Of a DNA stretch of 64,000 nt, positions 1 to 64,000 are shown piece by piece. Origin of the DNA: Salinimonas marina (GTDB taxonomy: Bacteria; Pseudomonadota; Gammaproteobacteria; Enterobacterales; Alteromonadaceae); contig NZ_CP064795.1 of NCBI RefSeq assembly GCF_015644725.1, positions 3,098,501 to 3,162,500 on the forward strand, read 5' to 3'. The notes under the pieces are model-generated. The model was not told the origin of the DNA. It searched no databases and saw only the letters and a list, made by a program, of their open reading frames with translations. The position numbers were made by a program, and so were the translations under genes. Position 1 is the stretch's first letter; each line of letters starts with the position of its first letter.

Positions 1-380
1 AGCGCGTACATGACTTTAGCGGATGCTCCCACTGAGGTTAAATCGTGGGGCTGTAACGGTTTAATGTCGGTAATCATGCCTGCTTTGTCTATAAAAGCCA
101 CATCCAGCGGGATGTAGGTATTTTTCATCCACATACTGGCCTGTTTGGGAGGGGAAAACCGAAACAGCATGCCGCAGTCAGAGCACAAAGATTTTCTGAA
201 CATCAGTCCCTGTGCCCGTTGCTGCGGGCTTTGCGCAAAATCTACCGCGTAGGTCTGGCCATTTAAGGTGACGCTGGCTTGTTCAAACTCCACCGACTGC
301 CTGGCTTCAACACTGCTGTTTAACACCAGCCAAAGCGCCAGCAAGGCAATGATTATGGGCGCTGATAATTTGTAATGCAT
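1..380 (-). CDS. DUF192 family exported protein (partial, C-terminus outside window)
   Basis: The minus-strand reading frame opens with ATG at 380, preceded by an AAGGAACG ribosome-binding site, and runs off the left edge of the window after about 126 codons. The first 25 or so residues form a signal peptide or N-terminal anchor (MHYKLSAPIIIALLALWLVL). The rest carries the DUF192 core: RAQGLMFRKSL, a CSDCGMLF stretch and MWMKNTYIPLDVAFID. The biochemical role of DUF192 proteins is not firmly established; many are small periplasmic or secreted proteins. The two cysteines in CSDC could bind metal or form a disulfide, which is inference. It has its own start region and is separated from acnB by a terminator. 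Confidence 0.8.
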   Translation of the reverse strand, partial: MHYKLSAPIIIALLALWLVLNSSVEARQSVEFEQASVTLNGQTYAVDFAQSPQQRAQGLMFRKSLCSDCGMLFRFSPPKQASMWMKNTYIPLDVAFIDKAGMITDIKPLQPHDLTSVGASAKVMYA

Positions 381-498
381 TTACGTTCCTTGAGCAAACC
401 GACCTATAGAAGAGCTACCACTTCGGACTTCGCATAGAAAGTGGGCCTTGTCGCAGTCTACCTATGCCGTGAACAATTATCCAGTGGTCAGCCAGCCA

Positions 499-533
499 TA
501 AAAAAAGCCGGGCCCCTTACGGGTACCCGGCTT
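499..533 (-). terminator. Rho-independent terminator of acnB
   Basis: Read on the minus strand just after the acnB stop, an AAGCCGGG..CCC / GGG..CCCGGCTT hairpin with a GTAAG-type loop is followed by a run of six T. This is a standard intrinsic terminator placed 20 bases after the stop codon. Confidence 0.85.
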
Positions 534-552
534 GCTGATTACCTGCGGTTAA

Positions 553-3165
553 TCAGGCAATATTCAGGGTTGGAATGATCTTCGCTTTGGCGTCTGCTTC
601 TGCCTGCTTGAAGCTATCCATCTGGTCAAAGTTCAGATAGCGATACACATCGGCTGCCATCGAATCAATCTTACCGGCATACTCCATGTACTCTGCTGCT
701 GTTGGGATACGACCGACAATCGCGCCTACCGCAGCCAGCTCAGCTGAAGTCAGGTACACATTGGCACCGTCGCCCAACCGGTTCGGGAAGTTACGGGTAG
801 AAGTCGACAGTACCGTTGCGCCCGCATCAACCCGCGCCTGGTTACCCATACACAGTGAACAGCCTGGCATTTCAGTACGCACACCCACACGCCCGTAGAT
901 GTTGTAATAGCCTTCTTCCATCAGCTGCGCCTTATCCATCTTGGTTGGTGGAGAAATCCACAGACGGGTTGGCAGCGTCTTACCGTAGTTGTCCAGCAAC
1001 TTACCGGCAGCACGGAAGTGACCAATGTTGGTCATACATGAACCAATGAACACCTCATCCACATGGTCACCGGCGACATCAGACAAAGTCTTGGCATCAT
1101 CAGGATCGTTCGGGCAACATACGATAGGCTCTTTGATGTCTTCCAGGTCAATCTCGATAACCGAAGAGTATTCTGCATCTTTATCAGCACGCATCAGCTC
1201 TGGGTTAGCCAGCCATTCTTCCATCTTCTGCGCACGACGCTCAAGGGTACGTGGATCGCCATAGCCTTCGTTGATCATCCAGCGCAGCATGGTGATGTTA
1301 GAACGCAGGTATTCAGAGATCGATTCTTCTGACAGGTTGATGGTACAACCGGCGGCAGAGCGTTCTGCTGAGGCATCTGATAATTCAAACGCCTGCTCTA
1401 CCGTTAAGTCTTCCAGACCTTCAATTTCAAGAATACGACCAGAGAACTGGTTGATTTTGCCTTTCTTCTCTACCGTCAGCAGGCCCTGCTTGATGCCGTA
1501 AAGCGGAATGGCGTGTACCAGGTCACGCAGGGTAATACCAGGCTGGCGCTTACCTTTAAAGCGCACCAGAATAGACTCTGGCATATCCAGCGGCATTACA
1601 CCGGTTGCCGCGGCGAAGGCCACCAGACCCGAACCGGCCGGGAATGAAATACCCAGCGGGAAGCGGGTATGTGAGTCACCACCGGTACCTACCGTATCGG
1701 GCAGCAACATGCGGTTCAGCCAGCTGTGGATAATACCGTCACCAGGACGCAAGCTAACACCGCCACGGTTCATGATGAAATCTGGCAGCGTGTGCTGGGT
1801 TTCAATATCAACCGGCTTCGGATATGCCGCGGTGTGACAGAATGACTGCATGGTTAAATCGGCAGTAAAGCCCAAACATGCCAGGTCTTTAAGCTCATCA
1901 CGGGTCATTGGACCGGTGGTATCCTGAGAACCTACCGTGGTCATTTTTGGTTCACAGTATGTGCCAGGACGGATGCCGTCTACACCACAGGCTTTACCGA
2001 CCATTTTTTGCGCCAGCGTGTAGCCTTTACCGGTGTCTTCAGGCTGCTCCGGGGTACGGAACATCTCGGTTGGACCCAGACCCAGTGCTTCACGTGCTTT
2101 GTCGGTCAGACCGCGACCGATGATCAGGTTGATACGGCCACCGGCACGTACTTCATCCAGAATCACTTTTGACTTGTAGCTGTACTCAGACAGCACTTCG
2201 CCGGTTTCGTGATTGGTGATTTTGCCTTCATACGGGTAGATGTCGATGACATCACCCATATTCATTTTTTCAACATCAGCCTCAAAAACGAGTGCGCCGG
2301 CATCTTCCATGGTGTTGAAGAAAATTGGTGCAACTTTATTACCAATACACACACCGCCGCCACGTTTATTTGGAACGCCAGGCATATCTTCACCAAAGAA
2401 CCACAGCACTGAGTTGGTGGCTGATTTACGTGAAGAACCGGTACCTACCACATCACCCACAAAGGCAACCGGGTGGCCCTGATTTTTCACTTTTTCGATT
2501 TGTTTCATCGGACCGGTCACGCCATGCTCTTCAGGCTCTAAACCATCACGCGTCATCTTGTAGGCAGCCAGCGAGTGCAACGGAATATCCGGACGCGACC
2601 AGGCATCGGGTGCTGGTGACAGGTCATCGGTGTTGGTTTCACCGGTTACTTTAAACACCGAGTAGGTGATCTTGTCGGCCATTTTGTCACGTGCAGTGAA
2701 CCATTCGGCCTCTGCCCACGACTCAATCACTTCAGTGGCAAACTTGTTACCGGCTTTGTGTTTTTCTTCCACATCGTGGAAAGCATCAAACATCAGCAGG
2801 GTGTGTTTTAATTCTTTGGCCGCCAGTGGTGCCAGGGCGTCCTCATCTAATAGCTCAATCAGGGTGGCAATGTTGTAACCACCGTGCATGTTGCCCAGCA
2901 ACTCGACCGCTTTTTCGCGGCTGATCAGTTCACAGCTGTCGTCACCTTTTGCCAGTGCGCTTAAAAAGCCAGCTTTTACATAAGCCGCTTCATCAACACC
3001 AGGAGGAACACGCTCAGAGATAAGCTCCAGCAAGTTTTCTTCTTCACCCTTAGGCGGATTTTTCAGTAGTTCGACCAGGCTGGCCACCTGTTCAGCATTT
3101 AAGGCCTTAGGAGGGATACCTTGTGCAGCACGTTCTTCTACGTGTTTGCGATACTCTTCTAACAC
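553..3165 (-). CDS. acnB: Aconitate hydratase B (bifunctional aconitase / 2-methylisocitrate dehydratase)
   Basis: AcnB catalyses citrate-isocitrate isomerisation in the TCA cycle and glyoxylate shunt, and can also act on 2-methyl-cis-aconitate in the methylcitrate cycle. The protein is 870 aa, close to the E. coli AcnB length, and starts with the typical [19 protein letters not shown]. The [4Fe-4S] cluster cysteines fall at residues 710 ([10 protein letters not shown]), 769 and 772 (PGCSLCMGN), the same numbers as in E. coli AcnB. The AcnB-specific N-terminal HEAT-like domain and the swivel domain ([16 protein letters not shown]) come before the catalytic domains, the order characteristic of the B type. 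Monocistronic, with its own promoter (3245-3273) and terminator. Cytoplasmic. Confidence 0.98.
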
Positions 3166-3244
3166 GATGTCTTCCTCATGGTTAGTCCTGTCGGGGATAA
3201 GTTAACGGTCTTGGCGACAGGACGTGACTTAATAAAACGCCGGA

Positions 3245-3273
3245 ATTATATCGGCATATAGCATTAATTTGAA
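3245..3273 (-). promoter_or_regulatory. Sigma-70-like promoter for acnB
   Basis: On the minus strand a TTCAAA -35-like hexamer (3268-3273) is spaced by 17 bases from a perfect TATAAT -10 (3245-3250), about 80 bases upstream of the acnB start. Seen by eye only. Confidence 0.55.
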
Positions 3274-3340
3274 TGATAATACGCTTTTGCTTACTTATAG
3301 CCGCTATTCAGCCAGCCTATGTGCTGCTTTTTCAGACACT

Positions 3341-4453
3341 TTACTCAGATGCAGAGGCTGGGCCGGCCGGGGTTACTTTGAGAATTTCGGCTTTAGCGCC
3401 GTCGGTCAGCACATAAATTGCGCCATCCTTCCCTACTGCCACATCACGCAAGCGTTGGTCTATGGTAGCAAAAATTCGCTCACTGCGGGGCGGCTGTGCT
3501 GACATATTTACCCGTAACAGGGCCTGGGCTTTTAAGGTGGTCACTAATAGCTGACCGGTGAGGTCAGCAAATTTTGAATGGCGGTAAAGTGCCATGCCCG
3601 ACGGTGCCACCGAGGGCGTCCAGTCCAGCCGGGGTTGCGCCATGCCCGGGTATTCTTCAAATGGCGAGATACGGGCCCCTGAATAATCTTTGCCATTGGT
3701 GATCACCGGCCAGCCATAATTGGTGCCAGCCTCAATGATATTCACCTCATCGCCACCCGCGGGACCATGTTCATGGCTTATTATCTGCTTAGTTTGAGGA
3801 TCAACCACTAACCCCTGCGGGTTGCGATGGCCCAGGGAGTACACCAGCGGCGCCTCAGCAAATGGATTGTCTTTAGGGGCACTGCCGTCTTCCCGAAAGC
3901 GTAAGATTTTGCCCAGCTGACTGCTTTTATCCTGGGCCTGTTCACGATAATCAAAGCCGTCGCCTGAGCTTACCAGCCAGGTCCCATCAGCCAGTTTTGC
4001 CAGACGGCCGGCAAAATGTACCGGCGTAGCCTTAGCCGGCTGCACGGTTACAATCGGCGTGATCTGGCTTAAGCTGTCATCATCTAAAACGGCGGTAGCC
4101 ACCACCAGCTGATTTGCCGCATCATTACCGGTTGCATAGGTAATCAATACCCGGTTAGAAAGTGCAAAGTCATGGGCCAGTGCGATATCCAATAAACCGC
4201 CCTGCCCTTTAAAATACAAGCCGGGTAGCGCTACCTTAGAGCGGCTGAGCTGTCCGTTTTCATCAATAACCACCAGGTTCCCTTTACGCTCAGTTACCAC
4301 CCAACGGCGGTCGGGTAACTGCAGTAACGTCCAGGGTTTATGTAAAGGTTTGGAAGTAAGGCTTTGTACCTGATAATCGATTTGCGCAAACACTTCCCCC
4401 GTGCCCAGCAACATCAGCCATGTGCCAAGCCATACCCGCCATTTACAATGCAT
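3341..4453 (-). CDS. PQQ-dependent aldose sugar dehydrogenase family protein (YliI-like)
   Basis: Secreted six-bladed beta-propeller of the soluble glucose dehydrogenase family; E. coli YliI, of similar length (about 370 aa), oxidises aldoses with PQQ. The ATG at 4453 is preferred over an upstream TTG at 4486, because from it the protein begins with a clean signal peptide (MHCKWRVWLGTWLMLLGTG, cleavage near VFA-Q). Family landmarks are the KPWTLLQLPD entry blade, GQGGLLDIALAHDF, LRFREDGSAPKDNPF, GHRNPQGLVVDP and HGPAGGDEVNIIEAGTNYGWP, which holds the usual PQQ/calcium-site region. A second, frameshifted paralogue lies divergently at 5383-6542. Whether this copy binds PQQ cannot be told from sequence; no PQQ biosynthesis genes are in the window. 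Confidence 0.88.
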   Translation of the reverse strand: MHCKWRVWLGTWLMLLGTGEVFAQIDYQVQSLTSKPLHKPWTLLQLPDRRWVVTERKGNLVVIDENGQLSRSKVALPGLYFKGQGGLLDIALAHDFALSNRVLITYATGNDAANQLVVATAVLDDDSLSQITPIVTVQPAKATPVHFAGRLAKLADGTWLVSSGDGFDYREQAQDKSSQLGKILRFREDGSAPKDNPFAEAPLVYSLGHRNPQGLVVDPQTKQIISHEHGPAGGDEVNIIEAGTNYGWPVITNGKDYSGARISPFEEYPGMAQPRLDWTPSVAPSGMALYRHSKFADLTGQLLVTTLKAQALLRVNMSAQPPRSERIFATIDQRLRDVAVGKDGAIYVLTDGAKAEILKVTPAGPASASE

Positions 4454-4595
4454 ATAGAATCCGGTCTGATAAATAACAAGAGCCAATAGCCTAACACGAA
4501 ATCCCGGTAAAGTAGGTGATATACGGTGAAGGCATGGATTCTACCAGCCGGGCAGGCTAGACTGACCGCCACTTGTGTTTTTGGCGGAGCCTTTC

Positions 4596-5066
4596 ATGTC
4601 TTTTTTGTCCCTCTTGTGTCGTATGGTAGTGGCCCTGCTACCGGCCTGGGTAGTGACCTATGTGCTGGCCTGTGTGTTTCATTCACAGCGGGTTATTCAT
4701 GCGCTGACCGAGGTGGATGTGAAGGTGGCTGTTAGCGAACGCCTGTCGATGAGTGCCTACGATTTGTGGGGCCTGCTGCCAAGCTATGGCGCCGCCATTG
4801 CCTTGGCATTGGTGTTAAGCATGATGGTGGTGGCCCTGTTGCTTCGCTGGATGCAACCCTCGTCCTTAATTGCCGCGCTGGTGGCTGCATTAGGTGGCGC
4901 GATGGCGATGCTGGTGATGTTGCTGTCCATGCAGCCCATCATGGGCGTCACACTAATTGCCGGGGCCCGGGAAATCACCGGAATTATGCTGCAATGTTTT
5001 GCCGGTGCCGTTGGCGGCGTGGTGTTTCAGTATTGCTTTAAACCAGGAATGTCTGCCACACCGTAA
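4596..5066 (+). CDS. Small integral membrane protein of unknown function
   Basis: A 156-aa protein from ATG 4596, which has a GGAG ribosome-binding site six bases upstream; the GTG at 4575 has none. Four hydrophobic segments are visible: about residues 5-25, 55-78, 82-105 and 118-145. A short polar stretch (HSQRVIHALTEVDVKVAVSE) lies between the first and second. The fourth segment is glycine-rich (AGAVGGVVFQYCF). I do not recognise the family. It sits alone between two sugar dehydrogenase paralogues that point away from it. Confidence 0.65.
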   Translation: MSFLSLLCRMVVALLPAWVVTYVLACVFHSQRVIHALTEVDVKVAVSERLSMSAYDLWGLLPSYGAAIALALVLSMMVVALLLRWMQPSSLIAALVAALGGAMAMLVMLLSMQPIMGVTLIAGAREITGIMLQCFAGAVGGVVFQYCFKPGMSATP

Positions 5067-5382
5067 ACCGCCATCGCCTGGTCGCGATTTAGTGGTTTGT
5101 TATTCCAATAAAGGCCCGCTTGCTGTTCTTTGTGCCCGGGCAATACCGGTTTTTGCCGACGAAATCTGGCGCCGGCGTGCCCCAGGTAAGAGGCCACCGA
5201 CTTTTGATTAAACAGACCGGAACCAGTCTGATTCTGGCGTATACACCTGCATAAAAATCAAACACTCTATTGGTTTTGAGCTTTAGCGTGTAACACGCGT
5301 AATACCATTATTACTTATTGTTTGCGTACCATACTAAAGCATGACGGAGGTTACGCGAATATCAAAAGGGGCGGACTCTATT
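5067..5382. other. Intergenic region, no recognised gene
   Basis: Holds the upstream region of the second sugar dehydrogenase. A weak ORF over 4957-5211 mostly overlaps the membrane protein in another frame and has no family features. AAAGGGGCGG at 5366-5373 is the likely ribosome-binding site for the ATG at 5383. Confidence 0.5.
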
Positions 5383-6542
5383 ATGCGACAACACCTAGCT
5401 TTTCTCTTTACACTGGTAGCGACATCGTTTGCCACTGTAGCGCAGCCTGAATCGTCGGCAAAGATTGAGCTGGCGGGCAGCCATGGCACCTCGCTGACCG
5501 GTGCGGTGATGACATCATTTGATCAGCCCTGGGCCATGACATTTTTGCCGGATGGGCATAGCCTGGTCACTGAAAAAACCGGCAACATGTGGTTGCTTGA
5601 TGAGAATCAGCAAAAACGCTTTTCTGTAAGTAACGTGCCTGAGGTTACCCCCGTGGTCAGGGCGGTCTTGGGGATGTGATCATTCATCCTGAGTTTGAGA
5701 CCAACAAGACTATTTATCTTTCTTACGTAGAACGCGATCCGCAAAATGATGCATATAGTGGCGCTGTGATTGAACGGGCAACGCTGAATCTTTCCGATAG
5801 CGGGGCAAGCTTGTCACAAAGAGAGCTTATTTGGCGCCAGTCACCAAAAATGACCGGCAACGGACATTATTCGCATCGCATGGCGTTTTCGCCCGACGGC
5901 TACCTGTTTATCACTTCCGGAGAAAGACAAAAATTTTCGCCGTCACAGAATATGGCGATGAATCTTGGAAAAGTCTTGCGTTTAAATGCAGATGGCAGCG
6001 CACCGAAAGACAATCCATTTTTTGGTAATGGCAGCGTTACCAACCAAATCTGGACCCTAGGTCACCGCAACCTGCTTGGAATCGACTTTGATGAACAAGG
6101 TAATTTGTGGACTCATGAAATGGGCCCCAAACATGGTGACGAACTCAATATTATTGAAAGAGGCCGCAACTATGGCTACCCGATAGTGTCCCAGGGGGAC
6201 CATTATTCAGATGTGAAAATACCCAACCATGAGGATATCCCTGTTTTTAAAGCCCCGGCTAAAGCCTGGGTACCCGCCATAAGCCCCGCCGGTTTTATTA
6301 TCTATAAAGGCGAACTATACGATGCCTGGACGGGTAACGGTTTTATCGGTGGCTTGTCTTCCAAAGCATTAATACGGGTGACCTTTAGCCAGACTGATGA
6401 GGGTGACTGGGACGTTGCGGAAGCTGAGCGATACGAGTGGGGCAAACGAGTTCGCGAAGTGGAACAGGATGGCAAGGGCAATATATACGTCCTTGAGGAT
6501 AAAGAAGGCGGGCGTTTAATCAAGCTTCAGCACAATGGTTAG
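5383..6542 (+). CDS. PQQ-dependent sugar dehydrogenase family protein, frameshifted as read
   Basis: A second paralogue of the YliI-type beta-propeller dehydrogenase. It begins at ATG 5383 after AAAGGGGCGG, with signal peptide MRQHLAFLFTLVATSFATVA. The frame closes at 5679 and continues in another frame. The break is at a C5 run (5648-5652): one more C would restore TPRGQGGLGDVIIHPEF, the expected family motif. Downstream parts are well conserved (LRLNADGSAPKDNPFFG, GHRNLLGIDFDEQGN, MGPKHGDELNIIERGRNYGYP), so the gene is not visibly decaying elsewhere. Length after correction is about 386 aa. Either a sequencing error in a homopolymer or a very recent frameshift. Confidence 0.85.
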
Positions 6543-6865
6543 TCAGGCCTGCTAGTATTATGCTCACCCTCGTATTTGGTTGAACATAGTCGCCGATTCA
6601 AGGCTCTGGCAATTGGTACAGAACATGTATAGGAAATAGTGTCTTTGCCCGGCCATAAACACGCCTTTCAGGCTCGGCCCCCCTGTGTATGGATTTAGCA
6701 GTTTAAATTGAGTCGAGCACCTCGTTTCTGTATCCTTCATATCCTCAGAAAAGTTTTAGAACGCCATAAGCTTTTTTTGTATGTTCTTTCGTATAAGCTT
6801 TCGAATTATCAGAGGCGTGCTGATAGATGCGCACATTTAACCTACAACAAGGCAAACTAAAATCT
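6543..6865. other. Intergenic region, no recognised gene
   Basis: About 320 bases between the sugar dehydrogenase and the exported protein at 6866. AT-rich near its right end, consistent with a promoter for the downstream gene. No ORF, repeat or RNA structure that I can support. Confidence 0.5.
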
Positions 6866-7435
6866 ATGAAAAATATAATCAAGTCAGCGTTACTGGCCAC
6901 TCTCTTTTGCACGTCATTTTCTTCAATGGCATCTTCAAAAATGGCCAAAGGGACTTACGTACCGGTAAAAGGTACGGTGGAAACCTTCGAAGTATCCGAC
7001 CCTTCCTTAGGAGAAGCGCCCGAGCAACTGGGTACCTACAAAATTGAGCTTGTTAACAAAGACTGGAAAAGTCTTTCGGGGCAAGAGCGCAAAACAACGC
7101 GCCATAAGATAAAAGTTGAAGGCCTTCTCGTTGGTAAGTTTAATCCTATGACTGGCCTTGCTTCGCATAAATTGGTAGGGGAAGACCGTGATTATACTTT
7201 GCGTTCAGAGAATGATGTGCTTATTCCACAATCCGGTGACTTCTTCTGCTCTGGTGGCACGCCGTTAGTGATTAACGAACACATCAACCTGGTAAAAGGA
7301 ACTGGTCGCTACAGTAATCTTCACACTGGCACTATTGTGCTTACCGGCGTGGTTAATAACTGTCCTGGCACTGAAGGGTTCGGTGAGAATAATTTAAAAA
7401 TCGTCGCCCATGAGGGCAGTGTCACGTTCGATTAA
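6866..7435 (+). CDS. Exported protein of unknown function
   Basis: 189 aa from ATG 6866; the longer frame from 6827 would put a polar tail in front of an obvious signal peptide (MKNIIKSALLATLFCTSF, cleavage after SMA). The mature part contains GTYVPVKGTVETFEVSDPS, two cysteines (FFCSGGTP and NNCPGTEGF) that could form a disulfide, and the segment INLVKGTGRYSNLHTGTIVL. The pattern of alternating polar and hydrophobic residues suggests a beta-rich fold. I do not recognise the family. It converges with the lipoprotein gene at 7521, sharing a terminator. Confidence 0.7.
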   Translation: MKNIIKSALLATLFCTSFSSMASSKMAKGTYVPVKGTVETFEVSDPSLGEAPEQLGTYKIELVNKDWKSLSGQERKTTRHKIKVEGLLVGKFNPMTGLASHKLVGEDRDYTLRSENDVLIPQSGDFFCSGGTPLVINEHINLVKGTGRYSNLHTGTIVLTGVVNNCPGTEGFGENNLKIVAHEGSVTFD

Positions 7436-7444
7436 TCGTAACTT

Positions 7445-7485
7445 GGCAAAAAAGACCGTTTCAGTGCCCTGAAACGGTCTTTGCA
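7445..7485. terminator. Bidirectional terminator hairpin
   Basis: A perfect 13-bp stem (AAAGACCGTTTCA at 7451-7463 with TGAAACGGTCTTT at 7470-7482) around a 6-base loop lies between two convergent genes. The T run is longer on the minus strand side. Confidence 0.85.
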
Positions 7486-7520
7486 TAAGCCAGGCCTGCG
7501 ACATCGAAAAAAAATTTCTT

Positions 7521-8390
7521 TCATCGCTCTTTTACCTTGAGAAGTCTGAAGTCACCATGGGCTGTTAGCGTTTCAGGATAACGAGGCAGACGTAACTTAT
7601 AGCTCCCTTCAATGCCGCCTATTGTCGGCCGCATAATTAACTCATTTGCAAATAGTGAGCCTTCCAGTTTTGTAATGAATTCGCCTCTGTCTTGTTTAAT
7701 ATCTGTCGGGTTGAAATTCATTTCAGCTCTACCTGGCAAACCAGGAGTGTAAACAGTAAAACGAGCTAATTCATCGGGTAAAAATCTTAAAGATACTACT
7801 TTTAAGTCTTCATACCCTGAAGGTTCCAATACCCCCACCCAGAAGCCATACCATGCACTGGCATAGTCAGCCTTATTCAGATTAACGTCCTCAGATGCGT
7901 GTTGATGGAATTGCTCTGGGATAGTTAACTTTGCGGCTTTCTTTAAAGTGTAAGAGCTACTGTATATTTCCTTCGTTTTTAGTTTTTTTGCCTCTACTAC
8001 TTCAAAGTCTTCCCCTGCATGCTGCGTAACACTCACTTTATATGGGAGGCCTCGCTGGGTTGTAGTCAGAATATGACAATCAAATTTTCCGCAGGTGATG
8101 GCGTTGTCATCGAAGTGTATTTCGGAAATCAATTTAAGACCAAATGCAATCTTGTATGTCGCTAGAGTATGGCGATTGCTACTGGTCAACTTTAAGACTT
8201 TTAATTCTCCGGTTTTTTGCTCTATACCTTCCCAGGTTCCGACCGGATAACCCATTTCGCTAATCTCTTCGGTATTTCCAGGAAAGCCAGCCTGGTTCGA
8301 CTCTGCGACATTGGCCGTTTTGTCCCTACTGACATTATTGGCCGAGCAACCTGTTAAAATTGAAACAAACACAATAATCAGAATCTTCAT
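7521..8390 (-). CDS. Putative lipoprotein of unknown function
   Basis: 289 aa starting at ATG 8390, preceded by GGAAAAC; the longer frame from GTG 8474 would bury the signal sequence. Lipoprotein signal MKILIIVFVSILTGC gives a lipobox (LTGC) with the lipidated cysteine at residue 15. The mature part has two similar-looking halves each with a GxW-type motif: YPVGTWEGIEQKTGELKV and SAWYGFWVGVLEPSGYEDLKV. This hints at an internal duplication of a lipocalin- or calycin-like beta domain, which is inference from reading only. No family recognised. Ends at a shared bidirectional terminator. Confidence 0.7.
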   Translation of the reverse strand: MKILIIVFVSILTGCSANNVSRDKTANVAESNQAGFPGNTEEISEMGYPVGTWEGIEQKTGELKVLKLTSSNRHTLATYKIAFGLKLISEIHFDDNAITCGKFDCHILTTTQRGLPYKVSVTQHAGEDFEVVEAKKLKTKEIYSSSYTLKKAAKLTIPEQFHQHASEDVNLNKADYASAWYGFWVGVLEPSGYEDLKVVSLRFLPDELARFTVYTPGLPGRAEMNFNPTDIKQDRGEFITKLEGSLFANELIMRPTIGGIEGSYKLRLPRYPETLTAHGDFRLLKVKER

Positions 8391-8635
8391 TTTGTTTTCC
8401 AAACGTCCTTTTTTGGCAACAATAACATCTAATATAAAGTGAATCCCGTTCCCAGATAATAAATACACCCTCACAAAATCGCCTAGGCTCTTAATATTTG
8501 CATAGGGTTTTAGGTAGGCTTGCTTATAATCTTAACTCTGAGCCTATAGCCGCAAGTGTGCTACTCTGCGCGCCAATATTTCGTATAAGCAAATATCACT
8601 GTTAATCAGTGTCTCAACATAGGGTAAGCCTGCAG

Positions 8636-9316
8636 ATGGTTCCATGGGTTAAATTGGGCACAGCTCAAATTCCAAATAATGGTGGTGAACTAACATTTTC
8701 CCGCCGTGATGAAGAGTTCAGCATCCGGCTTTCCGGTATTCGCGGCGAATTGATGAACAGCCGGGTCTACAACTCAGAAAAAGAACTTTCTCAATTAGGC
8801 TGTGCTCATCTTAAATCTAACCCTGACGCGCATGTGTTAGTGGGTGGTCTGGGAATGGGCTACACGCTTGCCGCTGCGCTAAATGAAGTTACACCAAGCT
8901 CGCGAGTCACGGTGGCTGAGTTAATCCCGGAGGTCGTGGAATGGAACCAGGGCCCATTAGGTCAATGTGCTAAAAACCCACTTCAGGATCCCAGGACCAC
9001 GGTTAAAATAGGTGATGTAAAGCATCTTTTGAATACCAGAATACCCACCTACGATGCCATTTTACTCGATGTCGATAATGGTCCTGAAGGCTTAACGCAT
9101 TCTGATAACAACTGGATTTATTCGTTGGATGGTTTACAAGATATCTATGAGGTTCTTAAACCCAGGGGCATGCTAGCCATTTGGTCGGCCGGGCCTGACT
9201 ACCTGTTTACGGTGCGCCTTAAAAAAGCAGGCTACAAGGTGACCACTCATATTGCCAGGGCACGCAAAGGTAAAGGAAGTAAACACACCATCTTCCTGGC
9301 CAAAAAGCCGGCTTAA
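8636..9316 (+). CDS. Spermidine synthase-like SAM-dependent methyltransferase fold protein
   Basis: 226 aa from ATG 8636, with AGGGTAAG upstream; a GTG at 8609 is possible. The Rossmann fold nucleotide motif appears as HVLVGGLGMGYTLAAAL (motif I), followed by VTVAELIPEVVEWN (motif II acidic residue), KIGDVKHLL and YDAILLDVDNGPEGL (post-I and catalytic-loop region), then LKPRGMLAIWSAG. This layout is that of the spermidine-synthase-like family (SpeE related). No decarboxylated-SAM-specific residues can be confirmed by eye and no speD is nearby, so a true aminopropyltransferase activity is uncertain. Single gene. Confidence 0.75.
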   Translation: MVPWVKLGTAQIPNNGGELTFSRRDEEFSIRLSGIRGELMNSRVYNSEKELSQLGCAHLKSNPDAHVLVGGLGMGYTLAAALNEVTPSSRVTVAELIPEVVEWNQGPLGQCAKNPLQDPRTTVKIGDVKHLLNTRIPTYDAILLDVDNGPEGLTHSDNNWIYSLDGLQDIYEVLKPRGMLAIWSAGPDYLFTVRLKKAGYKVTTHIARARKGKGSKHTIFLAKKPA

Positions 9317-9470
9317 TACCACCACGGTAAAGACACATTTTTGCATTGTATGGCGATTCTGATTGCCGCTGCTGACGTCACTTGTAAAAAAGCCCATAAA
9401 TAATGACACAAATGACAGGCACAACACGTATGATGGCGCCAATTTTTAATGAGTTGTGGGCTCCCCTTTT

Positions 9471-10709
9471 ATGTCATTTAGCGCTTTAGGCCTATGCACT
9501 GAACTTTTGAACACTGTTGCGAAGAAGGGCTATACCAAGCCATCTCCCATTCAGCAAGAAGCCATTCCTGCAATATTAAATCAACGTGATGTTATTGCAA
9601 TTGCGCAAACCGGGACCGGTAAAACGGCAAGCTTTTCATTACCGATTTTGCATCTTTTGGCCGCCAGACCGCCCGCCCAGGCCAACAGCATACGAGCATT
9701 AATCCTTGCCCCTACCCGCGAGCTTGCTGCCCAGGTTGCCGCCAATGTTGATAACTACAGCCAGAATATGAATCTGCGCACCACGGCGGTATTTGGTGGC
9801 GTACGGATTGAGCCGCAACAATATGCAATAGAGCAAGGTGTGGATATCCTGATCGCCACTCCCGGGCGTCTGGTAGATTTATATGAGCAAGGGGTGATTA
9901 ATTTTGACCAACTCGAAATACTGGTGTTAGATGAAGCCGACCGCATGCTGGACTTAGGTTTTATTGACCATATTCATCACATACAAAGCTTGCTACCCGA
10001 AAAACGACAAACCCTTTTGTTCTCAGCCACCTTCACTAAAGAAATCAAAACACTGGCCACGACGATGCTCAATAACCCTGTGATTATAGAGTTAGCCACG
10101 GCGCAGGATCACATTGAAACCATCACGCAGACCTTGCATCCGGTCGACAAAGAGCGAAAAAGCGAGCTTCTGCTTCACCTTATCAAAAACAATAACTGGT
10201 CTCAGGTATTGGTATTTACCCGCACGAAACGTGGCGCAGATAGCTTGAGAAACGAACTAGAACAGGCCGGCATTGCTGCTGAGTCTATTCATGCCAACAG
10301 AACTCAGCAGGCACGCACACAGGCGTTGGATGGCTTTAAAGGTGGCCGCATCAAGGTTCTGATTGGAACAGACCTTGCCGCAAGAGGCATTGATATTGAG
10401 CAATTGCCCTGTGTCATTAATGTTGATTTGCCCTACGTACCCGAAGACTATATTCATAGAATCGGCCGCACCGGCAGAGCATCATCCAGGGGCTTAGCTA
10501 TCTCACTCTTTAGCGAGGATGAATCGAAGCAATTAACGGCAATTGAACGTTTTATTGGCCGGCAGTTTAAAAAAGTATTTATTCCCGGCTTTGCACCCAA
10601 ACCAAAACCAACGGTGGTTAAAGCCGAAGAAGAGTTATACGGAAATTTTGAAGCTGATGATAGCTCTAAGCGCAAACGCAAAGCGAAGGGACGTAAAAAG
10701 CGACGCTAA
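9471..10709 (+). CDS. rhlE: DEAD-box ATP-dependent RNA helicase RhlE-like
   Basis: 412 aa from ATG 9471 (MSFSALGLC, the usual RhlE opening). Helicase motifs occur in order: Q motif GYTKPSPIQQEAIP, motif I AQTGTGKT, Ia PTRELA, GG, Ib TPGR, II DEAD, III SAT, then the second RecA domain with VLVFTRTKRGAD, TDLAARGID and HRIGRTGR. A short basic tail (KRKRKAKGRKKRR) ends the protein, as in RhlE-type helicases that act on ribosome assembly or the RNA degradosome. The family is known to remodel RNA in the cytoplasm; the exact substrate here is not visible. Confidence 0.92.
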   Translation: MSFSALGLCTELLNTVAKKGYTKPSPIQQEAIPAILNQRDVIAIAQTGTGKTASFSLPILHLLAARPPAQANSIRALILAPTRELAAQVAANVDNYSQNMNLRTTAVFGGVRIEPQQYAIEQGVDILIATPGRLVDLYEQGVINFDQLEILVLDEADRMLDLGFIDHIHHIQSLLPEKRQTLLFSATFTKEIKTLATTMLNNPVIIELATAQDHIETITQTLHPVDKERKSELLLHLIKNNNWSQVLVFTRTKRGADSLRNELEQAGIAAESIHANRTQQARTQALDGFKGGRIKVLIGTDLAARGIDIEQLPCVINVDLPYVPEDYIHRIGRTGRASSRGLAISLFSEDESKQLTAIERFIGRQFKKVFIPGFAPKPKPTVVKAEEELYGNFEADDSSKRKRKAKGRKKRR

Positions 10710-10826
10710 AATTCCTGCTCAAACGCTGTCGCTTTTTCAATAATACTCAATTAATACCACTCAAATAATCTGAGTATAAAGGCTGGTCGATTCACAGGGC
10801 GACCTGGATCCCTGATTTTATAAGGG

Positions 10827-10848
10827 TAAGAAGTGACTGTCCTATTCA
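10827..10848 (+). repeat. Partial REP-like repeat copy
   Basis: The 22 bases match the right arm of the 58-bp repeat found complete at 13748 and 15834 (core AAGTGACTGTCCTATTCA). No matching left arm is visible here. Confidence 0.6.
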
Positions 10849-11002
10849 CCGAGCGCCATCCCCCGCTTATTGATGACTGACCTAACAACTATTTATGTAT
10901 ATAAACCTTTTTTAAAGCCACTCTATAATAATAAACGCAGGCTTCAACTTCGATATAACAAAGGCCGTCACGTGCTTCTTGAAAATTCGACGATGATATA
11001 AA

Positions 11003-11052
11003 AAGTGACTGTCCTACTCACCCGCTCCTACTCACCCGGTACTATTCACCCG
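11003..11052 (+). repeat. Diverged REP-like right arm followed by degenerate short tandem repeats
   Basis: Begins with AAGTGACTGTCCTACTCA, one base different from the right arm at 10831. It is followed by further copies of a (C)CTA(C/T)TCACCCG-like unit up to about 11052, apparently a slipped duplication of the end of the element. Confidence 0.5.
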
Positions 11053-11282
11053 ACCAAGGGCAACGAGCCTGAGCACTATGCTCTTTACAAACGAGCGAAA
11101 AGCGAATTGGCGACGCCAGACCACTACCGTCTATTGAGGTCAGAGAAGCCAAAGCAGACGTCATCAAAAATTCACTGAGATACATGCAATAAATATAAAA
11201 TCATTGCAGATCAACAGCGCAGTGCTGATACTAGCATTTGAACCGATTCAGCCTTCGTGCTTAAAAAAACAGGGAAAAAATC

Positions 11283-13463
11283 ATGAAGTTAAATAGAGTA
11301 CTAAAGGTAGTGCCAGCATTGTCGCTACTCATTTGCAATGTAGCGCAAGCCAACGAAGGCATGTGGCAGCCCCATCAATTAGAGGATATCAGCAGCAAGC
11401 TTAAACAAGCAGGCTTAAAGCTAGATCCCGCTGACATGGCAAATCTCAATCAATTTCCAATGAACGCGATTATAAGCTTAGGCGGCTGTACTGCATCGTT
11501 TTTGTCTGACCAGGGCCTCGTGGTTACCAATCATCACTGTGCCTACGGGTCTATCCAATATAATTCATCGGAAGAAAATAACCTGATTGAGAAAGGTTTT
11601 GTTGCACCACAAAAAGACGCGGAATTACCTGCGGCGCCAGGCTCTCGGGTATATGTGACAGAATCGCTGACCAATGTCACCGACAAGATTACCGGAAGTA
11701 TTGATGCCTCTGTTGCGGGCGAAGCTTTTTACAACAAAATTGAAAACAATCAAAAAAAGCTGGTTGCCGAATGCGAAACCTCGCAGGACTACCGTTGTGA
11801 GGTTTATAGCTACCACGGGGGCGCAGAATATTTTCTGATTAAGCAATTAGCTATTCGCGATGTTCGACTGGTATACGCACCTTCGGCCAGCATTGGAAAA
11901 TTCGGTGGCGACACGGACAACTGGATGTGGCCGCGGCATACTGGTGACTGGGCGTTTTACCGTGCCTATGTCAACAAAGATGGCAAACCGGCAGACTATT
12001 CGAAGGATAATGTCCCGTTTGAGCCAGATGCCTTTTTAAAAGTAAACGCCAGTGGCGTAGCAAAGGATGACTACGTAATGGTGCTGGGCTATCCCGGACG
12101 CACCAATCGCTACCGCACCGCGCTGGAAGTAGAAAACCAGTTTACCTGGGTTTATCCAACAGCAAAGCAGTATCGTGAACAGTACATTGATGTCATAAAA
12201 CAAAACGCTCCGGCAGGCAGTGATGCACGCATCAAGTATGAAAGTACGCTGGCGGGTCTTGCGAACTACGCTAAAAACTATGGCTCCATGATTCAAAGCT
12301 ATAACCAGGGTGACATGCTGGCGCGCAAACAAAACGAACTGGAAGCTCTGCAAGCCTGGATCACCAGTTCTGATGCACGTAAAGCGAAATATGGTGAAGC
12401 ACTTGAAGACCTAAACACGCTTCTTGAAGGGGGCTACGAACATCAGCAGCGTGATTTGATCATGTCTTACATGGCCCGCACCAACATGATGAGTGTGGCA
12501 AAGCGCCTGTATCGTCTGGCGCATGAGAAAGCCAAGCCGGATGCCGAGCGCAAGCAAGGGTATCAGGAGCGCGATATGAATCGCTTCAGCCAGGGCATGA
12601 AGCGTGTGAATCGTCGCTATGACCCCACCGTCGACAAAGCGGTACTGGCACACTTTATTGAACACTATACATCGTTTCCTGATTCACAGCGTAATACCAC
12701 CTTCGATGCATTCTTCGGGCTGGATAACGGGTATGACGCCAGCGCAGTAAAAGCGCAACTGGATAGTATGCACAGTCAGACCGAACTGGATAACGAAGCG
12801 GTGCGCTTGGCCTGGATGGATAAACCGGTGGAAGCATTCAAAGCCAGTGATGATCCCTATATTCAGTTTGCAGTATCCCAGTACGATTATGATAAAGCAC
12901 TTGAAAAGCAGGAAGACAAATTATCAGGCGAGTTGCTACGGGCCCGGCCTGCGTTTATGGAAGCCATGATTGCGTTTAAACGCAGTAAAGGCGAGCCGGT
13001 GTATGCTGATGCCAACGGCTCTTTGCGCATTACCTATGGTAATGTAAAAGGGTATTCACCACAGGATGGCCTTGAAGCTAAACCATTTACCACCCTTGAG
13101 GGCATGCTGGCTAAGTATGTTGAAGGTGACGACGAATTCGACTTACCACAGAAGGTGCGGACCGCTATCGCCAATCAACAATATGGTGACTATGTTAATC
13201 CGCAGCTTGGCTCGGTCCCAGTAAACTACCTGTCTACCGTTGACATCACTGGCGGCAACTCAGGCTCACCAACCTTGAACGCCAAGGGGGAGTTTGTCGG
13301 CCTGGTTTTTGATACGGTGTATGAGGCAATTATTGCCGATTGGGACTACGATCCTAAGGTTAATCGCGCAATCCACACCAGCGTGCCGTTTATGCTTTGG
13401 ACCATGAAGCATATTGATGGTGCTGACAATATACTGGACGAAATGACTATCGTTGAAAAATAA
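11283..13463 (+). CDS. S46 family serine peptidase (dipeptidyl-peptidase 7/11-like)
   Basis: 726 aa, the usual S46 length, with signal peptide MKLNRVLKVVPALSLLICNVAQA. Catalytic elements are visible: VVTNHHCAYG (histidines at residues 84/85), GGDTDNWMWPRH (aspartates at 210/212) and GGNSGSP with the nucleophile Ser660. The protein also keeps the alpha-helical insertion typical of the family (about residues 280-560). S46 enzymes such as Porphyromonas DPP7 and DPP11 release dipeptides from oligopeptide N-termini in the periplasm. The residue that decides hydrophobic versus acidic specificity lies near VGLVFDTVYEAI, but I cannot assign specificity by eye. Own terminator at 13487-13514. Fits with the other peptidases in the window as a peptide-scavenging enzyme. 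Confidence 0.93.
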   Translation: MKLNRVLKVVPALSLLICNVAQANEGMWQPHQLEDISSKLKQAGLKLDPADMANLNQFPMNAIISLGGCTASFLSDQGLVVTNHHCAYGSIQYNSSEENNLIEKGFVAPQKDAELPAAPGSRVYVTESLTNVTDKITGSIDASVAGEAFYNKIENNQKKLVAECETSQDYRCEVYSYHGGAEYFLIKQLAIRDVRLVYAPSASIGKFGGDTDNWMWPRHTGDWAFYRAYVNKDGKPADYSKDNVPFEPDAFLKVNASGVAKDDYVMVLGYPGRTNRYRTALEVENQFTWVYPTAKQYREQYIDVIKQNAPAGSDARIKYESTLAGLANYAKNYGSMIQSYNQGDMLARKQNELEALQAWITSSDARKAKYGEALEDLNTLLEGGYEHQQRDLIMSYMARTNMMSVAKRLYRLAHEKAKPDAERKQGYQERDMNRFSQGMKRVNRRYDPTVDKAVLAHFIEHYTSFPDSQRNTTFDAFFGLDNGYDASAVKAQLDSMHSQTELDNEAVRLAWMDKPVEAFKASDDPYIQFAVSQYDYDKALEKQEDKLSGELLRARPAFMEAMIAFKRSKGEPVYADANGSLRITYGNVKGYSPQDGLEAKPFTTLEGMLAKYVEGDDEFDLPQKVRTAIANQQYGDYVNPQLGSVPVNYLSTVDITGGNSGSPTLNAKGEFVGLVFDTVYEAIIADWDYDPKVNRAIHTSVPFMLWTMKHIDGADNILDEMTIVEK

Positions 13464-13486
13464 AGACAGCTCCTAGGTCCGCAAAC

Positions 13487-13514
13487 GCAGCTCATCCCCC
13501 GGAGAGCTGCTTTT
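13487..13514 (+). terminator. Terminator of the S46 peptidase gene
   Basis: GCAGCTC (13487-13493) pairs with GAGCTGC (13504-13510) and is followed by TTTT. Confidence 0.6.
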
Positions 13515-13747
13515 CTTATCTCTGAGCTGATAAGGGTATGCTCGCCGAAATTCACAAAACCTGAACCTGACTCGGCGGCACAACGAGCGGCTATACAGAA
13601 CAAATTTAAGAATTTGATCGCCATACGGACCAATATTATTACCGGCTTTCTTGCCGCGAGAAAAACAGCGCGATCCTATCGTTTCTAGATTCCCGGCTGG
13701 CAGATGAGTGCTGGGCGGCATTAGTTAACGTCATAAACAGGACCATA

Positions 13748-13805
13748 AACAGGACAGGCACTTACCGTCTGTTAAATATAAGAAGTGACTGTCCTATTCA
13801 TTTCT
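13748..13805 (+). repeat. 58-bp REP-like dispersed repeat, copy A
   Basis: Base-for-base identical, by my reading, to 15834-15891 and in the same orientation. It contains an imperfect inverted repeat: AGGACAGGCACTT and AAGTGACTGTCCT pair at 12 of 13 positions around about 19 bases. That is the architecture of a REP/hairpin element mobilised by RAYT-type (Y1) transposases. No transposase gene is in the window. Confidence 0.75.
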
Positions 13806-13819
13806 TATCCATTTGTCAT

Positions 13820-13855
13820 AAAAAAGGCCGGCAGTGCATTACGCTCTGCCGACCC
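13820..13855 (-). terminator. Terminator of the DUF885 gene
   Basis: On the minus strand GGTCGGCAG pairs with CTGCCGGCC and is followed by six T, about 20 bases after the stop. Confidence 0.8.
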
Positions 13856-13871
13856 TTTTACACATCTCGGG

Positions 13872-15695
13872 TTAACCTTTCTCGCTAGCAATCCAGCGTT
13901 CTATTTTTTGTTCCAGTATTGGCAGGGGCAGCGCACCTGTGCCCAATACCTGTGCATGAAAAGCTTTAATATCAAAGTTTTCGCCCAGGGCCTCTTCGGC
14001 TTGTTGGCGTAGCTCCTGAATTTTCAGTGCGCCCACCTTATAGCCCAGCGCCTGTGATGGTATCGCAATATACCGCTCCACTTCCGCCACCACTTCGGTG
14101 CGGGTCATACCGGAGTTTTCCAGCATAAAGTCAATTGCCTGTTCCCGGCTCCAGCCCTTCGCGTGGATGCCAGTATCTACCACCAACCGCATGGCGCGTA
14201 ATTGTTCGTCTTGTAGGGTACCGTAGCGGTTCCAGGGGTCGTCAAAGAATCCCATTTCGTACCCCAGGGTTTCAGAATACAACGCCCACCCTTCAATATA
14301 GGCATTGTTGCCACCAAAACGCATGAATGCCGGCAGATCTTCGTTTTCCTGAGCCAGACTTAGTTGGAAATGATGCCCTGGCGCGCCTTCATGGAGGTAC
14401 AAGGTCACATTGCCAGTGGTTAGCCGGCTGGGTAAATCATAGGCATTGAAATAAAACGTGCCCGGGCGAGAACCATCGGGTGTGCCACGCTGGTACGAAC
14501 CGCCGGCACTGAATTGCTCGATAGCTGGATCATAGGGTTTAATTTCGAGCTCTGTTTTTGGCAACAATGAAAAATAGTCATCAATTTTCTTATCAACTTC
14601 CCGTCCAATACGGTAATACGACTCCGTTAACGCTTCACGACTTTGCGGCTTAAATTGGGGATCCGTTCGCACGTAATCAAAAAATTCATTGAGCGTGCCC
14701 TCAAACTCAACTTCTTCCATAATCTCATGCATGTCGGTTTTGATTCGCTTTACTTCCTGCATCCCTAAATCATGCAGATAATCTGCGCTCAGCGGCAAGG
14801 TAGTCGTTTTTTCAATCAGGTGACGGTATAGCTTCTCGCCGCCTTTCATCTGACTAAGTCCAATACTTTCTCTGGCCACAGGCAGGTATTCATCGCGCAG
14901 AAAGTTACGCATACGCTCAGTGGATGCGTATATCTCTTTGGTCGCTGCCATATACTCTTTAGTCAGACGGGTTTTGTCTTGTTCACTGAAGCTGTCAGGG
15001 AACATCGTGACTGGCCCCCAGAACTGCGACTCTTTGATGGGGATTGCCAGCTGGGTGTCAAACTGCTTAATGACCCTGTCTATCGTTAGCCTGGTTTCCA
15101 GTACACCCGTGTCCATGCCCTCACGAAATTTTTCGATGGCGCGCTCGCTGATGTCGATGTAATCCTGATGGCGCGAAAGGTTGTTTTCGTAATCTTCAAT
15201 GGTTTTAAATGGCGCCGCCCCTTTCCCGCTGGCAAAGGTAGGATAAAAAGTATGGAAGCCACTAAAATGATTCACCGGGCGCACTTCTGTCAATGCAAGT
15301 ATTTCATCGCTGGTAGCTTTCAGGCTCTTTTGCTGGTCGTATTCAAATACATCGTAGGCCAGCTTATCGGTGGCGCTTAGTTGTGAGCGATCTATTTTTG
15401 ACAGCTCAGACAGGTTCAGCAGCGTACTGGTGCGTGTCGCAATAGTATGGGCGTCGGTAATAAAGTCGCCCAGCCGGTCGGCGCGGCGCATATCGCCCCG
15501 GAACAATCCCGAAATCGGGTTCAGCGCCAGCTGGCGTTCATCGGCAGCAGCAAATAGTGTAAACAAGCGGTCATGCGCGCTTTGCTGTTGTCCGGCTACC
15601 TTGCTGGAAGTGTCAGATTGCGGCTGTGCGGTTACCGGCATGGCCAGCGCGGCAGCCACCGCGCCACTTATTACTAGTGTTCGAAATACACTCAC
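13872..15695 (-). CDS. DUF885 family secreted zinc-metallopeptidase-like protein
   Basis: 607 aa from a GTG at 15695 with GGGAGA seven bases upstream; an overlapping ATG is out of frame. Signal peptide: about residues 1-23 (SGAVAAALAMPVTA). The DUF885 C-terminal half holds LYLHEGAPGHHFQLSLA (HExxxGHH zinc motif), NAYIEGWALYSETLG (downstream glutamate) and YKVGALKIQELR. The family is annotated as metallopeptidase-like and is abundant in peptide-degrading marine and Xanthomonas-type bacteria; substrates are mostly unknown. The gene is flanked by two identical 58-bp REP-like repeats in the intergenic spaces on both sides. Its own terminator follows. Confidence 0.9.
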   Translation of the reverse strand: MSVFRTLVISGAVAAALAMPVTAQPQSDTSSKVAGQQQSAHDRLFTLFAAADERQLALNPISGLFRGDMRRADRLGDFITDAHTIATRTSTLLNLSELSKIDRSQLSATDKLAYDVFEYDQQKSLKATSDEILALTEVRPVNHFSGFHTFYPTFASGKGAAPFKTIEDYENNLSRHQDYIDISERAIEKFREGMDTGVLETRLTIDRVIKQFDTQLAIPIKESQFWGPVTMFPDSFSEQDKTRLTKEYMAATKEIYASTERMRNFLRDEYLPVARESIGLSQMKGGEKLYRHLIEKTTTLPLSADYLHDLGMQEVKRIKTDMHEIMEEVEFEGTLNEFFDYVRTDPQFKPQSREALTESYYRIGREVDKKIDDYFSLLPKTELEIKPYDPAIEQFSAGGSYQRGTPDGSRPGTFYFNAYDLPSRLTTGNVTLYLHEGAPGHHFQLSLAQENEDLPAFMRFGGNNAYIEGWALYSETLGYEMGFFDDPWNRYGTLQDEQLRAMRLVVDTGIHAKGWSREQAIDFMLENSGMTRTEVVAEVERYIAIPSQALGYKVGALKIQELRQQAEEALGENFDIKAFHAQVLGTGALPLPILEQKIERWIASEKG

Positions 15696-16005
15696 ATAAT
15701 TCTCCCTGAATTGTCAGATGGTTAATTGTTATTGTCTGCCAAAATGTAGCTTATTGAGTGACCAGCGTCGACGTGTTTTAAACCATGCTTGCAATAACTG
15801 TGTGAGAAATGCTGATGGCCCAGCAAGAGTAATAACAGGACAGGCACTTACCGTCTGTTAAATATAAGAAGTGACTGTCCTATTCATTTCTCTATTCATT
15901 TCTTGGCTTAGGCACAGATCCATTTTTTGTATTTGAAACTTAACGTGGTTTTTTTCTCGGCAGGCCAAAAGAAGAGATAAGCCCAAATGAATGAGCTTGG
16001 AATCA
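15696..16005. other. Intergenic region with REP-like element
   Basis: Upstream region of the DUF885 gene and downstream of the CEOS-like gene. Contains repeat copy B; small frames over 15858-16127 are shadows. Confidence 0.5.
15834..15891 (+). repeat. 58-bp REP-like dispersed repeat, copy B
   Basis: Identical to copy A (13748-13805). The last bases (CTATTCATTTCT) are followed at once by a second CTATTCATTTCT, a short direct duplication of the element end. Confidence 0.75.
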
Positions 16006-17147
16006 TCAAAGTGATAGGTGCGGGTAGGCCTGTTGGCGGTGTTGATAAGCCAGAATATCCGGCTTTTGGATAACACCTTTATCAATATTAATGGCCCGGC
16101 GTATGGTTTCATTTTGGTGCCATCCATCTGGTCCTGCGGCTATGGCCGGTAAATGGAACACCAATGCGGCGGAAATTGAACGAGAGGCGCTTTCCCATAA
16201 ATAACTGGGGGTATGATCAACAGCGTAGTAGTCCACTTTTTCGACCTGGAACATGGGATCTTTGAAAGTGGTGGGCCTGGCAAAATAAAAACCCATACCT
16301 TCGTCACAACTGACATCAATGATTAAGCAACCCGGTTTAAGACAGGCTTTTTCTTGTTCGGTGACAAAGTCGATAGGGTGATTGGGGTCTTGATAGATGC
16401 CATTGATAATAAGCCCCGATTCGCTGATTAAATCAGCCAATGGCCGTTCTGTGCCGTCATGCTCAACCACCATCATTCTGGCCTGATCAGCAGTGCCGGC
16501 TTTTAACCAAACATAATGACAATCAAGAATTTCTTCACGGACCTCATGGTCGGGTCGCTGAATGCAAATAGTGATATCGCGAAAGCCATGGGCTTTGAGA
16601 GCGTAAATAGCACCACGACTGACGGCACCAAAGCTGAAGATTATCGCTTTACGCTGATTACCATAATGCCCGTCTATACCCTTAAGCTGCAACGCATGAA
16701 TGACCCCGCAATATCCCGCCATTTCGTTGTTTTTGTAAAATGTATGGCGCCCCACCTGACCCTGAGGTCCCCAGACATACATATCCTCAAATGCGATTAA
16801 TGTCTGTTTTCGGTCAATGGCAATCTGAGTGATCTGTCGTTGCTGAGTGCAATGAGGATATCCCCAGAGCACACCGCCCACCCGTAACTGCTCAAAATCG
16901 GCAAGTACCGGTTTGGCAATAATGACAGTATTCATGGTTTCCAACAGCTCGTCTCTTGAGGCCAATCCCCCACCTGAGCGGCGAGTTCAGTATCATCAAT
17001 ACCAAAGCGTTCGCCATAGCCAGTTTCAAAAATGAGTTGCGTACGTATCTTTTCGGGGATCCTGGATAAATGTTCCGGATGTATCGGCACCCGCCGTTCA
17101 TCTTCCTTTTTAGAGCTACCAATAACGCCTAGTGAAGTCATATTCAT
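16006..17147 (-). CDS. N5-(carboxyethyl)ornithine synthase-like / alanine dehydrogenase-PNT family protein, frameshifted as read
   Basis: The restored gene starts at ATG 17147 (MNMTSLGVIGSSKKEDERRVP, with AAGG upstream) and runs to 16006, about 380 aa. The frame breaks at a C5 run (16967-16971, plus strand); one more base gives AAQVGGLASRDELLETMNTV, matching the family. The AlaDH/PNT N-domain is followed by the Rossmann domain (AIIFSFGAVSRGAIYALKAHG). CEOS-like features are AFEDMYVWGPQGQ, NNEMAGYCGVIHALQL, IIDVSCDEGMGFYFARPTTF and YAVDHTPSYLWESASRSIS. Known CEOS (Lactococcus ceo) reductively condenses pyruvate with ornithine or lysine using NADPH. That activity is plausible here but unproven; a saccharopine- or opine-dehydrogenase-type reaction is the alternative. 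Confidence 0.8.
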
Positions 17148-17768
17148 GGTATTGCCTTGTGCTTGAGCGTTTGAACCAACAGGGGTTGGCAATCCATACT
17201 GCAAGCGAGAGTGAAGTGTGCAGGTATACTAAGATGGAGAATAAGTGTTGACTGTTAATGCGAGGAGCCTGAAGCCTGCTTAACCTAAAGCCAGACCTGA
17301 AGCTTAACATGGTTCGCCTTTTATATCCGGATATTAACAGCCAAAGTATCAGGCTTCACACCAGGCTCGAGGGCTACGCCAGCTTCATCAGCAGCTTGCA
17401 GATAATATAACAGCTCCATCCTGTGAAAACCCTGCTAAAGTTCAGTCTCATCGAAGGCGTCATGCAGGCTACTGCCTTTACCACTACATTGTTTGAAGGT
17501 TTGAACGGGATATATGGCACGCGATAAATCCTTTGTCTATTTCCCTTGGTCAGAAAAGCAGGCATATGCTCCGGCCACACTTTTCTTGCGCTTATTGCCC
17601 AGAGCAGACCTCAAAACTTGATACGATTGTAATATGAAGGCTGGCCTGACCCAGTTAATAAAGGTCAGATGCAATTGATGGGGCCTCCAGACACCAGCTT
17701 CAATTGCAGCATACGAATAAAAAAGCCGCGTATAACCACGGCTTTTTGTAGCTATTTGTATTGATACC
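17148..17768. other. Intergenic region, possible decayed coding fragment
   Basis: About 620 bases. On the minus strand, around 17300-17480, one frame reads GKGSSLHDAFDETEL, stop, then MELLYYLQAADEAGVALEPG. This looks like the end of a disabled gene, but I cannot name it. The 68-aa frame at 17374-17580 overlaps it in another frame. The right end holds the terminator of the TonB2 operon. Confidence 0.4.
17719..17747. terminator. Terminator of the TonB2 operon
   Basis: AAAAAGCCG pairs with CGGCTTTTT around a short loop, with T and A runs on both sides, 20 bases after the TPR gene stop. Confidence 0.8.
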
Positions 17769-19076
17769 TTACAAAGATAACTCCGTCGACAGTTGTTCCT
17801 GACTGCTTTTCTCTGTTTCTACAAACTTCAGCCATTGCTGTGCCATAGCACGGCTTTTATCATGGGCTTCTGCTTCAGCCAGCTGTTCCATTGCCGCCAC
17901 ATACTGCTGCGTATTGTAAAGCGCCATACCTTTCACCAGATGAGGCATACCGGGGTTACGTAGCTGGCCTTTTTCTATGGCTTTGTCGGCAGCTTCAATC
18001 GCCTGTTCCCACTGCTCATTATTAAGATAAATCTGAGCCAGCTGAACTTCCAGTTCGCCATCATCTGCCAGCGCTGCCGCTGCGGTTAGGGCCGGGATCG
18101 CTTTGCCGTTTTCTTTCGCCAGTTGCCAGCTTTGCCCTAAAAACTTCCAGTTACGTAAGTTTTTTTCCAGCACGCCATCTTCCAGCCCCTGCTCCATAAG
18201 TTTTGCCCCTTTGTAAGGCGCGCGATGATAGTAATACAACTGTGCCAGATTGAAGATATCGGCGCCGCTTTCCACAAACCCTCGCTGGTGGGCGGTTTCC
18301 ATAATCGCCAGTTGTTTGCGCTCTTCACCCAGCTCACCATACATACTCGCCAATTGGATCCAGTATTTTGGTTTATCAAATAATCTGACCATTTTGACCA
18401 GAATATCTTTAACTTTTTCTGGCTCTTTCAATTCATAATGAATGGCGCGCTGCAAGATTAACCAGCCTTCGTCCGGCTCCAGATCTTCGGCTTCGCGTTC
18501 CGCTATCGCCTGATGGATGTACTCGGCGGCCGGCTGATATTGTTCATCGGAATACAAGGCCTGTGCCTTTAAAACTTTGTGCTTGGCTGGCACATCGCCA
18601 CTATTCAGCGTTTTCCAACGGTCCAGATAACTGACCACCTGCGCGTAATTACCCTGCATTAAATGTAACTGCGCCAGGGTATACAGTGTCGACATCTCAA
18701 ATTTTAGCGGTATGGGCTGTTGTTCAATCACCTGCGAAAAAGATTCCAGCGCTTTTTCGTACTGCTCATCGTTGTAATAAATGAAGCCATAAAAATTAAA
18801 CATCATCGCCTGCTCATAGCTATTCATGGAATAGTCTTTACTTTTCACCTCTTCCAAAATCGAAATAGCTTCAGGCAGATCATCGTTATCGGCTGCCGTT
18901 TGCGCACGGGAAAACTGATCATAGACTTTAGAGCGCAGGGTCGGCACCTCCCGCGTTGCTTTATCACTGGCCTGTTGCTGAGCGGCGGCGTACGGACTAA
19001 CCAGCCCCCACGACCCACCGCCTAAGGCGACAAACATCATCGCGGTAGTCAGGCCTTTGAAGATTGATTTTTTCAT
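17769..19076 (-). CDS. Periplasmic TPR-repeat protein of the TonB2/TtpC system
   Basis: 435 aa with signal peptide (about residues 1-33, ending SPYAAA-Q). The body is a string of tetratricopeptide-like helical repeats, for example AEYIHQAIAERE, FYGFIYYNDEQYEKALESFSQV, LAQIYLNNEQWEQAIEAADKAI and KGMALYNTQQYVAAMEQLAEA. It is the last gene of the operon, six bases after tonB2. TPR proteins occupy this place in TonB2 loci of Vibrio, Shewanella and Alteromonadales, where they are thought to assist the energy-transduction complex in the periplasm. The exact role is inferred from context. Confidence 0.85.
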   Translation of the reverse strand: MKKSIFKGLTTAMMFVALGGGSWGLVSPYAAAQQQASDKATREVPTLRSKVYDQFSRAQTAADNDDLPEAISILEEVKSKDYSMNSYEQAMMFNFYGFIYYNDEQYEKALESFSQVIEQQPIPLKFEMSTLYTLAQLHLMQGNYAQVVSYLDRWKTLNSGDVPAKHKVLKAQALYSDEQYQPAAEYIHQAIAEREAEDLEPDEGWLILQRAIHYELKEPEKVKDILVKMVRLFDKPKYWIQLASMYGELGEERKQLAIMETAHQRGFVESGADIFNLAQLYYYHRAPYKGAKLMEQGLEDGVLEKNLRNWKFLGQSWQLAKENGKAIPALTAAAALADDGELEVQLAQIYLNNEQWEQAIEAADKAIEKGQLRNPGMPHLVKGMALYNTQQYVAAMEQLAEAEAHDKSRAMAQQWLKFVETEKSSQEQLSTELSL

Positions 19077-19082
19077 TTCTTC

Positions 19083-19691
19083 TTACCCGTCAATCTGAAA
19101 AGTGATCCGGTTTTGTACACCCGATACTTCTGTTGCTTCGCCATTTACCACCCGGGGTTTGTATTTGAATTTCAGTGCAGCATCAATCGCTGCCTGTTCA
19201 AAAATCCCTTCCGGCTTAGCTTGAATCACAATTGGATCTTTAACCGCGCCTTGCTTGCTTACAGTAAACTCCACAATAACAAACCCTTCGATGCCCCGTT
19301 GCAGTGCCCGGCGAGGGTATACTGGTGAGGTTTTAACGATGGGCAAATATTCACCATCACTGGAGTCCAGAGCAAGGCCGCCTTCAAGTTCACCGGCATC
19401 GCCTACATCGGAACTAAAATCCATCGAGGAGCCTTCGGCGTCGGGAGACGGCGAGTCCATTTGCTGTGGCTCCATCGGCGGTGGCGGCTCTTTGGGCTTT
19501 GGCGGCTTGCGTGGCTTGCGTTCTTTCTGCTCCACCGTTTCAGGCTGCTTTACCCGCACAAAGTCCAGCACGCTCCCCTTAGGAGGTGCAGTCATGGCGT
19601 TGCCGCCCATCTTGATCAACGACTGCATCAAAAAGAACAGACCCAGGGTTATCGCCAGCGAAACAATAAATGCGATAATAAATCGAGGCAT
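19083..19691 (-). CDS. tonB2: TonB2-type energy transducer
   Basis: 202 aa. One N-terminal membrane anchor (about residues 3-24) is followed by a short proline/lysine-rich linker (KERKPRKPPKPKEPPPPMEP) and the C-terminal TonB domain with PVYPRRALQRGIEGFVIVEF and ALKFKYKPRVVNGE. It couples the inner-membrane proton motive force, through ExbB2/ExbD2 and TtpC, to outer-membrane TonB-dependent receptors. The linker is shorter than in classical TonB, as is common for TonB2. Three bases separate it from exbD2. Likely partner: the receptor at 22976-25728. Confidence 0.93.
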   Translation of the reverse strand: MPRFIIAFIVSLAITLGLFFLMQSLIKMGGNAMTAPPKGSVLDFVRVKQPETVEQKERKPRKPPKPKEPPPPMEPQQMDSPSPDAEGSSMDFSSDVGDAGELEGGLALDSSDGEYLPIVKTSPVYPRRALQRGIEGFVIVEFTVSKQGAVKDPIVIQAKPEGIFEQAAIDAALKFKYKPRVVNGEATEVSGVQNRITFQIDG

Positions 19692-19694
19692 TGC

Positions 19695-20102
19695 TTATTG
19701 CTCTTTTGCTGCAATGGACACATCGTAGACACCTGCGGCGCGCGAGGCATCCATAACTTTGATCAGCGTTTCAGTGGTAGCCTTGTTATCTGCCTGAATC
19801 ACCACGGTGCCCTGGGGGTTTTCGGCCTGCAAACGTTCGATATTTGCCTGCACCGCACGGGCATCTACCTGCCGCTTATTGATCCAGATTTCGTTTTCGG
19901 CGGAAATCGCAATCAGCACACTGGCCCGATCCTTTTTCACTGCTGTGGACGCTTCAGGACGATTTACATCAATTCCTGCTTCCTTTACGAACGACGCCGT
20001 CACAATGAAAAATATAAGCATAATAAATACAACGTCCAGCATCGGTGTCATATCGATTTGGGCTTCTTCTTCGTCCACCAGATTTTGAAAATGCTGCTTC
20101 AT
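19695..20102 (-). CDS. exbD2: ExbD2 biopolymer transport protein
   Basis: 135 aa, normal ExbD length. A single membrane segment (MLDVVFIMLIFFIVTASFV) carries the conserved proton-path aspartate of the sequence IDMTPMLDVVF. The periplasmic domain follows (NRPEASTAVKKDRASVLIAIS to the end). It forms the proton channel with ExbB2. It lies 23 bases after the corrected exbB2 stop. Confidence 0.93.
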   Translation of the reverse strand: MKQHFQNLVDEEEAQIDMTPMLDVVFIMLIFFIVTASFVKEAGIDVNRPEASTAVKKDRASVLIAISAENEIWINKRQVDARAVQANIERLQAENPQGTVVIQADNKATTETLIKVMDASRAAGVYDVSIAAKEQ

Positions 20103-20125
20103 AGTTTAACCCTTTGCTTAACGCC

Positions 20126-20652
20126 CTAACCGGCATTACGTTCAATAATAATTGCATCCTCAAGATGCGTGCGTTCCGATTTGACTTTACGGTTGAGCCA
20201 GGTCGAGGCAAATACGCCAGACAAGGCGCCCACCATCCCGGCCATGGTTGGGATGGTTGCTTTAGATACCCCCCAGCCATTGAGCGTGCATTGCCCGAAC
20301 CTGAAATCGCCATAACATCAAAGACTTCGATCATGCCCGTTACCGTTCCCAACAAACCTAATAAGGGACACAGAGCAACCAACGCCTGAATAACCGGAAT
20401 ACTGCCGGTCAACTCGATGGATAACGCCGAAATCTTTTTCTGTCGAATCTGTTCGGCATTCCAGGAAGAGCGTTCACGGCGACTTTGCCATGCTTTGATC
20501 GCTGCTTTCTTTTTACCCTTATGCCAAATCAGGATGTACATCGCCCGCTCGAGGATCAAAAGCCACATAACGAAGATCAGCAGGCCGATGAGCAGAAGAA
20601 CCTGCCCACCTGTCTCTGTAAAATCGCGAATTGCTTCAAGAAACTCGGTCAT
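20126..20652 (-). CDS. exbB2: ExbB2 / MotA-TolQ-ExbB family proton channel protein, frameshifted as read
   Basis: ExbB2 begins at ATG 20652 and shows a first membrane segment (VLLLIGLLIFVMWLLILERAMYI) and the signature LCPLLGLLGTVTGMIEVFDVM. As read, the frame goes wrong at a C6 run (20269-20274, plus strand). With a seventh base the protein continues GGVSKATIPTMAGMVGAL and ends ...IIERNAG at a TAG at 20126-20128, about 175 aa, the usual ExbB2 size. The uncorrected frame runs far into exbD2 and has no family match. Three bases separate it from ttpC. In Vibrio it works with ExbD2, TonB2 and TtpC. Confidence 0.87.
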
Positions 20653-20655
20653 GGT

Positions 20656-22026
20656 TTAGCTCCGCTCAGCGCGCTCGGCGATTACACCTGCCGCTTGTTC
20701 CTGCAGGATATAAACAATGTTTTTGCTTCGTGTATTTAACAGGGCGTACAGCAAGGTCATTGGAATGGCTACCACCAGGCCTAATACCGTGGTCACCAGT
20801 GCCGTGGAAATACCGCCGGCCATCAGTTTCGGGTCCCCGGTTCCAAACAAAGTGATCGCCTGGAAGGTGTTTATCATCCCGGTAACCGTGCCTAACAGAC
20901 CCATCAGCGGCGCGACTACGGAGATAATCTTGATGATGGTCAGGTTGCGGCTCAGTTTGGGCACTTCGCCTAAAATCGCCTCAGTCAGATGCAGCTCTAA
21001 TGCTTCGGTATCACAGTTCGGGTACTTATCGCGCACCATCAACACCCGACCCAGCGGGTTGCCCTTTTTAAGCTTTTTGCGCTTCAGCTGGCGTTTCACT
21101 TTGTTGTGTATGATTGATAAGGAAACCAGACGCTCCAGGGCCAGCAATAAGCCGATGACACCCACGATTAAAATCACATAGCCGACTTCGCCACCTTGTT
21201 CCACCCGCTCTTTCAATGTTGGCGCCTGTACCAACAAGCCCAGAATAGAACCGCCTGTGGGGTCCAGCCCGAACTCCACCAGCTCACCATCAGAGGCTTG
21301 CAGTTCCGCCGCAGAATCCTGATAGCGGCCCGCAGGCTGACGAACCAGCTCGGCCACCGTACCGGTAATGCCGTTGTAATCTAGGTATTTTCCATCTGAG
21401 ATAAGCGCAAAAGGACCTACCCGCACCACATCTTTGGTGACTTTTTCGCCACCGGCTTCCACCACACTGGTTTCAAACTTTTCTACGTCGCCGGACTCGG
21501 TCATCTCGCGCTGCATTTCAAACCAGACCCGCTCAATTTCTTCAATCGAGGCAAGTTTTGAGCTTTTACCCATTTCCTGAGCCATGGTGTCCAGAAATTC
21601 TGAACGGCCGGGAATTTGTGCAGAAATCACGGAATTCTGAAATTTACTTTTGGTATCGCCTGCCACTTGCTGCAATACCCCAAACAGCTCTTTTAACGAG
21701 CCCATGCGGTTATCAAGAGCGCCATTTAAATCCGCCAGTTTGAATTCATTTTCTTCAAACTGAGTTTCCAGTGATTCAGATTGTTGCAACAATGCGTCGC
21801 GACGTTCACGGGCTTGTTCGAGGATCTGGTCCTGTTGCGCCCGCTTTTGCATAAACTCTTGTTCACGCTGCTGATTTTGTTCTGACTGGGCAAACTGTCC
21901 CTGCTCAAGTTGTTTCAGCAAGGCATCCAGATTCACGGCGTTATCGTCCTGGGCAAAGGCAGAAACACTCAGGCTGACAGCAGCCAGACCAACCGCCCAT
22001 TTTTTCATTTGTTTAAACATGGTCAT
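20656..22026 (-). CDS. ttpC: TtpC-type MotA/TolQ/ExbB proton channel family protein of the TonB2 system
   Basis: 456 aa, the length typical of TtpC, which is much longer than ExbB. Signal peptide near the start (VGLAAVSLSVSAFA-Q), then a long periplasmic coiled-coil-like region (EQGQFAQSEQNQQREQEFMQ, rich in Q and E, to about residue 130). The C-terminal ExbB-like membrane part has the motif IISVVAPLMGLLGTVTGMI and a last helix TTVLGLVVAIPMTLLYALL. In Vibrio TtpC is essential for TonB2-dependent siderophore uptake. It follows the DUF3450 gene by seven bases. Confidence 0.9.
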   Translation of the reverse strand: MTMFKQMKKWAVGLAAVSLSVSAFAQDDNAVNLDALLKQLEQGQFAQSEQNQQREQEFMQKRAQQDQILEQARERRDALLQQSESLETQFEENEFKLADLNGALDNRMGSLKELFGVLQQVAGDTKSKFQNSVISAQIPGRSEFLDTMAQEMGKSSKLASIEEIERVWFEMQREMTESGDVEKFETSVVEAGGEKVTKDVVRVGPFALISDGKYLDYNGITGTVAELVRQPAGRYQDSAAELQASDGELVEFGLDPTGGSILGLLVQAPTLKERVEQGGEVGYVILIVGVIGLLLALERLVSLSIIHNKVKRQLKRKKLKKGNPLGRVLMVRDKYPNCDTEALELHLTEAILGEVPKLSRNLTIIKIISVVAPLMGLLGTVTGMINTFQAITLFGTGDPKLMAGGISTALVTTVLGLVVAIPMTLLYALLNTRSKNIVYILQEQAAGVIAERAERS

Positions 22027-22033
22027 TTACCTC

Positions 22034-22792
22034 TTAGTCTGTAATGGCTACTGGCAGCATTAACATATCGGGCGCAAGTTGCTTTTTAGCCATGCGCAAA
22101 CCTTTGGTGATCTGGGTGCGATAACTGCCACTCAGCCTTTCCCACTGACCCGTTTTTTTGTTCCACGCGCCCTGGCTACTGCCATCGCGGGTTTGATAAA
22201 TCAGCGCCGTTCGACCTAAACGTAAAAACTCCACATCCCGTTCCTGACCATTGATGGTGTGCATGCCGTTATACGCTTCCATCGTGCGGCCATATTCCAT
22301 TTCCACCTGATAGGCTTCCATTACCCGGCGAAATTTTTCCGACGCGGCGACATCAGAGCGCCCCATCAGTTCTTTTAAACCTGCTACGCGCTTAGCACGT
22401 TCTTCAGGCAAAAACGGCACGTCCAGCTCGATAAACTGTTCCAGTCCGTCAATCATACGAATCATCAGCGGCGTGATTTGGCGTTCAATAACGGAAACTT
22501 CATCGATAGATTCGTTCAGGTCCTGCATTTCCTGTTGCTGATTTTCAATCTGTTTGCGCAATTGGTCGTTATAAACTTGCAGACCATCAACTTCTTTATT
22601 CAGGGTTTTAAACTGCTGAAGTTTGTTGTCGATTTGATCGGTAATCTGATTGATTTTTTCCTGGGACTGAGCGGCTGACTCATTGATTTTAGCCGCCTCG
22701 TCTACTACGGGTTTTAAGACGTCATCGTCTTGGGCCATGGCGGGGAATGCCACGATGGCACTTGCCAGTAGCAAGGAGTTAAAAAGCTTCAT
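22034..22792 (-). CDS. DUF3450 domain-containing periplasmic protein, first gene of the TonB2 operon
   Basis: 252 aa with signal peptide MKLFNSLLLASAIVAFPAMA. Residues about 30-100 form a coiled coil (SQEKINQITDQIDNKLQQF, QLRKQIENQQQEMQDLNESI), followed by a conserved C-terminal part (LDVPFLPEERAKRVAGLKEL, EVEMEYGRTMEAYNG, RLGRTALIYQTRDG). DUF3450 proteins habitually precede ttpC in gammaproteobacterial TonB2 loci. The function is unknown; it probably interacts with the periplasmic coiled coil of TtpC, which is inference. Confidence 0.88.
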   Translation of the reverse strand: MKLFNSLLLASAIVAFPAMAQDDDVLKPVVDEAAKINESAAQSQEKINQITDQIDNKLQQFKTLNKEVDGLQVYNDQLRKQIENQQQEMQDLNESIDEVSVIERQITPLMIRMIDGLEQFIELDVPFLPEERAKRVAGLKELMGRSDVAASEKFRRVMEAYQVEMEYGRTMEAYNGMHTINGQERDVEFLRLGRTALIYQTRDGSSQGAWNKKTGQWERLSGSYRTQITKGLRMAKKQLAPDMLMLPVAITD

Positions 22793-22916
22793 ACATTCAA
22801 ACCTTTTTGTTGAAACATCATCGGCAACAGCCGACCTTAAAAACTGCGCATAGTTTAGACGTAGATTGTGACAGTTTAATGACTCTGTGAGTCACAACGG
22901 TAAGGGCAAGATGAAA

Positions 22917-22942
22917 CCAAAAGAGCCGCAGGACGCGGCTCT
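22917..22942 (-). terminator. Terminator of the TonB-dependent receptor gene
   Basis: On the minus strand AGAGCCGC pairs with GCGGCTCT across a five-base loop, followed by TTTTGG. Confidence 0.75.
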
Positions 22943-22975
22943 CAGAGAGGTTTGTGCAGATAAACCGGGCGCAGG

Positions 22976-25728
22976 TTAAAAGTTATAGCTGTAACTTAAA
23001 CCGATTTCCATACCTCGTTCTTCACGCAACAAATCAAGCCCTTCCTGGGTGATTTGTTTTTCTTCGTTCAACAGGTTTTTAAGGCTCAGCTTAATCTGGG
23101 TGTTGAAGTCCGGATAGTACGAATAATTGAAGTCTACCGAGTGAAAGGTTTGCTCTTCAGCGTCCTGGTTACCCCGGGTGCCCGGCACAATTATGCGCGG
23201 ACCAAACGCATTGTATACCAGGGTGGCAGAATGCTCGCCATTGGGAGAGTCATAGCCCATTTGCAGATTTAACACCCATTCGGAGTGGCCCACCAGCCGG
23301 CGTTCATTATTGGTGACAATGTTCGAGGCACTGGTAGCATTTAGCGCATCCAGCAGCTGTTCTTCAAACAAGCTGGTGACCCCGTCATCGGCCGCGCCAA
23401 TCACCACATTAGAATCGGACATGGTGACGTTGCCGGTGACAAAGAAATCGACCAGGTCCTTATCGATAATGCTTAAGTCCTGTAAAAACTCGACTTCCAT
23501 GCCGTACAACTCTCCCGACTCTCCATTAGCGGTAAGCAGGTTTGGCGCGGCGCCTCCTACTGTACCCAGCTCCACCAGCTCAATAGGGTTTTCAATGTCT
23601 TTATAAAACAGCGCTGCCGACAGGTTATTACCCGCTTCACGATACCATTCCCAGCGAAAGTCCACATTGGTGAGCTTAGAGCTTTTCAGCAAGGGTGACC
23701 CCCGTACCAAAAACTCGGTCAATGGATCGATAAAGAACGTGGTGCTGACATCGCGCAGGTCGGGGCGAATGGCCGACTCGCTAACATTCAGACGAAATTG
23801 CATTTCCTCATCCATAATGTAAGTCAGCGCCAGCGAAGGAAAAAAGTCATCTTCCATAAACGCCAGATCGGCCGCTTCCTCGGTGGTCACCGCAAAGCTG
23901 TTGGCATGAGCTTCAAACGGCACCGATATCTGACGAAAATCTTCATAACGAACCCCGCCGGAAAGCCGCCAGGTGTTGTCAATAAACGCATCTGCCATTA
24001 AATAATACGCGTCGATTTTGGTGCCGGCGGCGTATTCATCGCCATCGGCCATATTGGATTGTAAAATACCCGCCCCGGTGCTGCTGGCATAAAATTCGTC
24101 ACTGGCCAATGCATCCGAACTAAAGATTTCGTCAATTTGATCACCCACCAGCGCATCATCGGCGATGGCCCGATGTGGCACCTGGATAGTGATATTTTCG
24201 GCTTTACGGGCCTTTTCAAAAAAGTCGGCGCCGGCTTTTATTTCTAACTCTACACCATCGATATTGATAGGGTAGCCGGCATTCCAACCCCAGGTATCCG
24301 ACACATCACGCAGACTTTGATATTGGCGACTGACATTGGTGGCCGACACATCCTGCAATTGCTGCGATAAAAACTCGCCGTCCTGCTGGGTGATCTGGTA
24401 AGTCGCCGAGACGCCGCCCGGCGCCTGACGGTTTGCCCGGCTGGTGCCGGCGTACCAGTCAAAGTACAAAAAATTCAGCTCAGGAAAGTTATGCGTGCCT
24501 TCAATTTGGCTTGAGGTCATGCGACGTTCTTCAAACAACATATCGACCCGTTGTAATTCACGGACCCCGAATACCGTTTCATTTACATCCACAAAATCAC
24601 GCACACGAACCCGATCGTTCATATCATGCAAAATGACATTGGTCAGTTCCAGACGATGGTTGCTGTTGTATTCATAACCCACATTGAACATGCCGCTCCA
24701 GCTGACGCTTTGCTCGGTTTCGACCCCATCAAAGGATTGGGCAAAGCATTTCGCGCCGGCGGTTTTTTCGTCCGGTAAATCTGAGCAGCCGACGGTGCCT
24801 AAGTTGGTGCCTGACTGCTCCTCGCCCACACTCCATTCATTGGCATAGGAGATGCTGGATAAAAAACCAATTTCCCCATAGTCAGTGACAAACCGGTCAC
24901 CCAGGGTGGCGCCAATATCAAATGCCGGGTCCACCTCTTTGGCATCCGGGCCGATATCCCAGAACATAGAGCCTAGCATTTGCTGGCGCTGAGCCAGCGT
25001 GAGCGGATAGGTGCCGGAACCTTCGATGCCGTCATCCGCCTGAGCCTGATCCAGATTATTCTGGATCACCGAAGACAGGGCCCGGGTTCCATCGTCACGG
25101 CCGGTCCAGTCATCACCGCCGCCGCTATAGAAAAAACCCTCAGTTGAGTTGTTGGTATTGTAGTCCACTCCACCAGAGACTTTGAAAACAAACTCAGAAG
25201 GGATGGATTTGGTGCGAATATTCACACTTCCGCCCCGAAGTGCGCGGGCATATCGGGTGAAAATGACTTTTGCACATTCAGACTTTCGATAATATCAGCC
25301 GGAAATAAATCCAGTGGTACCACAGAGCGTGTGGGGTCCGGGCTGGGCACGCCCATGCCATTAAGCTGGGTGCTGGAATAGCGCTCTCCAAGACCACGGA
25401 CATAGATAAATTTGCCGTCCACCAGGGTCAGGCCAGTGACTCGCTTGAGGGCGGCAGCCGCATCGCCGTCACCGGTACGTGAAATTTGATCGGCACCCAG
25501 GATGTCGGCCACAAATGCCTGATTCTGGCGTTCTTGTAAGACCGCAGAAGCGGTGCCTTTTAAACGGGTGCCAGTAGCGACGACCTCTTCAATGGCCTGC
25601 TGTTCATCAGCCTGCCCGCTGTCCTGTGCATGGGTCGGCAAAGACGTAATGGCGCCGGCGAACAACGCCATAGACACCGCTACACATAAGGTTGATTTGG
25701 CTGGCACTGAACGGTTTTTATGATTCAT
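22976..25728 (-). CDS. TonB-dependent outer-membrane receptor, frameshifted as read
   Basis: The restored gene starts at ATG 25728 and ends at 22976, about 917 aa. Signal peptide about residues 1-34 (FAGAITSLPTHA-Q). The plug domain has IEEVVATGTRLKG, AAAALKRVTGLTLVDGKFIYVRGLGERYSSTQLNG and ADIIESLNVQKSFSPDMPAHFG. The frame breaks at a C4 run (25233-25236): one more base yields HFGGGSVNIRTKSIPSEF, the normal end of the plug. The barrel follows to a C-terminal aromatic (EIGLSYSYNF). Substrate unknown; it is not of the short siderophore type. It lies downstream of the lipoprotein/pstS/phoR/phoB genes and upstream of the TonB2 operon, all on one strand, which suggests phosphate-regulated uptake. 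Confidence 0.88.
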
Positions 25729-25775
25729 CTAACACACTCCATGAGGGCTGTAACTGAAATGCTGCGTTGCTAATA

Positions 25776-25802
25776 ACTTAGGCGCCGAGCAGGCGCCTAA
25801 GT
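25776..25802. terminator. Hairpin between the lipoprotein and receptor genes (attenuator or mRNA-stability element)
   Basis: A perfect 11-bp inverted repeat (ACTTAGGCGCC / GGCGCCTAAGT) with a five-base loop and no T run. It could lower expression of the receptor relative to the lipoprotein or protect mRNA ends. Confidence 0.55.
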
Positions 25803-25827
25803 CTCAGTATCTTAAGCAATACACTAC

Positions 25828-27279
25828 TCAATTAAGGCCCACAGTAACCCAGCCGGCAGTCCAGTCATCGGACGCATCCATGGCACCAATAAAGGTGGTG
25901 GCTTCAAAATAGCTGTTCTGAGCAGACATATCGGCTGCGCCTTCCAGTAATACCGAACCTGCGGCCGGCTGATAGCCGTTTGCGGCCAGACCCAGACCAT
26001 CCTGTGCGACCACCTGATTACCGGCTTGCGCTTCAAACCAGCTTTGGGTGAAGCCCGGGCTACTCTCGTCATCACTGAAGTTGTTGCCTTCGGCGCACGC
26101 CACGATCGAGTTGGTCATGGTCAAATCGCCATTATCCGCATTTGCCTGAGACTCTGTGCCATTAATACGCAGGCAGTTGCTATAGGCATCGGGGCCGGTG
26201 ATCACAAAGTTTGCCAACAAGCCGGCGGTACCTGCACGCAGACGCACGCCGTTGGCATCGTCAGCACCAATAATGGTGACATTAGCGATGGTAGGATTGG
26301 TCTGTGGCGTAGCCGCGGCATCAAACTCGCTGTTGTCAGATTCAAAGGCATTGTCACCGTCGGCCGCATCCTGTTTGATCAGCACATACTGAGCATTACC
26401 GGTCCAGCCGAATGACCAGTCAAACGAGTCATCACCATTAGCGGTTAATACCACGTGCTTTACATTGACAGTACCACCGAAAAACTCGATACCATCATCC
26501 AGATTCTGATGCACCTGAATATAGTCAACCTCAGTGCCCGAGCCCACGCCGGCAAAGCTAATTCCGTTGAGCTCATCACCATTTCCCAGGGTACGGCCGG
26601 CGTTTTTAACCACCACGTAATTGAGCACGCCCGAATTATCTTCCGGCAGATTGCCGCCAAACTGGCCAGCATCGCCTTCTGCCGACACCCCACAATTGTT
26701 CAGCTCATCGTCGGTGGTTTCGCCCACCTGATCGCCACAGGAGTTGGCCGGCGCGCGTCCCAGTATCACCAGACCGCCCCATTGGCCAATGGCTGTTTCC
26801 TGACCGGTGACATCCTGTACCGAGGTCATAATGATAGGCGCCTCGGCAGTCCCGTTAGCCATGATTTGTGAACCACGGCGTACCACCAAAAAGTCTTCAC
26901 CGGCCTGACCAATAAGGGTTGTTCCTGCTTCGATGGTTAACACCGCAGAATTCTCATTATCGCCGCCCACCGCGGTCCGCCCATTCAATACCCAATGTGC
27001 ATCGGCGCTTAACGTCACATTCTCGTTGAATTGTGTATTAGCGCTTAGTTGATACACCGGCTTATCAGCAATTTCTGGAAAATCAGCAGATACATCAGTG
27101 GCCAGACCCGCTTCAATTAAGGCGTTATCACTGCCATCACCCGGGGCTGGGTCTGGGGTGGTATCGGCTCCGGTCTGGTTGGTGACATCACCTTCATTGA
27201 TATTAATATCGCCGCCACAACCTGCCAGTACCAAGGCACCGGCTACCGCTGAGATTTTAAAAAATTGCTTGATAGCCAT
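25828..27279 (-). CDS. Large exported lipoprotein, beta-helix-like
   Basis: 483 aa from ATG 27279, with GGAGAAACA upstream; the frame from 27309 only adds a tail before the signal. Lipoprotein signal MAIKQFFKISAVAGALVLAGC with the lipidated cysteine at residue 21. The mature part has a low-complexity Asp/Thr/Pro linker, then repeated short beta-strand motifs (VLTIEAGTTLIGQ, QWGGLVILGRAP, VDYIQVHQNLDDGIEFFGG, VKHVVLTANGDDSFDWSFGW) that suggest a right-handed parallel beta-helix. Proteins of this type are often encoded next to TonB receptors and may be surface-exposed partners. Function unproven. Upstream lies an AGTGTCAT inverted repeat. Confidence 0.8.
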   Translation of the reverse strand: MAIKQFFKISAVAGALVLAGCGGDININEGDVTNQTGADTTPDPAPGDGSDNALIEAGLATDVSADFPEIADKPVYQLSANTQFNENVTLSADAHWVLNGRTAVGGDNENSAVLTIEAGTTLIGQAGEDFLVVRRGSQIMANGTAEAPIIMTSVQDVTGQETAIGQWGGLVILGRAPANSCGDQVGETTDDELNNCGVSAEGDAGQFGGNLPEDNSGVLNYVVVKNAGRTLGNGDELNGISFAGVGSGTEVDYIQVHQNLDDGIEFFGGTVNVKHVVLTANGDDSFDWSFGWTGNAQYVLIKQDAADGDNAFESDNSEFDAAATPQTNPTIANVTIIGADDANGVRLRAGTAGLLANFVITGPDAYSNCLRINGTESQANADNGDLTMTNSIVACAEGNNFSDDESSPGFTQSWFEAQAGNQVVAQDGLGLAANGYQPAAGSVLLEGAADMSAQNSYFEATTFIGAMDASDDWTAGWVTVGLN

Positions 27280-27339
27280 TTGTTTCTCCACAAGGACAAT
27301 TACGTTCAATTAAGACCTGTGGAAGCCTATATAATTATG

Positions 27340-27371
27340 ATGACACTTTCGTTACATCTGATTAGTGTCAT
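27340..27371. promoter_or_regulatory. Inverted repeat with PhoB-like half-sites upstream of the lipoprotein gene
   Basis: ATGACACT (27340-27347) and AGTGTCAT (27364-27371) form a perfect inverted repeat with a 16-base spacer. Each half resembles the TGTCAT core of Pho boxes. Classical PhoB sites are direct repeats spaced 11 bases apart, so PhoB binding is plausible, not shown. Confidence 0.4.
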
Positions 27372-27473
27372 AAAAGTTTTATATTTGGATTTGAAGGGCG
27401 GTAAACCAACAAAGCTTAAAACAGCCGGCGCAGCAGAAACTATTAAAAAGAAGAACTTAGCGAAAGGCAGGGA

Positions 27474-28489
27474 TTATCTGAGGGCGCAACCTAATAAACG
27501 CCGCTGATCCAGCAAAGCCTTCGTGCCCACCGGAAAATAGCCATCACGTTCGACCTGCCGCTGTCCCTGGGACGATAACACATAGCATAAGAACTCCTGC
27601 TCCAATACTGGTAAGGGTTTATCCGGTGCTTTATTGACCATCAGATACAAATATCGTGTGAATGGATAGGTTTCATCACTGACACTGTCGGTAGTCAGTT
27701 CAATGAACGAGCCCGCATCGGGTCCCACGGGTACTGCGCGCACCCCGGCGGTCTGGTATCCATAGGCCGCATAACCAATGCCCGCCGCATTGGCGGCCAC
27801 CGACATCACCACCGAGGCCGAGCTTGGCTGCTCGTTAACCACCGGTCGGAAATCCCCGTCGCATAAAGCCATACCCTTAAACATACTGTATGTGCCTGAC
27901 ACCGAATTACGGCCAAACAGCCGGATAGAGGAGCGCCTGCCCTCAACTTCGGGCAGCAATTGTTGCCAATGGGTCAAGGTCGCAGGTGCGCCACAAAAGC
28001 GGGTCTGGGAAAACAGCGCATCCACCTGTGCCAGGGTCAGTCCCGGCAATGGATTTTGCCGTTGCACAAAAATGGCGATGGCATCCATGGCCACTTTTAA
28101 TACGGTGGGGGATATCCGTGCCGATGCACAAATTCACGAACTTCGCTGGGCTTCAACGCCCGGCTCATGGGGCCGATGGTGGCGGTACCTTCGGTGAGCG
28201 CCGGCGGCGCGGTGGACGAGCCTGAAGCCTGAAGCTGAAATTTTACCTGTGGATAGAGTGTCTTAAACTCCTGGGACCAAAACGCCATGACATTGGCCAG
28301 GGTATCCGAACCTACGGAGGTAATATTGCCCGCAACGCCTGGCTGACGTTCGTATTCTGGCAGCGCCTGAGCCATTGCCGGCGCCGGTAACAGCACCGCC
28401 AGCGCGGTTAGCCACAGCCCCAGCCCTGACTTCTGGTAAGTCGCAATGCCATGCGAGGTTAATCCGAACCAGCCTTTTAGATACTTCAT
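27474..28489 (-). CDS. PstS-like phosphate-binding periplasmic protein, frameshifted as read
   Basis: Restored length about 338 aa. The start ATG (28489) overlaps the phoR stop by four bases. Signal peptide about residues 18-41 (LWLTALAVLLPAPAMA-Q). PBP-like features: GNITSVGSDTLANVMAFW, LQASGSSTAPPALTEGTATIGPMSR (the phosphate-binding SGSS loop) and GRNSVSGTYSMFKG. The frame breaks at a G5 run (28107-28111): one more base gives HGYPPTVLKVAMDAIAIFV. No pstC, pstA or pstB follow. It could feed an unlinked Pst transporter or act as a sensor partner; linkage to PhoBR makes a role in phosphate acquisition or sensing likely. Confidence 0.85.
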
Positions 28490-29784
28490 GAGGCAGCCAG
28501 CAACTCGCGGTTTAGTACAAAGGCAAATTGGCTTCCCTGATTCACCACGCTGCTGATCTCCAGTTGAGAGTTATGATGACTTAATACATGCTTAACAATC
28601 GACAGGCCCAGTCCTGAGCCGCCGGTTTTGCGTGAACGGGCTTTATCCACCCGATAAAAACGCTCGGTCAGACGGGCAAGATGAGCCTGGGAAATTCCCT
28701 CACCATTGTCGGCCACACAAAAGCGTACGCCTTCTGCCGTTTGCTGCCAATATACATCAATCACGCCGCCTGGCGGGGTATAATGGACGGCGTTAAATAC
28801 CAGGTTCGAGCAGGCGCTGCGTAACTCTGTTTCCACCCCGTACACTTTAAGACCGTCGGTTACATGAAAGGTAATGGTGTGACCTTTGTCTTTGTTGAGT
28901 GCCTGCGCTTCGCGCTCAAGCTGCTGCAGCATCACCGGCATATCCACCACATGCTCGTAAATGCGCTCAGAACTGGCTTCTATTCGCGATAACACCAGCA
29001 AGTCCTCGATTAAATTTTGCATTCGCTGAGTCTGGGCAGTCATTTCGTTGAAGGCCTTGGCCATCATCGGGTTTTCCTGGCTATCCACCGGCAAAAATTC
29101 AAGATAACCGGTAATGACCGTCAATGGCGTGCGCAGCTCATGGGACACATTAGCCACAAAATCTTTACGCATCGCCTCCAGCTGTGAAATCCGGGTGATA
29201 TCACGGGCAATCAGCAACAAATGCTCCTCACCATACGGCATGATGCGATATTCGAAGGTTTTATTAGGATTGGTCGGCGATGGCACTTCAATGGGATGAT
29301 CAAAGTTATCGGCATGAAAATATTCAATAAACGCAGGATGCCGAATCAGGTTGTCCAGTCGGCGGCCAGCATCACTGGGCCATTTCAACCCCAGGTCAAG
29401 GCGGGCCAGACGATTACACCAGATGATACAGGCATTGGCATCCACCACCACCGCGGCATCAGGAAGCGCCTCTGAACCTTCCCGAAAACGCTTTATCAAG
29501 CCACTGAGCTCTTTACGCTTGGTGCGATTACGCCGCTGCAGATGATAAATTCCCTCATAAATGTGTTCCCAGACGCCGGTTACGGTTGGGGGTGACATTT
29601 TGCGGCTGTGCCAAAGCCAGCGATTCAGTTTATACAGATGCCAGTAGTTGGTAGCCAGCAGCATGACCACACCTAATAGCAGCAGTACCCACAAAGCATC
29701 CACATACCATCCCACCAGCGCAAAACTGAAGAAATACAGCACCAGTTTTAAACAGCTCTTCAGCCAGGAAAACGGATAATACAT
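28486..29784 (-). CDS. phoR: Phosphate regulon sensor histidine kinase PhoR
   Basis: 432 aa from ATG 29784; a TTG at 29811 would add nine residues and start choice is uncertain. Two N-terminal membrane segments (FFSFALVGWYVD and LWVLLLLGVVMLLAT), a PAS domain (LPDAAVVVDANACIIWCN), then the HisKA H-box VANVSHELRTPLTVITGY. The ATPase domain has N-box NLVFNAVHYTPPGG, DNGEGISQAHLARLTERFYRV and GGSGLGLSIVKHVL. It is the partner of PhoB, encoded 80 bases upstream, and its stop overlaps the pstS-like start. It phosphorylates PhoB under phosphate limitation. Confidence 0.94.
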   Translation of the reverse strand: MYYPFSWLKSCLKLVLYFFSFALVGWYVDALWVLLLLGVVMLLATNYWHLYKLNRWLWHSRKMSPPTVTGVWEHIYEGIYHLQRRNRTKRKELSGLIKRFREGSEALPDAAVVVDANACIIWCNRLARLDLGLKWPSDAGRRLDNLIRHPAFIEYFHADNFDHPIEVPSPTNPNKTFEYRIMPYGEEHLLLIARDITRISQLEAMRKDFVANVSHELRTPLTVITGYLEFLPVDSQENPMMAKAFNEMTAQTQRMQNLIEDLLVLSRIEASSERIYEHVVDMPVMLQQLEREAQALNKDKGHTITFHVTDGLKVYGVETELRSACSNLVFNAVHYTPPGGVIDVYWQQTAEGVRFCVADNGEGISQAHLARLTERFYRVDKARSRKTGGSGLGLSIVKHVLSHHNSQLEISSVVNQGSQFAFVLNRELLAAS

Positions 29785-29866
29785 GGTGTGGCAATAAACT
29801 CCTGCAACCAACAGATAACGACCGGAAGCGACCTCATCTTCCGGAAACTTTGATGATGTTAAATGA

Positions 29867-30553
29867 TTACTTTACTGAAAATCGGTAACCTGCCCCACGC
29901 ACCGTCTGAATCATGGCATCGTGATGGTGTTTGGAAATAGCTTTGCGTAAACGGCGAATATGCACATCCACCGTGCGATCTTCCACATACACATTGGTGC
30001 CCCAGACCTTATCTAACAGCACTTCACGGCTATAGACCCGCTCTGGATGTGACATGAAAAAATGCAACAGTTTAAATTCTGTAGGCCCCAGATCCACCGG
30101 TTCCTCATTAGCCGTAACCCGGTGCGCCACCGGCTCCAGCGTCAGACCATTAATTTCGATCGGCGTTTCGTTTGAAGTTGGAGTCACCCGGCGCATTACT
30201 GCTTTGATACGAGCGATCAATTCTTTTGGTGAAAATGGCTTGGTGATGTAATCATCCGCGCCGGCATCCAGCCCGCGAATCTTATCGTCTTCTTCGCCGC
30301 GAGCGGTAAGCATTATAACCGGGATTTCTCGGGTAAACTCATGCTGCTTCAGGCTTTTGGCCAGCTGCACCCCACTTCCGCCAGGCAGCATCCAGTCCAG
30401 TAAAATCAGGTCCGGATACGGTTCACAGATTTTTTCTTTGGCAATATCGTAGTCTTCAGCCTCGATTACCGAAAAGCCGGCCTGGTCTAAAACCAGCTTT
30501 AGCATTTCGCGAATGGGGGCTTCATCTTCTACCACTAACACTGTTCGGGACAT
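29867..30553 (-). CDS. phoB: Phosphate regulon response regulator PhoB
   Basis: 228 aa from ATG 30553 ([17 protein letters not shown]); the upstream in-frame start at 30571 would add six residues not found in E. coli PhoB (229 aa). Receiver domain with acidic pocket VVEDE, phospho-acceptor Asp in [11 protein letters not shown] and the lysine in [15 protein letters not shown]. The C-terminal winged helix of OmpR type has [22 protein letters not shown] and [12 protein letters not shown]. It activates Pho-box promoters. A TGTCATA-containing stretch lies upstream at 30601-30608, so autoregulation is likely. Confidence 0.95.
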
Positions 30554-30591
30554 CGAGGGGATCCTGCTCATAATTTAACGCCGCCATTATT

Positions 30592-30613
30592 CATAGTTTG
30601 TATGACATTTTTA
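30592..30613 (-). promoter_or_regulatory. Candidate Pho box upstream of phoB
   Basis: On the minus strand ATGTCATACAA matches the first 11-base Pho half-site at 9 of 11 positions; the following half (ACTATGAATAA) is poor. Position, about 40-60 bases before phoB, is right for autoregulation. Confidence 0.4.
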
Positions 30614-30748
30614 TTAAACACATTCCAGATTGTGTCAAGCTACCGGCAACCTGTAATCAAGCAGCTTACCGCAAACCTACTTGTTTCAACATGCTTTTGC
30701 ACCTATTCTGGATTTTATAAAAAAATTGAATAAAAAAACGGATTTGCC

Positions 30749-32499
30749 TTGTCCAAAACGCCTGTTAAAACGGGACTCTCCAGAAAATTACTGACCCGTG
30801 TGTTATCGGTGTATTTCATTCTCACCGTGGTGGTAACCGCTGGTCAGATTTTTACCGAATACCTGAGCACCAAACAGCACATTGAAGGTGAACTCCAGAC
30901 CCTAAGGACGACCTTCTCCACCAGCCTGACCCGCGCGATATGGGAGTTGAACATCCCGCAGGCGATGTCGATTGCCGAAGGACTGATTCAGCTGCCTATC
31001 GTCGAAGGCATACAGATCCGTGATGAAACCGGCGAATATATAGCTGATTTGGGTAATACCGCCGAACGCCTGGGATCGCCGATCGAAAGCAGCAGACAGG
31101 AAGACCATCACGGCGGGGTTTTCAGCTACAGTTTTCCACTTGTTTTTGAATTTTCAGGGCGGGCGTCGTACGTGGGCGATGTCACCCTGTATTCCAGCTT
31201 CGACATCATATTCAGCCGGATTGAAGTAGGCATCTTCTTTTTGATTGGTAATGCCATCGTAAAAACCACCTTTTTGGTATTTTTATTTATGACCGCCTTT
31301 CGCCAGTTGCTGTCTCAGCCTATGGCCGAGATTACCGAGCAAATGAGCGCGTTTGATGCTGAGCATCCGCAACAATCAAAAATTGCCATGTCGGTAGACG
31401 ACAACGAACTACGCCAATTACAGCAATCGTATAATCAGGTTATTGACGACTTAATCGGCTCGCAGAATAAACTGCGGGGCACCCAACAAAAACTGCAGCA
31501 GGCTTATCGACAGCTGGATGAACAAAATCTGCAGCTGGAACAGGAAGTGGCCAGGAAAACAGCTTCTTTGTCGCAGATTATGCTCGATCTTGAGCAGCAA
31601 AAGGATGAGCTAATCGCCAATCAGCGAAAACTGCGGCAGGAAAATGAACAGCGTAAGCGGGTTGAAAAAGAGCTGCGTGAACGAAATGCCGAGCTGGCGC
31701 ACTCGATGGAAATGGTGAATCACACCCGGGATCAGCTGGTGGAGTCTGAACGGATGGCGTCTTTGGGCGGCCTGGTGGCTGGCATCACCCACGATGTGAA
31801 CCCCCCTCTGGGCACCAGCGTCACCGCGGCCGGGGTGTTACAGGATCGTCTGGAAACCCTTACCGGCCAATATCAGCAACAAAGCATCACCCAACCCCAG
31901 ATGCAAAGCTTTTTAGAAGATGCCAGCCAAATCACCCGGCTACTGCAGACCAATCTGCAGCGCGCCCGCAATCTTATTGCCAGCTTTAAACAGGTTTCGG
32001 TCGATCAGACCAGCGAAGCCGAACGCACCTTCAATCTCAAAACCTATCTGGATGAAATTGTGCAGACCCTGGCCCCACACTTTAACGCTTCAACCCACAC
32101 CATCACCATCGATTGTCCTGAAGCACTGGAGATTCACTGTGCTCCCGGGGTCATTGCTCAGCTGCTGACCAATATGATTGAGAATTCATTGCTTCATGGT
32201 TTTGAGTCTTCTCAGCCCGGTACGATTTCGCTCACGGTAAACCTTGAAAACAAGCAGATTTCTATGGTCTATCAGGATGATGGCAAAGGGGTAAGCCCTG
32301 ATGATTTAGCCCGCTTATTTGATGCCTTTTTTACGACCCGTCAGCATTTGGGGGCAGCGGTCTGGGCACCCATATTATGTACAACCTGGTCACACAGTCG
32401 TTGCAGGGTACCATCAGCGCCAGCAGTAATCCGGGTCAGGGACTGCGTTATGACATCGTTTTTCCCCAGTTTCAGCATACCGCCACAGGCCAGGCCTAA
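30749..32499 (+). CDS. Membrane sensor histidine kinase, frameshifted as read
   Basis: Restored length about 583 aa. The first possible start is TTG at 30749; no ATG precedes the first membrane helix (LLTRVLSVYFILTVVVTAG). A periplasmic sensor part (about residues 36-160) and a second helix (FFLIGNAIVKTTFLVFLFM) follow, then a long coiled coil (about 210-340). The H-box is GGLVAGITHDVNPPLG, unusual in reading HDVNPP. The ATPase N-box is MIENSLLHGFE. The frame breaks at a G5 run (32350-32354); one more G gives HLGGSGLGTHIMYNLVTQ, the missing G2 box, ending at TAA 32499. No response regulator gene is adjacent except divergent phoB. Ligand unknown. Confidence 0.82.
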
Positions 32500-32598
32500 C
32501 CCCCCATTCAGGAAGATAAAATAGCGCTAAAGTTCGTTGCGCCAACGCACGGTGGTTGGTACGCTTGCCGCCCGTACTGAACAATGAAGAATCTGGCA

Positions 32599-33507
32599 AT
32601 GTGGTTTAAAAATATAAAAGCCTATCAACTTACTCAACCGTTATCGTTAGATGACGATGACTTGCAAAGTGCATTAAGTGAATTCAGTTTTCGCCCTTGT
32701 GGCAGCCAGGACCTTAACACCATGGGGTTTGTTCCGCCGTTGTCGGCCGCGGGCGAAAGCACAATGATGTTTCATCAGGTCCAGCAGCGTTACTGGATCA
32801 CCTTAAAAAAGCAGGAACGTATTTTACCCGCAACGGTTATCAATAGTGAACTGGCTGAAAAAGTCGCGCAGATTGAAGCCGAAACCGGCTCGCCGGTAAA
32901 CAAAAAAGCCCAGGCCGATCTTAAACAGGAAATCATTACCCGTTTGTTGCCTCAGGCCTTTACCAAAAACAGCTACACCCACGGCTTTATTTCTATCCCT
33001 GACAAGATGGTGGTGGTGGATAGCTCATCGGATGGTAAAGCAGAAGCCTTTCTGGCGATGGTGCGTAAAGCAATTGAATCCTTACCGGTAGTGCCGATGG
33101 CACGTCGCAGTCTGCAAAGCGAGTTAACCCACTGGCTGACTGATGGAGCGCCTGATCAGATTGAGTTACTGGAAGAAGCCGAGCTTAAATCCACTGATGA
33201 TTTAGAAAGCGTCATCCGCTGCAAAAATCAGCCGCTGGACAGTGAGGAAATTGAGCTTCATCTTAGCTCTGGCAAGCTGGTACAAAAAATTGGATTTGCC
33301 TGGCAGGAATCATTAAGCGCGGTGATTGCCGAAGATGGCTCGTTTAAGCGAGTCAAATTTACCGATCGGGTAAAAGAAGAAACCGACGATATTCCTAAAG
33401 ATCAGGTTCATGCCCGTCTGGATGCAGAGTTTGCGCTGATGTCAGCCGAGCTGTGTCAGTTTCTCGATTACATGCGTACCACGCTTAAACTTACTGACGA
33501 CCACTAA
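32599..33507 (+). CDS. rdgC: Recombination-associated protein RdgC
   Basis: 302 aa from ATG 32599 (MWFKNIKAYQLTQPL, the usual opening); the upstream ATG at 32584 would add five residues. Conserved stretches: FRPCGSQDLNTMGFVPPL, QRYWITLKKQERILPATVI, ELAEKVAQIEAETG and the C-terminal DAEFALMSAELCQFLDYM. RdgC forms a ring-shaped dimer that binds double-stranded DNA and modulates RecA-dependent recombination; it is nucleoid-associated and cytoplasmic. Own terminator at 33514-33539. Confidence 0.95.
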   Translation: MWFKNIKAYQLTQPLSLDDDDLQSALSEFSFRPCGSQDLNTMGFVPPLSAAGESTMMFHQVQQRYWITLKKQERILPATVINSELAEKVAQIEAETGSPVNKKAQADLKQEIITRLLPQAFTKNSYTHGFISIPDKMVVVDSSSDGKAEAFLAMVRKAIESLPVVPMARRSLQSELTHWLTDGAPDQIELLEEAELKSTDDLESVIRCKNQPLDSEEIELHLSSGKLVQKIGFAWQESLSAVIAEDGSFKRVKFTDRVKEETDDIPKDQVHARLDAEFALMSAELCQFLDYMRTTLKLTDDH

Positions 33508-33513
33508 AACACC

Positions 33514-33539
33514 AACCGTGCCGGTCTCCGGCACGGTTT
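33514..33539. terminator. Terminator between convergent rdgC and the siderophore receptor gene
   Basis: AACCGTGCCGG pairs with CCGGCACGGTT around a three-base loop, followed by TTTC. Confidence 0.75.
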
Positions 33540-33547
33540 CAGGCGGT

Positions 33548-35682
33548 TTAGAAGCGTTTTTGTACCCCCACCTCCACGCGACGCTGCGCGCCATACCAAC
33601 AATTATTGGTATCGTAACAGGCCCCTACATATTCTTTGTCTGCCACATTACTGACACTGCCGGTCAGCCGAACATCATACTTTGGAATATCGTACGCCAG
33701 CACCATATCCACCACTGTGTAGGAAGGCACCACATCACTGTTGTATTTATCCGCCTGCTGCTCTCCGGTATAACGAAGCCCTGCGCCCAGCATCAGCCCA
33801 CTTAGCGTGTCACTGAAAAAGTAATTGGCCCACAGCGACGCGCTTTGTTCTGCTACCCATACCGGTGTTTTTCCCACGACCGCCGGATCTAACGGATCTT
33901 CGGTTACTGCCATATCCAGGTAGGTTGCACTGGCCTGCAGCACCAGCGAGTCGGTAAGCGCAGTGTTAAGCTCCAGCTCAAGCCCCTTAGACTCTACCTC
34001 GCCATTTTGGGTCCTGGAAATAAAATCCGGGCTGTTCACCACCACATTTTCCTTGGTCAGGACAAAATAAGCGCCGGTGAATGTGGTCCCACCATCCTGA
34101 CTTTGATACTTGGTGCCCGCCTCGATTTGCTGGGCCGTGGTAGGTTTAAACCCCTCCCCGGTTTGTGAATCAAACCCCACCACCGGTTCAAAAGACTCTG
34201 AGAAATTAGCATAAATCCGCCAGCCAGACTCAAAGGTGTACATGGCCGCCGCCCGCCCGGAAAACTCATTCTGGTCAATCTCGGCGGTACTCCCATAAGC
34301 TGAGGTGTTATAAATATTGCTAACTTCATCTGTGCTGTCGTAGTGATCAAACCGGCCGTTTAACAGCAAGGTAAAATTGCCAACCTGCATTTCATCCTGC
34401 AGATAGACCCCTAGCTGACGGATATCAATGGCATGATCTTCCTGATAGAAATCCAGCGGCAGTTGCTCAGGCTCAAACAGATTGTTATCGATATTGCTCA
34501 AATCAAGGGTGGGTGTCTCATTACCTAACGTATCACGGTAGGCGACCGTGGAATCCGAGCTCTGATAGTCCACTCCCAGTAATAAATTATGCACAATATC
34601 AGCGGTCACCACACGGCCTGCCAGTTGTGTATCTACCGTAATGCCATCTATTGCTTCATCGGTTGAATACGCTGAACGCAGTAACGTGATGCCGTCTTCA
34701 GCCAGCGCATTGTGATAGGTATTTTGTTGCTGCGCATCAGCATCGGTATAACGAAATTTCTGTAGCACAGACCAGTTTTCGTTGATTTGGTGATGTAGTT
34801 TGTAGCCCAGCATCAGCACTTCCCGCGAGAAACTATTCCAGTTTTCATCACCGGCATAGGCTGATGGCGTGATCTTGCCATAGGCCGTCTCATACAAAGT
34901 TCCCACCCCCGGTAATGGGGTCGAAGGCACCATTTGCGGATCATCCTGATAATAGGCTGAGAAGGTAAGCTCAGTAGCATCACTAAGATCCATCGTGATA
35001 GAAGGCGCGAACGTATAGCGTTCGGTTTCCGTGGTATCCTGATAGCCGTCCCGTGAACGCCCTAACGCCACTACCCGATAATGGGTATCTTCAGTGAGCG
35101 TACCAGCGGTATCCAGCCCCAACTCAAGCAGGCCATCAGACCCTACCATCGCCCGCACCAAAGAGGCATTATCATCGGTAGGAAACTTTGCCACCTGATT
35201 AACCATGCCGCCCGGAGGTACCAGACCATAAAGCGATGACGCCGGCCCTTTTAAAATTTCCAGCGCCTCGGTGGCAAATGCATCCACCTGCGGATACAGG
35301 TTCCAGCTATTGTTGGTCAGCAAGGGCAAACCATCGTAAAATGTTTGATACGTGGTGAAACCACGAATCGTAAACTGATCAAAAATAGTAATTGTAGGAC
35401 GACTTTCTGTGGTCACCCCGGAGGTGTAACGAAGCGCTTTGTTAACCGAGTCGGCCTGACGAAGTTGCAGCAACTGCTGATCAATAACACTGATACTGAC
35501 CGGTGCATCAATGGGTCTGAGCGAAGACTTAGTAGCCGTGCTGCGATACGCCTGCAAGGGTTTATCTCAATATGCTCGAGCTCATCGTCATCTGCGGTTT
35601 GCGCCATAAGCGCACCAGATATTGTACTTAAAGAGAATAAAGCCAGCGCCGGGCGCATCCAGACACATGAGTGCGTTTTCAT
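33548..35682 (-). CDS. TonB-dependent siderophore receptor, frameshifted as read
   Basis: Restored gene from ATG 35682 (AAAGGA upstream), about 711 aa. Signal peptide MKTHSCVWMRPALALFSLST..ALMA-Q. As read, the frame breaks near 35558-35563 (GGGTTT on the plus strand). One extra base joins ELEHIEIN to LQAYRSTATKSSLRPIDAPVSI, the usual start of the plug. Plug motifs of the siderophore-receptor family: LRYTSGVTTESRP, FTIRGFTTYQTFYDGLP and EILKGPASSLYGLVPPGGMVN. C-terminal strand VEVGVQKRF. A strong Fur box lies 47 bases upstream. Substrate: ferric siderophore, type unknown. Confidence 0.9.
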
Positions 35683-36183
35683 GCAGGGTCCTTTCGATAG
35701 ATAAAAAGCGAGTAAATCGCCAGATATGTAAATGATAATAATTATCATTTAGTTTTACACATCCCGATGCTCCCGTAAAGACACAGGTAGCTGCAAACTT
35801 TTCACAGGTGCGTACTTCAGCGCGCACTTCAGGGCACATAAAGCGTGGCTAAAGAAGCGCAACAGAGGGCATAGTAGCGAGCGTAGCAGCGGGCACCACA
35901 GAAGGACTGGGTTGGATATCAGGCTAATTACAAAGGCTATTGCAATCGATTTCAGAGCGGCGCTTGCCACATAGGAATTTGGTTGCATCAACAGTGTGTG
36001 TTTACAGATATGCGCGTTTCTTTGCCCTGCCATATGCCATATGGCATCTGCACTACACCAGGCTAGTTAATTACTTATCAAGTTGTCATGTTACCGGCTG
36101 GCTCATATGAGTGGGACCCCCACCAAAGTGCGCGGTTGGTACGTGCCGGTTAATCTTCAGACTCGCTTTTACATCTGAATGGA
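35683..36183. other. Intergenic region with Fur box
   Basis: Contains the Fur operator and then about 430 bases without a supported gene. A 92-aa minus-strand frame (35755-36033) runs up to the Fur box and has no family features. Confidence 0.5.
35729..35751. promoter_or_regulatory. Fur box controlling the siderophore receptor gene
   Basis: A 23-bp palindrome with perfect 11-base arms (TAAATGATAAT and ATTATCATTTA) around a central A. It closely fits the GATAATGATAATCATTATC consensus and sits 47 bases upstream of the receptor start, so iron repression is expected. Confidence 0.88.
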
Positions 36184-36297
36184 TTACTTACGTTTGGATT
36201 GGTTTTTCTTTACCGCCATGATGCCGGCAATAAAAATAATAAAAATAATAAAAATGATAAGACCTGCGGTAAGCAGAATATCTATGATCTCGCTCAT
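36184..36297 (-). CDS. Short single-helix membrane protein (37 aa)
   Basis: ATG at 36297 with AGGGAAAAAC upstream, ending in TAA at 36184. The peptide starts MSEIIDILLTAG, has one very hydrophobic segment built of repeated phenylalanine/isoleucine triplets (IIFIIFIIFIAGIM, about residues 13-27), and ends in a basic tail (KKNQSKRK). This is a plausible small membrane protein oriented N-out by the positive-inside rule. The AT-rich codon repeats (ATTTTTATT) make it stand out from its surroundings. No family recognised; low-complexity sequence could also arise by chance. Confidence 0.5.
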   Translation of the reverse strand: MSEIIDILLTAGLIIFIIFIIFIAGIMAVKKNQSKRK

Positions 36298-36927
36298 TGT
36301 TTTTCCCTGATGCTATACAAAAGTCAATTGCTATTGATACATGCCTCAATAAGAAAAAGACTAAGCCAGAGATTGGTTCGCGATTGGCATGACCGGACAG
36401 ATATTTTACGCGGGGGTATTTTTATAATCGCGTTGTTGGCACCACGTTATTATGGCCGCGTTATTATCGCCTTGGTATCTGAGTCCCGATACCTGAGGCC
36501 CGATCTCTGAGCTCTGGGCACATTTTGCGGTGCCGGCGTGGCGCACACCATTTTTTAGCCTGACATGCTTTAACCATTAGCAACTCTGAACAATTTCGAA
36601 GACATAGTCCGTTGCAAAACCGGGTCTGATGGGCTTATCCCAAGGCGATACCCTGCTGCACGGAGGTAGGTTTTTGGAGGGAGCCCGGCTACCGGGGCTG
36701 ATGTTGATGATGTTAAACCGCACTAGCAGGCTGTTTGTGACCACAAGTAGCGGCCCCAGTCATGGTGGCATCAATACGCATAGTTGCGAGCAGGTAAGTT
36801 CAGGCGCAGGCTTTTTTGAGTGCAATAAAACATGATTTAAATGACGGGCTCAATACACAAACCCGCCTTATAAGCGGGTTTGTGTATCAGTCATATTATT
36901 TACGCAACTGCTTTTAAGTAAATGCTT
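36298..36927. other. Intergenic region, no supported gene
   Basis: About 630 bases. Short frames at 36199-36510 and 36629-36835 lack ribosome-binding sites and family features. The right end has a perfect 14-bp hairpin at 36853-36887. Confidence 0.45.
36853..36887. terminator. Perfect 14-bp hairpin downstream of the HDOD gene
   Basis: ATACACAAACCCGC pairs with GCGGGTTTGTGTAT around CTTATAA. There is no T run on either side, so it may be a terminator helper, an mRNA-end stabiliser or a protein site. It lies about 40 bases after the HDOD stop. Confidence 0.5.
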
Positions 36928-37764
36928 TTAAACAAAAATTTGTTTACCACTTTCACGGGCTGCTTTAAAGTCTTCTGAGTCCAGATCAGCCATATCCCGA
37001 ATCGCACCGCGTTGCATCGCCAGATTCAAGACCGCATCTTTCTGAGTATCCATGCGGCCGGCCAGGGCGGCGCCAATGCGGACAAAGTCGATGTAACTGA
37101 CTTTTTTCGGAATAAACGCCAAATCGTTCCAGTGTTCGGTGATATCTATAAAGCTTTGGTCAAAATCCCAAACTTTCATGATGTTAGCACCAATACGCCC
37201 CGAAACCTTGTCAATGGCATCATCCAGGAAGGTGGGGTTAGCAAACACTTCTTCATGACGCTCGGCTTCGGTCAGGATAGGCAGCACACCAATGTTATGC
37301 ACCAGGGCGCTTAGCGTCATAGTATCCAGGCTTAGATCTCGATTTTTTGTCGCTTTGGTGTACATTTGCATGGCCGCCATGGCATTCGCCACCACGTCGA
37401 TGGTTTTGTTCCATTCGCGGTTTATGTATTGTCCTACCAGGTCATTTCTTGAAACAAACAGCTGCTCCATAGCCAGGGCGGTAGAAATATTTTTAATCTG
37501 AAGCAATCCAATCCGCGTTACGGCCTGGTTGATGGAGGTCACTTTAACCACCCGGCCCAGATAAGCACTGTTTGAAATTTTTATAATCCGTGCTGTTAAC
37601 GAAGGGTCTTTGCCAATTACATCGCCCATTTCGTTTAGATTGATATCAGGATTATCCGCTGCTTTACGAACCTTCAACGCAATTGCGGGTAAGGTGGGTA
37701 ACACCAATGTGTCGTTATTTATTTTTTCTACCAGAATCGTAAGCAGTGCATTTTGTGTAGACAT
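36928..37764 (-). CDS. HDOD domain-containing protein
   Basis: 278 aa from ATG 37764, with AAAGGTAGG upstream; the longer frame from 37797 is less likely. The HDOD domain spans most of the protein: TLPAIALKVRKAADNPDINLNEMGDVIGKDPSLTARII, ISNSAYLG, INQAVTRIGLLQIKNI and LSALVHNIGVLPIL. HDOD is a degenerate relative of HD-type phosphohydrolases and lacks a full set of metal ligands; such proteins act in signalling and stress control. No partner domain (EAL, GGDEF) is attached. Cytoplasmic; single gene. Confidence 0.9.
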   Translation of the reverse strand: MSTQNALLTILVEKINNDTLVLPTLPAIALKVRKAADNPDINLNEMGDVIGKDPSLTARIIKISNSAYLGRVVKVTSINQAVTRIGLLQIKNISTALAMEQLFVSRNDLVGQYINREWNKTIDVVANAMAAMQMYTKATKNRDLSLDTMTLSALVHNIGVLPILTEAERHEEVFANPTFLDDAIDKVSGRIGANIMKVWDFDQSFIDITEHWNDLAFIPKKVSYIDFVRIGAALAGRMDTQKDAVLNLAMQRGAIRDMADLDSEDFKAARESGKQIFV

Positions 37765-38076
37765 AGACCTACCTTTCTCATTATTAGTAATAGCCAACGG
37801 CTGACAAATTTTTCTAAGGCCATTGCAGCAAAATTATCGTCTGATCAGTCCTTTAAAATGGCTAAATGGCCATTGCTCAGAAGCTGTGTAAAATATATCA
37901 GTGAAATGAAAGATAAGCACCCTCACTTCGCTATTTTTCATGAGGTTATTCAAATTACCCCACCTATGGCGCAAACCAGCAGGGTTCGATATGCTATCGG
38001 CCATGATGATGCCAAACTTCAATAAATAAGTTTGCGAACGCTTTGTCGATAACCAAAACAAGAAAAGAAGATAACT
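37765..38076. other. Divergent promoter region between the HDOD and M49-like genes
   Basis: Upstream regions of both neighbours; AGAAGATAACT precedes the M49-like ATG. Small frames here are shadows. Confidence 0.5.
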
Positions 38077-39780
38077 ATGCCAAAATTTGCAATTAAACCG
38101 TTGACCGTGGCAATAACCGCAGCCGTGTTTGCACTTTCGGGCTGTTCCAAAGCCCCAACCTCCGCAAATAATAGCCAGGGTCAGGCGTCCGGGCAAGAAC
38201 AACAGCAAGCGCAACAAAATACCCAGTTACTGGTCGATGAGCAGCGCTTATCCATCTACCACCCCGTCGAGCTTAATGCCGATCTTAGTCACCTGAGTAA
38301 CAATCAGAAGCAAATGATTGCCAAGCTTATCGATGCTTCGAAAATTATGGATGCTTTGTTCTGGCAGCAAGCCTTTGACGAAAAGCAAAAAACCTTTATG
38401 GATAGTCTGAGCCGAGGTGAGGTGAAACATTTTGCCAACATCAACTATGGTCCGTGGGATCGGCTTAATGGGGATGCCGCCTTTTTATCTGGCTATGACA
38501 GCAAACCGGCTGGCGCCCAGTTTTATCCGGCCGACATGACCAAAGAAGAATTTGAGCAGGCCGATTTTGAAGATAAAGATGGTCTTTATTCGCTGGTACG
38601 CCGGGACGACAACGGCAAGCTGTATACCGTACCTTATTCACAAGCCTACAAAAAAGAGCTTACCGAAGCGTCTAACCTGCTGCTTGAGGCAGCCAAGCTG
38701 GCAGAAGATAAGAGCTTTGCCAACTACCTGAACCTGCGCGCCGAAGCATTGTTAAATGATGACTACCTGGCGTCAGATATGGCCTGGATGGATATGAAAT
38801 CAAATGCGGTAGAGCTGGTATTGGGTCCTATCGAGACCTATGAAGATCAGCTGTTTGGCTACCGTGCGGCCTTTGAGTCTTATGTTTTGATCAAAGATAA
38901 GCAGTGGAGCGATAAACTGGCCAAGTTTGCTCAGTTTTTACCCGAGTTGCAAAAAGGCTTACCGGTGGCTGACAAGTATAAAGCCGAAATGCCGGGTTCT
39001 GATGCGGATTTGAATGCCTATGATGTGGTGTATTATGCAGGGCATTCCAATGCCGGAAGCAAAACGATTGCCATCAACTTACCCAACGATGAACAGGTAC
39101 AGCTAGAGAAAGGCACCCGCCGCCTGCAGCTTAAAAACGCAATGCAGGCCAAGTTTGAACATATCCTCAAACCTATTTCAGATGAACTGATTGTGCCGGA
39201 ACAGCGCGAGCACATTACCTTCGATGCGTTTTTTGCCAATACCATGTTTCATGAAGTGGCCCATGGCCTGGGTATCAAGAACACCATCAATGATAAAGGT
39301 ACGGTTCGCGGCGCGCTAAAAGAGCACGCCTCGGCGCTGGAAGAAGGTAAAGCCGATATTCTTGGCTTGTATATGATTCAAAGCCTGTTAGAAAAAGGCG
39401 AAATCCCCGAAGGAACATTAGAAGATTATTATGTCACCTTTATGGCCGGCATCTTTCGTTCGGTTCGGTTTGGTGCCTCCAGTGCCCATGGTAAAGCCAA
39501 TATGATTCGGTTTAACTTTTTTGCCGAAAAAGGCGCTTTTGAAAAAACCGATGACGGCATGTATCGGGTCAATATGGATAAAATGGGCGATGCCGTGAAA
39601 GCCTTGTCGCAGGTTATCTTAACCTATCAGGGCGACGGCGATTATCAGGGCGTAAGCCAGTTGGTGGAAAAGATGGGCGTTATCAAACCCGAGTTGGCTA
39701 AAGATCTGGCGAAACTGGAAAAAGCCAATATTCCGGTAGACATTCATTTTGAACAAGGCAAAGAGGTGCTGGGGTTATAA
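38077..39780 (+). CDS. M49-like (dipeptidyl-peptidase III family) metallopeptidase lipoprotein
   Basis: 567 aa. Lipoprotein signal MPKFAIKPLTVAITAAVFALSGC with the lipidated cysteine at residue 23, then a Gln/Ser-rich linker. The zinc site is visible as MFHEVAHGLG (HExxH type) with the distal glutamate in ALEEGKADILGLY. Classical DPP III has HEXXGH, so this belongs to the bacterial branch with the shorter HExxH motif. Other family parts: INYGPWDRLNGD near the N-terminus and FRSVRFGASSAHGKANMIRFNFF. Probably a periplasmic or surface peptidase releasing small peptides; activity is inferred. Confidence 0.85.
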   Translation: MPKFAIKPLTVAITAAVFALSGCSKAPTSANNSQGQASGQEQQQAQQNTQLLVDEQRLSIYHPVELNADLSHLSNNQKQMIAKLIDASKIMDALFWQQAFDEKQKTFMDSLSRGEVKHFANINYGPWDRLNGDAAFLSGYDSKPAGAQFYPADMTKEEFEQADFEDKDGLYSLVRRDDNGKLYTVPYSQAYKKELTEASNLLLEAAKLAEDKSFANYLNLRAEALLNDDYLASDMAWMDMKSNAVELVLGPIETYEDQLFGYRAAFESYVLIKDKQWSDKLAKFAQFLPELQKGLPVADKYKAEMPGSDADLNAYDVVYYAGHSNAGSKTIAINLPNDEQVQLEKGTRRLQLKNAMQAKFEHILKPISDELIVPEQREHITFDAFFANTMFHEVAHGLGIKNTINDKGTVRGALKEHASALEEGKADILGLYMIQSLLEKGEIPEGTLEDYYVTFMAGIFRSVRFGASSAHGKANMIRFNFFAEKGAFEKTDDGMYRVNMDKMGDAVKALSQVILTYQGDGDYQGVSQLVEKMGVIKPELAKDLAKLEKANIPVDIHFEQGKEVLGL

Positions 39781-39798
39781 CCCAGGCTCTCGCGCATT

Positions 39799-39826
39799 AA
39801 AAAGGGAAGCTTCGGCTTCCCTTTTT
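39799..39826. terminator. Bidirectional terminator between convergent M49-like and HIT genes
   Basis: AAAAAGGGAAGC pairs with GCTTCCCTTTTT around a TTCG tetraloop, with T runs on both strands. Confidence 0.9.
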
Positions 39827-39830
39827 GGTT

Positions 39831-40211
39831 TTAACCTGTGATGTTATTCCAGGTTTTTTGGCTTGTCGGTGTAAGGGGCCACCCCAGCAACTTCCCACCT
39901 AACACATGCAAATGAATGTGGTAGACACTCTGGCCTCCAAATTCGTTGCAGTTCATCACGGTCCGATAGCCTTCCTGGTCAATACCCATTTCTTTTGCCA
40001 CTTTGGCGGCCACCATGGTTAAATGCCCCACCACCTCGCGGTCGGCTTCGCTGATGTCATTTATCGTGGCAATAGGCTTTTTGGGAATCACCAGAAAATG
40101 GACCGGCGCCTGGGGATTAATATCATTAAATGCCAGACACAGATCGTCTTCGTGGACAATATCAGCTGGGATTTCACGATTTAAAATTTTGGTAAAAATA
40201 GTCTCAGACAC
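39831..40211 (-). CDS. hinT: HIT family nucleotide-binding protein (HinT-like)
   Basis: 126 aa from a GTG at 40211 with AAAGGAG seven bases upstream. The histidine-triad motif is YHIHLHVLGG near the C-terminus; the N-terminal part FTKILNREIPADIVHEDD and FNDINPQAPVHFLVIPKK are standard HinT sequence. Members hydrolyse purine phosphoramidates such as AMP-lysine. Cytoplasmic. The C-terminal LLGWPLTPTSQKTWNNITG is slightly longer than in E. coli HinT. Confidence 0.94.
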   Translation of the reverse strand: MSETIFTKILNREIPADIVHEDDLCLAFNDINPQAPVHFLVIPKKPIATINDISEADREVVGHLTMVAAKVAKEMGIDQEGYRTVMNCNEFGGQSVYHIHLHVLGGKLLGWPLTPTSQKTWNNITG

Positions 40212-40257
40212 AGCGAGCTCCTTTCACAAAGAACAATAAGTTAGACTCAATACTGTA

Positions 40258-41058
40258 TCAGGCAAACACAAACCACAACAGTACTGCGCCTAATCCCAGC
40301 CGATAAAGCACAAACGGCAGCATACCGATACGGGCAATGAAGCTTAGAAACAGGAAAATACACAGATACGCACTGACAAATGAAAAGGCCGCCCCGTACA
40401 TCAGTGCACTCCAGTCTACCGACTCGTTAGACGCCACCAGTTCGGTGGTGGCCAGGGCACCGGCGCCTAAAATAACCGGAATCGATAGCAAAAATGAAAA
40501 ACGGGCCGCACTTTCGCGCTCAAACCCCAGCATCAGGGCCGCGGTCATGGTAATACCAGAGCGTGATGTCCCCGGGATCAGCGCCATGGCCTGAGCCAGG
40601 CCAATAATCACCGTATCTTTTAAGGTCAGCGCTGTCAGGCTTTTGCGGTGCTGGGCGGCGCGGTCGGCGTACCACAGCAACAAACCAAAGATAATCGTGG
40701 TACAGGCAATCACCAGGGCGGTGCGAGCATTGAGCTCTATCCAGTCTTTAAACATAAAGCCGGCAATCACCGCCGGAATCGTGCCTATGGCGACAAACCA
40801 GGCCAGTTTGCTGTCCTGGGTCTGATTGGAGGAAAAGCCATGGTGAAGCCACGCCACCACCATATTGCTGATGTCGTGTCGAAAATAAATAATCACCGCC
40901 AACAGGCTACCTACATGCACCGCTACATCAAACGCCAGACCCTGGCTGACCCAGCCTAACAATTCTGCCGGTAAAATTAAGTGAGCAGAACTGCTGATGG
41001 GTAAAAACTCGGTAACACCCTGAACAATTGCCAGAATAATAATTTCAAAAAGCGTCAT
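40258..41058 (-). CDS. uppP: Undecaprenyl-diphosphatase UppP (BacA)
   Basis: 266 aa, normal length, with about eight membrane helices. Signature motifs: VQGVTEFLPISSSAHLILP near the N-terminus (catalytic glutamate region) and ALIPGTSRSGITMTAAL in the middle. The enzyme dephosphorylates undecaprenyl diphosphate to recycle the lipid carrier for peptidoglycan and is a bacitracin-resistance determinant. It follows folK by three bases, suggesting a folB-folK-uppP transcription unit. Confidence 0.96.
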   Translation of the reverse strand: MTLFEIIILAIVQGVTEFLPISSSAHLILPAELLGWVSQGLAFDVAVHVGSLLAVIIYFRHDISNMVVAWLHHGFSSNQTQDSKLAWFVAIGTIPAVIAGFMFKDWIELNARTALVIACTTIIFGLLLWYADRAAQHRKSLTALTLKDTVIIGLAQAMALIPGTSRSGITMTAALMLGFERESAARFSFLLSIPVILGAGALATTELVASNESVDWSALMYGAAFSFVSAYLCIFLFLSFIARIGMLPFVLYRLGLGAVLLWFVFA

Positions 41059-41061
41059 CGC

Positions 41062-41562
41062 TTATACATCTCTCCATGTAAAATCCACCGGCCACAGATG
41101 CTGGTCGGCGTCTTCAAATTGTTGCCATAACTGTTGATAGGTTCGCCCGGCCACCGGATGCGTGTCGTCGGGGACCAGTTCGGCCAGGGGTTTTAGTACA
41201 AAGGCGTTGTAGAGTATCTCTTCTCTGGGTAACACCACCGGCGTACTGCAAACCAGTTGGTCATAAGTAAGCAAATCCAAATCCAGGGTTCGTGAGCAAA
41301 ACTTTTTTTCAGTATGAGTACGGCCATGCTCACGTTCGATACATTTTAGCGTGTCGTTAACTTGCGCCACCGGTAATGAGGTAAAGGCCTGAACCACTAA
41401 ATTGTAAAATGCTGAACCATTAAAACCAACAGCTTCACTTTCGTATACAGAAGAACAACTTATATCACTAAAATGACACTTTAGTGACGCTAAGCCAGCT
41501 CTGGTGTGGGTTTCTCTATCAATGTTCGAGCCAACACTGATAAGAATTTTATGTAACGCCAT
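41062..41562 (-). CDS. folK: 2-amino-4-hydroxy-6-hydroxymethyldihydropteridine pyrophosphokinase (HPPK)
   Basis: 166 aa. The start ATG overlaps the folB stop by one base (TAATG). HPPK features: ISVGSNIDRETH at the start, GFNGSAFYNLVVQAFTSL in the centre and the signature FCSRTLDLDLLTYDQ, whose aspartates bind magnesium, then LPREEILYNAFVLKPLAEL. It transfers pyrophosphate from ATP to 6-hydroxymethyl-dihydropterin in folate synthesis, the step after FolB. Cytoplasmic. Confidence 0.95.
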   Translation of the reverse strand: MALHKILISVGSNIDRETHTRAGLASLKCHFSDISCSSVYESEAVGFNGSAFYNLVVQAFTSLPVAQVNDTLKCIEREHGRTHTEKKFCSRTLDLDLLTYDQLVCSTPVVLPREEILYNAFVLKPLAELVPDDTHPVAGRTYQQLWQQFEDADQHLWPVDFTWRDV

Positions 41563-41912
41563 TACCGGCCGGCGGAAATAGTGACAGTGACCGCCTGGGC
41601 ATCAGCCAGAATCTCCGGTTTGGTGATGGCCAGAGTAATCTGTTGTACCGGAAAATTTTGCAACACTGCTTCGCACAAGGCGTGCCCTAAGGCTTCGAGC
41701 AGCTCAAAGGTAGCGCTGGCTGCCTGCTGTTGTACAAATTCGGCGAGTTTGGCGTAGTCAATGGTATCGGCCACCTCATCGCTGTGCCGGGCCTGGCTAA
41801 GATCGGCTTTTACCTCAATATCCATCAGCAATGTGGTAGGTCGGGTACGTTCCCAGTCATAAACCCCAATCAAACTACTGACCTTTAGACCCGATATTGT
41901 AATTTGTTCCAT
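41562..41912 (-). CDS. folB: Dihydroneopterin aldolase
   Basis: 116 aa from ATG 41912 (MEQITISGLKVSSLIGVYDWER, the usual FolB opening); the longer frame from 42008 adds a 32-residue tail without family support. Other conserved parts are PTTLLMDIEVKADLSQA, DTIDYAKLAEFV, LLEALGHALCEAVL and ITLAITKPEIL. It splits dihydroneopterin to 6-hydroxymethyl-dihydropterin plus glycolaldehyde. It is divergent from plsY, as in many gammaproteobacteria, and translationally coupled to folK. Confidence 0.95.
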   Translation of the reverse strand: MEQITISGLKVSSLIGVYDWERTRPTTLLMDIEVKADLSQARHSDEVADTIDYAKLAEFVQQQAASATFELLEALGHALCEAVLQNFPVQQITLAITKPEILADAQAVTVTISAGR

Positions 41913-42035
41913 AGTAATGTTGTGAACCCTGAGACAAAAATGGCCGCAATGCTGCGTGGACAGCCGAATTACTGGCGCATTTGTATGCTTTTTAGTAGTG
42001 TGAGGCAAGTGTAACCTGAACCCTGGCAGTATGAC

Positions 42036-42647
42036 ATGATCCCAATAATAATTTTGATGGTTGGTGTGGCCTATCTATGCGGCTCGCTGTCCAGCGCGGT
42101 GGTCATCTGCAAACTGTATGGTCTGGCCGACCCGCGCACTGCCGGCTCTAAAAACCCCGGCGCCACCAACGTGTATCGGCTGGGTGGTCGCATTCCGGCG
42201 TTGCTGGTGCTGTTAATGGATATTTTAAAAGGCACGGTGCCGGTTTATTGTAGCTACTGGCTGGGTATTGAGCCGGTGGCACTGGGCATTATCGCCATCG
42301 CCGCCTGTCTGGGCCATATCTTTCCGCTGTATTTTGGTTTTCAGGGCGGCAAAGCCGTGGCAACGGCCTTTGGAGCGATGTTACCGGTGGGTCCTGAGTT
42401 GGCCGGACTGATTGTGTTAAGCTGGCTGGCGGCCCTGTTTGTGTGGGGTTATTCGTCGCTGGCGGCCATTGTGGCGGTGGCGCTGGCCCCGCTTTACACC
42501 TTCTTTATCAAGCCCGATTACACAGTGCCGGTGGCAATGCTGGCACTGCTGATTATAGTGCGTCATAAGCCTAATATTCAGCGTTTGCAGCGCGGTGAAG
42601 AGCCCCGGGTCTGGGACAAACGCGGCAAGCTTAAAAACAACGGCTGA
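42036..42647 (+). CDS. plsY: Glycerol-3-phosphate 1-O-acyltransferase PlsY
   Basis: 203 aa, about five membrane helices. PlsY signatures: [37 protein letters not shown] (motif 1), a [21 protein letters not shown] stretch (acyl-phosphate site) and the last loop [17 protein letters not shown]. The enzyme uses acyl-phosphate to acylate glycerol-3-phosphate at the inner membrane, the first step of phospholipid synthesis. Confidence 0.96.
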
Positions 42648-42671
42648 CCGGTCCGTCCTCCCCGATACTCG

Positions 42672-43933
42672 TTATTCCTCGTAACCGGCCTGGCTTTTTT
42701 CTGAGCTGACCAGGCCCTGGGCCAATCCTTCCAGTTTTCCGTCTATTGGCGCTATCAACGTTAAGCCCATAATCTGCGCCAGCGCCGGGTACACCTCCAG
42801 ATTATGTACCGTCGGCAGTTGCGCCCCGGTTTTAAACGCGGGTCCGCTGGCAATAAACAATGCCCCCATGTCCGGATGTTCCGGCAGATAACCATGGCCC
42901 CCCGGGCTTACCTTGTCTCCGTCGGCATTCACAAAGCGACGCCCAGCTGTGGCTTGCAGTAGAATATCTCCACTGCGGGTAACCTTCTGCATCCCATAGC
43001 GTTGACGTAAGCGCCTGTCCAACACCTGAAACCTTGCTGCAGCCTGCTGACCCAATTGCTGCTGTAGATTATCGATACGATTGGCCGGTGTTTCGGGGCG
43101 GGCATAGATGTGCAGTTGTGAGCCTTCGTTGACCCATGCAAAATCTGCCGCATTGAGGTTAAGCGCAGCGATACTTATGCTGTCCTCATTGCGTACATCC
43201 AGCATGCCATGATCAGAGACCACCACCAGATTAACGTCGATAGACAATTGTTGCAGCCGGTCGTACAGCTGGCCGATCAGCGCATCCATGGTTTGTACGG
43301 CCTGAAAGGTTTCAGCGCTATCGGGCCATAGTCGTGCCCGATGGTATCGATAAGTGAAAAATATCCGGCCACAAACTGAGGACGGGCGATGGCTGGCAGC
43401 TGCAGCCAGCTAACAATTTGGTCGATACGCTGCTGATAGTCAGCATGTTTGGAATAGTGATAATGATACGTTGGGGTGGTACCAAAAAAGCGCGCGTCGG
43501 CTTCAGGCCAGAAGTAGCTGGCGGTTTTTTTGCCCTGCAATTCAGCCAGCGTCCAAAGCGGCACACCCTGCAGCCAGCTACTGTCTTTATAGCCCTTGCC
43601 CATATGATACCGCGCATAACCGTTATCTTCCGGGCGCTGTTTGTCTAAAAATTCGTTGTTTACCACCCCATGATTAGCAGGCAATAAACCCGTGATAAGC
43701 GACAAATGATTGGGAAAGGTGTTGGCAGGAAAAACCGGGGTAAGACGCTTTGCCCTGACACCTTGCCTGGCAATGCGGGCCAGTTCACTGGCCTGGTGTT
43801 GTTCTATGTAGTCGTGGCGAAACCCATCCAGTGAAATAAGCACCACATGTTGCTCGGTGGCAGGGGTGGCCGCTGCCTCAAAAATACCGGTTATTCCGAT
43901 AAGGCCAAGCACTACAACAAATAAGCGCAGCAT
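42672..43933 (-). CDS. Alkaline-phosphatase-superfamily phosphodiesterase (nucleotide pyrophosphatase-like), frameshifted as read
   Basis: Restored length about 420 aa from ATG 43933. Signal peptide MLRLFVVVLGLIGITGIFEAAA. Family motifs: VVLISLDGFRHDYIEQH (metal-binding Asp), VFPANTFPNHLSLITGLLPANHG (catalytic threonine), YFSLIDTIGHDYGP and VVVSDHGMLDV (metal ligands). The frame breaks at a G3 run on the plus strand (43323-43325); one more base gives HDYGPDSAETFQAVQTMDALIGQ, so both metal sites end up in one protein. Related enzymes split nucleotide sugars, dinucleotides or phosphodiesters in the periplasm. Substrate unknown. Confidence 0.87.
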
Positions 43934-44064
43934 GAATAAGATTCCTTTCTTATAGATTATCTAGTTGGGATTAAAAGCAGCAGGAGCCCTCAGCAGGAAC
44001 TCGTAGCATAACCCAGAGGCTATGCTGCAACAATTCGATTTGGGGCCAGCGACCTGAATTTTGG

Positions 44065-45078
44065 TTAAACGGCCGGCAGCGTGTCCAGAGCCCACCGGGG
44101 TTTGGCCGAGGCAGACAGCTCGGTGAACTCCCCGGCTTTAAGACGCTGCATGCCGGCATAGGCAATCATAGCACCGTTGTCGGTGCAAAATGCCAGGCTG
44201 GGGTAAAACACCTCGCCCTGGAGATCCTTCATCATACTGGCCATTTTGCTGCGCAAACGGGTATTAGCACTGACCCCGCCGGCAATCACCAGCCGCTTTA
44301 ATCCGGTTTGCTTAAGCGCCCGGCGGCATTTAATCATTAAGGTATCGACCACCGCTTCTTCAAATGCGTAAGCAATATTCGCCTGCGTCTGAGCACTGTT
44401 GTCGCTGGCCCGGATAGTATTGGCCGCAAAGGTTTTTAAACCACTGAAGCTAAAGTCCAGGCCCGGCCGGTCGGTCATCGGCCGCGGGAACTTATAATGA
44501 CCAGCTTCGCCCTGCTCGGCCAGCTTTGCCAGCAGCGGCCCACCCGGGTAATCCAATCCTAGCAATTTGGCAGTTTTATCAAATGCTTCGCCGGCCGCAT
44601 CGTCCACCGACTCACCCAGCACCTCGTACTGACCAATGCCAGCCACTTTTACCAGCATAGAATGCCCGCCGGATACCAGTAGCGCGACAAACGGGAAGGC
44701 TGGTGCGTTATCTTCTAACATCGGCGCCAGTAAATGCCCTTCCATATGATGCACGCCGACTGCAGGCAGATCCCAGGCATAGGACAGCGATCGCGCCACC
44801 GACGAGCCTACCAGTAAGGCCCCCATCAGTCCGGGCCCCTGGGTGTAGGCGATCCCGTCCAGATCATTTTTCGTGGTATTGGCATCGGCCAGCGCTTTAT
44901 TAATCAAAGGAATAATTTTACGAACATGATCACGGGAGGCCAGTTCAGGCACCACGCCGCCATAATCGGCGTGCAGCTTAACCTGTGAGTACAACTCGTG
45001 CGACAGTAACCCTTGGCTATCGTCGTATACAGCTACGCCGGTTTCATCACAAGAGGTCTCTATACCCAGTATGCGCAT
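44065..45078 (-). CDS. tsaD: tRNA N6-adenosine threonylcarbamoyltransferase TsaD
   Basis: 337 aa from ATG 45078 ([19 protein letters not shown]); the in-frame start at 45102 would add eight residues before the conserved opening. Conserved parts: [12 protein letters not shown] with the metal-binding histidines, [40 protein letters not shown] and the late [12 protein letters not shown]. With TsaB/TsaE it makes t6A at position 37 of ANN-decoding tRNAs. It is divergent from rpsU, a classical arrangement. Confidence 0.97.
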
Positions 45079-45203
45079 AATGTTAAGATCCGGTTGATTC
45101 ATTGGAAGTGGAATGAGGCGCAGAGTTTACCGTTATTGCACTGCAGTGGGAATGGTGAAGCTGGGTTTTTGGTACAAATTGTCTATTTTTTGACAATTCC
45201 GGC

Positions 45204-45232
45204 TTTACATTTGGCTGGCGAATGATTAGAAT
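45204..45232 (+). promoter_or_regulatory. Sigma-70 promoter of the rpsU-yqeY-dnaG-rpoD operon
   Basis: TTTACA (45204-45209) and TAGAAT (45227-45232) are spaced by 17 bases, about 85 bases upstream of rpsU. Confidence 0.7.
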
Positions 45233-45315
45233 TTCGCACCATTTTTAACCCGGGTGCCCTTTTGTGTACAACATTTCGCCCCGGTCCAACAGCAAAATTT
45301 TGAGGTGAGAACTTA

Positions 45316-45531
45316 ATGCCCATCGTTAAAGTTAGAGAAAACGAGCCGTTTGACGTTGCTCTTCGTCGTTTTAAGCGTTCTTGTGAAAAAGCCGGTGTTC
45401 TGTCTGAAGTCCGTCGTCGTGAATTCTTCGAAAAGCCGACTTGGGAACGTAAGCGCAAGAAAGCTGCTGCGAAAAAGCGTCACATGAAAAAACTGTCTCG
45501 TGAAAACGCACGTCGCGTAAAACTCTACTAA
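45316..45531 (+). CDS. rpsU: 30S ribosomal protein S21
   Basis: 71 aa, identical in length to E. coli S21, starting [20 protein letters not shown] with a GAGGTGAG ribosome-binding site upstream, and with the usual basic C-terminal part ([19 protein letters not shown]). First gene of the macromolecular-synthesis operon. S21 helps 30S initiation complexes. Confidence 0.99.
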
Positions 45532-45547
45532 GTTAGTGTTGGCTGTC

Positions 45548-45575
45548 AAAGGTGTCCATCGGGCACCTTTGTCGT
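45548..45575 (+). terminator. Partial terminator / attenuator between rpsU and yqeY
   Basis: AAAGGTG (45548-45554) pairs with CACCTTT (45564-45570), followed by GTCGTTTT. In E. coli a terminator after rpsU keeps S21 output higher than DnaG; the same role is likely here. Confidence 0.65.
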
Positions 45576-45618
45576 TTTAACAGCCTGTTATTTAAATCTT
45601 ACTGTCAGGTGTATAAGC

Positions 45619-46065
45619 ATGGCGCTAATTGATGATTTAAAAAACGCGCAAAAAGATGCAATGCGAGCCAAAGACAAAGTGCGGTTGGGCACTATTCGAA
45701 TGGCTGTCGCAGCGATACGTCAGCGCGAAATCGATGAGCAGATCACCCTGGACGATGCCGCAGTTCTCGCCGTATTGACCAAAATGGTTAAACAGCGTCA
45801 GGATGCTGCTGCACAGTATGATCAGGCTGAACGTCCGGAGCTGGCAGAAACCGAGCGCAATGAAATTGCGGTCATCGAAACATTTCTGCCCCAGCCTTTG
45901 AGCGACGATGAGCTTAACACGCTTATTGATGATGCTATGACCCAAACCGGTGCTTCTGGCATGCAGGATATGGGCAAAGTAATGGGCTTTTTGAAGCCCA
46001 AAGTTCAGGGCCGTACCGATATGGGCGCCCTGAGCGGAAAAATTAAGGCACGTTTGTCGGCCTGA
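45619..46065 (+). CDS. yqeY: GatB/YqeY domain-containing protein
   Basis: 148 aa, the YqeY length. Conserved start LIDDLKNAQKDAMRAKDKVRLGTIRMAVAAIRQREID and the C-terminal domain MQDMGKVMGFLKPKVQGRTDMGALSG. The fold is related to the tail domain of GatB/GatE amidotransferases, but the function is not established. It lies between rpsU and dnaG, as in many gammaproteobacteria outside the enterics. Confidence 0.95.
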   Translation: MALIDDLKNAQKDAMRAKDKVRLGTIRMAVAAIRQREIDEQITLDDAAVLAVLTKMVKQRQDAAAQYDQAERPELAETERNEIAVIETFLPQPLSDDELNTLIDDAMTQTGASGMQDMGKVMGFLKPKVQGRTDMGALSGKIKARLSA

Positions 46066-46147
46066 TATTCTGGACGCAATCGTCAATGGTTGCGTCCTTC
46101 CTTTAGCTTGTTAAAGTAGCTACATTCTTCTTATTTGAATCTTCTTC

Positions 46148-47929
46148 ATGGCCGGAAAAATACCTCGGGATTTTATAGACGATCTGTTATCCAGAACAGA
46201 TGTGGTCGATATTGTCGATAACCGGGTCAAACTGAAAAAAGCCGGAAAAAACTATCAGGCTTGTTGTCCATTTCATAACGAAAAAACCCCCTCTTTTACC
46301 GTAAGTCAGGACAAACAGTTTTATCACTGCTTTGGCTGTGGCGCGCATGGTAATGCGATCTCATTTTTGATGGAGTTTGATCGGCTTGAATTTGTGGAAG
46401 CCATAGAAGAACTGGCCCGTCATCATGGACTGGAAGTCCCCCGTGAACAAGGCGGCCCGCCCGCCATGAGCGAGGCTAAAAAGCAGCAACAGGAAGATGA
46501 TTACGCCTTAATGGAAAAGGTGGCGCGCTTTTTTCAGCAGCAGCTGCGCACCCATGCTAAAAGTGGCCGGGCCATTGAATATCTCAAAGGCCGGGGCTTG
46601 TCGGGTGATGTGGTTAAACAATGGGAAATTGGCTTTGCCCCCAGTGAATGGGACGGGTTGTTAAACAGCTTTGGAAACTCGGGAAACCGGGTGCGCCAGC
46701 TTATTGACCTGAAACTGGTTAATCAAAATGACCAGGGCAAACGCTATGATTTCTTTCGCGATCGGATCATGTTTCCGATTCGCGATCGCCGCGGCCGGGT
46801 GGTTGGCTTCGGCGGCCGGGTGTTACCGGACGAGAGCGGCCCTAAATATCTGAACTCCCCTGAAACCCGGATCTTTCATAAGGGTCAGGAACTGTTTGGT
46901 TACTACCAGGCGCGCCAGAAAAACCGCAGTCTTGAACGTATGATTGTGGTGGAAGGCTATATGGATGTGGTGGCGCTGAGCCAGTTTGATATCAATATTG
47001 CCACCGCCGCGCTGGGTACCGCTACCACCCCCGAGCATCTGCAACTATTGATGCGTTCCACCTCCCATATTGTGTGCTGCTACGATGGCGATAATGCCGG
47101 CCGTCAGGCTGCCTGGCGGGCCCTGGAAAATGCCCTGCCGGCATTAAAAGACGGCGTGAAACTTACCTTCTTGTTTTTACCCGATGGTGAAGATCCCGAT
47201 ACCATGGTGCGCAAAATTGGCTCGCAGGCTTTTGTAAAGCTAACCGATGAAGCTTTGCCGCTGTCCCGGTTCTTTTTTGAAAGCCTGTTGAAAACCCATG
47301 AAGTGGGCACCCCTGAAGGCAAAATGGCGTTAAAAGCGGCAGCCCAACCCCTGATTGACAGTGTGTTGGGGGACAATCAAAAGCTATTGCTTCAGGAAGA
47401 ACTGGCTAAACATACCGGCGAATACGATCGCTTTCGGTTACAAACTGATATCGCCCGGGCCAACCAACGTAGCGATAAACCTGCCAGTAAAAAGTTTGAA
47501 GCGATGCACAAAACCCGGCAGTCGCCGGTACGCATGATGATCAGGCTATTGCTTGACCAGCCTGCTCTGGCTACCGAGTGTGAAGATGTGCTGCCGCAAA
47601 TGCTGGCCAATAGCGGCATCGCCGGGATGGACCTGTTGTTGCAAATTCATCAGTACTGCAGTAGCCATCCTCGCGCAAAAACCGCTCAGGTTATTGAAAA
47701 CTTCCGTGATCATCCCCATTCTCCTGTCATCGCAAAATTACTGCATCAGGAACATCTGATCAGCGATGATGAGGCAAGTCAGGTGTATGCGGACAGTTTT
47801 GCCCGCCTGCTCGACTGGCATTTTGATAGCCGGATTGAAACATTGATCTCGCGCTCACGCATGCAGCCCCTGAGTCGGGAAGAAAAAGAAGAACTGAATT
47901 TGTTGATGAAAGAACGTCAGTCACAATAA
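46148..47929 (+). CDS. dnaG: DNA primase DnaG
   Basis: 593 aa. N-terminal CHC2 zinc-binding domain (CCPFHNEKTPSFTVS, YHCFGCGAHGNAI; about residues 37-65). The catalytic core has FRDRIMFPIRDRRGRVVGFGGRV and the TOPRIM glutamate/aspartate motif MIVVEGYMDVVALSQ plus CYDGDNAGRQAAWRAL (about 260-325). The C-terminal domain that binds DnaB follows after about 450. It synthesises RNA primers at the replication fork. Middle gene of the macromolecular-synthesis operon. Confidence 0.98.
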   Translation: MAGKIPRDFIDDLLSRTDVVDIVDNRVKLKKAGKNYQACCPFHNEKTPSFTVSQDKQFYHCFGCGAHGNAISFLMEFDRLEFVEAIEELARHHGLEVPREQGGPPAMSEAKKQQQEDDYALMEKVARFFQQQLRTHAKSGRAIEYLKGRGLSGDVVKQWEIGFAPSEWDGLLNSFGNSGNRVRQLIDLKLVNQNDQGKRYDFFRDRIMFPIRDRRGRVVGFGGRVLPDESGPKYLNSPETRIFHKGQELFGYYQARQKNRSLERMIVVEGYMDVVALSQFDINIATAALGTATTPEHLQLLMRSTSHIVCCYDGDNAGRQAAWRALENALPALKDGVKLTFLFLPDGEDPDTMVRKIGSQAFVKLTDEALPLSRFFFESLLKTHEVGTPEGKMALKAAAQPLIDSVLGDNQKLLLQEELAKHTGEYDRFRLQTDIARANQRSDKPASKKFEAMHKTRQSPVRMMIRLLLDQPALATECEDVLPQMLANSGIAGMDLLLQIHQYCSSHPRAKTAQVIENFRDHPHSPVIAKLLHQEHLISDDEASQVYADSFARLLDWHFDSRIETLISRSRMQPLSREEKEELNLLMKERQSQ

Positions 47930-48180
47930 GTTCTGTCAGACTTTTTTTGGTTAAGAAACATGCCGTAAGCCTAGTAAACATAGCGTTTTTACTGCTATAC
48001 TGGTCAATTCGCTGCGAGTTTACGTAACAAAGGCAGCAGAGCATTTTTCAATCAATAAAGCCGTAAAACGGTGCTGACAGATGCAGTAACAAAACGACAG
48101 CAAGCATGACTGTGCAACGTATAGTGGCGGCCCGGGCGTGCTTTTTTGCTTAACTATTAAATGTGAGAAGTGTAGGTTCT

Positions 48181-50022
48181 ATGGCGCAAAGCAAGCAATC
48201 TCAGATTAAACTCCTGATTGCAAAAGGTAAAGAGCAAGGTTACTTAACTTTTGCAGAAGTAAATGACCACCTGCCGCAAGACATAGTTGATTCTGACCAG
48301 ATCGAAGACATCATTCGCATGATCAATGACATGGGCATTCAAGTGTCAGAGGCCGCTCCGGACTCCGACGAATTGCTTATGCAGGAAACCACTGCGGATG
48401 AAGACGCTGCTGAAGCTGCTGCTCAGGCACTAGCCACGGTAGAAAGTGAAATTGGCCGTACTACCGATCCTGTACGCATGTATATGCGTGAGATGGGTAC
48501 GGTTGAGCTGCTTACCCGCGAAGGCGAGATTGAAATTGCCAAACGTATTGAAGATGGGATTAATCAGGTTCAGTGCTCGGTTGCCGAATATCCAGAGGCA
48601 ATCACCTATCTATTAGAACAGTGGGATCTGTTCGAAGCCGAAGAGATTCGTCTGAGCGATATTATCTCAGGCTTTGTTGACCCGGATGATGAACGCGATA
48701 TGGCGCCAACTGCCACGCACATCGGTTCAGAATTGTCTGATGAAGAGCTCAAGGAAGAAGACGAAGAAGACGAAAGCGACAGTGATGACGATGACGACGA
48801 AGATGATAGCGGCGTTGATCCTGAACATGCGCGCCTGAAGTTTTCTGAGCTGCGTGAACAGTACATTGTTGCCCGTGATGTTATTGAAACTCAGGGTCGT
48901 GCGCACAAAGATTCTCGTAAGGAAATCGAAAAACTAAGCGAAATCTTCAAAGAATTCCGGTTAGTCCCCAAGCAATTCGATCGCATGGTTAAAAACATGC
49001 GCGACATGATGGACAAAGTTCGTATTCAGGAACGTCTTATCATGAAGTATTGTGTGGTTAACGCCAAAATGCCGAAGAAAGACTTTATCAAAGCCTTTGC
49101 CGGCAACGAGACATCAACCAAATGGTTGAATGCCGCGATTGATGGTAGTCATGGCTACAGTGATACCCTTGGCAACTTCAAAGAAGACATTGAGCGCAGT
49201 GTCTCTAAGATGAACCAGGTAGAACAGGAAACCGGCCTGGTTATAGCGGACATCAAAGATATCAATCGTCGTATGTCGATTGGTGAAGCAAAAGCTCGCC
49301 GTGCCAAAAAAGAAATGGTCGAGGCCAACCTGCGTCTGGTTATTTCAATCGCGAAAAAATACACCAACCGTGGTTTGCAATTTTTGGATCTGATTCAGGA
49401 AGGTAATATCGGTTTGATGAAGGCGGTGGATAAATTTGAATACCGCCGTGGCTATAAATTTTCAACGTATGCAACCTGGTGGATTCGTCAGGCCATTACC
49501 CGCTCTATTGCGGATCAGGCCCGTACTATCCGTATCCCGGTACATATGATTGAGACTATCAATAAACTGAACCGGATTTCACGTCAGATGCTACAGGAAA
49601 TGGGTCGAGAACCCAGCCCCGAAGAGCTGTCTGAACGTATGGTGATGCCCGAAGATAAAATCCGTAAAGTGCTGAAAATTGCCAAAGAGCCGATTTCGAT
49701 GGAAACGCCCATTGGTGATGATGAAGACTCGCACTTAGGTGATTTTATTGAAGATAGCACCATTATTCAGCCGCTTGATTCAGCCACCGGAGGCAGTCTT
49801 AAAAATGCGACTCAGGAAGTATTGGCAGGTCTGACCGCCCGTGAAGCAAAAGTACTGAGAATGCGTTTTGGTATCGACATGAACACCGACCATACACTGG
49901 AAGAAGTAGGCAAGCAATTTGATGTTACCCGTGAACGTATCCGTCAGATTGAAGCCAAGGCGTTGCGTAAACTGCGTCATCCAAGTCGTTCTGAACAGCT
50001 TAAGAGCTTTTTAGACGAGTAG
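48181..50022 (+). CDS. rpoD: RNA polymerase primary sigma factor RpoD (sigma-70)
   Basis: 613 aa from ATG 48181 ([21 protein letters not shown]. coli-like opening). Region 1.1 covers about residues 1-75, region 1.2 has [22 protein letters not shown], then a non-conserved insert with a very acidic stretch ([14 protein letters not shown], about 199-213). Region 2 has [20 protein letters not shown], region 3 [15 protein letters not shown] and region 4.2 [20 protein letters not shown]. It directs transcription of housekeeping genes. The gap of about 250 bases after dnaG contains an extended -10-like TGCTATACT (near 47990), a possible internal promoter. Terminator at 50049-50076. Confidence 0.99.
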
Positions 50023-50048
50023 AATGGTTGCAGTAACATCGTGTTTCG

Positions 50049-50076
50049 AAAAGCCTGCTTTGTGCAGGCTTTTTTG
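50049..50076 (+). terminator. Terminator of the rpsU-yqeY-dnaG-rpoD operon
   Basis: AAAAGCCTGC pairs with GCAGGCTTTT, then TTTG, 27 bases after the rpoD stop. Confidence 0.9.
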
Positions 50077-50753
50077 TGCCTGCCAAAATCTGTTGAGTTT
50101 GGTTAGACATCAGCAACCTACCAGCCCTGCTGACCAGTGTCCAACCTCGGGACAGGTTGGCCCGACCTCATGCTTTGGCCACCCGCCACTAAAAAACGAT
50201 GAGCCTACTGCTGAGTAGCTACATTTTTAATGTATGGCAGTAAAGCAAAAGCAGAATCCTGATAACGCGCACAGGTTGAGGCCTCCACATCCACTAATGT
50301 CACCATTTCTAAGCCAAACGCTTTTCAGCCGTGCGTCGCCACGATTTTAATACCCTGGCGGTGACCGTAAACTATTGGAGCCGTATTTTCATTTGCGGTT
50401 ATAAAACCACTCGATGATATTGAACATATCGCTGTGAGATGTATTCGGGTTAAACCGATCTTTTGCTTAACTTGTTCACCTTGGGGTAGCGCGAAGAGCT
50501 TTTAGCTACGCCATTATGACAGCCGTTCCCGCCTCTGCTCATACTGCCTTCCAGCCCGCTCGCATTTAAGCAGGCCTGCGTTCATAACTGGTATACTGAC
50601 GCTTTGTCTATGCCCACCACCACTCGCTGTTTAAGCTTACCCATCAGACAGCTATCCTTAGCCCGCTCTCATATGCTCGGTGCCTGTTACCCGTGCACAT
50701 ACTGATGCACCACTATATGTCTACCACCCTAGAGTTCCCTCGACTGTAAGCTA
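50077..50753. other. Intergenic region with insertion-sequence relic
   Basis: About 680 bases between the rpoD terminator and the mscS-like gene stop. The left third holds nothing I can support; the rest is the decayed transposase described separately. Confidence 0.5.
50280..50660 (-). pseudogene. Remnant of an IS3-family transposase (OrfB, C-terminal part)
   Basis: Reading the minus strand, broken frames show pieces of the IS3-type DDE transposase. GLEGSMSRGGNGCHNGVAKSS resembles the usual GSMSRRGNCxDNAxxES segment with its catalytic glutamate region altered, and after a stop comes MFNIIEWFYNRK, resembling FDYIEVFYNRQRRHS. Upstream KQRVVVGIDKASVYQ may be the RRVVGW region. Several stops and frame changes show long decay. 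Terminal repeats are not visible, so the borders are approximate. Confidence 0.6.
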
Positions 50754-51842
50754 TTATTTGTCGTCCTCCGGAAACGGAAATTCTTTAATAAACAAGTCGT
50801 GTTTTGCGTACGGGATCTCTATTTTGTGTGCTTTGAACTGGTGAACAATTTGACTGTTTAGTATGTCAATCAGCCGCCCCTTTAACGCTGGCTTGTCTAC
50901 CCAAACCAACAATTCAAAATCTAACGCTGAGCCGCCAAACCGGCGAAACCTGACTCGCGGCTCAGGATCTTTACACACGAGCTCCTCTTGTTGAGCCACT
51001 GTCATCAATACGGCTCGCACCAAATCGATATCGGCATGATAAGCCACGCCGATGGGGATCCTGCAGCGAGATTTTTCATGTACGCCGCCGGATTCATTAA
51101 TTATTTTTGAATTCCCCATCACCGAGTTTGGAATGGTAATTTCTACATCGTCTCGCGTTAGCATGCGTGTACTGCGTATACCAATATGGGTGATTTCACC
51201 CCGATCTGTTGAGTCTAAAATAACATAGTCACCCACTTTGTAAGGCGCATCAGCCATTATGAATACACCTGAAAATAGATTTGCCAGGGTGTCTTTGGCA
51301 GCAAAGCCAACCGCAATGCCGACAATCCCCGCCGAGGCCAGCCAGGCCGTCATGTCTATATCCCATTGTGAAAATACCACGTAAACAGATACAACAATGA
51401 TGATGATGCTCAGCATATTCAGAAACAGGGGTAGCGTCTTGCTATTTATTGCTTTGAAGTGTTCCGGGTACTGAGCAAGCCGTTTTAACAGTACCCCACT
51501 GGCCTTTAATAAAAAAACCGTCCAAATGATCACCCCAATTGACTTTAGCACTGCAGACTCAATATACAGAATTTCCGCTGTCGGCTTCAAAGTTGTCAGG
51601 GCGATCCAAAGACCAATCATCAGAACACTGTAATAGATGGGCGCTCTTAACAGATCTAAAATTTCAGATCCCAAATTAATATCAGAGCGTTGAATCAGTT
51701 TCTTCAGGCTCACAATAATGACTTTCTTAAACAGTGTCGCCGCTAAAAAAGAAAGTAAAATTGCAACCGAGGCTTGGATTAGAGAATTGGTACCGAATGC
51801 CCCTAACAGGGTTGCAAACGACGACTGTATTTTTTCAAACAT
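50754..51842 (-). CDS. MscS-family mechanosensitive ion channel
   Basis: 362 aa. Four hydrophobic segments in the N-terminal half (about 18-40, 68-88, 97-120, 139-160) precede the pore-lining helix MTAWLASAGIVGIAVGFAAKDTLANLFSG, the hallmark glycine/alanine-rich TM3 of MscS. The cytoplasmic beta domain follows (YKVGDYVILDSTDRGEITHIGIRSTRM, ITIPNSVMGNSKIIN). It opens under membrane tension during osmotic downshock. It is encoded about 100 bases after rimK on the same strand, possibly cotranscribed. Confidence 0.93.
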   Translation of the reverse strand: MFEKIQSSFATLLGAFGTNSLIQASVAILLSFLAATLFKKVIIVSLKKLIQRSDINLGSEILDLLRAPIYYSVLMIGLWIALTTLKPTAEILYIESAVLKSIGVIIWTVFLLKASGVLLKRLAQYPEHFKAINSKTLPLFLNMLSIIIIVVSVYVVFSQWDIDMTAWLASAGIVGIAVGFAAKDTLANLFSGVFIMADAPYKVGDYVILDSTDRGEITHIGIRSTRMLTRDDVEITIPNSVMGNSKIINESGGVHEKSRCRIPIGVAYHADIDLVRAVLMTVAQQEELVCKDPEPRVRFRRFGGSALDFELLVWVDKPALKGRLIDILNSQIVHQFKAHKIEIPYAKHDLFIKEFPFPEDDK

Positions 51843-51945
51843 ACTAACAATCTATTCGTAGAAGTGAGAAAGCGACGATCTTTTCGGTAAAACGTCGGTG
51901 ACTCTTGTGAAAAGGGTCTGCTTATCATACCTCAACAACGTTTCT

Positions 51946-52851
51946 TTAGCCTTTGCCCTGTGTCCGAGTGCGATATGGCTTTGCATTTTTTTCGATAAAC
52001 TGAAATACCAAATCAGCCACATCTTTCTTTGTTGCCGTCTCAATACCTTCTAATCCAGGGGAAGAGTTGACCTCCATCACCACGGGCCCGCGCGAGGAGC
52101 GCAGTATATCAACACCACACATATTCAGGCCCATAATATTGGCTGCGGCAACGGCAGTTGCTCGCTCTTCTTTGCTCAATTTTACTAATACTGCCGTGCC
52201 TCCTCGGTGCAAATTAGAACGAAACTCACCTTCGGCGCCCTGGCGCTTCATAGCAGCAACCACTTTGTCGCCTACCACAAAACAACGAATATCCGCGCCG
52301 CCTGCTTCTTTTATAAATTCCTGGATAAGGATGTTGGCCTGAAGCCCCATGAAGGCTTCTACAATTGCCTCTGCGGTCTTCGTCGTTTCAGCAAGCACCA
52401 CGCCTATGCCCTGCGTGCCTTCTAGCAATTTGACGACACACGGCGCCCCGCCAACATTTTTGATCAAATCTTTTATATTGTCTGGTCTGTTCGCAAATCC
52501 GGTTCTGGGAAGGCCTATGCCTTTTCTCGACAGCAGCTGCATTGAGCGTAATTTATCTCGAGAACGGCTAATTGCAACAGACTCATTAATGCTATAACTA
52601 CCTGTCATTTCAAACTGTCTGACCACCGCGGCACCATAAAATGAAATAGAGGCACCAATGCGCGGAATGATCGCATCGTAGGCGGGCAGCTCTTGCCCTT
52701 TGAGTCTTACTGCCGGATGGTTACTGGTAATATCCATATAGCAATGCAAGGTATCGATTACATCAACTTGATGACCTCGAGCTTCGCCGGCTTCTTTCAG
52801 GCGGCGAGTTGAATATAGTTTTTTATTTCTTGATAGGATTGCAATCTTCAT
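51946..52851 (-). CDS. rimK: RimK-type ATP-grasp glutamate ligase
   Basis: 301 aa, the E. coli RimK length (300). ATP-grasp elements: [17 protein letters not shown] (nucleotide-binding loop), [38 protein letters not shown] and the magnesium site [26 protein letters not shown]. RimK adds glutamate residues to the C-terminus of ribosomal protein S6 and can make poly-alpha-glutamate. Divergence or coupling with other rim genes is not seen; the next gene is mscS-like. Confidence 0.94.
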
Positions 52852-53414
52852 TTAATTTCCCTTTGCCAACACTTGCAGGTGGAATTTCCGTTACTAATCA
52901 TTATAGTTGGGATATTGCAATGTACATAATATATGACATTTACCTCCTGTAGTGATCAATAAATCTGCTTTCCCTTTTAGCTAATTTCTTTGCTTTAGCC
53001 GGTAGTAGTCTTTCCTTACATTGGTGCGCTCTTTCTCAGTGGTGTTAATTCATCAGGCTGGCCGCCACGTTATACGTCAACACCCGGGCGCTGTGCCAGC
53101 GGGCCTTTTTGAATAAACTTCAGGCCAAAAAATAACCCATAGTTCGGTCAGATGTTGGTACCAGAGGCCTGATTTGAAGCGGCAGCCTATTTCTAGCAAC
53201 AGAATTAAAATTCTAAGCGCCTACCTCTGGACGCCTACGTATGGACACCCACTTTCTTTTCGAAAATCATTCTGCGGCGTGTTGTATTAACCACCCATAA
53301 AGACAGATGAAGGCGACGAAGACGTTTACCCTCTGGTAGGCTTATCCCCTACCCCGAAAAACAGTACCAATCGCATTAGCGACCAAAAAACAACGAGAAC
53401 CTAAGGATCCCACA
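52852..53414. other. Intergenic region, no supported gene
   Basis: About 560 bases between divergent rimK and the ElaA-like gene. A small CGCTG/CAGCG stem followed by a T run near 53090-53120 could be an orphan terminator. No ORF with family features; the rest is unexplained. Confidence 0.45.
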
Positions 53415-53870
53415 ATGATTGAATGGCAATGGGCGCAACTGGATAACCTGACACCCCGGGCGGTGCATGCGATGTATAAGTTGCGACAGGCGGTATTTGT
53501 TTTAGAGCAAACCTGTTTGTACCCGGATATTGATGAAGATGATTTAAGCGCTTACCACCTGCTTGGCTGGCAGGACGGTGAACTGGTGGCGTATGCAAGA
53601 ATACTGGCACCCGGGACCAAATATACTGAACCGGCAATGGGCCGCGTATTAACGGTAAATACACGCCGGCGCAGCGGCAGCGGCAAAAAGCTGGTAGCCG
53701 AGGCCATCAGACGGAGTGAAGATGCCTTTCCGGATACTGGTTTGCGTATTTCGGCCCAGGTTTATTTGCTGGCGTTTTACGAAGCATTTGGCTTTAGCAC
53801 GGTAGGCCAGCCCTACGACGAAGATGGTATTGCGCACATCGAGATGGTGCGTCCCGCCACCGGCACTTAA
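53415..53870 (+). CDS. GNAT family N-acetyltransferase, ElaA-like
   Basis: 151 aa, the ElaA length. Conserved opening (WAQLDNLTPRAVHAMYKLRQAVFVLEQTCLYPDIDEDD), substrate/CoA part DGELVAYARILAPG, the acetyl-CoA loop region VLTVNTRRRSGSGKKLVAEAI and YLLAFYEAFGFSTVGQPYDEDGI. Family members are GNAT acetyltransferases of unknown physiological substrate. It precedes dgcN by 36 bases and may be cotranscribed with it. Confidence 0.9.
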   Translation: MIEWQWAQLDNLTPRAVHAMYKLRQAVFVLEQTCLYPDIDEDDLSAYHLLGWQDGELVAYARILAPGTKYTEPAMGRVLTVNTRRRSGSGKKLVAEAIRRSEDAFPDTGLRISAQVYLLAFYEAFGFSTVGQPYDEDGIAHIEMVRPATGT

Positions 53871-53906
53871 CTGTAAGACTTTGGTGGCGGCGAAGGCGCA
53901 GATATT

Positions 53907-54962
53907 GTGTCACCGGCGCCAGATATGGTAAAGCTAACAGCAACTTTATCAATACAGGAAAAACACCGCGTGCTGCAGTCTCCCTATTTACTGTTTATTG
54001 GCGATGCCACTGATCCGTTAAGTATTAAAATGGCCCGTAGCGCCGCTGACTGGCGCCCGGAAAAGTGTGTGGGTGAATATCGCCTGCCCGGGTGCGAGGT
54101 AAGCACAGGTTGTCCGTCCCTGTCGATTGACGAAGCGGTAGAGCTGGGGGCTAAAAGTTTTGTGCTGGGCTTTGCCAATAGCGGCGGGCATTTGGACGCA
54201 CGCTATCTTGAGCATGTACTCAAAGCATTAGACGCGGGCCTGGATATTGTCAGTGGCCTGCACGATAAACTGTCCAGCTACCCGCAACTGGTTGAAAAAG
54301 CCGAAGCGATGCAGGCGCAACTAATAGACATTCGTCATCCAAGCACCACTTTCACCACCGGTACCGGCAAACGCAGGCAGGGCAAACGGCTGTTAACGGT
54401 GGGGACAGATTGTTCGGTTGGCAAAATGTACACCTCGTTGAGTATTGCCAGACACCTACAACAGCAAGGAAAAGCCGCGACCTTCCGGGCCACCGGCCAA
54501 AGCGGCATTCTGGTGGCCGGAGAAGGTATTCCTATCGATTGTGTGGTGGCCGATTTTATCAGTGGTGCGGCGGAATCGTTAAGTCCCGACAATGACCCTG
54601 AGCACTGGGATATTATCGAAGGCCAGGGTTCGTTATCCCATCCGGCCTTTGCCGGTGTGAGTCTGGGATTATTGCATGGCTCCCAGCCTGATGCGCTGAT
54701 TGTGTGTCATGCACTGAGTCGCACTCATATGCGAGCCCTGCCCCACCAGCCTCAGCCTACCCTGGCCCGGACTATCGAGCTGAACCTGGCTGCTGCGCGC
54801 CTGACTAATCCGGAGGTGTATGTTGCCGGTATTGCAGTGAATACCTCTTCGGTCAGCGATGAGCAAGCGCGTGACTGGTGTGAGCAGACCCAAACGAAGC
54901 TGGGACTGCCATGTGTGGATCCGGTCCGCCATGGGGTAAGTGAACTGGTAGCCGCATTATGA
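53907..54962 (+). CDS. dgcN: D-glutamate N-acetyltransferase DgcN (DUF1611 family)
   Basis: 351 aa from GTG 53907 (GAAGG upstream); an ATG at 53925 giving 345 aa is an equally possible start. DUF1611 features: PYLLFIGDATDPLSIKMA, CSVGKMYTSLSIARHL (a P-loop-like GTDCSVGKMYT), FRATGQSGILVAGEGIPID, IEGQGSLSHPAFAGVSLGLL and a C-terminal DPVRHGVSELV. In marine Pseudoalteromonas, DgcN acetylates D-glutamate and DgcA then epimerises it, allowing growth on D-Glu. The stop overlaps the dgcA start by four bases (ATGA), so the two are coupled. Confidence 0.88.
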   Translation: MSPAPDMVKLTATLSIQEKHRVLQSPYLLFIGDATDPLSIKMARSAADWRPEKCVGEYRLPGCEVSTGCPSLSIDEAVELGAKSFVLGFANSGGHLDARYLEHVLKALDAGLDIVSGLHDKLSSYPQLVEKAEAMQAQLIDIRHPSTTFTTGTGKRRQGKRLLTVGTDCSVGKMYTSLSIARHLQQQGKAATFRATGQSGILVAGEGIPIDCVVADFISGAAESLSPDNDPEHWDIIEGQGSLSHPAFAGVSLGLLHGSQPDALIVCHALSRTHMRALPHQPQPTLARTIELNLAAARLTNPEVYVAGIAVNTSSVSDEQARDWCEQTQTKLGLPCVDPVRHGVSELVAAL

Positions 54963-55966
54963 GCCTGACCCTTGAAGCTAGTCATGAACGCCTGCCCCTG
55001 GCCCGTGAGTTTCGTATATCCCGGGGTGCTAAGACACACGCCGATGTGATAGTGGTGCAGCTTCGCTGGCAGGGCGTTACCGGTCGCGGTGAAGCCGTAC
55101 CCTACGCGCGCTACGGTGAAACCATAGAAGCAGCGCTGAGCGAGCTGAACCAGCTTGCCCCCCAGTTAACCCATATCGATGATCACGCCCGTTTGCCTCA
55201 GCTTATGCGCGCCGGGGCCGCTCGCAATGCGCTGGACTGTGCGTTCTGGGATCTTATCGCTAACCACCGGCAAACCCCGGTAAGTACCCTGACCGGTCTG
55301 ACGCCTCCCACACAGTGCCTTACCGCGCAAACGGTTAGCGTAGGTCCGGTGGAGCAAATGCAGCAGGAAGCTTTAAGCCTGGGTCAGGCGGGTCTCATTA
55401 AAATAAAGCTGGACCCGCAGGATGTGGTCGCAAAAATACGGGCGATTCATCAGGTTTGCCCTGACAGCCAGTTTATTGTTGATGCCAATGAAGGCTGGAG
55501 TATGGAATTGCTTAAAGAGGTGGCGCCCCAGCTCAAAGCGCTGAATGTCGCGCTAATCGAACAGCCTCTGCCCGTGTCCGACGATGCGGCGCTGGAGGGA
55601 TATGAGTGTCCGGTGCCCTTATGTGCTGACGAGTCATGCCATACCAGTGACAACTTAAGCACATTAAAAAAGCGCTATCAGGCGGTGAATATCAAGCTGG
55701 ATAAAACCGGCGGGCTTACCGAAGCCATATCCCTGTACAACTCTGCCAAAGCATTGGATTTTAAAATCATGGTGGGCTGCATGGTCGCCTCTTCACTGGC
55801 GATGGCGCCGGCTTTTTTGCTGTGTAGTGGCGTTGATTTTGTTGATCTGGATGGCCCGGTATTGATTAAAAGTGATCGCCCTGACGGCTTTGAAATTCAC
55901 CACGGGGTTATGCGCCCTTCTACCAGGTTATTATGGGGTACGGGCATCACCAATCACACACCTTAG
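54959..55966 (+). CDS. dgcA: N-acetyl-D-glutamate racemase DgcA / dipeptide epimerase-like enolase-superfamily enzyme
   Basis: 335 aa, muconate-lactonizing/dipeptide-epimerase subgroup of the enolase superfamily. Visible catalytic parts: LIKIKLDPQDVV (KxK acid/base lysine), FIVDANEGWS (metal Asp), IEQPLP (metal Glu), LCADESCHT (metal Asp/Glu) and NIKLDKTGG (second lysine). The N-terminal capping domain opens LEASHERLPLAREFRISRG. Known relatives include Ala-Glu (L,D/L,L) epimerases; pairing with dgcN points to N-acetyl-D-Glu as substrate. A dipeptide substrate is the alternative. Next gene, 30 bases on, is a symporter. Confidence 0.86.
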   Translation: MSLTLEASHERLPLAREFRISRGAKTHADVIVVQLRWQGVTGRGEAVPYARYGETIEAALSELNQLAPQLTHIDDHARLPQLMRAGAARNALDCAFWDLIANHRQTPVSTLTGLTPPTQCLTAQTVSVGPVEQMQQEALSLGQAGLIKIKLDPQDVVAKIRAIHQVCPDSQFIVDANEGWSMELLKEVAPQLKALNVALIEQPLPVSDDAALEGYECPVPLCADESCHTSDNLSTLKKRYQAVNIKLDKTGGLTEAISLYNSAKALDFKIMVGCMVASSLAMAPAFLLCSGVDFVDLDGPVLIKSDRPDGFEIHHGVMRPSTRLLWGTGITNHTP

Positions 55967-55996
55967 TTATTGACCCAAACCACAGGGATGTGACTC

Positions 55997-57568
55997 ATGA
56001 CCACACTGGATTATGTAATTATCGGCACGTATTTGGCGGGGCTGTTGGTACTGGGGGTAGGCTTTAGAAAACAATCTGACAAACAGGATTATTTTTTAGG
56101 CGGGCGTACCCTGTCCTGGCCCGCCCTGTCGTTGTCGGTAATGGCGACCCAGCTATCGGCCATCAGCTTTATCTCGGCCCCGGCATTTGTAGGCTTACGT
56201 GAAGGTGGCGGACTTATCTGGCTGTCTTACGAACTGGCCCTGCCGGCCGCGGTGGCCATTTTACTATGGCGACTATTACCAACCCTGCATCAGGCCGGCG
56301 TGGTAAGTGTCTATGATTATCTTGAGCGGCGCTTTGCCCGCTCAACCCGTCTGCTTATTAGTCTGGTGTTTCAGCTTAGCCGCTCCTTTGCCACCGCCAT
56401 CATGATTTACGCCATCTCATTAATACTCCAAGGTACCATTGGCCTGGCGCAGTGGCATGCCATTACCCTCATCGGAGTTATCACGCTGATATACTCTGCC
56501 TTGGGCGGCATGAAAGCCGTGGTCTATGGCGATGCTTTGCAAATGGTCCTGATTGTGTCTGGGGCGGGGCTGTGTTTGTTGGTTGGGCTTGATGCTATGG
56601 GCGGCATGGCCGCGGTCATTAATCAGGCCGACCCGGCGCGACTGACCACCCTCAACCCGCAAGGTCTGGGGTTAAACGGTTCTGATTTTGGGCTGCTGCC
56701 CATGCTGTTTGGAGGCATCGTGTTGTATGCCTCCTACTATGGTTGCGATCAGTCTGAAGCCCAGCGTTCGTTGTCTAGCCAGAGTGTGGGAGACTTACGC
56801 AAACTACTGATTAGCGTTGCTCTGCTACGCTTCCCGATTACCGCTTTGTACTGCGCCACAGGCCTGGTGATCGGCACCCTGTTTTTGTCTGACTCACAGT
56901 TGATGAGTCAAATTCCAGCCGGTGAACCCGACTGGATGATGCCCGTTTTTATTGTTGAATACCTGCCCAGCGGGATGGTCGGCTTTATGGTGGTGGCGAT
57001 TATGGCCGCCGCCATGTCCTCACTAAGTTCAGCAATAAACAGTCTGGCGGCGGTAAGTGTGGAAGATATCTGTCGGGTAACCGGTCAGCAGCCAGACAAC
57101 CGTCAGTACCTGAAACAGGCCCGGCTGGCCGGAGTAATCTGGGGCTTGATAACCCTCACTCTATCCCTTTATGCCGGCGATATTGCCCCTACCGTAATTG
57201 AAGCCATCAATAAAATTGGGTCGGTTTTTTACGGCCCGGTACTGGCCACTTTTTTGCTGGGTATTCATAGTAAGCGGGTTACCGCGAGACAGGTTAATTT
57301 TGCACTGCTGGCCGGGGTTGGCTGCAATACCACGCTGTGGCTGACCGACAGCCCGCTGTTCTGGTTCTGGTGGAATGTCACCGGCTTTGGGCTGACCCTT
57401 CTTACCGGGATGCTTTTGCGTTACTGGCGACCCGCCGCAATTGGGCGTAAACTGGAGTCGGTTCGCGGTGCGCCGGCCAAATATCTGCTGATGCTGGTCT
57501 TGTGGAGTCTGATTTTATTGGCTTTTTGTATCTGGCTTTCGTGGTGGCTTTCCAAATTAACCGCCTGA
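55997..57568 (+). CDS. Sodium:solute symporter family (SSS) transporter
   Basis: 523 aa with about thirteen membrane helices. SSS-family marks: the opening LDYVIIGTYLAGLLVLGVGF, SDKQDYFLGGRTLSWPAL, SVMATQLSAISFISAPAFVG (sodium site region), IYSALGGMKAVVYGDALQMVLI and FMVVAIMAAAMSSLSSAINSLAAVSVEDI. It probably brings in an amino acid or peptide-derived substrate with Na+. Its position directly after dgcN-dgcA suggests D-glutamate or a related compound, which is inference. Confidence 0.9.
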   Translation: MTTLDYVIIGTYLAGLLVLGVGFRKQSDKQDYFLGGRTLSWPALSLSVMATQLSAISFISAPAFVGLREGGGLIWLSYELALPAAVAILLWRLLPTLHQAGVVSVYDYLERRFARSTRLLISLVFQLSRSFATAIMIYAISLILQGTIGLAQWHAITLIGVITLIYSALGGMKAVVYGDALQMVLIVSGAGLCLLVGLDAMGGMAAVINQADPARLTTLNPQGLGLNGSDFGLLPMLFGGIVLYASYYGCDQSEAQRSLSSQSVGDLRKLLISVALLRFPITALYCATGLVIGTLFLSDSQLMSQIPAGEPDWMMPVFIVEYLPSGMVGFMVVAIMAAAMSSLSSAINSLAAVSVEDICRVTGQQPDNRQYLKQARLAGVIWGLITLTLSLYAGDIAPTVIEAINKIGSVFYGPVLATFLLGIHSKRVTARQVNFALLAGVGCNTTLWLTDSPLFWFWWNVTGFGLTLLTGMLLRYWRPAAIGRKLESVRGAPAKYLLMLVLWSLILLAFCIWLSWWLSKLTA

Positions 57569-57613
57569 GTGCGAACAAGTATCATCCACCCTGTACACGC
57601 TAAAGAGGTTATT

Positions 57614-58261
57614 ATGGAACACGAGTTTTGGCACAAAAAGTGGCAGGAAAACGACATTGGTTTTCACGAAGAACAATACAACCCCGGCCTGGTCAACCAT
57701 CTCGACAAGCTGCGCCTGGCCCCCGGTAGCCGTATTCTGGTACCGTTGTGCGGTAAAAGCCTGGATATCCGTTATCTGATGGAGCAAGGCTACAAGGTGG
57801 TGGGCGCCGAGCTTAGCGAACTGGCGGTAAAGCAACTGTTTGAAAGCCTGAATATCACTCCGATGGTGGAAGATCGCAGCTGCGGTAAGCTGTATACAGC
57901 TCAGGGCATTCAGGTATTTGTGGGTGATATATTCACCTTACAAGATCACCACCTAAGCCAGATAGACGCCATCTACGATCGCGCTGCTCTGGTGGCCCTG
58001 CCCGAAGACCTGCGGGCCGGATACACCACCCATCTGCGCCAGATCACCCACCATGCCCCGCAACTGCTGATTTGTTTTGATTATGATCAGAGCCAGATGA
58101 CCGGCCCGCCATTTTCGGTGAATGCAAAAGAAGTTCGCCACCATTACGAGGCCCACTATAAGATGGAGTTAGTACAGCAAAGCGAGGTGAAGGGTGGCCT
58201 GAAAGGTCGCTGCCCCGCCACCACTAACATCTGGATATTATCTCTGAACACGATGGTGTGA
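57614..58261 (+). CDS. tpm: Thiopurine S-methyltransferase family protein (Tpm)
   Basis: 215 aa from ATG 57614 (MEHEFWHKKWQENDIGFHE). TPMT features: the SAM-binding LVPLCGKSLDIRYLMEQGY, VVGAELSELAVKQLF, GIQVFVGDIFTL and IYDRAALVALPEDLRAGY. Bacterial Tpm methylates thiopurines and, in some strains, selenium or tellurium compounds. It follows the symporter by 45 bases. Complete and in one frame. Confidence 0.92.
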   Translation: MEHEFWHKKWQENDIGFHEEQYNPGLVNHLDKLRLAPGSRILVPLCGKSLDIRYLMEQGYKVVGAELSELAVKQLFESLNITPMVEDRSCGKLYTAQGIQVFVGDIFTLQDHHLSQIDAIYDRAALVALPEDLRAGYTTHLRQITHHAPQLLICFDYDQSQMTGPPFSVNAKEVRHHYEAHYKMELVQQSEVKGGLKGRCPATTNIWILSLNTMV

Positions 58262-58334
58262 GTTGAAGTTTGACTCAATCCGGGGCCGGTAACGCACAAG
58301 GGGTTAGTGGCTTGTCGTTATACCCAGAACATAC

Positions 58335-58371
58335 GGCAGGAAGGCACGGGCCTACCTGCCTTGTCAGTTTT
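58335..58371 (+). terminator. Terminator after tpm
   Basis: GGCAGG-A-AGGC pairs with GCCT-A-CCTGCC around a four-base loop, followed by TTGTCAGTTTT, between convergent tpm and yaeQ. Confidence 0.65.
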
Positions 58372-58918
58372 ATAAATGCTGTTGAATGTTTACTTCTATA
58401 CATTCGCTGTTCTCAGCGCTTTCGATGGTTAACCAGATTTGGCCGTCCTGAATCGTGACCTGAATTTGCATCGAACGCCCTACTGCGTTAGCGAGTGTAG
58501 CCGATAGCGATTCTGGTAAGGTAAACACCGACAGATTTTTCTTAGTCTGTAATTTATTTTGTTCCTTTTTCCACCACACGTCAAAGCTTCTGTCGGCATA
58601 GGAGTAAATCATCATCTGCTGACTTTGATTACAGCCCTTTTTGATACGTTGCTCAGAAGGTTGGCCTAACTCAAGCCATAGTTCGATTTCGTCGCTGAAA
58701 CTTTTTTGCCACAAATCCGGCACTTCGTCATCAGATAAGCCTTTGGTGAACTGTAATTGCTCGTGGGCATTGACGATAAACGCAACAATCCGCAGCATCA
58801 TCCGCGCGTCATTTTCAGAAGGATGCCGCGCAATTGTTAAGTTGTGATCATGGTAGTAATTGCGGTCCATATCGGTGATGGAAATATCCGCTTTAAAGAT
58901 GGTTGCTTTAAGAGCCAT
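58370..58918 (-). CDS. yaeQ: YaeQ family protein
   Basis: 182 aa, the YaeQ length, with conserved opening MALKATIFKADISITDMDRNYYHDH, HPSENDARMMLRIVAFIV, DDEVPDLWQKSFSDEIELWLELGQPSEQRIKKG and RSFDVWWKKEQNKL. YaeQ has a PD-(D/E)XK nuclease-like fold; the ExK remnants here are E-L-W-L-E-L-G and D-V-W-W. Its cellular role is not settled. This chromosomal gene marks the distal (left) end of the integron cassette array. Confidence 0.93.
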   Translation of the reverse strand: MALKATIFKADISITDMDRNYYHDHNLTIARHPSENDARMMLRIVAFIVNAHEQLQFTKGLSDDEVPDLWQKSFSDEIELWLELGQPSEQRIKKGCNQSQQMMIYSYADRSFDVWWKKEQNKLQTKKNLSVFTLPESLSATLANAVGRSMQIQVTIQDGQIWLTIESAENSECIEVNIQQHL

Positions 58919-59222
58919 GTAAATCCTGCATAATCTGCTAAGGCAAACAGTACTGTGCCTGATGGCGACATTAGGTAATGTTACCGAAGATAACGTTGTA
59001 TTGCAGCGTATGGTATCAATTAATCGGCCTCTGCGCTCTGCCTCATAAACCTCAGGAAAATGCTGCCTATCGCCCGATAAGTGCAGGCAATTTGGTGATG
59101 GGTGGTATGTGTGTCAGAAAGTATGATTGTGGAAGTGAGCAAAATGCAACTGATTGACCACTACAGAAGCCGCCCTACGTGTATGTGTCCCAGCGAACGA
59201 AGTGAGTGACTTAATTTTTTTG
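58919..59222. other. Boundary region between yaeQ and the first integron cassette
   Basis: Upstream region of yaeQ and the outermost attC. No ORF is supported. The right 60 bases are attC sequence; the left 70 are the yaeQ promoter area. The middle is unexplained and might be a disrupted attC or a lost cassette. Confidence 0.45.
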
Positions 59223-59228
59223 TTATAT
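58988..59228 (-). repeat. Outermost attC site, left half disrupted
   Basis: The inverse core GTTATAT is at 59222-59228 and the adjoining GCGAACGAAGTGAGTGACTTAA resembles other sites in the array. The matching left half is not visible nearby; the best core candidate (AGATAAC, 58988-58994) would make the site about 240 bases long. Confidence 0.45.
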
Positions 59229-59513
59229 GCCATCGTTTGATACTTCCACAAAAAAACCACTAACCTTTTGACCTTTAACTCTTGCGCACCACCGTTTATA
59301 AAATGGATACGCTACTAAGGCCATCATAACGCCATTTACAACCGAAATTGCCGGTGTCGCTATCACTGAAATTAAATCTACAATGGTCGGCTCGCCAAAA
59401 AGCGCAATAATAAAAATAAGAACTCCAAATACTAACCCACCTATAAAGTTGATAGTTGCAGATATTTTTATGAGTGATTTTAAACTGAGTTGAGTGTGAA
59501 AAATTCTAGCCAT
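59223..59513 (-). CDS. Cassette protein 1: small two-helix membrane protein
   Basis: 96 aa starting at ATG 59513 (MARIFHTQLSLKSLIKISAT). Two hydrophobic segments (about 18-40 and 45-70: INFIGGLVFGVLIFIIALFG and ISVIATPAISVVNGVMMALV), then a basic stretch (YKRWCARVKGQK). The TAA stop lies inside the attC core. I do not recognise the family. Cassette genes of this size encoding membrane proteins are common in Vibrio and Alteromonadales integrons; function unknown. Confidence 0.7.
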   Translation of the reverse strand: MARIFHTQLSLKSLIKISATINFIGGLVFGVLIFIIALFGEPTIVDLISVIATPAISVVNGVMMALVAYPFYKRWCARVKGQKVSGFFVEVSNDGI

Positions 59514-59534
59514 AGGTTTCTGGTCCTAAGTGGC

Positions 59535-59654
59535 ACATAACGCCGCGCTCTGCGGTAAATTTGGAGCGCAGGCATGTGGGCTAAAATACGAACGAAGTGA
59601 GCAGCCCACATGTTTGCGTCCCAGCCCGCGCAGCGGGCGAACTTAATTTTTTTT
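59535..59654 (-). repeat. attC site between cassettes 1 and 2 (inverse core missing)
   Basis: Core ACATAAC at 59535-59541. Long pairing arms GAGCGCAGGCATGTGGGCT and GCCCACATGTTTGCGTCCC are clear. After AACTTAATTTT the expected GTTAT core is absent, so the right end is eroded. Confidence 0.75.
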
Positions 59655-59666
59655 CCAGCACACTTT

Positions 59667-60104
59667 CTACTGCCGCCATAACTTTACTGTGCCCAATAAA
59701 TAAAACGTACCATAAATACAGCATATAATTGAGCTTACTAACCAAAAGGTTATTGAATTTTGGTGTACCACAGGGTCTGAAGTTAGAAAGGGACCAACTA
59801 AGCCTGCGATACCACGCAACAAATAGATGGCAGTAATTAAAGCTAAACAGGTTTTTAGTAGTGGTAATTTGATGATGATACCTGCACCAGAAAAAGCATA
59901 TAAGCCCCAGCCAGTAAGAATTGAAGCAATTACCAAAGTTGCAATTGCGGGGTAAGGGTCGCCCTGGGCAGCGAGTTGAGCCATGCGTTGACCAGCACCA
60001 AAAAAGAGATACCAGTCAGGGCCGCCGAAAATACAACTAATGTGAAGTAGTGCAGCCAAGATGCTTAAACTGCCAGCGATTATTAGTTGATTATTCTTGT
60101 GCAT
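59667..60104 (-). CDS. Cassette protein 2: four-helix membrane protein
   Basis: 145 aa from ATG 60104 (MHKNNQLIIAGSLSILAAL). Four hydrophobic segments: about 8-27, 52-75, 80-100 and 117-140. Small glycine- and alanine-rich helices with WYLFFGAGQRMAQLA after the first. Resembles small integral membrane proteins found widely as single genes; no catalytic motif seen. Its stop lies near the eroded end of the preceding attC. Function unknown. Confidence 0.7.
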   Translation of the reverse strand: MHKNNQLIIAGSLSILAALLHISCIFGGPDWYLFFGAGQRMAQLAAQGDPYPAIATLVIASILTGWGLYAFSGAGIIIKLPLLKTCLALITAIYLLRGIAGLVGPFLTSDPVVHQNSITFWLVSSIICCIYGTFYLLGTVKLWRQ

Positions 60105-60120
60105 TCAAATTCCTTTTGGC

Positions 60121-60220
60121 ACATAACGCCCTGTTAACAGGCTAAATATTGTTGGCTAAAATTAGCGAAGAAGGAGCCAATGCCAAGAGTATTTTGTACT
60201 TGTATAACAGATTGTTAGCT
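60121..60220 (-). repeat. attC site between cassettes 2 and 3
   Basis: Core ACATAAC (60121-60127) to inverse core GTTAGCT (60214-60220), 100 bases. CTGTTA/TAACAG boxes and GGCTAAAATTAGC-type central pairing are visible. The stop of cassette gene 3 (60215-60217) lies in the inverse core. Confidence 0.85.
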
Positions 60221-61213
60221 GCTGTTGTAATGGTTTGAAAGACCAAATAGCCACTTTTCTATTTTGCTGGCGTCTTTTTGACTGAAAACCATTAGGCTTG
60301 AATGTGCTCGATTTTCAAATATTAGCTTTGTTAACTGCTTATTGTTGACCGACGAAAAGTAACTTGGCGGTGAAATTGAGTCGACATTCGAATTTATTAA
60401 CAATGCTGGTTTACTGCTTTCAATTAAATTTATTAATAAATCCGTTTCTTCTAAAGTAACTGATGCTTCATTCATTGTATGGGTAACAATATCATCTACT
60501 CTATCAGAAAATAAACTGCTCAGTTTGGGAGCCTTATTTGGTAAATACTCTTTTGCGGCAATGTCGAATCTCATCATAGGAGCTAGTAAAATAGCTGCAT
60601 CTACATATTCAGATGATATTAAGTTGCTTGCCGTTAGAGTTCCCATTGAGTGCCCAACAACAACTGATAATTCTTTGTCACCTTTTTTATTTGCTAATTG
60701 ACTGAGCAGTTGAGAAAGCACCCGATGTTCTTTAGAACCGAAAGCAAACTTTTCTTGTGATTCGCCATGACCAAATAAATCAGGGATGATCACTTTCATG
60801 CCGAGCGCCCTAAAATAAATAGCAGTAGCTATCATAACTTCCTTTTTGCCGCCATATCCATGCAACAATAGAGCTGTCCCCTTGAAACGATTAAATGTAT
60901 CAGGAGTCATTGTGTGAGATACCGTATTCTCTACTCCATTACCTACTGCGTGGAGGTTGTAATAAACAGAACTACCCACAGGAAAGTTTTCAGAAAGGTA
61001 AGGGGGTGCTGCAAGATATTGGATACACTCCTTTGAATTATGTGAACAGAATTCATGTTTTGTGAAACCAATTTCTTCAGGTTTAGCTTTGATAAATTCT
61101 GCCTCTGATAGATAAACATCAGGATTAGATATTATGTAGCTTCCAATTGAAGTACAGCCCGATAAGAACTGAGCGAAAATAATTAGGAAAACTAGTTTAA
61201 TTTTGTTGTTCAT
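60215..61213 (-). CDS. Cassette protein 3: alpha/beta-hydrolase lipoprotein
   Basis: 332 aa from ATG 61213. Lipoprotein signal MNNKIKLVFLIIFAQFLSGC, lipidated cysteine at residue 20. Alpha/beta-hydrolase features: oxyanion region LLLHGYGGKKEV, IPDLFGHGESQEKF, the nucleophile elbow VVGHSMGTLTA with Ser189, and late ENRAHSSLMVFS with the probable catalytic histidine. Substrate unknown. Large for a cassette gene. A+T-rich compared with the neighbouring chromosome, consistent with foreign origin. Located between two attC sites, so mobile as a unit. Confidence 0.82.
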   Translation of the reverse strand: MNNKIKLVFLIIFAQFLSGCTSIGSYIISNPDVYLSEAEFIKAKPEEIGFTKHEFCSHNSKECIQYLAAPPYLSENFPVGSSVYYNLHAVGNGVENTVSHTMTPDTFNRFKGTALLLHGYGGKKEVMIATAIYFRALGMKVIIPDLFGHGESQEKFAFGSKEHRVLSQLLSQLANKKGDKELSVVVGHSMGTLTASNLISSEYVDAAILLAPMMRFDIAAKEYLPNKAPKLSSLFSDRVDDIVTHTMNEASVTLEETDLLINLIESSKPALLINSNVDSISPPSYFSSVNNKQLTKLIFENRAHSSLMVFSQKDASKIEKWLFGLSNHYNSS

Positions 61214-61257
61214 CTTTACTACAGTACTTTAAGTTACTCACGGAACTCTGCTTTGGC

Positions 61258-61347
61258 AGCTAACGCTTACAATAACGGGAAAAGCTGAGCGACAGCGAGG
61301 CTTTTTCCCAATGAGTGAAACGAACGTGGCTTATTGTTTTGTTATGT
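61258..61347 (-). repeat. attC site between cassettes 3 and 4
   Basis: Core AGCTAAC (61258-61264) to GTTATGT (61341-61347), 90 bases, with pairing GGGAAAAGC and GCTTTTTCCC in the centre. The stop of cassette gene 4 (61342-61344) lies inside the inverse core. Confidence 0.85.
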
Positions 61348-61905
61348 TTCGTGGTTGATTGCTCCTGCAATTTTCAAAACCCTCCTCGCAAGAGATTGGG
61401 CACTTTTAAGGTCTGCTCCATCCACAACTCCATCGGTGCTGCACGCAGTTACACCAACCTGACAGCCTAACCGATTAATTCCTTCACTTGAATTATTGTA
61501 AGGTGTATCTAAACCGACCCACACCATACCATGCTGACTTGCTAGTACCGTTAAATAGTGAAGAGTTGATGACTGATCACCGTTTAAACCAGTGCCTGAA
61601 GTGATCCCAGCAGCAATCTTATCTGCCCATTTTTGATTTGACCAGAAGTCACTTGTTGCATCTGCGAAAGCTTTGAATTGTGCCGCTACGCCACCCATGT
61701 AAGTTGGTGAGCCAAAAATGATGGCGCGGCATTCGTGTAAATTTTTGAACAATTGGTTGTTTATGAAACGACCTTTGATAATTTCTTCACCAGATATCTT
61801 GTAGTCAACTACATTGGCATTACCCGCCAATAGTTCAGCTTTTACTGCTGACATCAATCTTCCAGTTACATCTGTGTTAGAGAAATAGACTAGCCCTATC
61901 TTCAT
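61342..61905 (-). CDS. Cassette protein 4: flavodoxin-like NAD(P)H oxidoreductase family
   Basis: 187 aa from ATG 61905 (MKIGLVYFSNTDVTGRLMSAV). Flavodoxin fold: N-terminal phosphate-binding loop VYFSNTDVTGRL, then AIIFGSPTYMGGVAAQFKAFADATSDFW (the typical GSPTYMG flavin-contact segment of WrbA-type proteins) and ITSGTGLNGDQSSTL. C-terminal part VGLDTPYNNSSEGINRLG also fits the family. Probably binds FMN and reduces a small substrate such as a quinone; substrate unknown. Confidence 0.85.
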   Translation of the reverse strand: MKIGLVYFSNTDVTGRLMSAVKAELLAGNANVVDYKISGEEIIKGRFINNQLFKNLHECRAIIFGSPTYMGGVAAQFKAFADATSDFWSNQKWADKIAAGITSGTGLNGDQSSTLHYLTVLASQHGMVWVGLDTPYNNSSEGINRLGCQVGVTACSTDGVVDGADLKSAQSLARRVLKIAGAINHET

Positions 61906-61935
61906 AATTCATTTAGTCCATCAAACTGGAAAGAA

Positions 61936-62016
61936 ACATAACGCCTGAGCTTACCGGCATATTTTGAGTTGCCGCAGGCAACGAAAAATATGTCCGAGTA
62001 CAGCGATTTGTTAGGC
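61936..62016 (-). repeat. attC site between cassettes 4 and 5
   Basis: Core ACATAAC (61936-61942) to GTTAGGC (62010-62016), 81 bases, with pairing GGCATATTTTGAGTTGCCG / CGGCAAC-like arms. Confidence 0.8.
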
Positions 62017-62147
62017 GGCAGTCCTCCACGACCCCTGGAGCTCTCCCGAAACTGCCGACGCGGACGTATTGTTCTGCCACCGTACCCTCGTCATCAACTG
62101 TGTCCAGCGCTGTGCGATGCGTGGCATCTGTTCGGAGGCTGTGTACG

Positions 62148-62153
62148 TATAAT
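62148..62153 (+). promoter_or_regulatory. Possible -10 element of the inverted MAPEG cassette
   Basis: A perfect TATAAT 30 bases before the MAPEG start; the -35 region is weak. A cassette gene facing the array promoter needs its own promoter, so the position is meaningful. Confidence 0.4.
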
Positions 62154-62182
62154 AAATGCAATTTAAAATACTAGGAAAGATT

Positions 62183-62587
62183 ATGACCGGATTCATTGCA
62201 GTGGTGCTTTACGTCGTATGGATACAACTTCTCGCGCTGTCTTACGCATTCCCTCGCGTGCCAATGGCGCTTTTCGGAGGCCGCAAGTTCTCAGACTGGG
62301 AACGCGCTGAGGTCAACCGCGACCCGGCCTTCATGGTTCGCGCCAAGGGCGCGCACCTGAACTGCGTGGAAAACTTTCCGCTTTTCGCAGGCGTAGTGGT
62401 GGTTGCCGCGCTCATGGGCAAGAGCCCCGTGGTAGATAGTCTTGCGATGTTCATCCTGCTTGCGCGCGTGGGGCAGAGCCTGTCACATCTCATAAGCACT
62501 GCCCCGGCGTTTGTGCTATCACGTGCTACGTTCTTCCTTGCCCAGGTCGGCATGATTTTCTGGATTTGCTTTCAGCTCATCGTCTGA
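62183..62587 (+). CDS. Cassette protein 5: MAPEG family membrane protein (inverted orientation)
   Basis: 134 aa from ATG 62183 with AGGAAAG upstream; the frame from 62156 adds nine residues and is less likely. Four membrane helices. The MAPEG signature region is DWERAEVNRDPAFMVRAKGAHLNCVENFPLFAG, matching the RAxxAHxNxxExxPxF pattern, followed by AMFILLARVGQSLSHL. MAPEG proteins include glutathione transferases and eicosanoid enzymes; bacterial members often have unknown substrates. The gene lies opposite to all other cassette genes. G+C content is higher than in its cassette neighbours, so its source probably differs. Confidence 0.88.
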   Translation: MTGFIAVVLYVVWIQLLALSYAFPRVPMALFGGRKFSDWERAEVNRDPAFMVRAKGAHLNCVENFPLFAGVVVVAALMGKSPVVDSLAMFILLARVGQSLSHLISTAPAFVLSRATFFLAQVGMIFWICFQLIV

Positions 62588-62614
62588 CTTTGCCCCTGGA
62601 TGGGGGCGCCCGAT
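62183..62614 (+). other. Cassette 5 body around the inverted MAPEG gene
   Basis: The only cassette whose gene reads to the right (toward the presumed integrase). The CDS itself is 62183-62587 and is listed separately; the bases after the stop run to the next attC at 62651 without another gene. Confidence 0.4.
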
Positions 62615-62650
62615 ACAGGACATCCCGTGATAATAGGGCCGAACCCGGCC

Positions 62651-62758
62651 GCCTAACACCCACATAAGGGGCAGTAATGCGTGGGCTAAAATTTGAAGCG
62701 TAGCGACAGAACCCACGTGTTACTGTCCCAGCGAAGCGCCTTAATGTGATTGTTATAC
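62651..62758 (-). repeat. attC site between cassettes 5 and 6
   Basis: Core GCCTAAC (62651-62657) to GTTATAC (62752-62758), 108 bases, with long arms GGGGCAGTAATGCGTGGG and CCCACGTGTTACTGTCCC. Confidence 0.88.
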
Positions 62759-62765
62759 GCAAAAG

Positions 62766-63140
62766 CTAAAGGGCACGAAAAACAGCCTTTATTTGCTCAT
62801 TTGATAACGGACCATACTTATCCTCACACATAAAGCAGAAATGAGCACCAGCTGATTTACCAAGCTCTTGAAATAACCTCAACTCGGACGTTGTATAGCC
62901 ACCCTCAAAAGTTGGAATTAAATGGATAAGAAAAACTGGCTTATAAATTTTATGAATTAGTTGGCAATGCTTACTCACTACCTGCTTCAGAGAGATTTTT
63001 AATGCCCTCCAATCACCGAGCAATGTTCGTGAGTTTGATAATTCATTGCACAAAGTAATTTCTTCGTGCTCATCACCAAATATTCGGCTCACAAATCGGT
63101 CTTGATAAACTTTAATGTAAATTTTTCTACGAAACTTCAT
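62766..63140 (-). CDS. Cassette protein 6: short MreB/actin-fold-like protein
   Basis: 124 aa from ATG 63140 (MKFRRKIYIKVYQDRFVSRI); the frame from 63170 would start inside the attC site. The body NSRTLLGDWRALKISLKQVV and HLIPTFEGGYTTSELRLFQELGKSAGA resembles the part of MreB-like proteins around TEVExRAxxEAAxxAGA. Only a fragment of an actin fold would fit in 124 residues, so a full MreB function is unlikely. Similar short 'rod shape-determining-like' proteins are known from gammaproteobacterial genomes. Assignment is tentative. Confidence 0.55.
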   Translation of the reverse strand: MKFRRKIYIKVYQDRFVSRIFGDEHEEITLCNELSNSRTLLGDWRALKISLKQVVSKHCQLIHKIYKPVFLIHLIPTFEGGYTTSELRLFQELGKSAGAHFCFMCEDKYGPLSNEQIKAVFRAL

Positions 63141-63146
63141 CTTTGC

Positions 63147-63251
63147 GAATAACGCTTTGCCAATGGGCAAATGCGAACGTTGTTGGGCGAAGCCCAGTGA
63201 GTAGTTGTCCCAGCCGCGCTTTTTGCGGCGATATTAGGCAACTTGTTATAT
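63147..63251 (-). repeat. attC site between cassettes 6 and 7
   Basis: Core GAATAAC (63147-63153) to GTTATAT (63245-63251), 105 bases, with arms GGGCGAAGCCC and GCCGCGCTTTTTGCGGC visible in the centre. Confidence 0.8.
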
Positions 63252-63255
63252 AACA

Positions 63256-63540
63256 CTACGGCCACTGAACTTGCCCCATTAGGTCTTTGTATGATGCTAA
63301 AGCGCACCATATCGAAACCGCTAAATCCTGTTTCCTAATTAGAACTTGATATAGAAACACTGGTAACAACCACAGCAATAATATTGCCACTTGAACGAAA
63401 ATTGCAACGATAACAAATTCTCGTTCACCACCCAAAGCTAGAAGCGCCACAAAAACATTTAGGATCAAGAGCACCCAGATAGCTTTCTTTGCATCCGATT
63501 TTATAATTGTGATTGATTCAGATGGTTCTTCGTTGCGCAC
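63256..63540 (-). CDS. Cassette protein 7: two-helix membrane protein
   Basis: 94 aa from a GTG at 63540 preceded by AGGGAATCAA; the ATG at 63570 lies within the neighbouring attC core and is unlikely. Two membrane segments (about 23-40 AIWVLLILNVFVALLAL and 45-68 VIVAIFVQVAILLLWLLPVF), with a polar N-terminal NEEPSESITIIKSDAKK. Family not recognised. Confidence 0.65.
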   Translation of the reverse strand: MRNEEPSESITIIKSDAKKAIWVLLILNVFVALLALGGEREFVIVAIFVQVAILLLWLLPVFLYQVLIRKQDLAVSIWCALASYKDLMGQVQWP

Positions 63541-63555
63541 TTGATTCCCTGTGTT

Positions 63556-63643
63556 ATATAACACCCGCATTTGGGGCCGAAGTGAAGCTCAGCTGAACGG
63601 AGGTCCCAGCCCCGCAGGGGCGAACAACATGCGCTTGTTAGGT
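63556..63643 (-). repeat. attC site between cassettes 7 and 8
   Basis: Core ATATAAC (63556-63562) to GTTAGGT (63637-63643), 88 bases, with GCCCCGCAGGGGC pairing. Confidence 0.85.
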
Positions 63644-63649
63644 GTGGTG

Positions 63650-63967
63650 CTACCATGGGCGAACACCCTTTTTAGCAGGACTCACGCCACCTGTTTCTAG
63701 ATTTACGATGAAATCCAAACCAATCCAGTTTCCAGCTATAAGTTGGCCATCTTTTACATGAATATCCATGTAAGCTTTATCCTCATTTGGAGCACCCGCT
63801 GGACACTCTTGGATTACCCAGGCAAGTTTGCCATCTGTTTTATAAGCCTCGATATTTCTATTTAGTTTCTCACGAGGATAATTTGCAAGTACATTATCGG
63901 AAGGATAACGCCTGATTATTTCCAGGCCTTCAATTTCAATTTTCTGTTTGATATTGCCGCTATCCAT
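63650..63967 (-). CDS. Cassette protein 8: unknown small soluble protein
   Basis: 105 aa from ATG 63967 (MDSGNIKQKIEIEGLEIIR); the longer frame from 63982 starts in the next attC core. No signal peptide or membrane helix. Segments KLAWVIQECPAGAPNEDKAYMDIHVKDGQLIAGNWIGLDFIVN and GGVSPAKKG suggest a compact beta-rich fold. I do not recognise it. Confidence 0.65.
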   Translation of the reverse strand: MDSGNIKQKIEIEGLEIIRRYPSDNVLANYPREKLNRNIEAYKTDGKLAWVIQECPAGAPNEDKAYMDIHVKDGQLIAGNWIGLDFIVNLETGGVSPAKKGVRPW

Positions 63968-63973
63968 GAGTAC

Positions 63974-64000
63974 ACCTAACATCTTATTATGTAGACCTCA
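63974..64000 (-). repeat. attC site upstream of cassette 8 (cut by window edge)
   Basis: Core ACCTAAC at 63974-63980 marks the start of the next attC, which continues outside the window. Confidence 0.6.

Follow-up and report, generated by a model that had tools for sequence, protein, structure and literature searches.

The eight genes between yaeQ and the right end of the 64-kb window (the whole stretch of DNA that was analysed) very probably make up the entire array of cassettes belonging to a second integron of this chromosome, here called type B, whose integrase has been lost. We read the locus as a degraded integron (a CALIN) with a complete array because its head consists of an attI-B site followed by the decayed stump of an intI-B gene, with no live integrase to the right. 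The original prediction of an integron cassette array adjoining yaeQ, with eight attC-separated genes, seven of them leftward, and its head on the right, agrees with eight attC-model matches on one strand, with gene orientation and the position of attI-B, and with the match of YaeQ (241 bits) in the host flank. It had also taken the array for the distal end of a larger one with a live integrase beyond the right edge, and this part has to be given up: the array begins at an attI-like site 21 bp inside the window's right edge, only a decayed 5' stump follows, and the sole intact intI in the genome (intI-A) lies 1.38 Mb from the array and belongs to a different IntI lineage from the stump.

The attC sites were located with a covariance model (R1) trained on 16 hand-picked sites from arrays adjoining intI in seven relatives, the window's own sites being excluded so that the result is not circular. 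Its consensus, derived with RNAalifold, is the expected bulged hairpin of 24 pairs, 15 of which show two-sided changes. In the window it gave exactly eight matches at E ≤ 10, which lie between 59152 and 63643 and are all on the minus strand; seven reach E ≤ 7.4e-6, and the eighth, at 59152–59228, is a half site that lacks its 3' half (22 bits, E = 0.0026). Paired R''/L''/L'/R' elements, covariation and a single orientation mark the block as an integron cassette array whose distal site is truncated. Earlier scans based on strict complementarity and on folding symmetry overlooked true sites or called spurious ones, and were used solely for the hand choice of attC sites in the relatives. Cassette junctions were placed at AAC on the plus strand, equivalent to G|TT on the minus strand.

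The head of the array is a 28-bp attI-B core on the minus strand that ends at G/TT (63980–64007 in window-equivalent coordinates, the last 7 bp lying beyond the window). It is identical, with 0 mismatches, to the site upstream of the gene for IntI-B, a second Alteromonas integron integrase, in genome G012. To the right of the array, 608 bp align at 74% identity with the locus in G012, where intI-B is uninterrupted, and the alignment runs through the attI, the leader and the first codons. The decayed stump, with indels and in-frame stops, lies 342–587 bp past the window edge (positions 7342–7587 of L007, the stretch that carries this locus) and spans IntI-B residues 1–83, about 83 of 319 codons, at 45% identity over 84 residues in tblastn (E = 5.8e-16 with the stretch alone as subject, 6.9e-13 in a larger set). 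An IntI-A query gave no tblastn match to the stump region. Judged by its homology to the site that adjoins intI-B, the array head thus carries an attI, and a functional intI adjoining the array is absent. A scan of the leader as a candidate Pc region (L007:6900–7700) found no sigma-70 promoter, with a mean of 2.2 in shuffled sequences. Cassettes have been described as independently regulated (PMC4223743).

IntI-B is a distinct integrase type. In five genomes (G012, G009, G048, G038 and G018) an attI-B site is found ~350–450 bp upstream of a full-length intI-B gene, the expected place for an attI; the gene in G009 carries a stop. In a tree of 43 rows the four copies without interruption group in a single clade (100/100), at a clear distance from the resident IntI-A. 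IntI-B was recognised in this typing by its nearness to an attI-B site, and second integrases elsewhere, for example in G039 and G004, fall outside it. The genome itself is a single contig of 3,765,169 bases, of which the window covers 3098501–3162500, with one integron integrase above the cut-off, IntI-A at 1776421–1777368 (TIGR02249, 464 bits), which has two cassettes of its own, encoding a 181-aa protein and a YefM–YoeB pair. The whole-genome scan with R1 lists 17 attC sites in five clusters: seven come from the window (the site at 61936–62016 is not listed there), two lie at 1145 kb, four at 1299–1302 kb, two at 1521–1522 kb and two adjoin intI. ORF comparison of 10–20-kb stretches, beyond which most arrays reach, revealed no shared host flank for these clusters.

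Both sides of the block can be delimited against Alteromonas lipotrueiana, which has the same flanking genes (locus L015). On the yaeQ side, host homology extends to position 59139, so that 58988–59139, which the original prediction had included by setting the left boundary at 58988, is host DNA. The non-cassette flank here comprises yaeQ and its upstream region (58370–59139, minus strand); the YaeQ protein is 91% identical to that of A. lipotrueiana, and the next-best records are mostly from Alteromonas, from which we infer this genus for the genome. On the aldolase side, homology resumes at L007:7571, equivalent to window position 64571. Gene order leaves room for another origin, in which a rearrangement split one large integron and the block is a fragment of a type-A array. 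Nine relatives carry the aldolase gene and intI together on a large contig, 117–132 kb from each other (exceptions are 195 kb in G037 and a wide separation in G009), and yaeQ lies elsewhere, so that the aldolase gene and yaeQ were joined in this lineage. However, the block possesses an attI of its own and the stump of an integrase from another IntI clade, and we consider such a split extremely improbable.

The cassettes, all on the minus strand, encode diverse products. Cassette 1 (63562–63979; attC 63556–63643, 35.9 bits) encodes a soluble protein whose homologues favour a start at the second ATG (63964), giving 105 aa; a 110-aa product (ORF 63650–63982) would borrow its ATG from attI. The precomputed label PF25857, carried by 13 of its 14 homologues, was not reproduced with a local copy of Pfam. 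Cassette 2 (63153–63561; attC 63147–63251, 37.3 bits) holds a gene at 63256–63570 for a 104-aa small membrane protein, as judged by eye. Cassette 3 (62657–63152; attC 62651–62758) encodes a YjaA-like protein of ~125 aa (gene 62766–63143) with a putative MreB/actin half-fold. Its earlier description as a short MreB-like protein does not hold at the level of sequence family, as Pfam gave no match of any kind (E ≤ 0.1) and the PDB sequence matches (E ≤ 1) included no MreB; a fold search nevertheless led us to drop the view, formed from those sequence searches, that the description was wrong. Cassette 4 (61942–62656; attC 61936–62016, 30.7 bits) carries a MAPEG gene (62183–62587, 56 bits) that is oriented rightward on the plus strand, against the array, and has a GC content of 0.57 compared with 0.36–0.43 in the other seven cassette genes, all of which read leftward. 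The products predicted for cassettes 4, 5 and 6 were recovered: an FMN_red/WrbA-like flavodoxin (FMN_red, 49 bits) is encoded at 61342–61905 in cassette 5 (61264–61941; attC 61258–61347, 33.2 bits), with 63% amino acid identity to a protein from a remote stretch of G024, and an alpha/beta-hydrolase (Hydrolase_4, 46 bits), which from its N-terminus appears by eye to be a lipoprotein, is encoded at 60215–61213 in cassette 6 (60127–61263; attC 60121–60220, 48.5 bits). Membrane proteins are encoded by cassette 7 (59541–60126; 145 aa, gene 59667–60104; attC 59554–59652, 47.1 bits, with a degenerate R'') and cassette 8 (59168–59540; 96 aa, gene 59223–59513), the latter ending in the truncated attC.

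The last two cassettes bear on how the array was filled. Cassette 7 has a counterpart ~10 kb from intI-A in G052 (89.7% nucleotide identity, with 580 bases of the 597-bp query aligned), and cassette 8 one that adjoins an IntI-A gene in G032 (90.9%, with 374 bases of the 401-bp query aligned), the match extending down to ~59168. Across 36 loci from other genomes (not specifically G052 and G032) the median identity of yaeQ is only 78%, so that cassettes have probably moved between species, be it before or after the death of the integrase. Cassettes are also known to integrate at genomic sites outside classical integrons, termed attG. The resident IntI-A might have placed the cassettes at a site of this kind with no second integron involved, a reading favoured by the remoteness of the only intact integrase and by the likeness of cassettes 7 and 8 to those that two other species carry at their IntI-A loci. 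Our block resembles attG insertions in lying outside a classical integron, but at its head stands a homologue of the attI that goes with a known integrase type, followed by the leader and stump, rather than a random G/TT site, so that we regard this origin as highly unlikely.

The most reasonable explanation remains a type-B integron that decayed in place. As read from the DNA, the locus presents the attC sites, attI-B, the stump and the host flanks, with the type-A integrase elsewhere. The ancestral layout would have comprised attI-B, a ~350-bp leader containing palindromic boxes at intervals, and an intI-B gene transcribed divergently, whose product would have loaded the array while it was alive. 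The gene would then have been severed after ~83 codons and the remnant decayed by indels and in-frame stops, leaving attI-B and eight cassettes with the distal attC truncated against the yaeQ flank. The resident IntI-A may still act on the attC sites in trans. The outcomes that would have spoken against an integron array as such were not observed: the genome of interest contains an integron integrase and attC matches, and cassette content differs at the same locus in A. lipotrueiana. Against decay in place, no trace of IntI-B was found in the aldolase–yaeQ interval of L015. A candidate decayed attI-B in L015 was rejected, its 16 of 28 matches being reached by 272 of 1500 random segments. Yet the L015 flank homology begins at nearly the same base as the stump ends in this genome, so that the deletions may have come in either order. 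Alternatively, a duplication that brought attI-B together with the 5' part of intI-B to this spot might have seeded a new docking site that was never a full integron. Truncated attI-B and intI-B stumps do occur at a second copy in G012 (L193), in G031 and at two G053 loci, one of which is a 21-residue match only, and orphan attI-like sites are common. A stump beside its own attI is nonetheless read most simply as a 3' deletion in place, and a second breakpoint on the stump side has not been identified; we therefore think a duplication unlikely.

The locus resembles other CALINs, as IntegronFinder terms them, in having at least two attC sites (eight here) and no intact integrase nearby (PMC9024848). 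It differs from CALINs generally in that its origin is visible, in the attI and stump of a lost integrase, and in that a different intact integrase lies 1.38 Mb away. In complete bacterial genomes CALINs and complete integrons are roughly equal in number (2961 and 2760), and the text of that study offers an origin from degraded integrons only as a proposal (PMC9024848); at this locus such an origin is legible in the sequence. In Alteromonas, attC regions that lack an integrase have themselves been known since 2014, when Lopez-Perez et al. described attC sites at two further integrase-less regions, which are expressed, in all Alteromonas genomes studied, the third region being missing from A. 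australica H17 (PMC4119200). Those regions and ours are integrase-less attC arrays of the same genus, and our locus may be one of the two; in the main text of that paper 'attI' occurs three times, never with reference to the integrase-less regions, and 'pseudogene' does not occur. Nemergut et al. (2008) found that nearly one-third of intI genes are pseudogenes and that more than one-fifth of integron-bearing lineages have more than one intI (PMC2426708). In comparison with those pseudogenes, ours is a stump of ~83 codons that coexists with an intact integrase of another clade.

Across the genus, R1 attC sites occur in all 59 genomes (7 to at least 63 per genome) and an integron integrase in 55 of 58 relatives (E ≤ 1e-60). 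The attI-B pattern, which tolerates up to 3 mismatches so that decayed sites escape it, occurs 43 times in 26 of the 59 genomes, compared with 0 occurrences of the reversed pattern. Full-length IntI-B lies close to five of these sites and none is listed near the other 38, though a contig end is close to some of these (at G037:C2:486 the integrase side holds <500 bp). Stumps of IntI-B were detected at L193, L171 and L174 within a set of 30 loci (L174 being a 21-residue match) and at L161 and L007 outside it, and L179 has a distant integrase match only (28%). This genome has attI-B sites at two places only, the head of the window array and that of the 1521-kb cluster; the pattern (≤3 mismatches) found none where the 1145-kb and 1299-kb clusters begin. 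Between its two sites the core shows 2 mismatches in 28, and the neighbouring 330 bp have an identity of 0.47 (0.40 and 0.44 when shuffled); the window and G012 have 0 mismatches in 28 and 0.70 identity over the adjacent 330 bp. This suggests constraint on the core, in a comparison open to ascertainment bias, since it was the core that led to most loci; the two in this genome came to light by reading array heads. Outside the search pattern, 32 aligned sites retain 0.59–0.68 bits per position upstream; downstream, information falls from 0.83 over the next four bases to 0.19 thereafter, indicating that conservation stops at the cassette junction G/TT.

Orphan attI sites may possibly be used in trans by IntI-A, and with them one can test directly if arrays that lack an integrase are fossils or still load cassettes in this way. 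Tentatively, and with more doubt than conviction, we propose that Alteromonas has a distributed integron, in which the resident integrase would load cassettes in trans onto scattered orphan attI-like sites, the docking sites being remnants of type-B integrons and a dispersed ~75-bp element whose cores would be kept by use after their own integrase is gone. The family of orphan sites looks new; a search for such sites in open-licence literature gave a single paper, on off-target activity. Of 30 loci examined, 20 have an attC site on the same strand in the next 1.5 kb (two of the other ten have <310 bp of downstream DNA), whereas chance places one within 1.5 kb of a random point in 1.35% of cases, a rough rate and a generous upper bound. 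Fourteen of the 30 loci, picked by eye from 13 genomes, form a variant, B2, in which the core and ~50 bp upstream are conserved and little beyond. No pair of these loci shares at least 400 bp of upstream flank (L191 has <500 bp there), and in the DNA examined none matches IntI-A or IntI-B; an attC lies within 1.5 kb downstream in 9 of the 14.

In the genome under study, yaeQ (window 58370-59139) has as its neighbour a class II aldolase gene (positions 7676-8470 of L007, the fetched locus that covers the right edge of the window array and the DNA beyond it), and the two genes also neighbour each other in A. lipotrueiana/G053. None of the other genomes compared was found to carry both genes on one contig within 190 kb. 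The window array coincides with a rearrangement breakpoint. YaeQ from L031, a record titled Pseudomonas saliphila, is 84% identical to the Alteromonas YaeQ of the window, and an integrase-like match (35% identity) lies upstream of its gene; this Alteromonas-like YaeQ may reflect transfer or a mislabelled contig.

The leader of attI-B, the attI-type site at the array head, contains palindromic boxes GTTACTNAGANNTCTNAGTAAC (L007:6986-7311; L144:8740-8969; L167, L171, L175, L184, L186 and L193) with a first spacing of ~116 bp and subsequent spacings of ~94 bp; they were not found in L188. A search of five genomes allowing at most two mismatches placed 8/8 occurrences within attI-B leaders, from three genomes, and the reversed control gave one place, in G000, the genome under study. 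The boxes are possible integrase or regulator sites.

B2, the second variant of the orphan attI-like site, is a dispersed docking element of ~75 bp whose host genes differ from site to site, with 14 loci in 13 genomes (L166, L169, L170, L173, L176-L178, L180-L182, L190-L192 and L194). It heads cassettes at 9 or more of these, and no match to an integron integrase was found within the fetched stretches of the 14 loci.

The cassette protein encoded at window 62766-63143 (~125 aa) is predicted to adopt an MreB/actin fold with one lobe; five homologues were found and no more.

Elsewhere in the chromosome, the resident type-A integron is flanked by two gene sets identified with PADLOC (L012:4273-9224 and 12260-17557; G000:C1 ~1771-1785 kb): on one side a CBASS operon, with its SAVED-PDDEXK effector, cyclase, E1-E2 and JAB genes, and on the other the Shango-like SngA, SngB and SngC. 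The attC cluster at 1145 kb (L142:7488-10401), which looks to lie inside a genomic island, adjoins a 424-aa ORF that by eye reads like a phage-type integrase.
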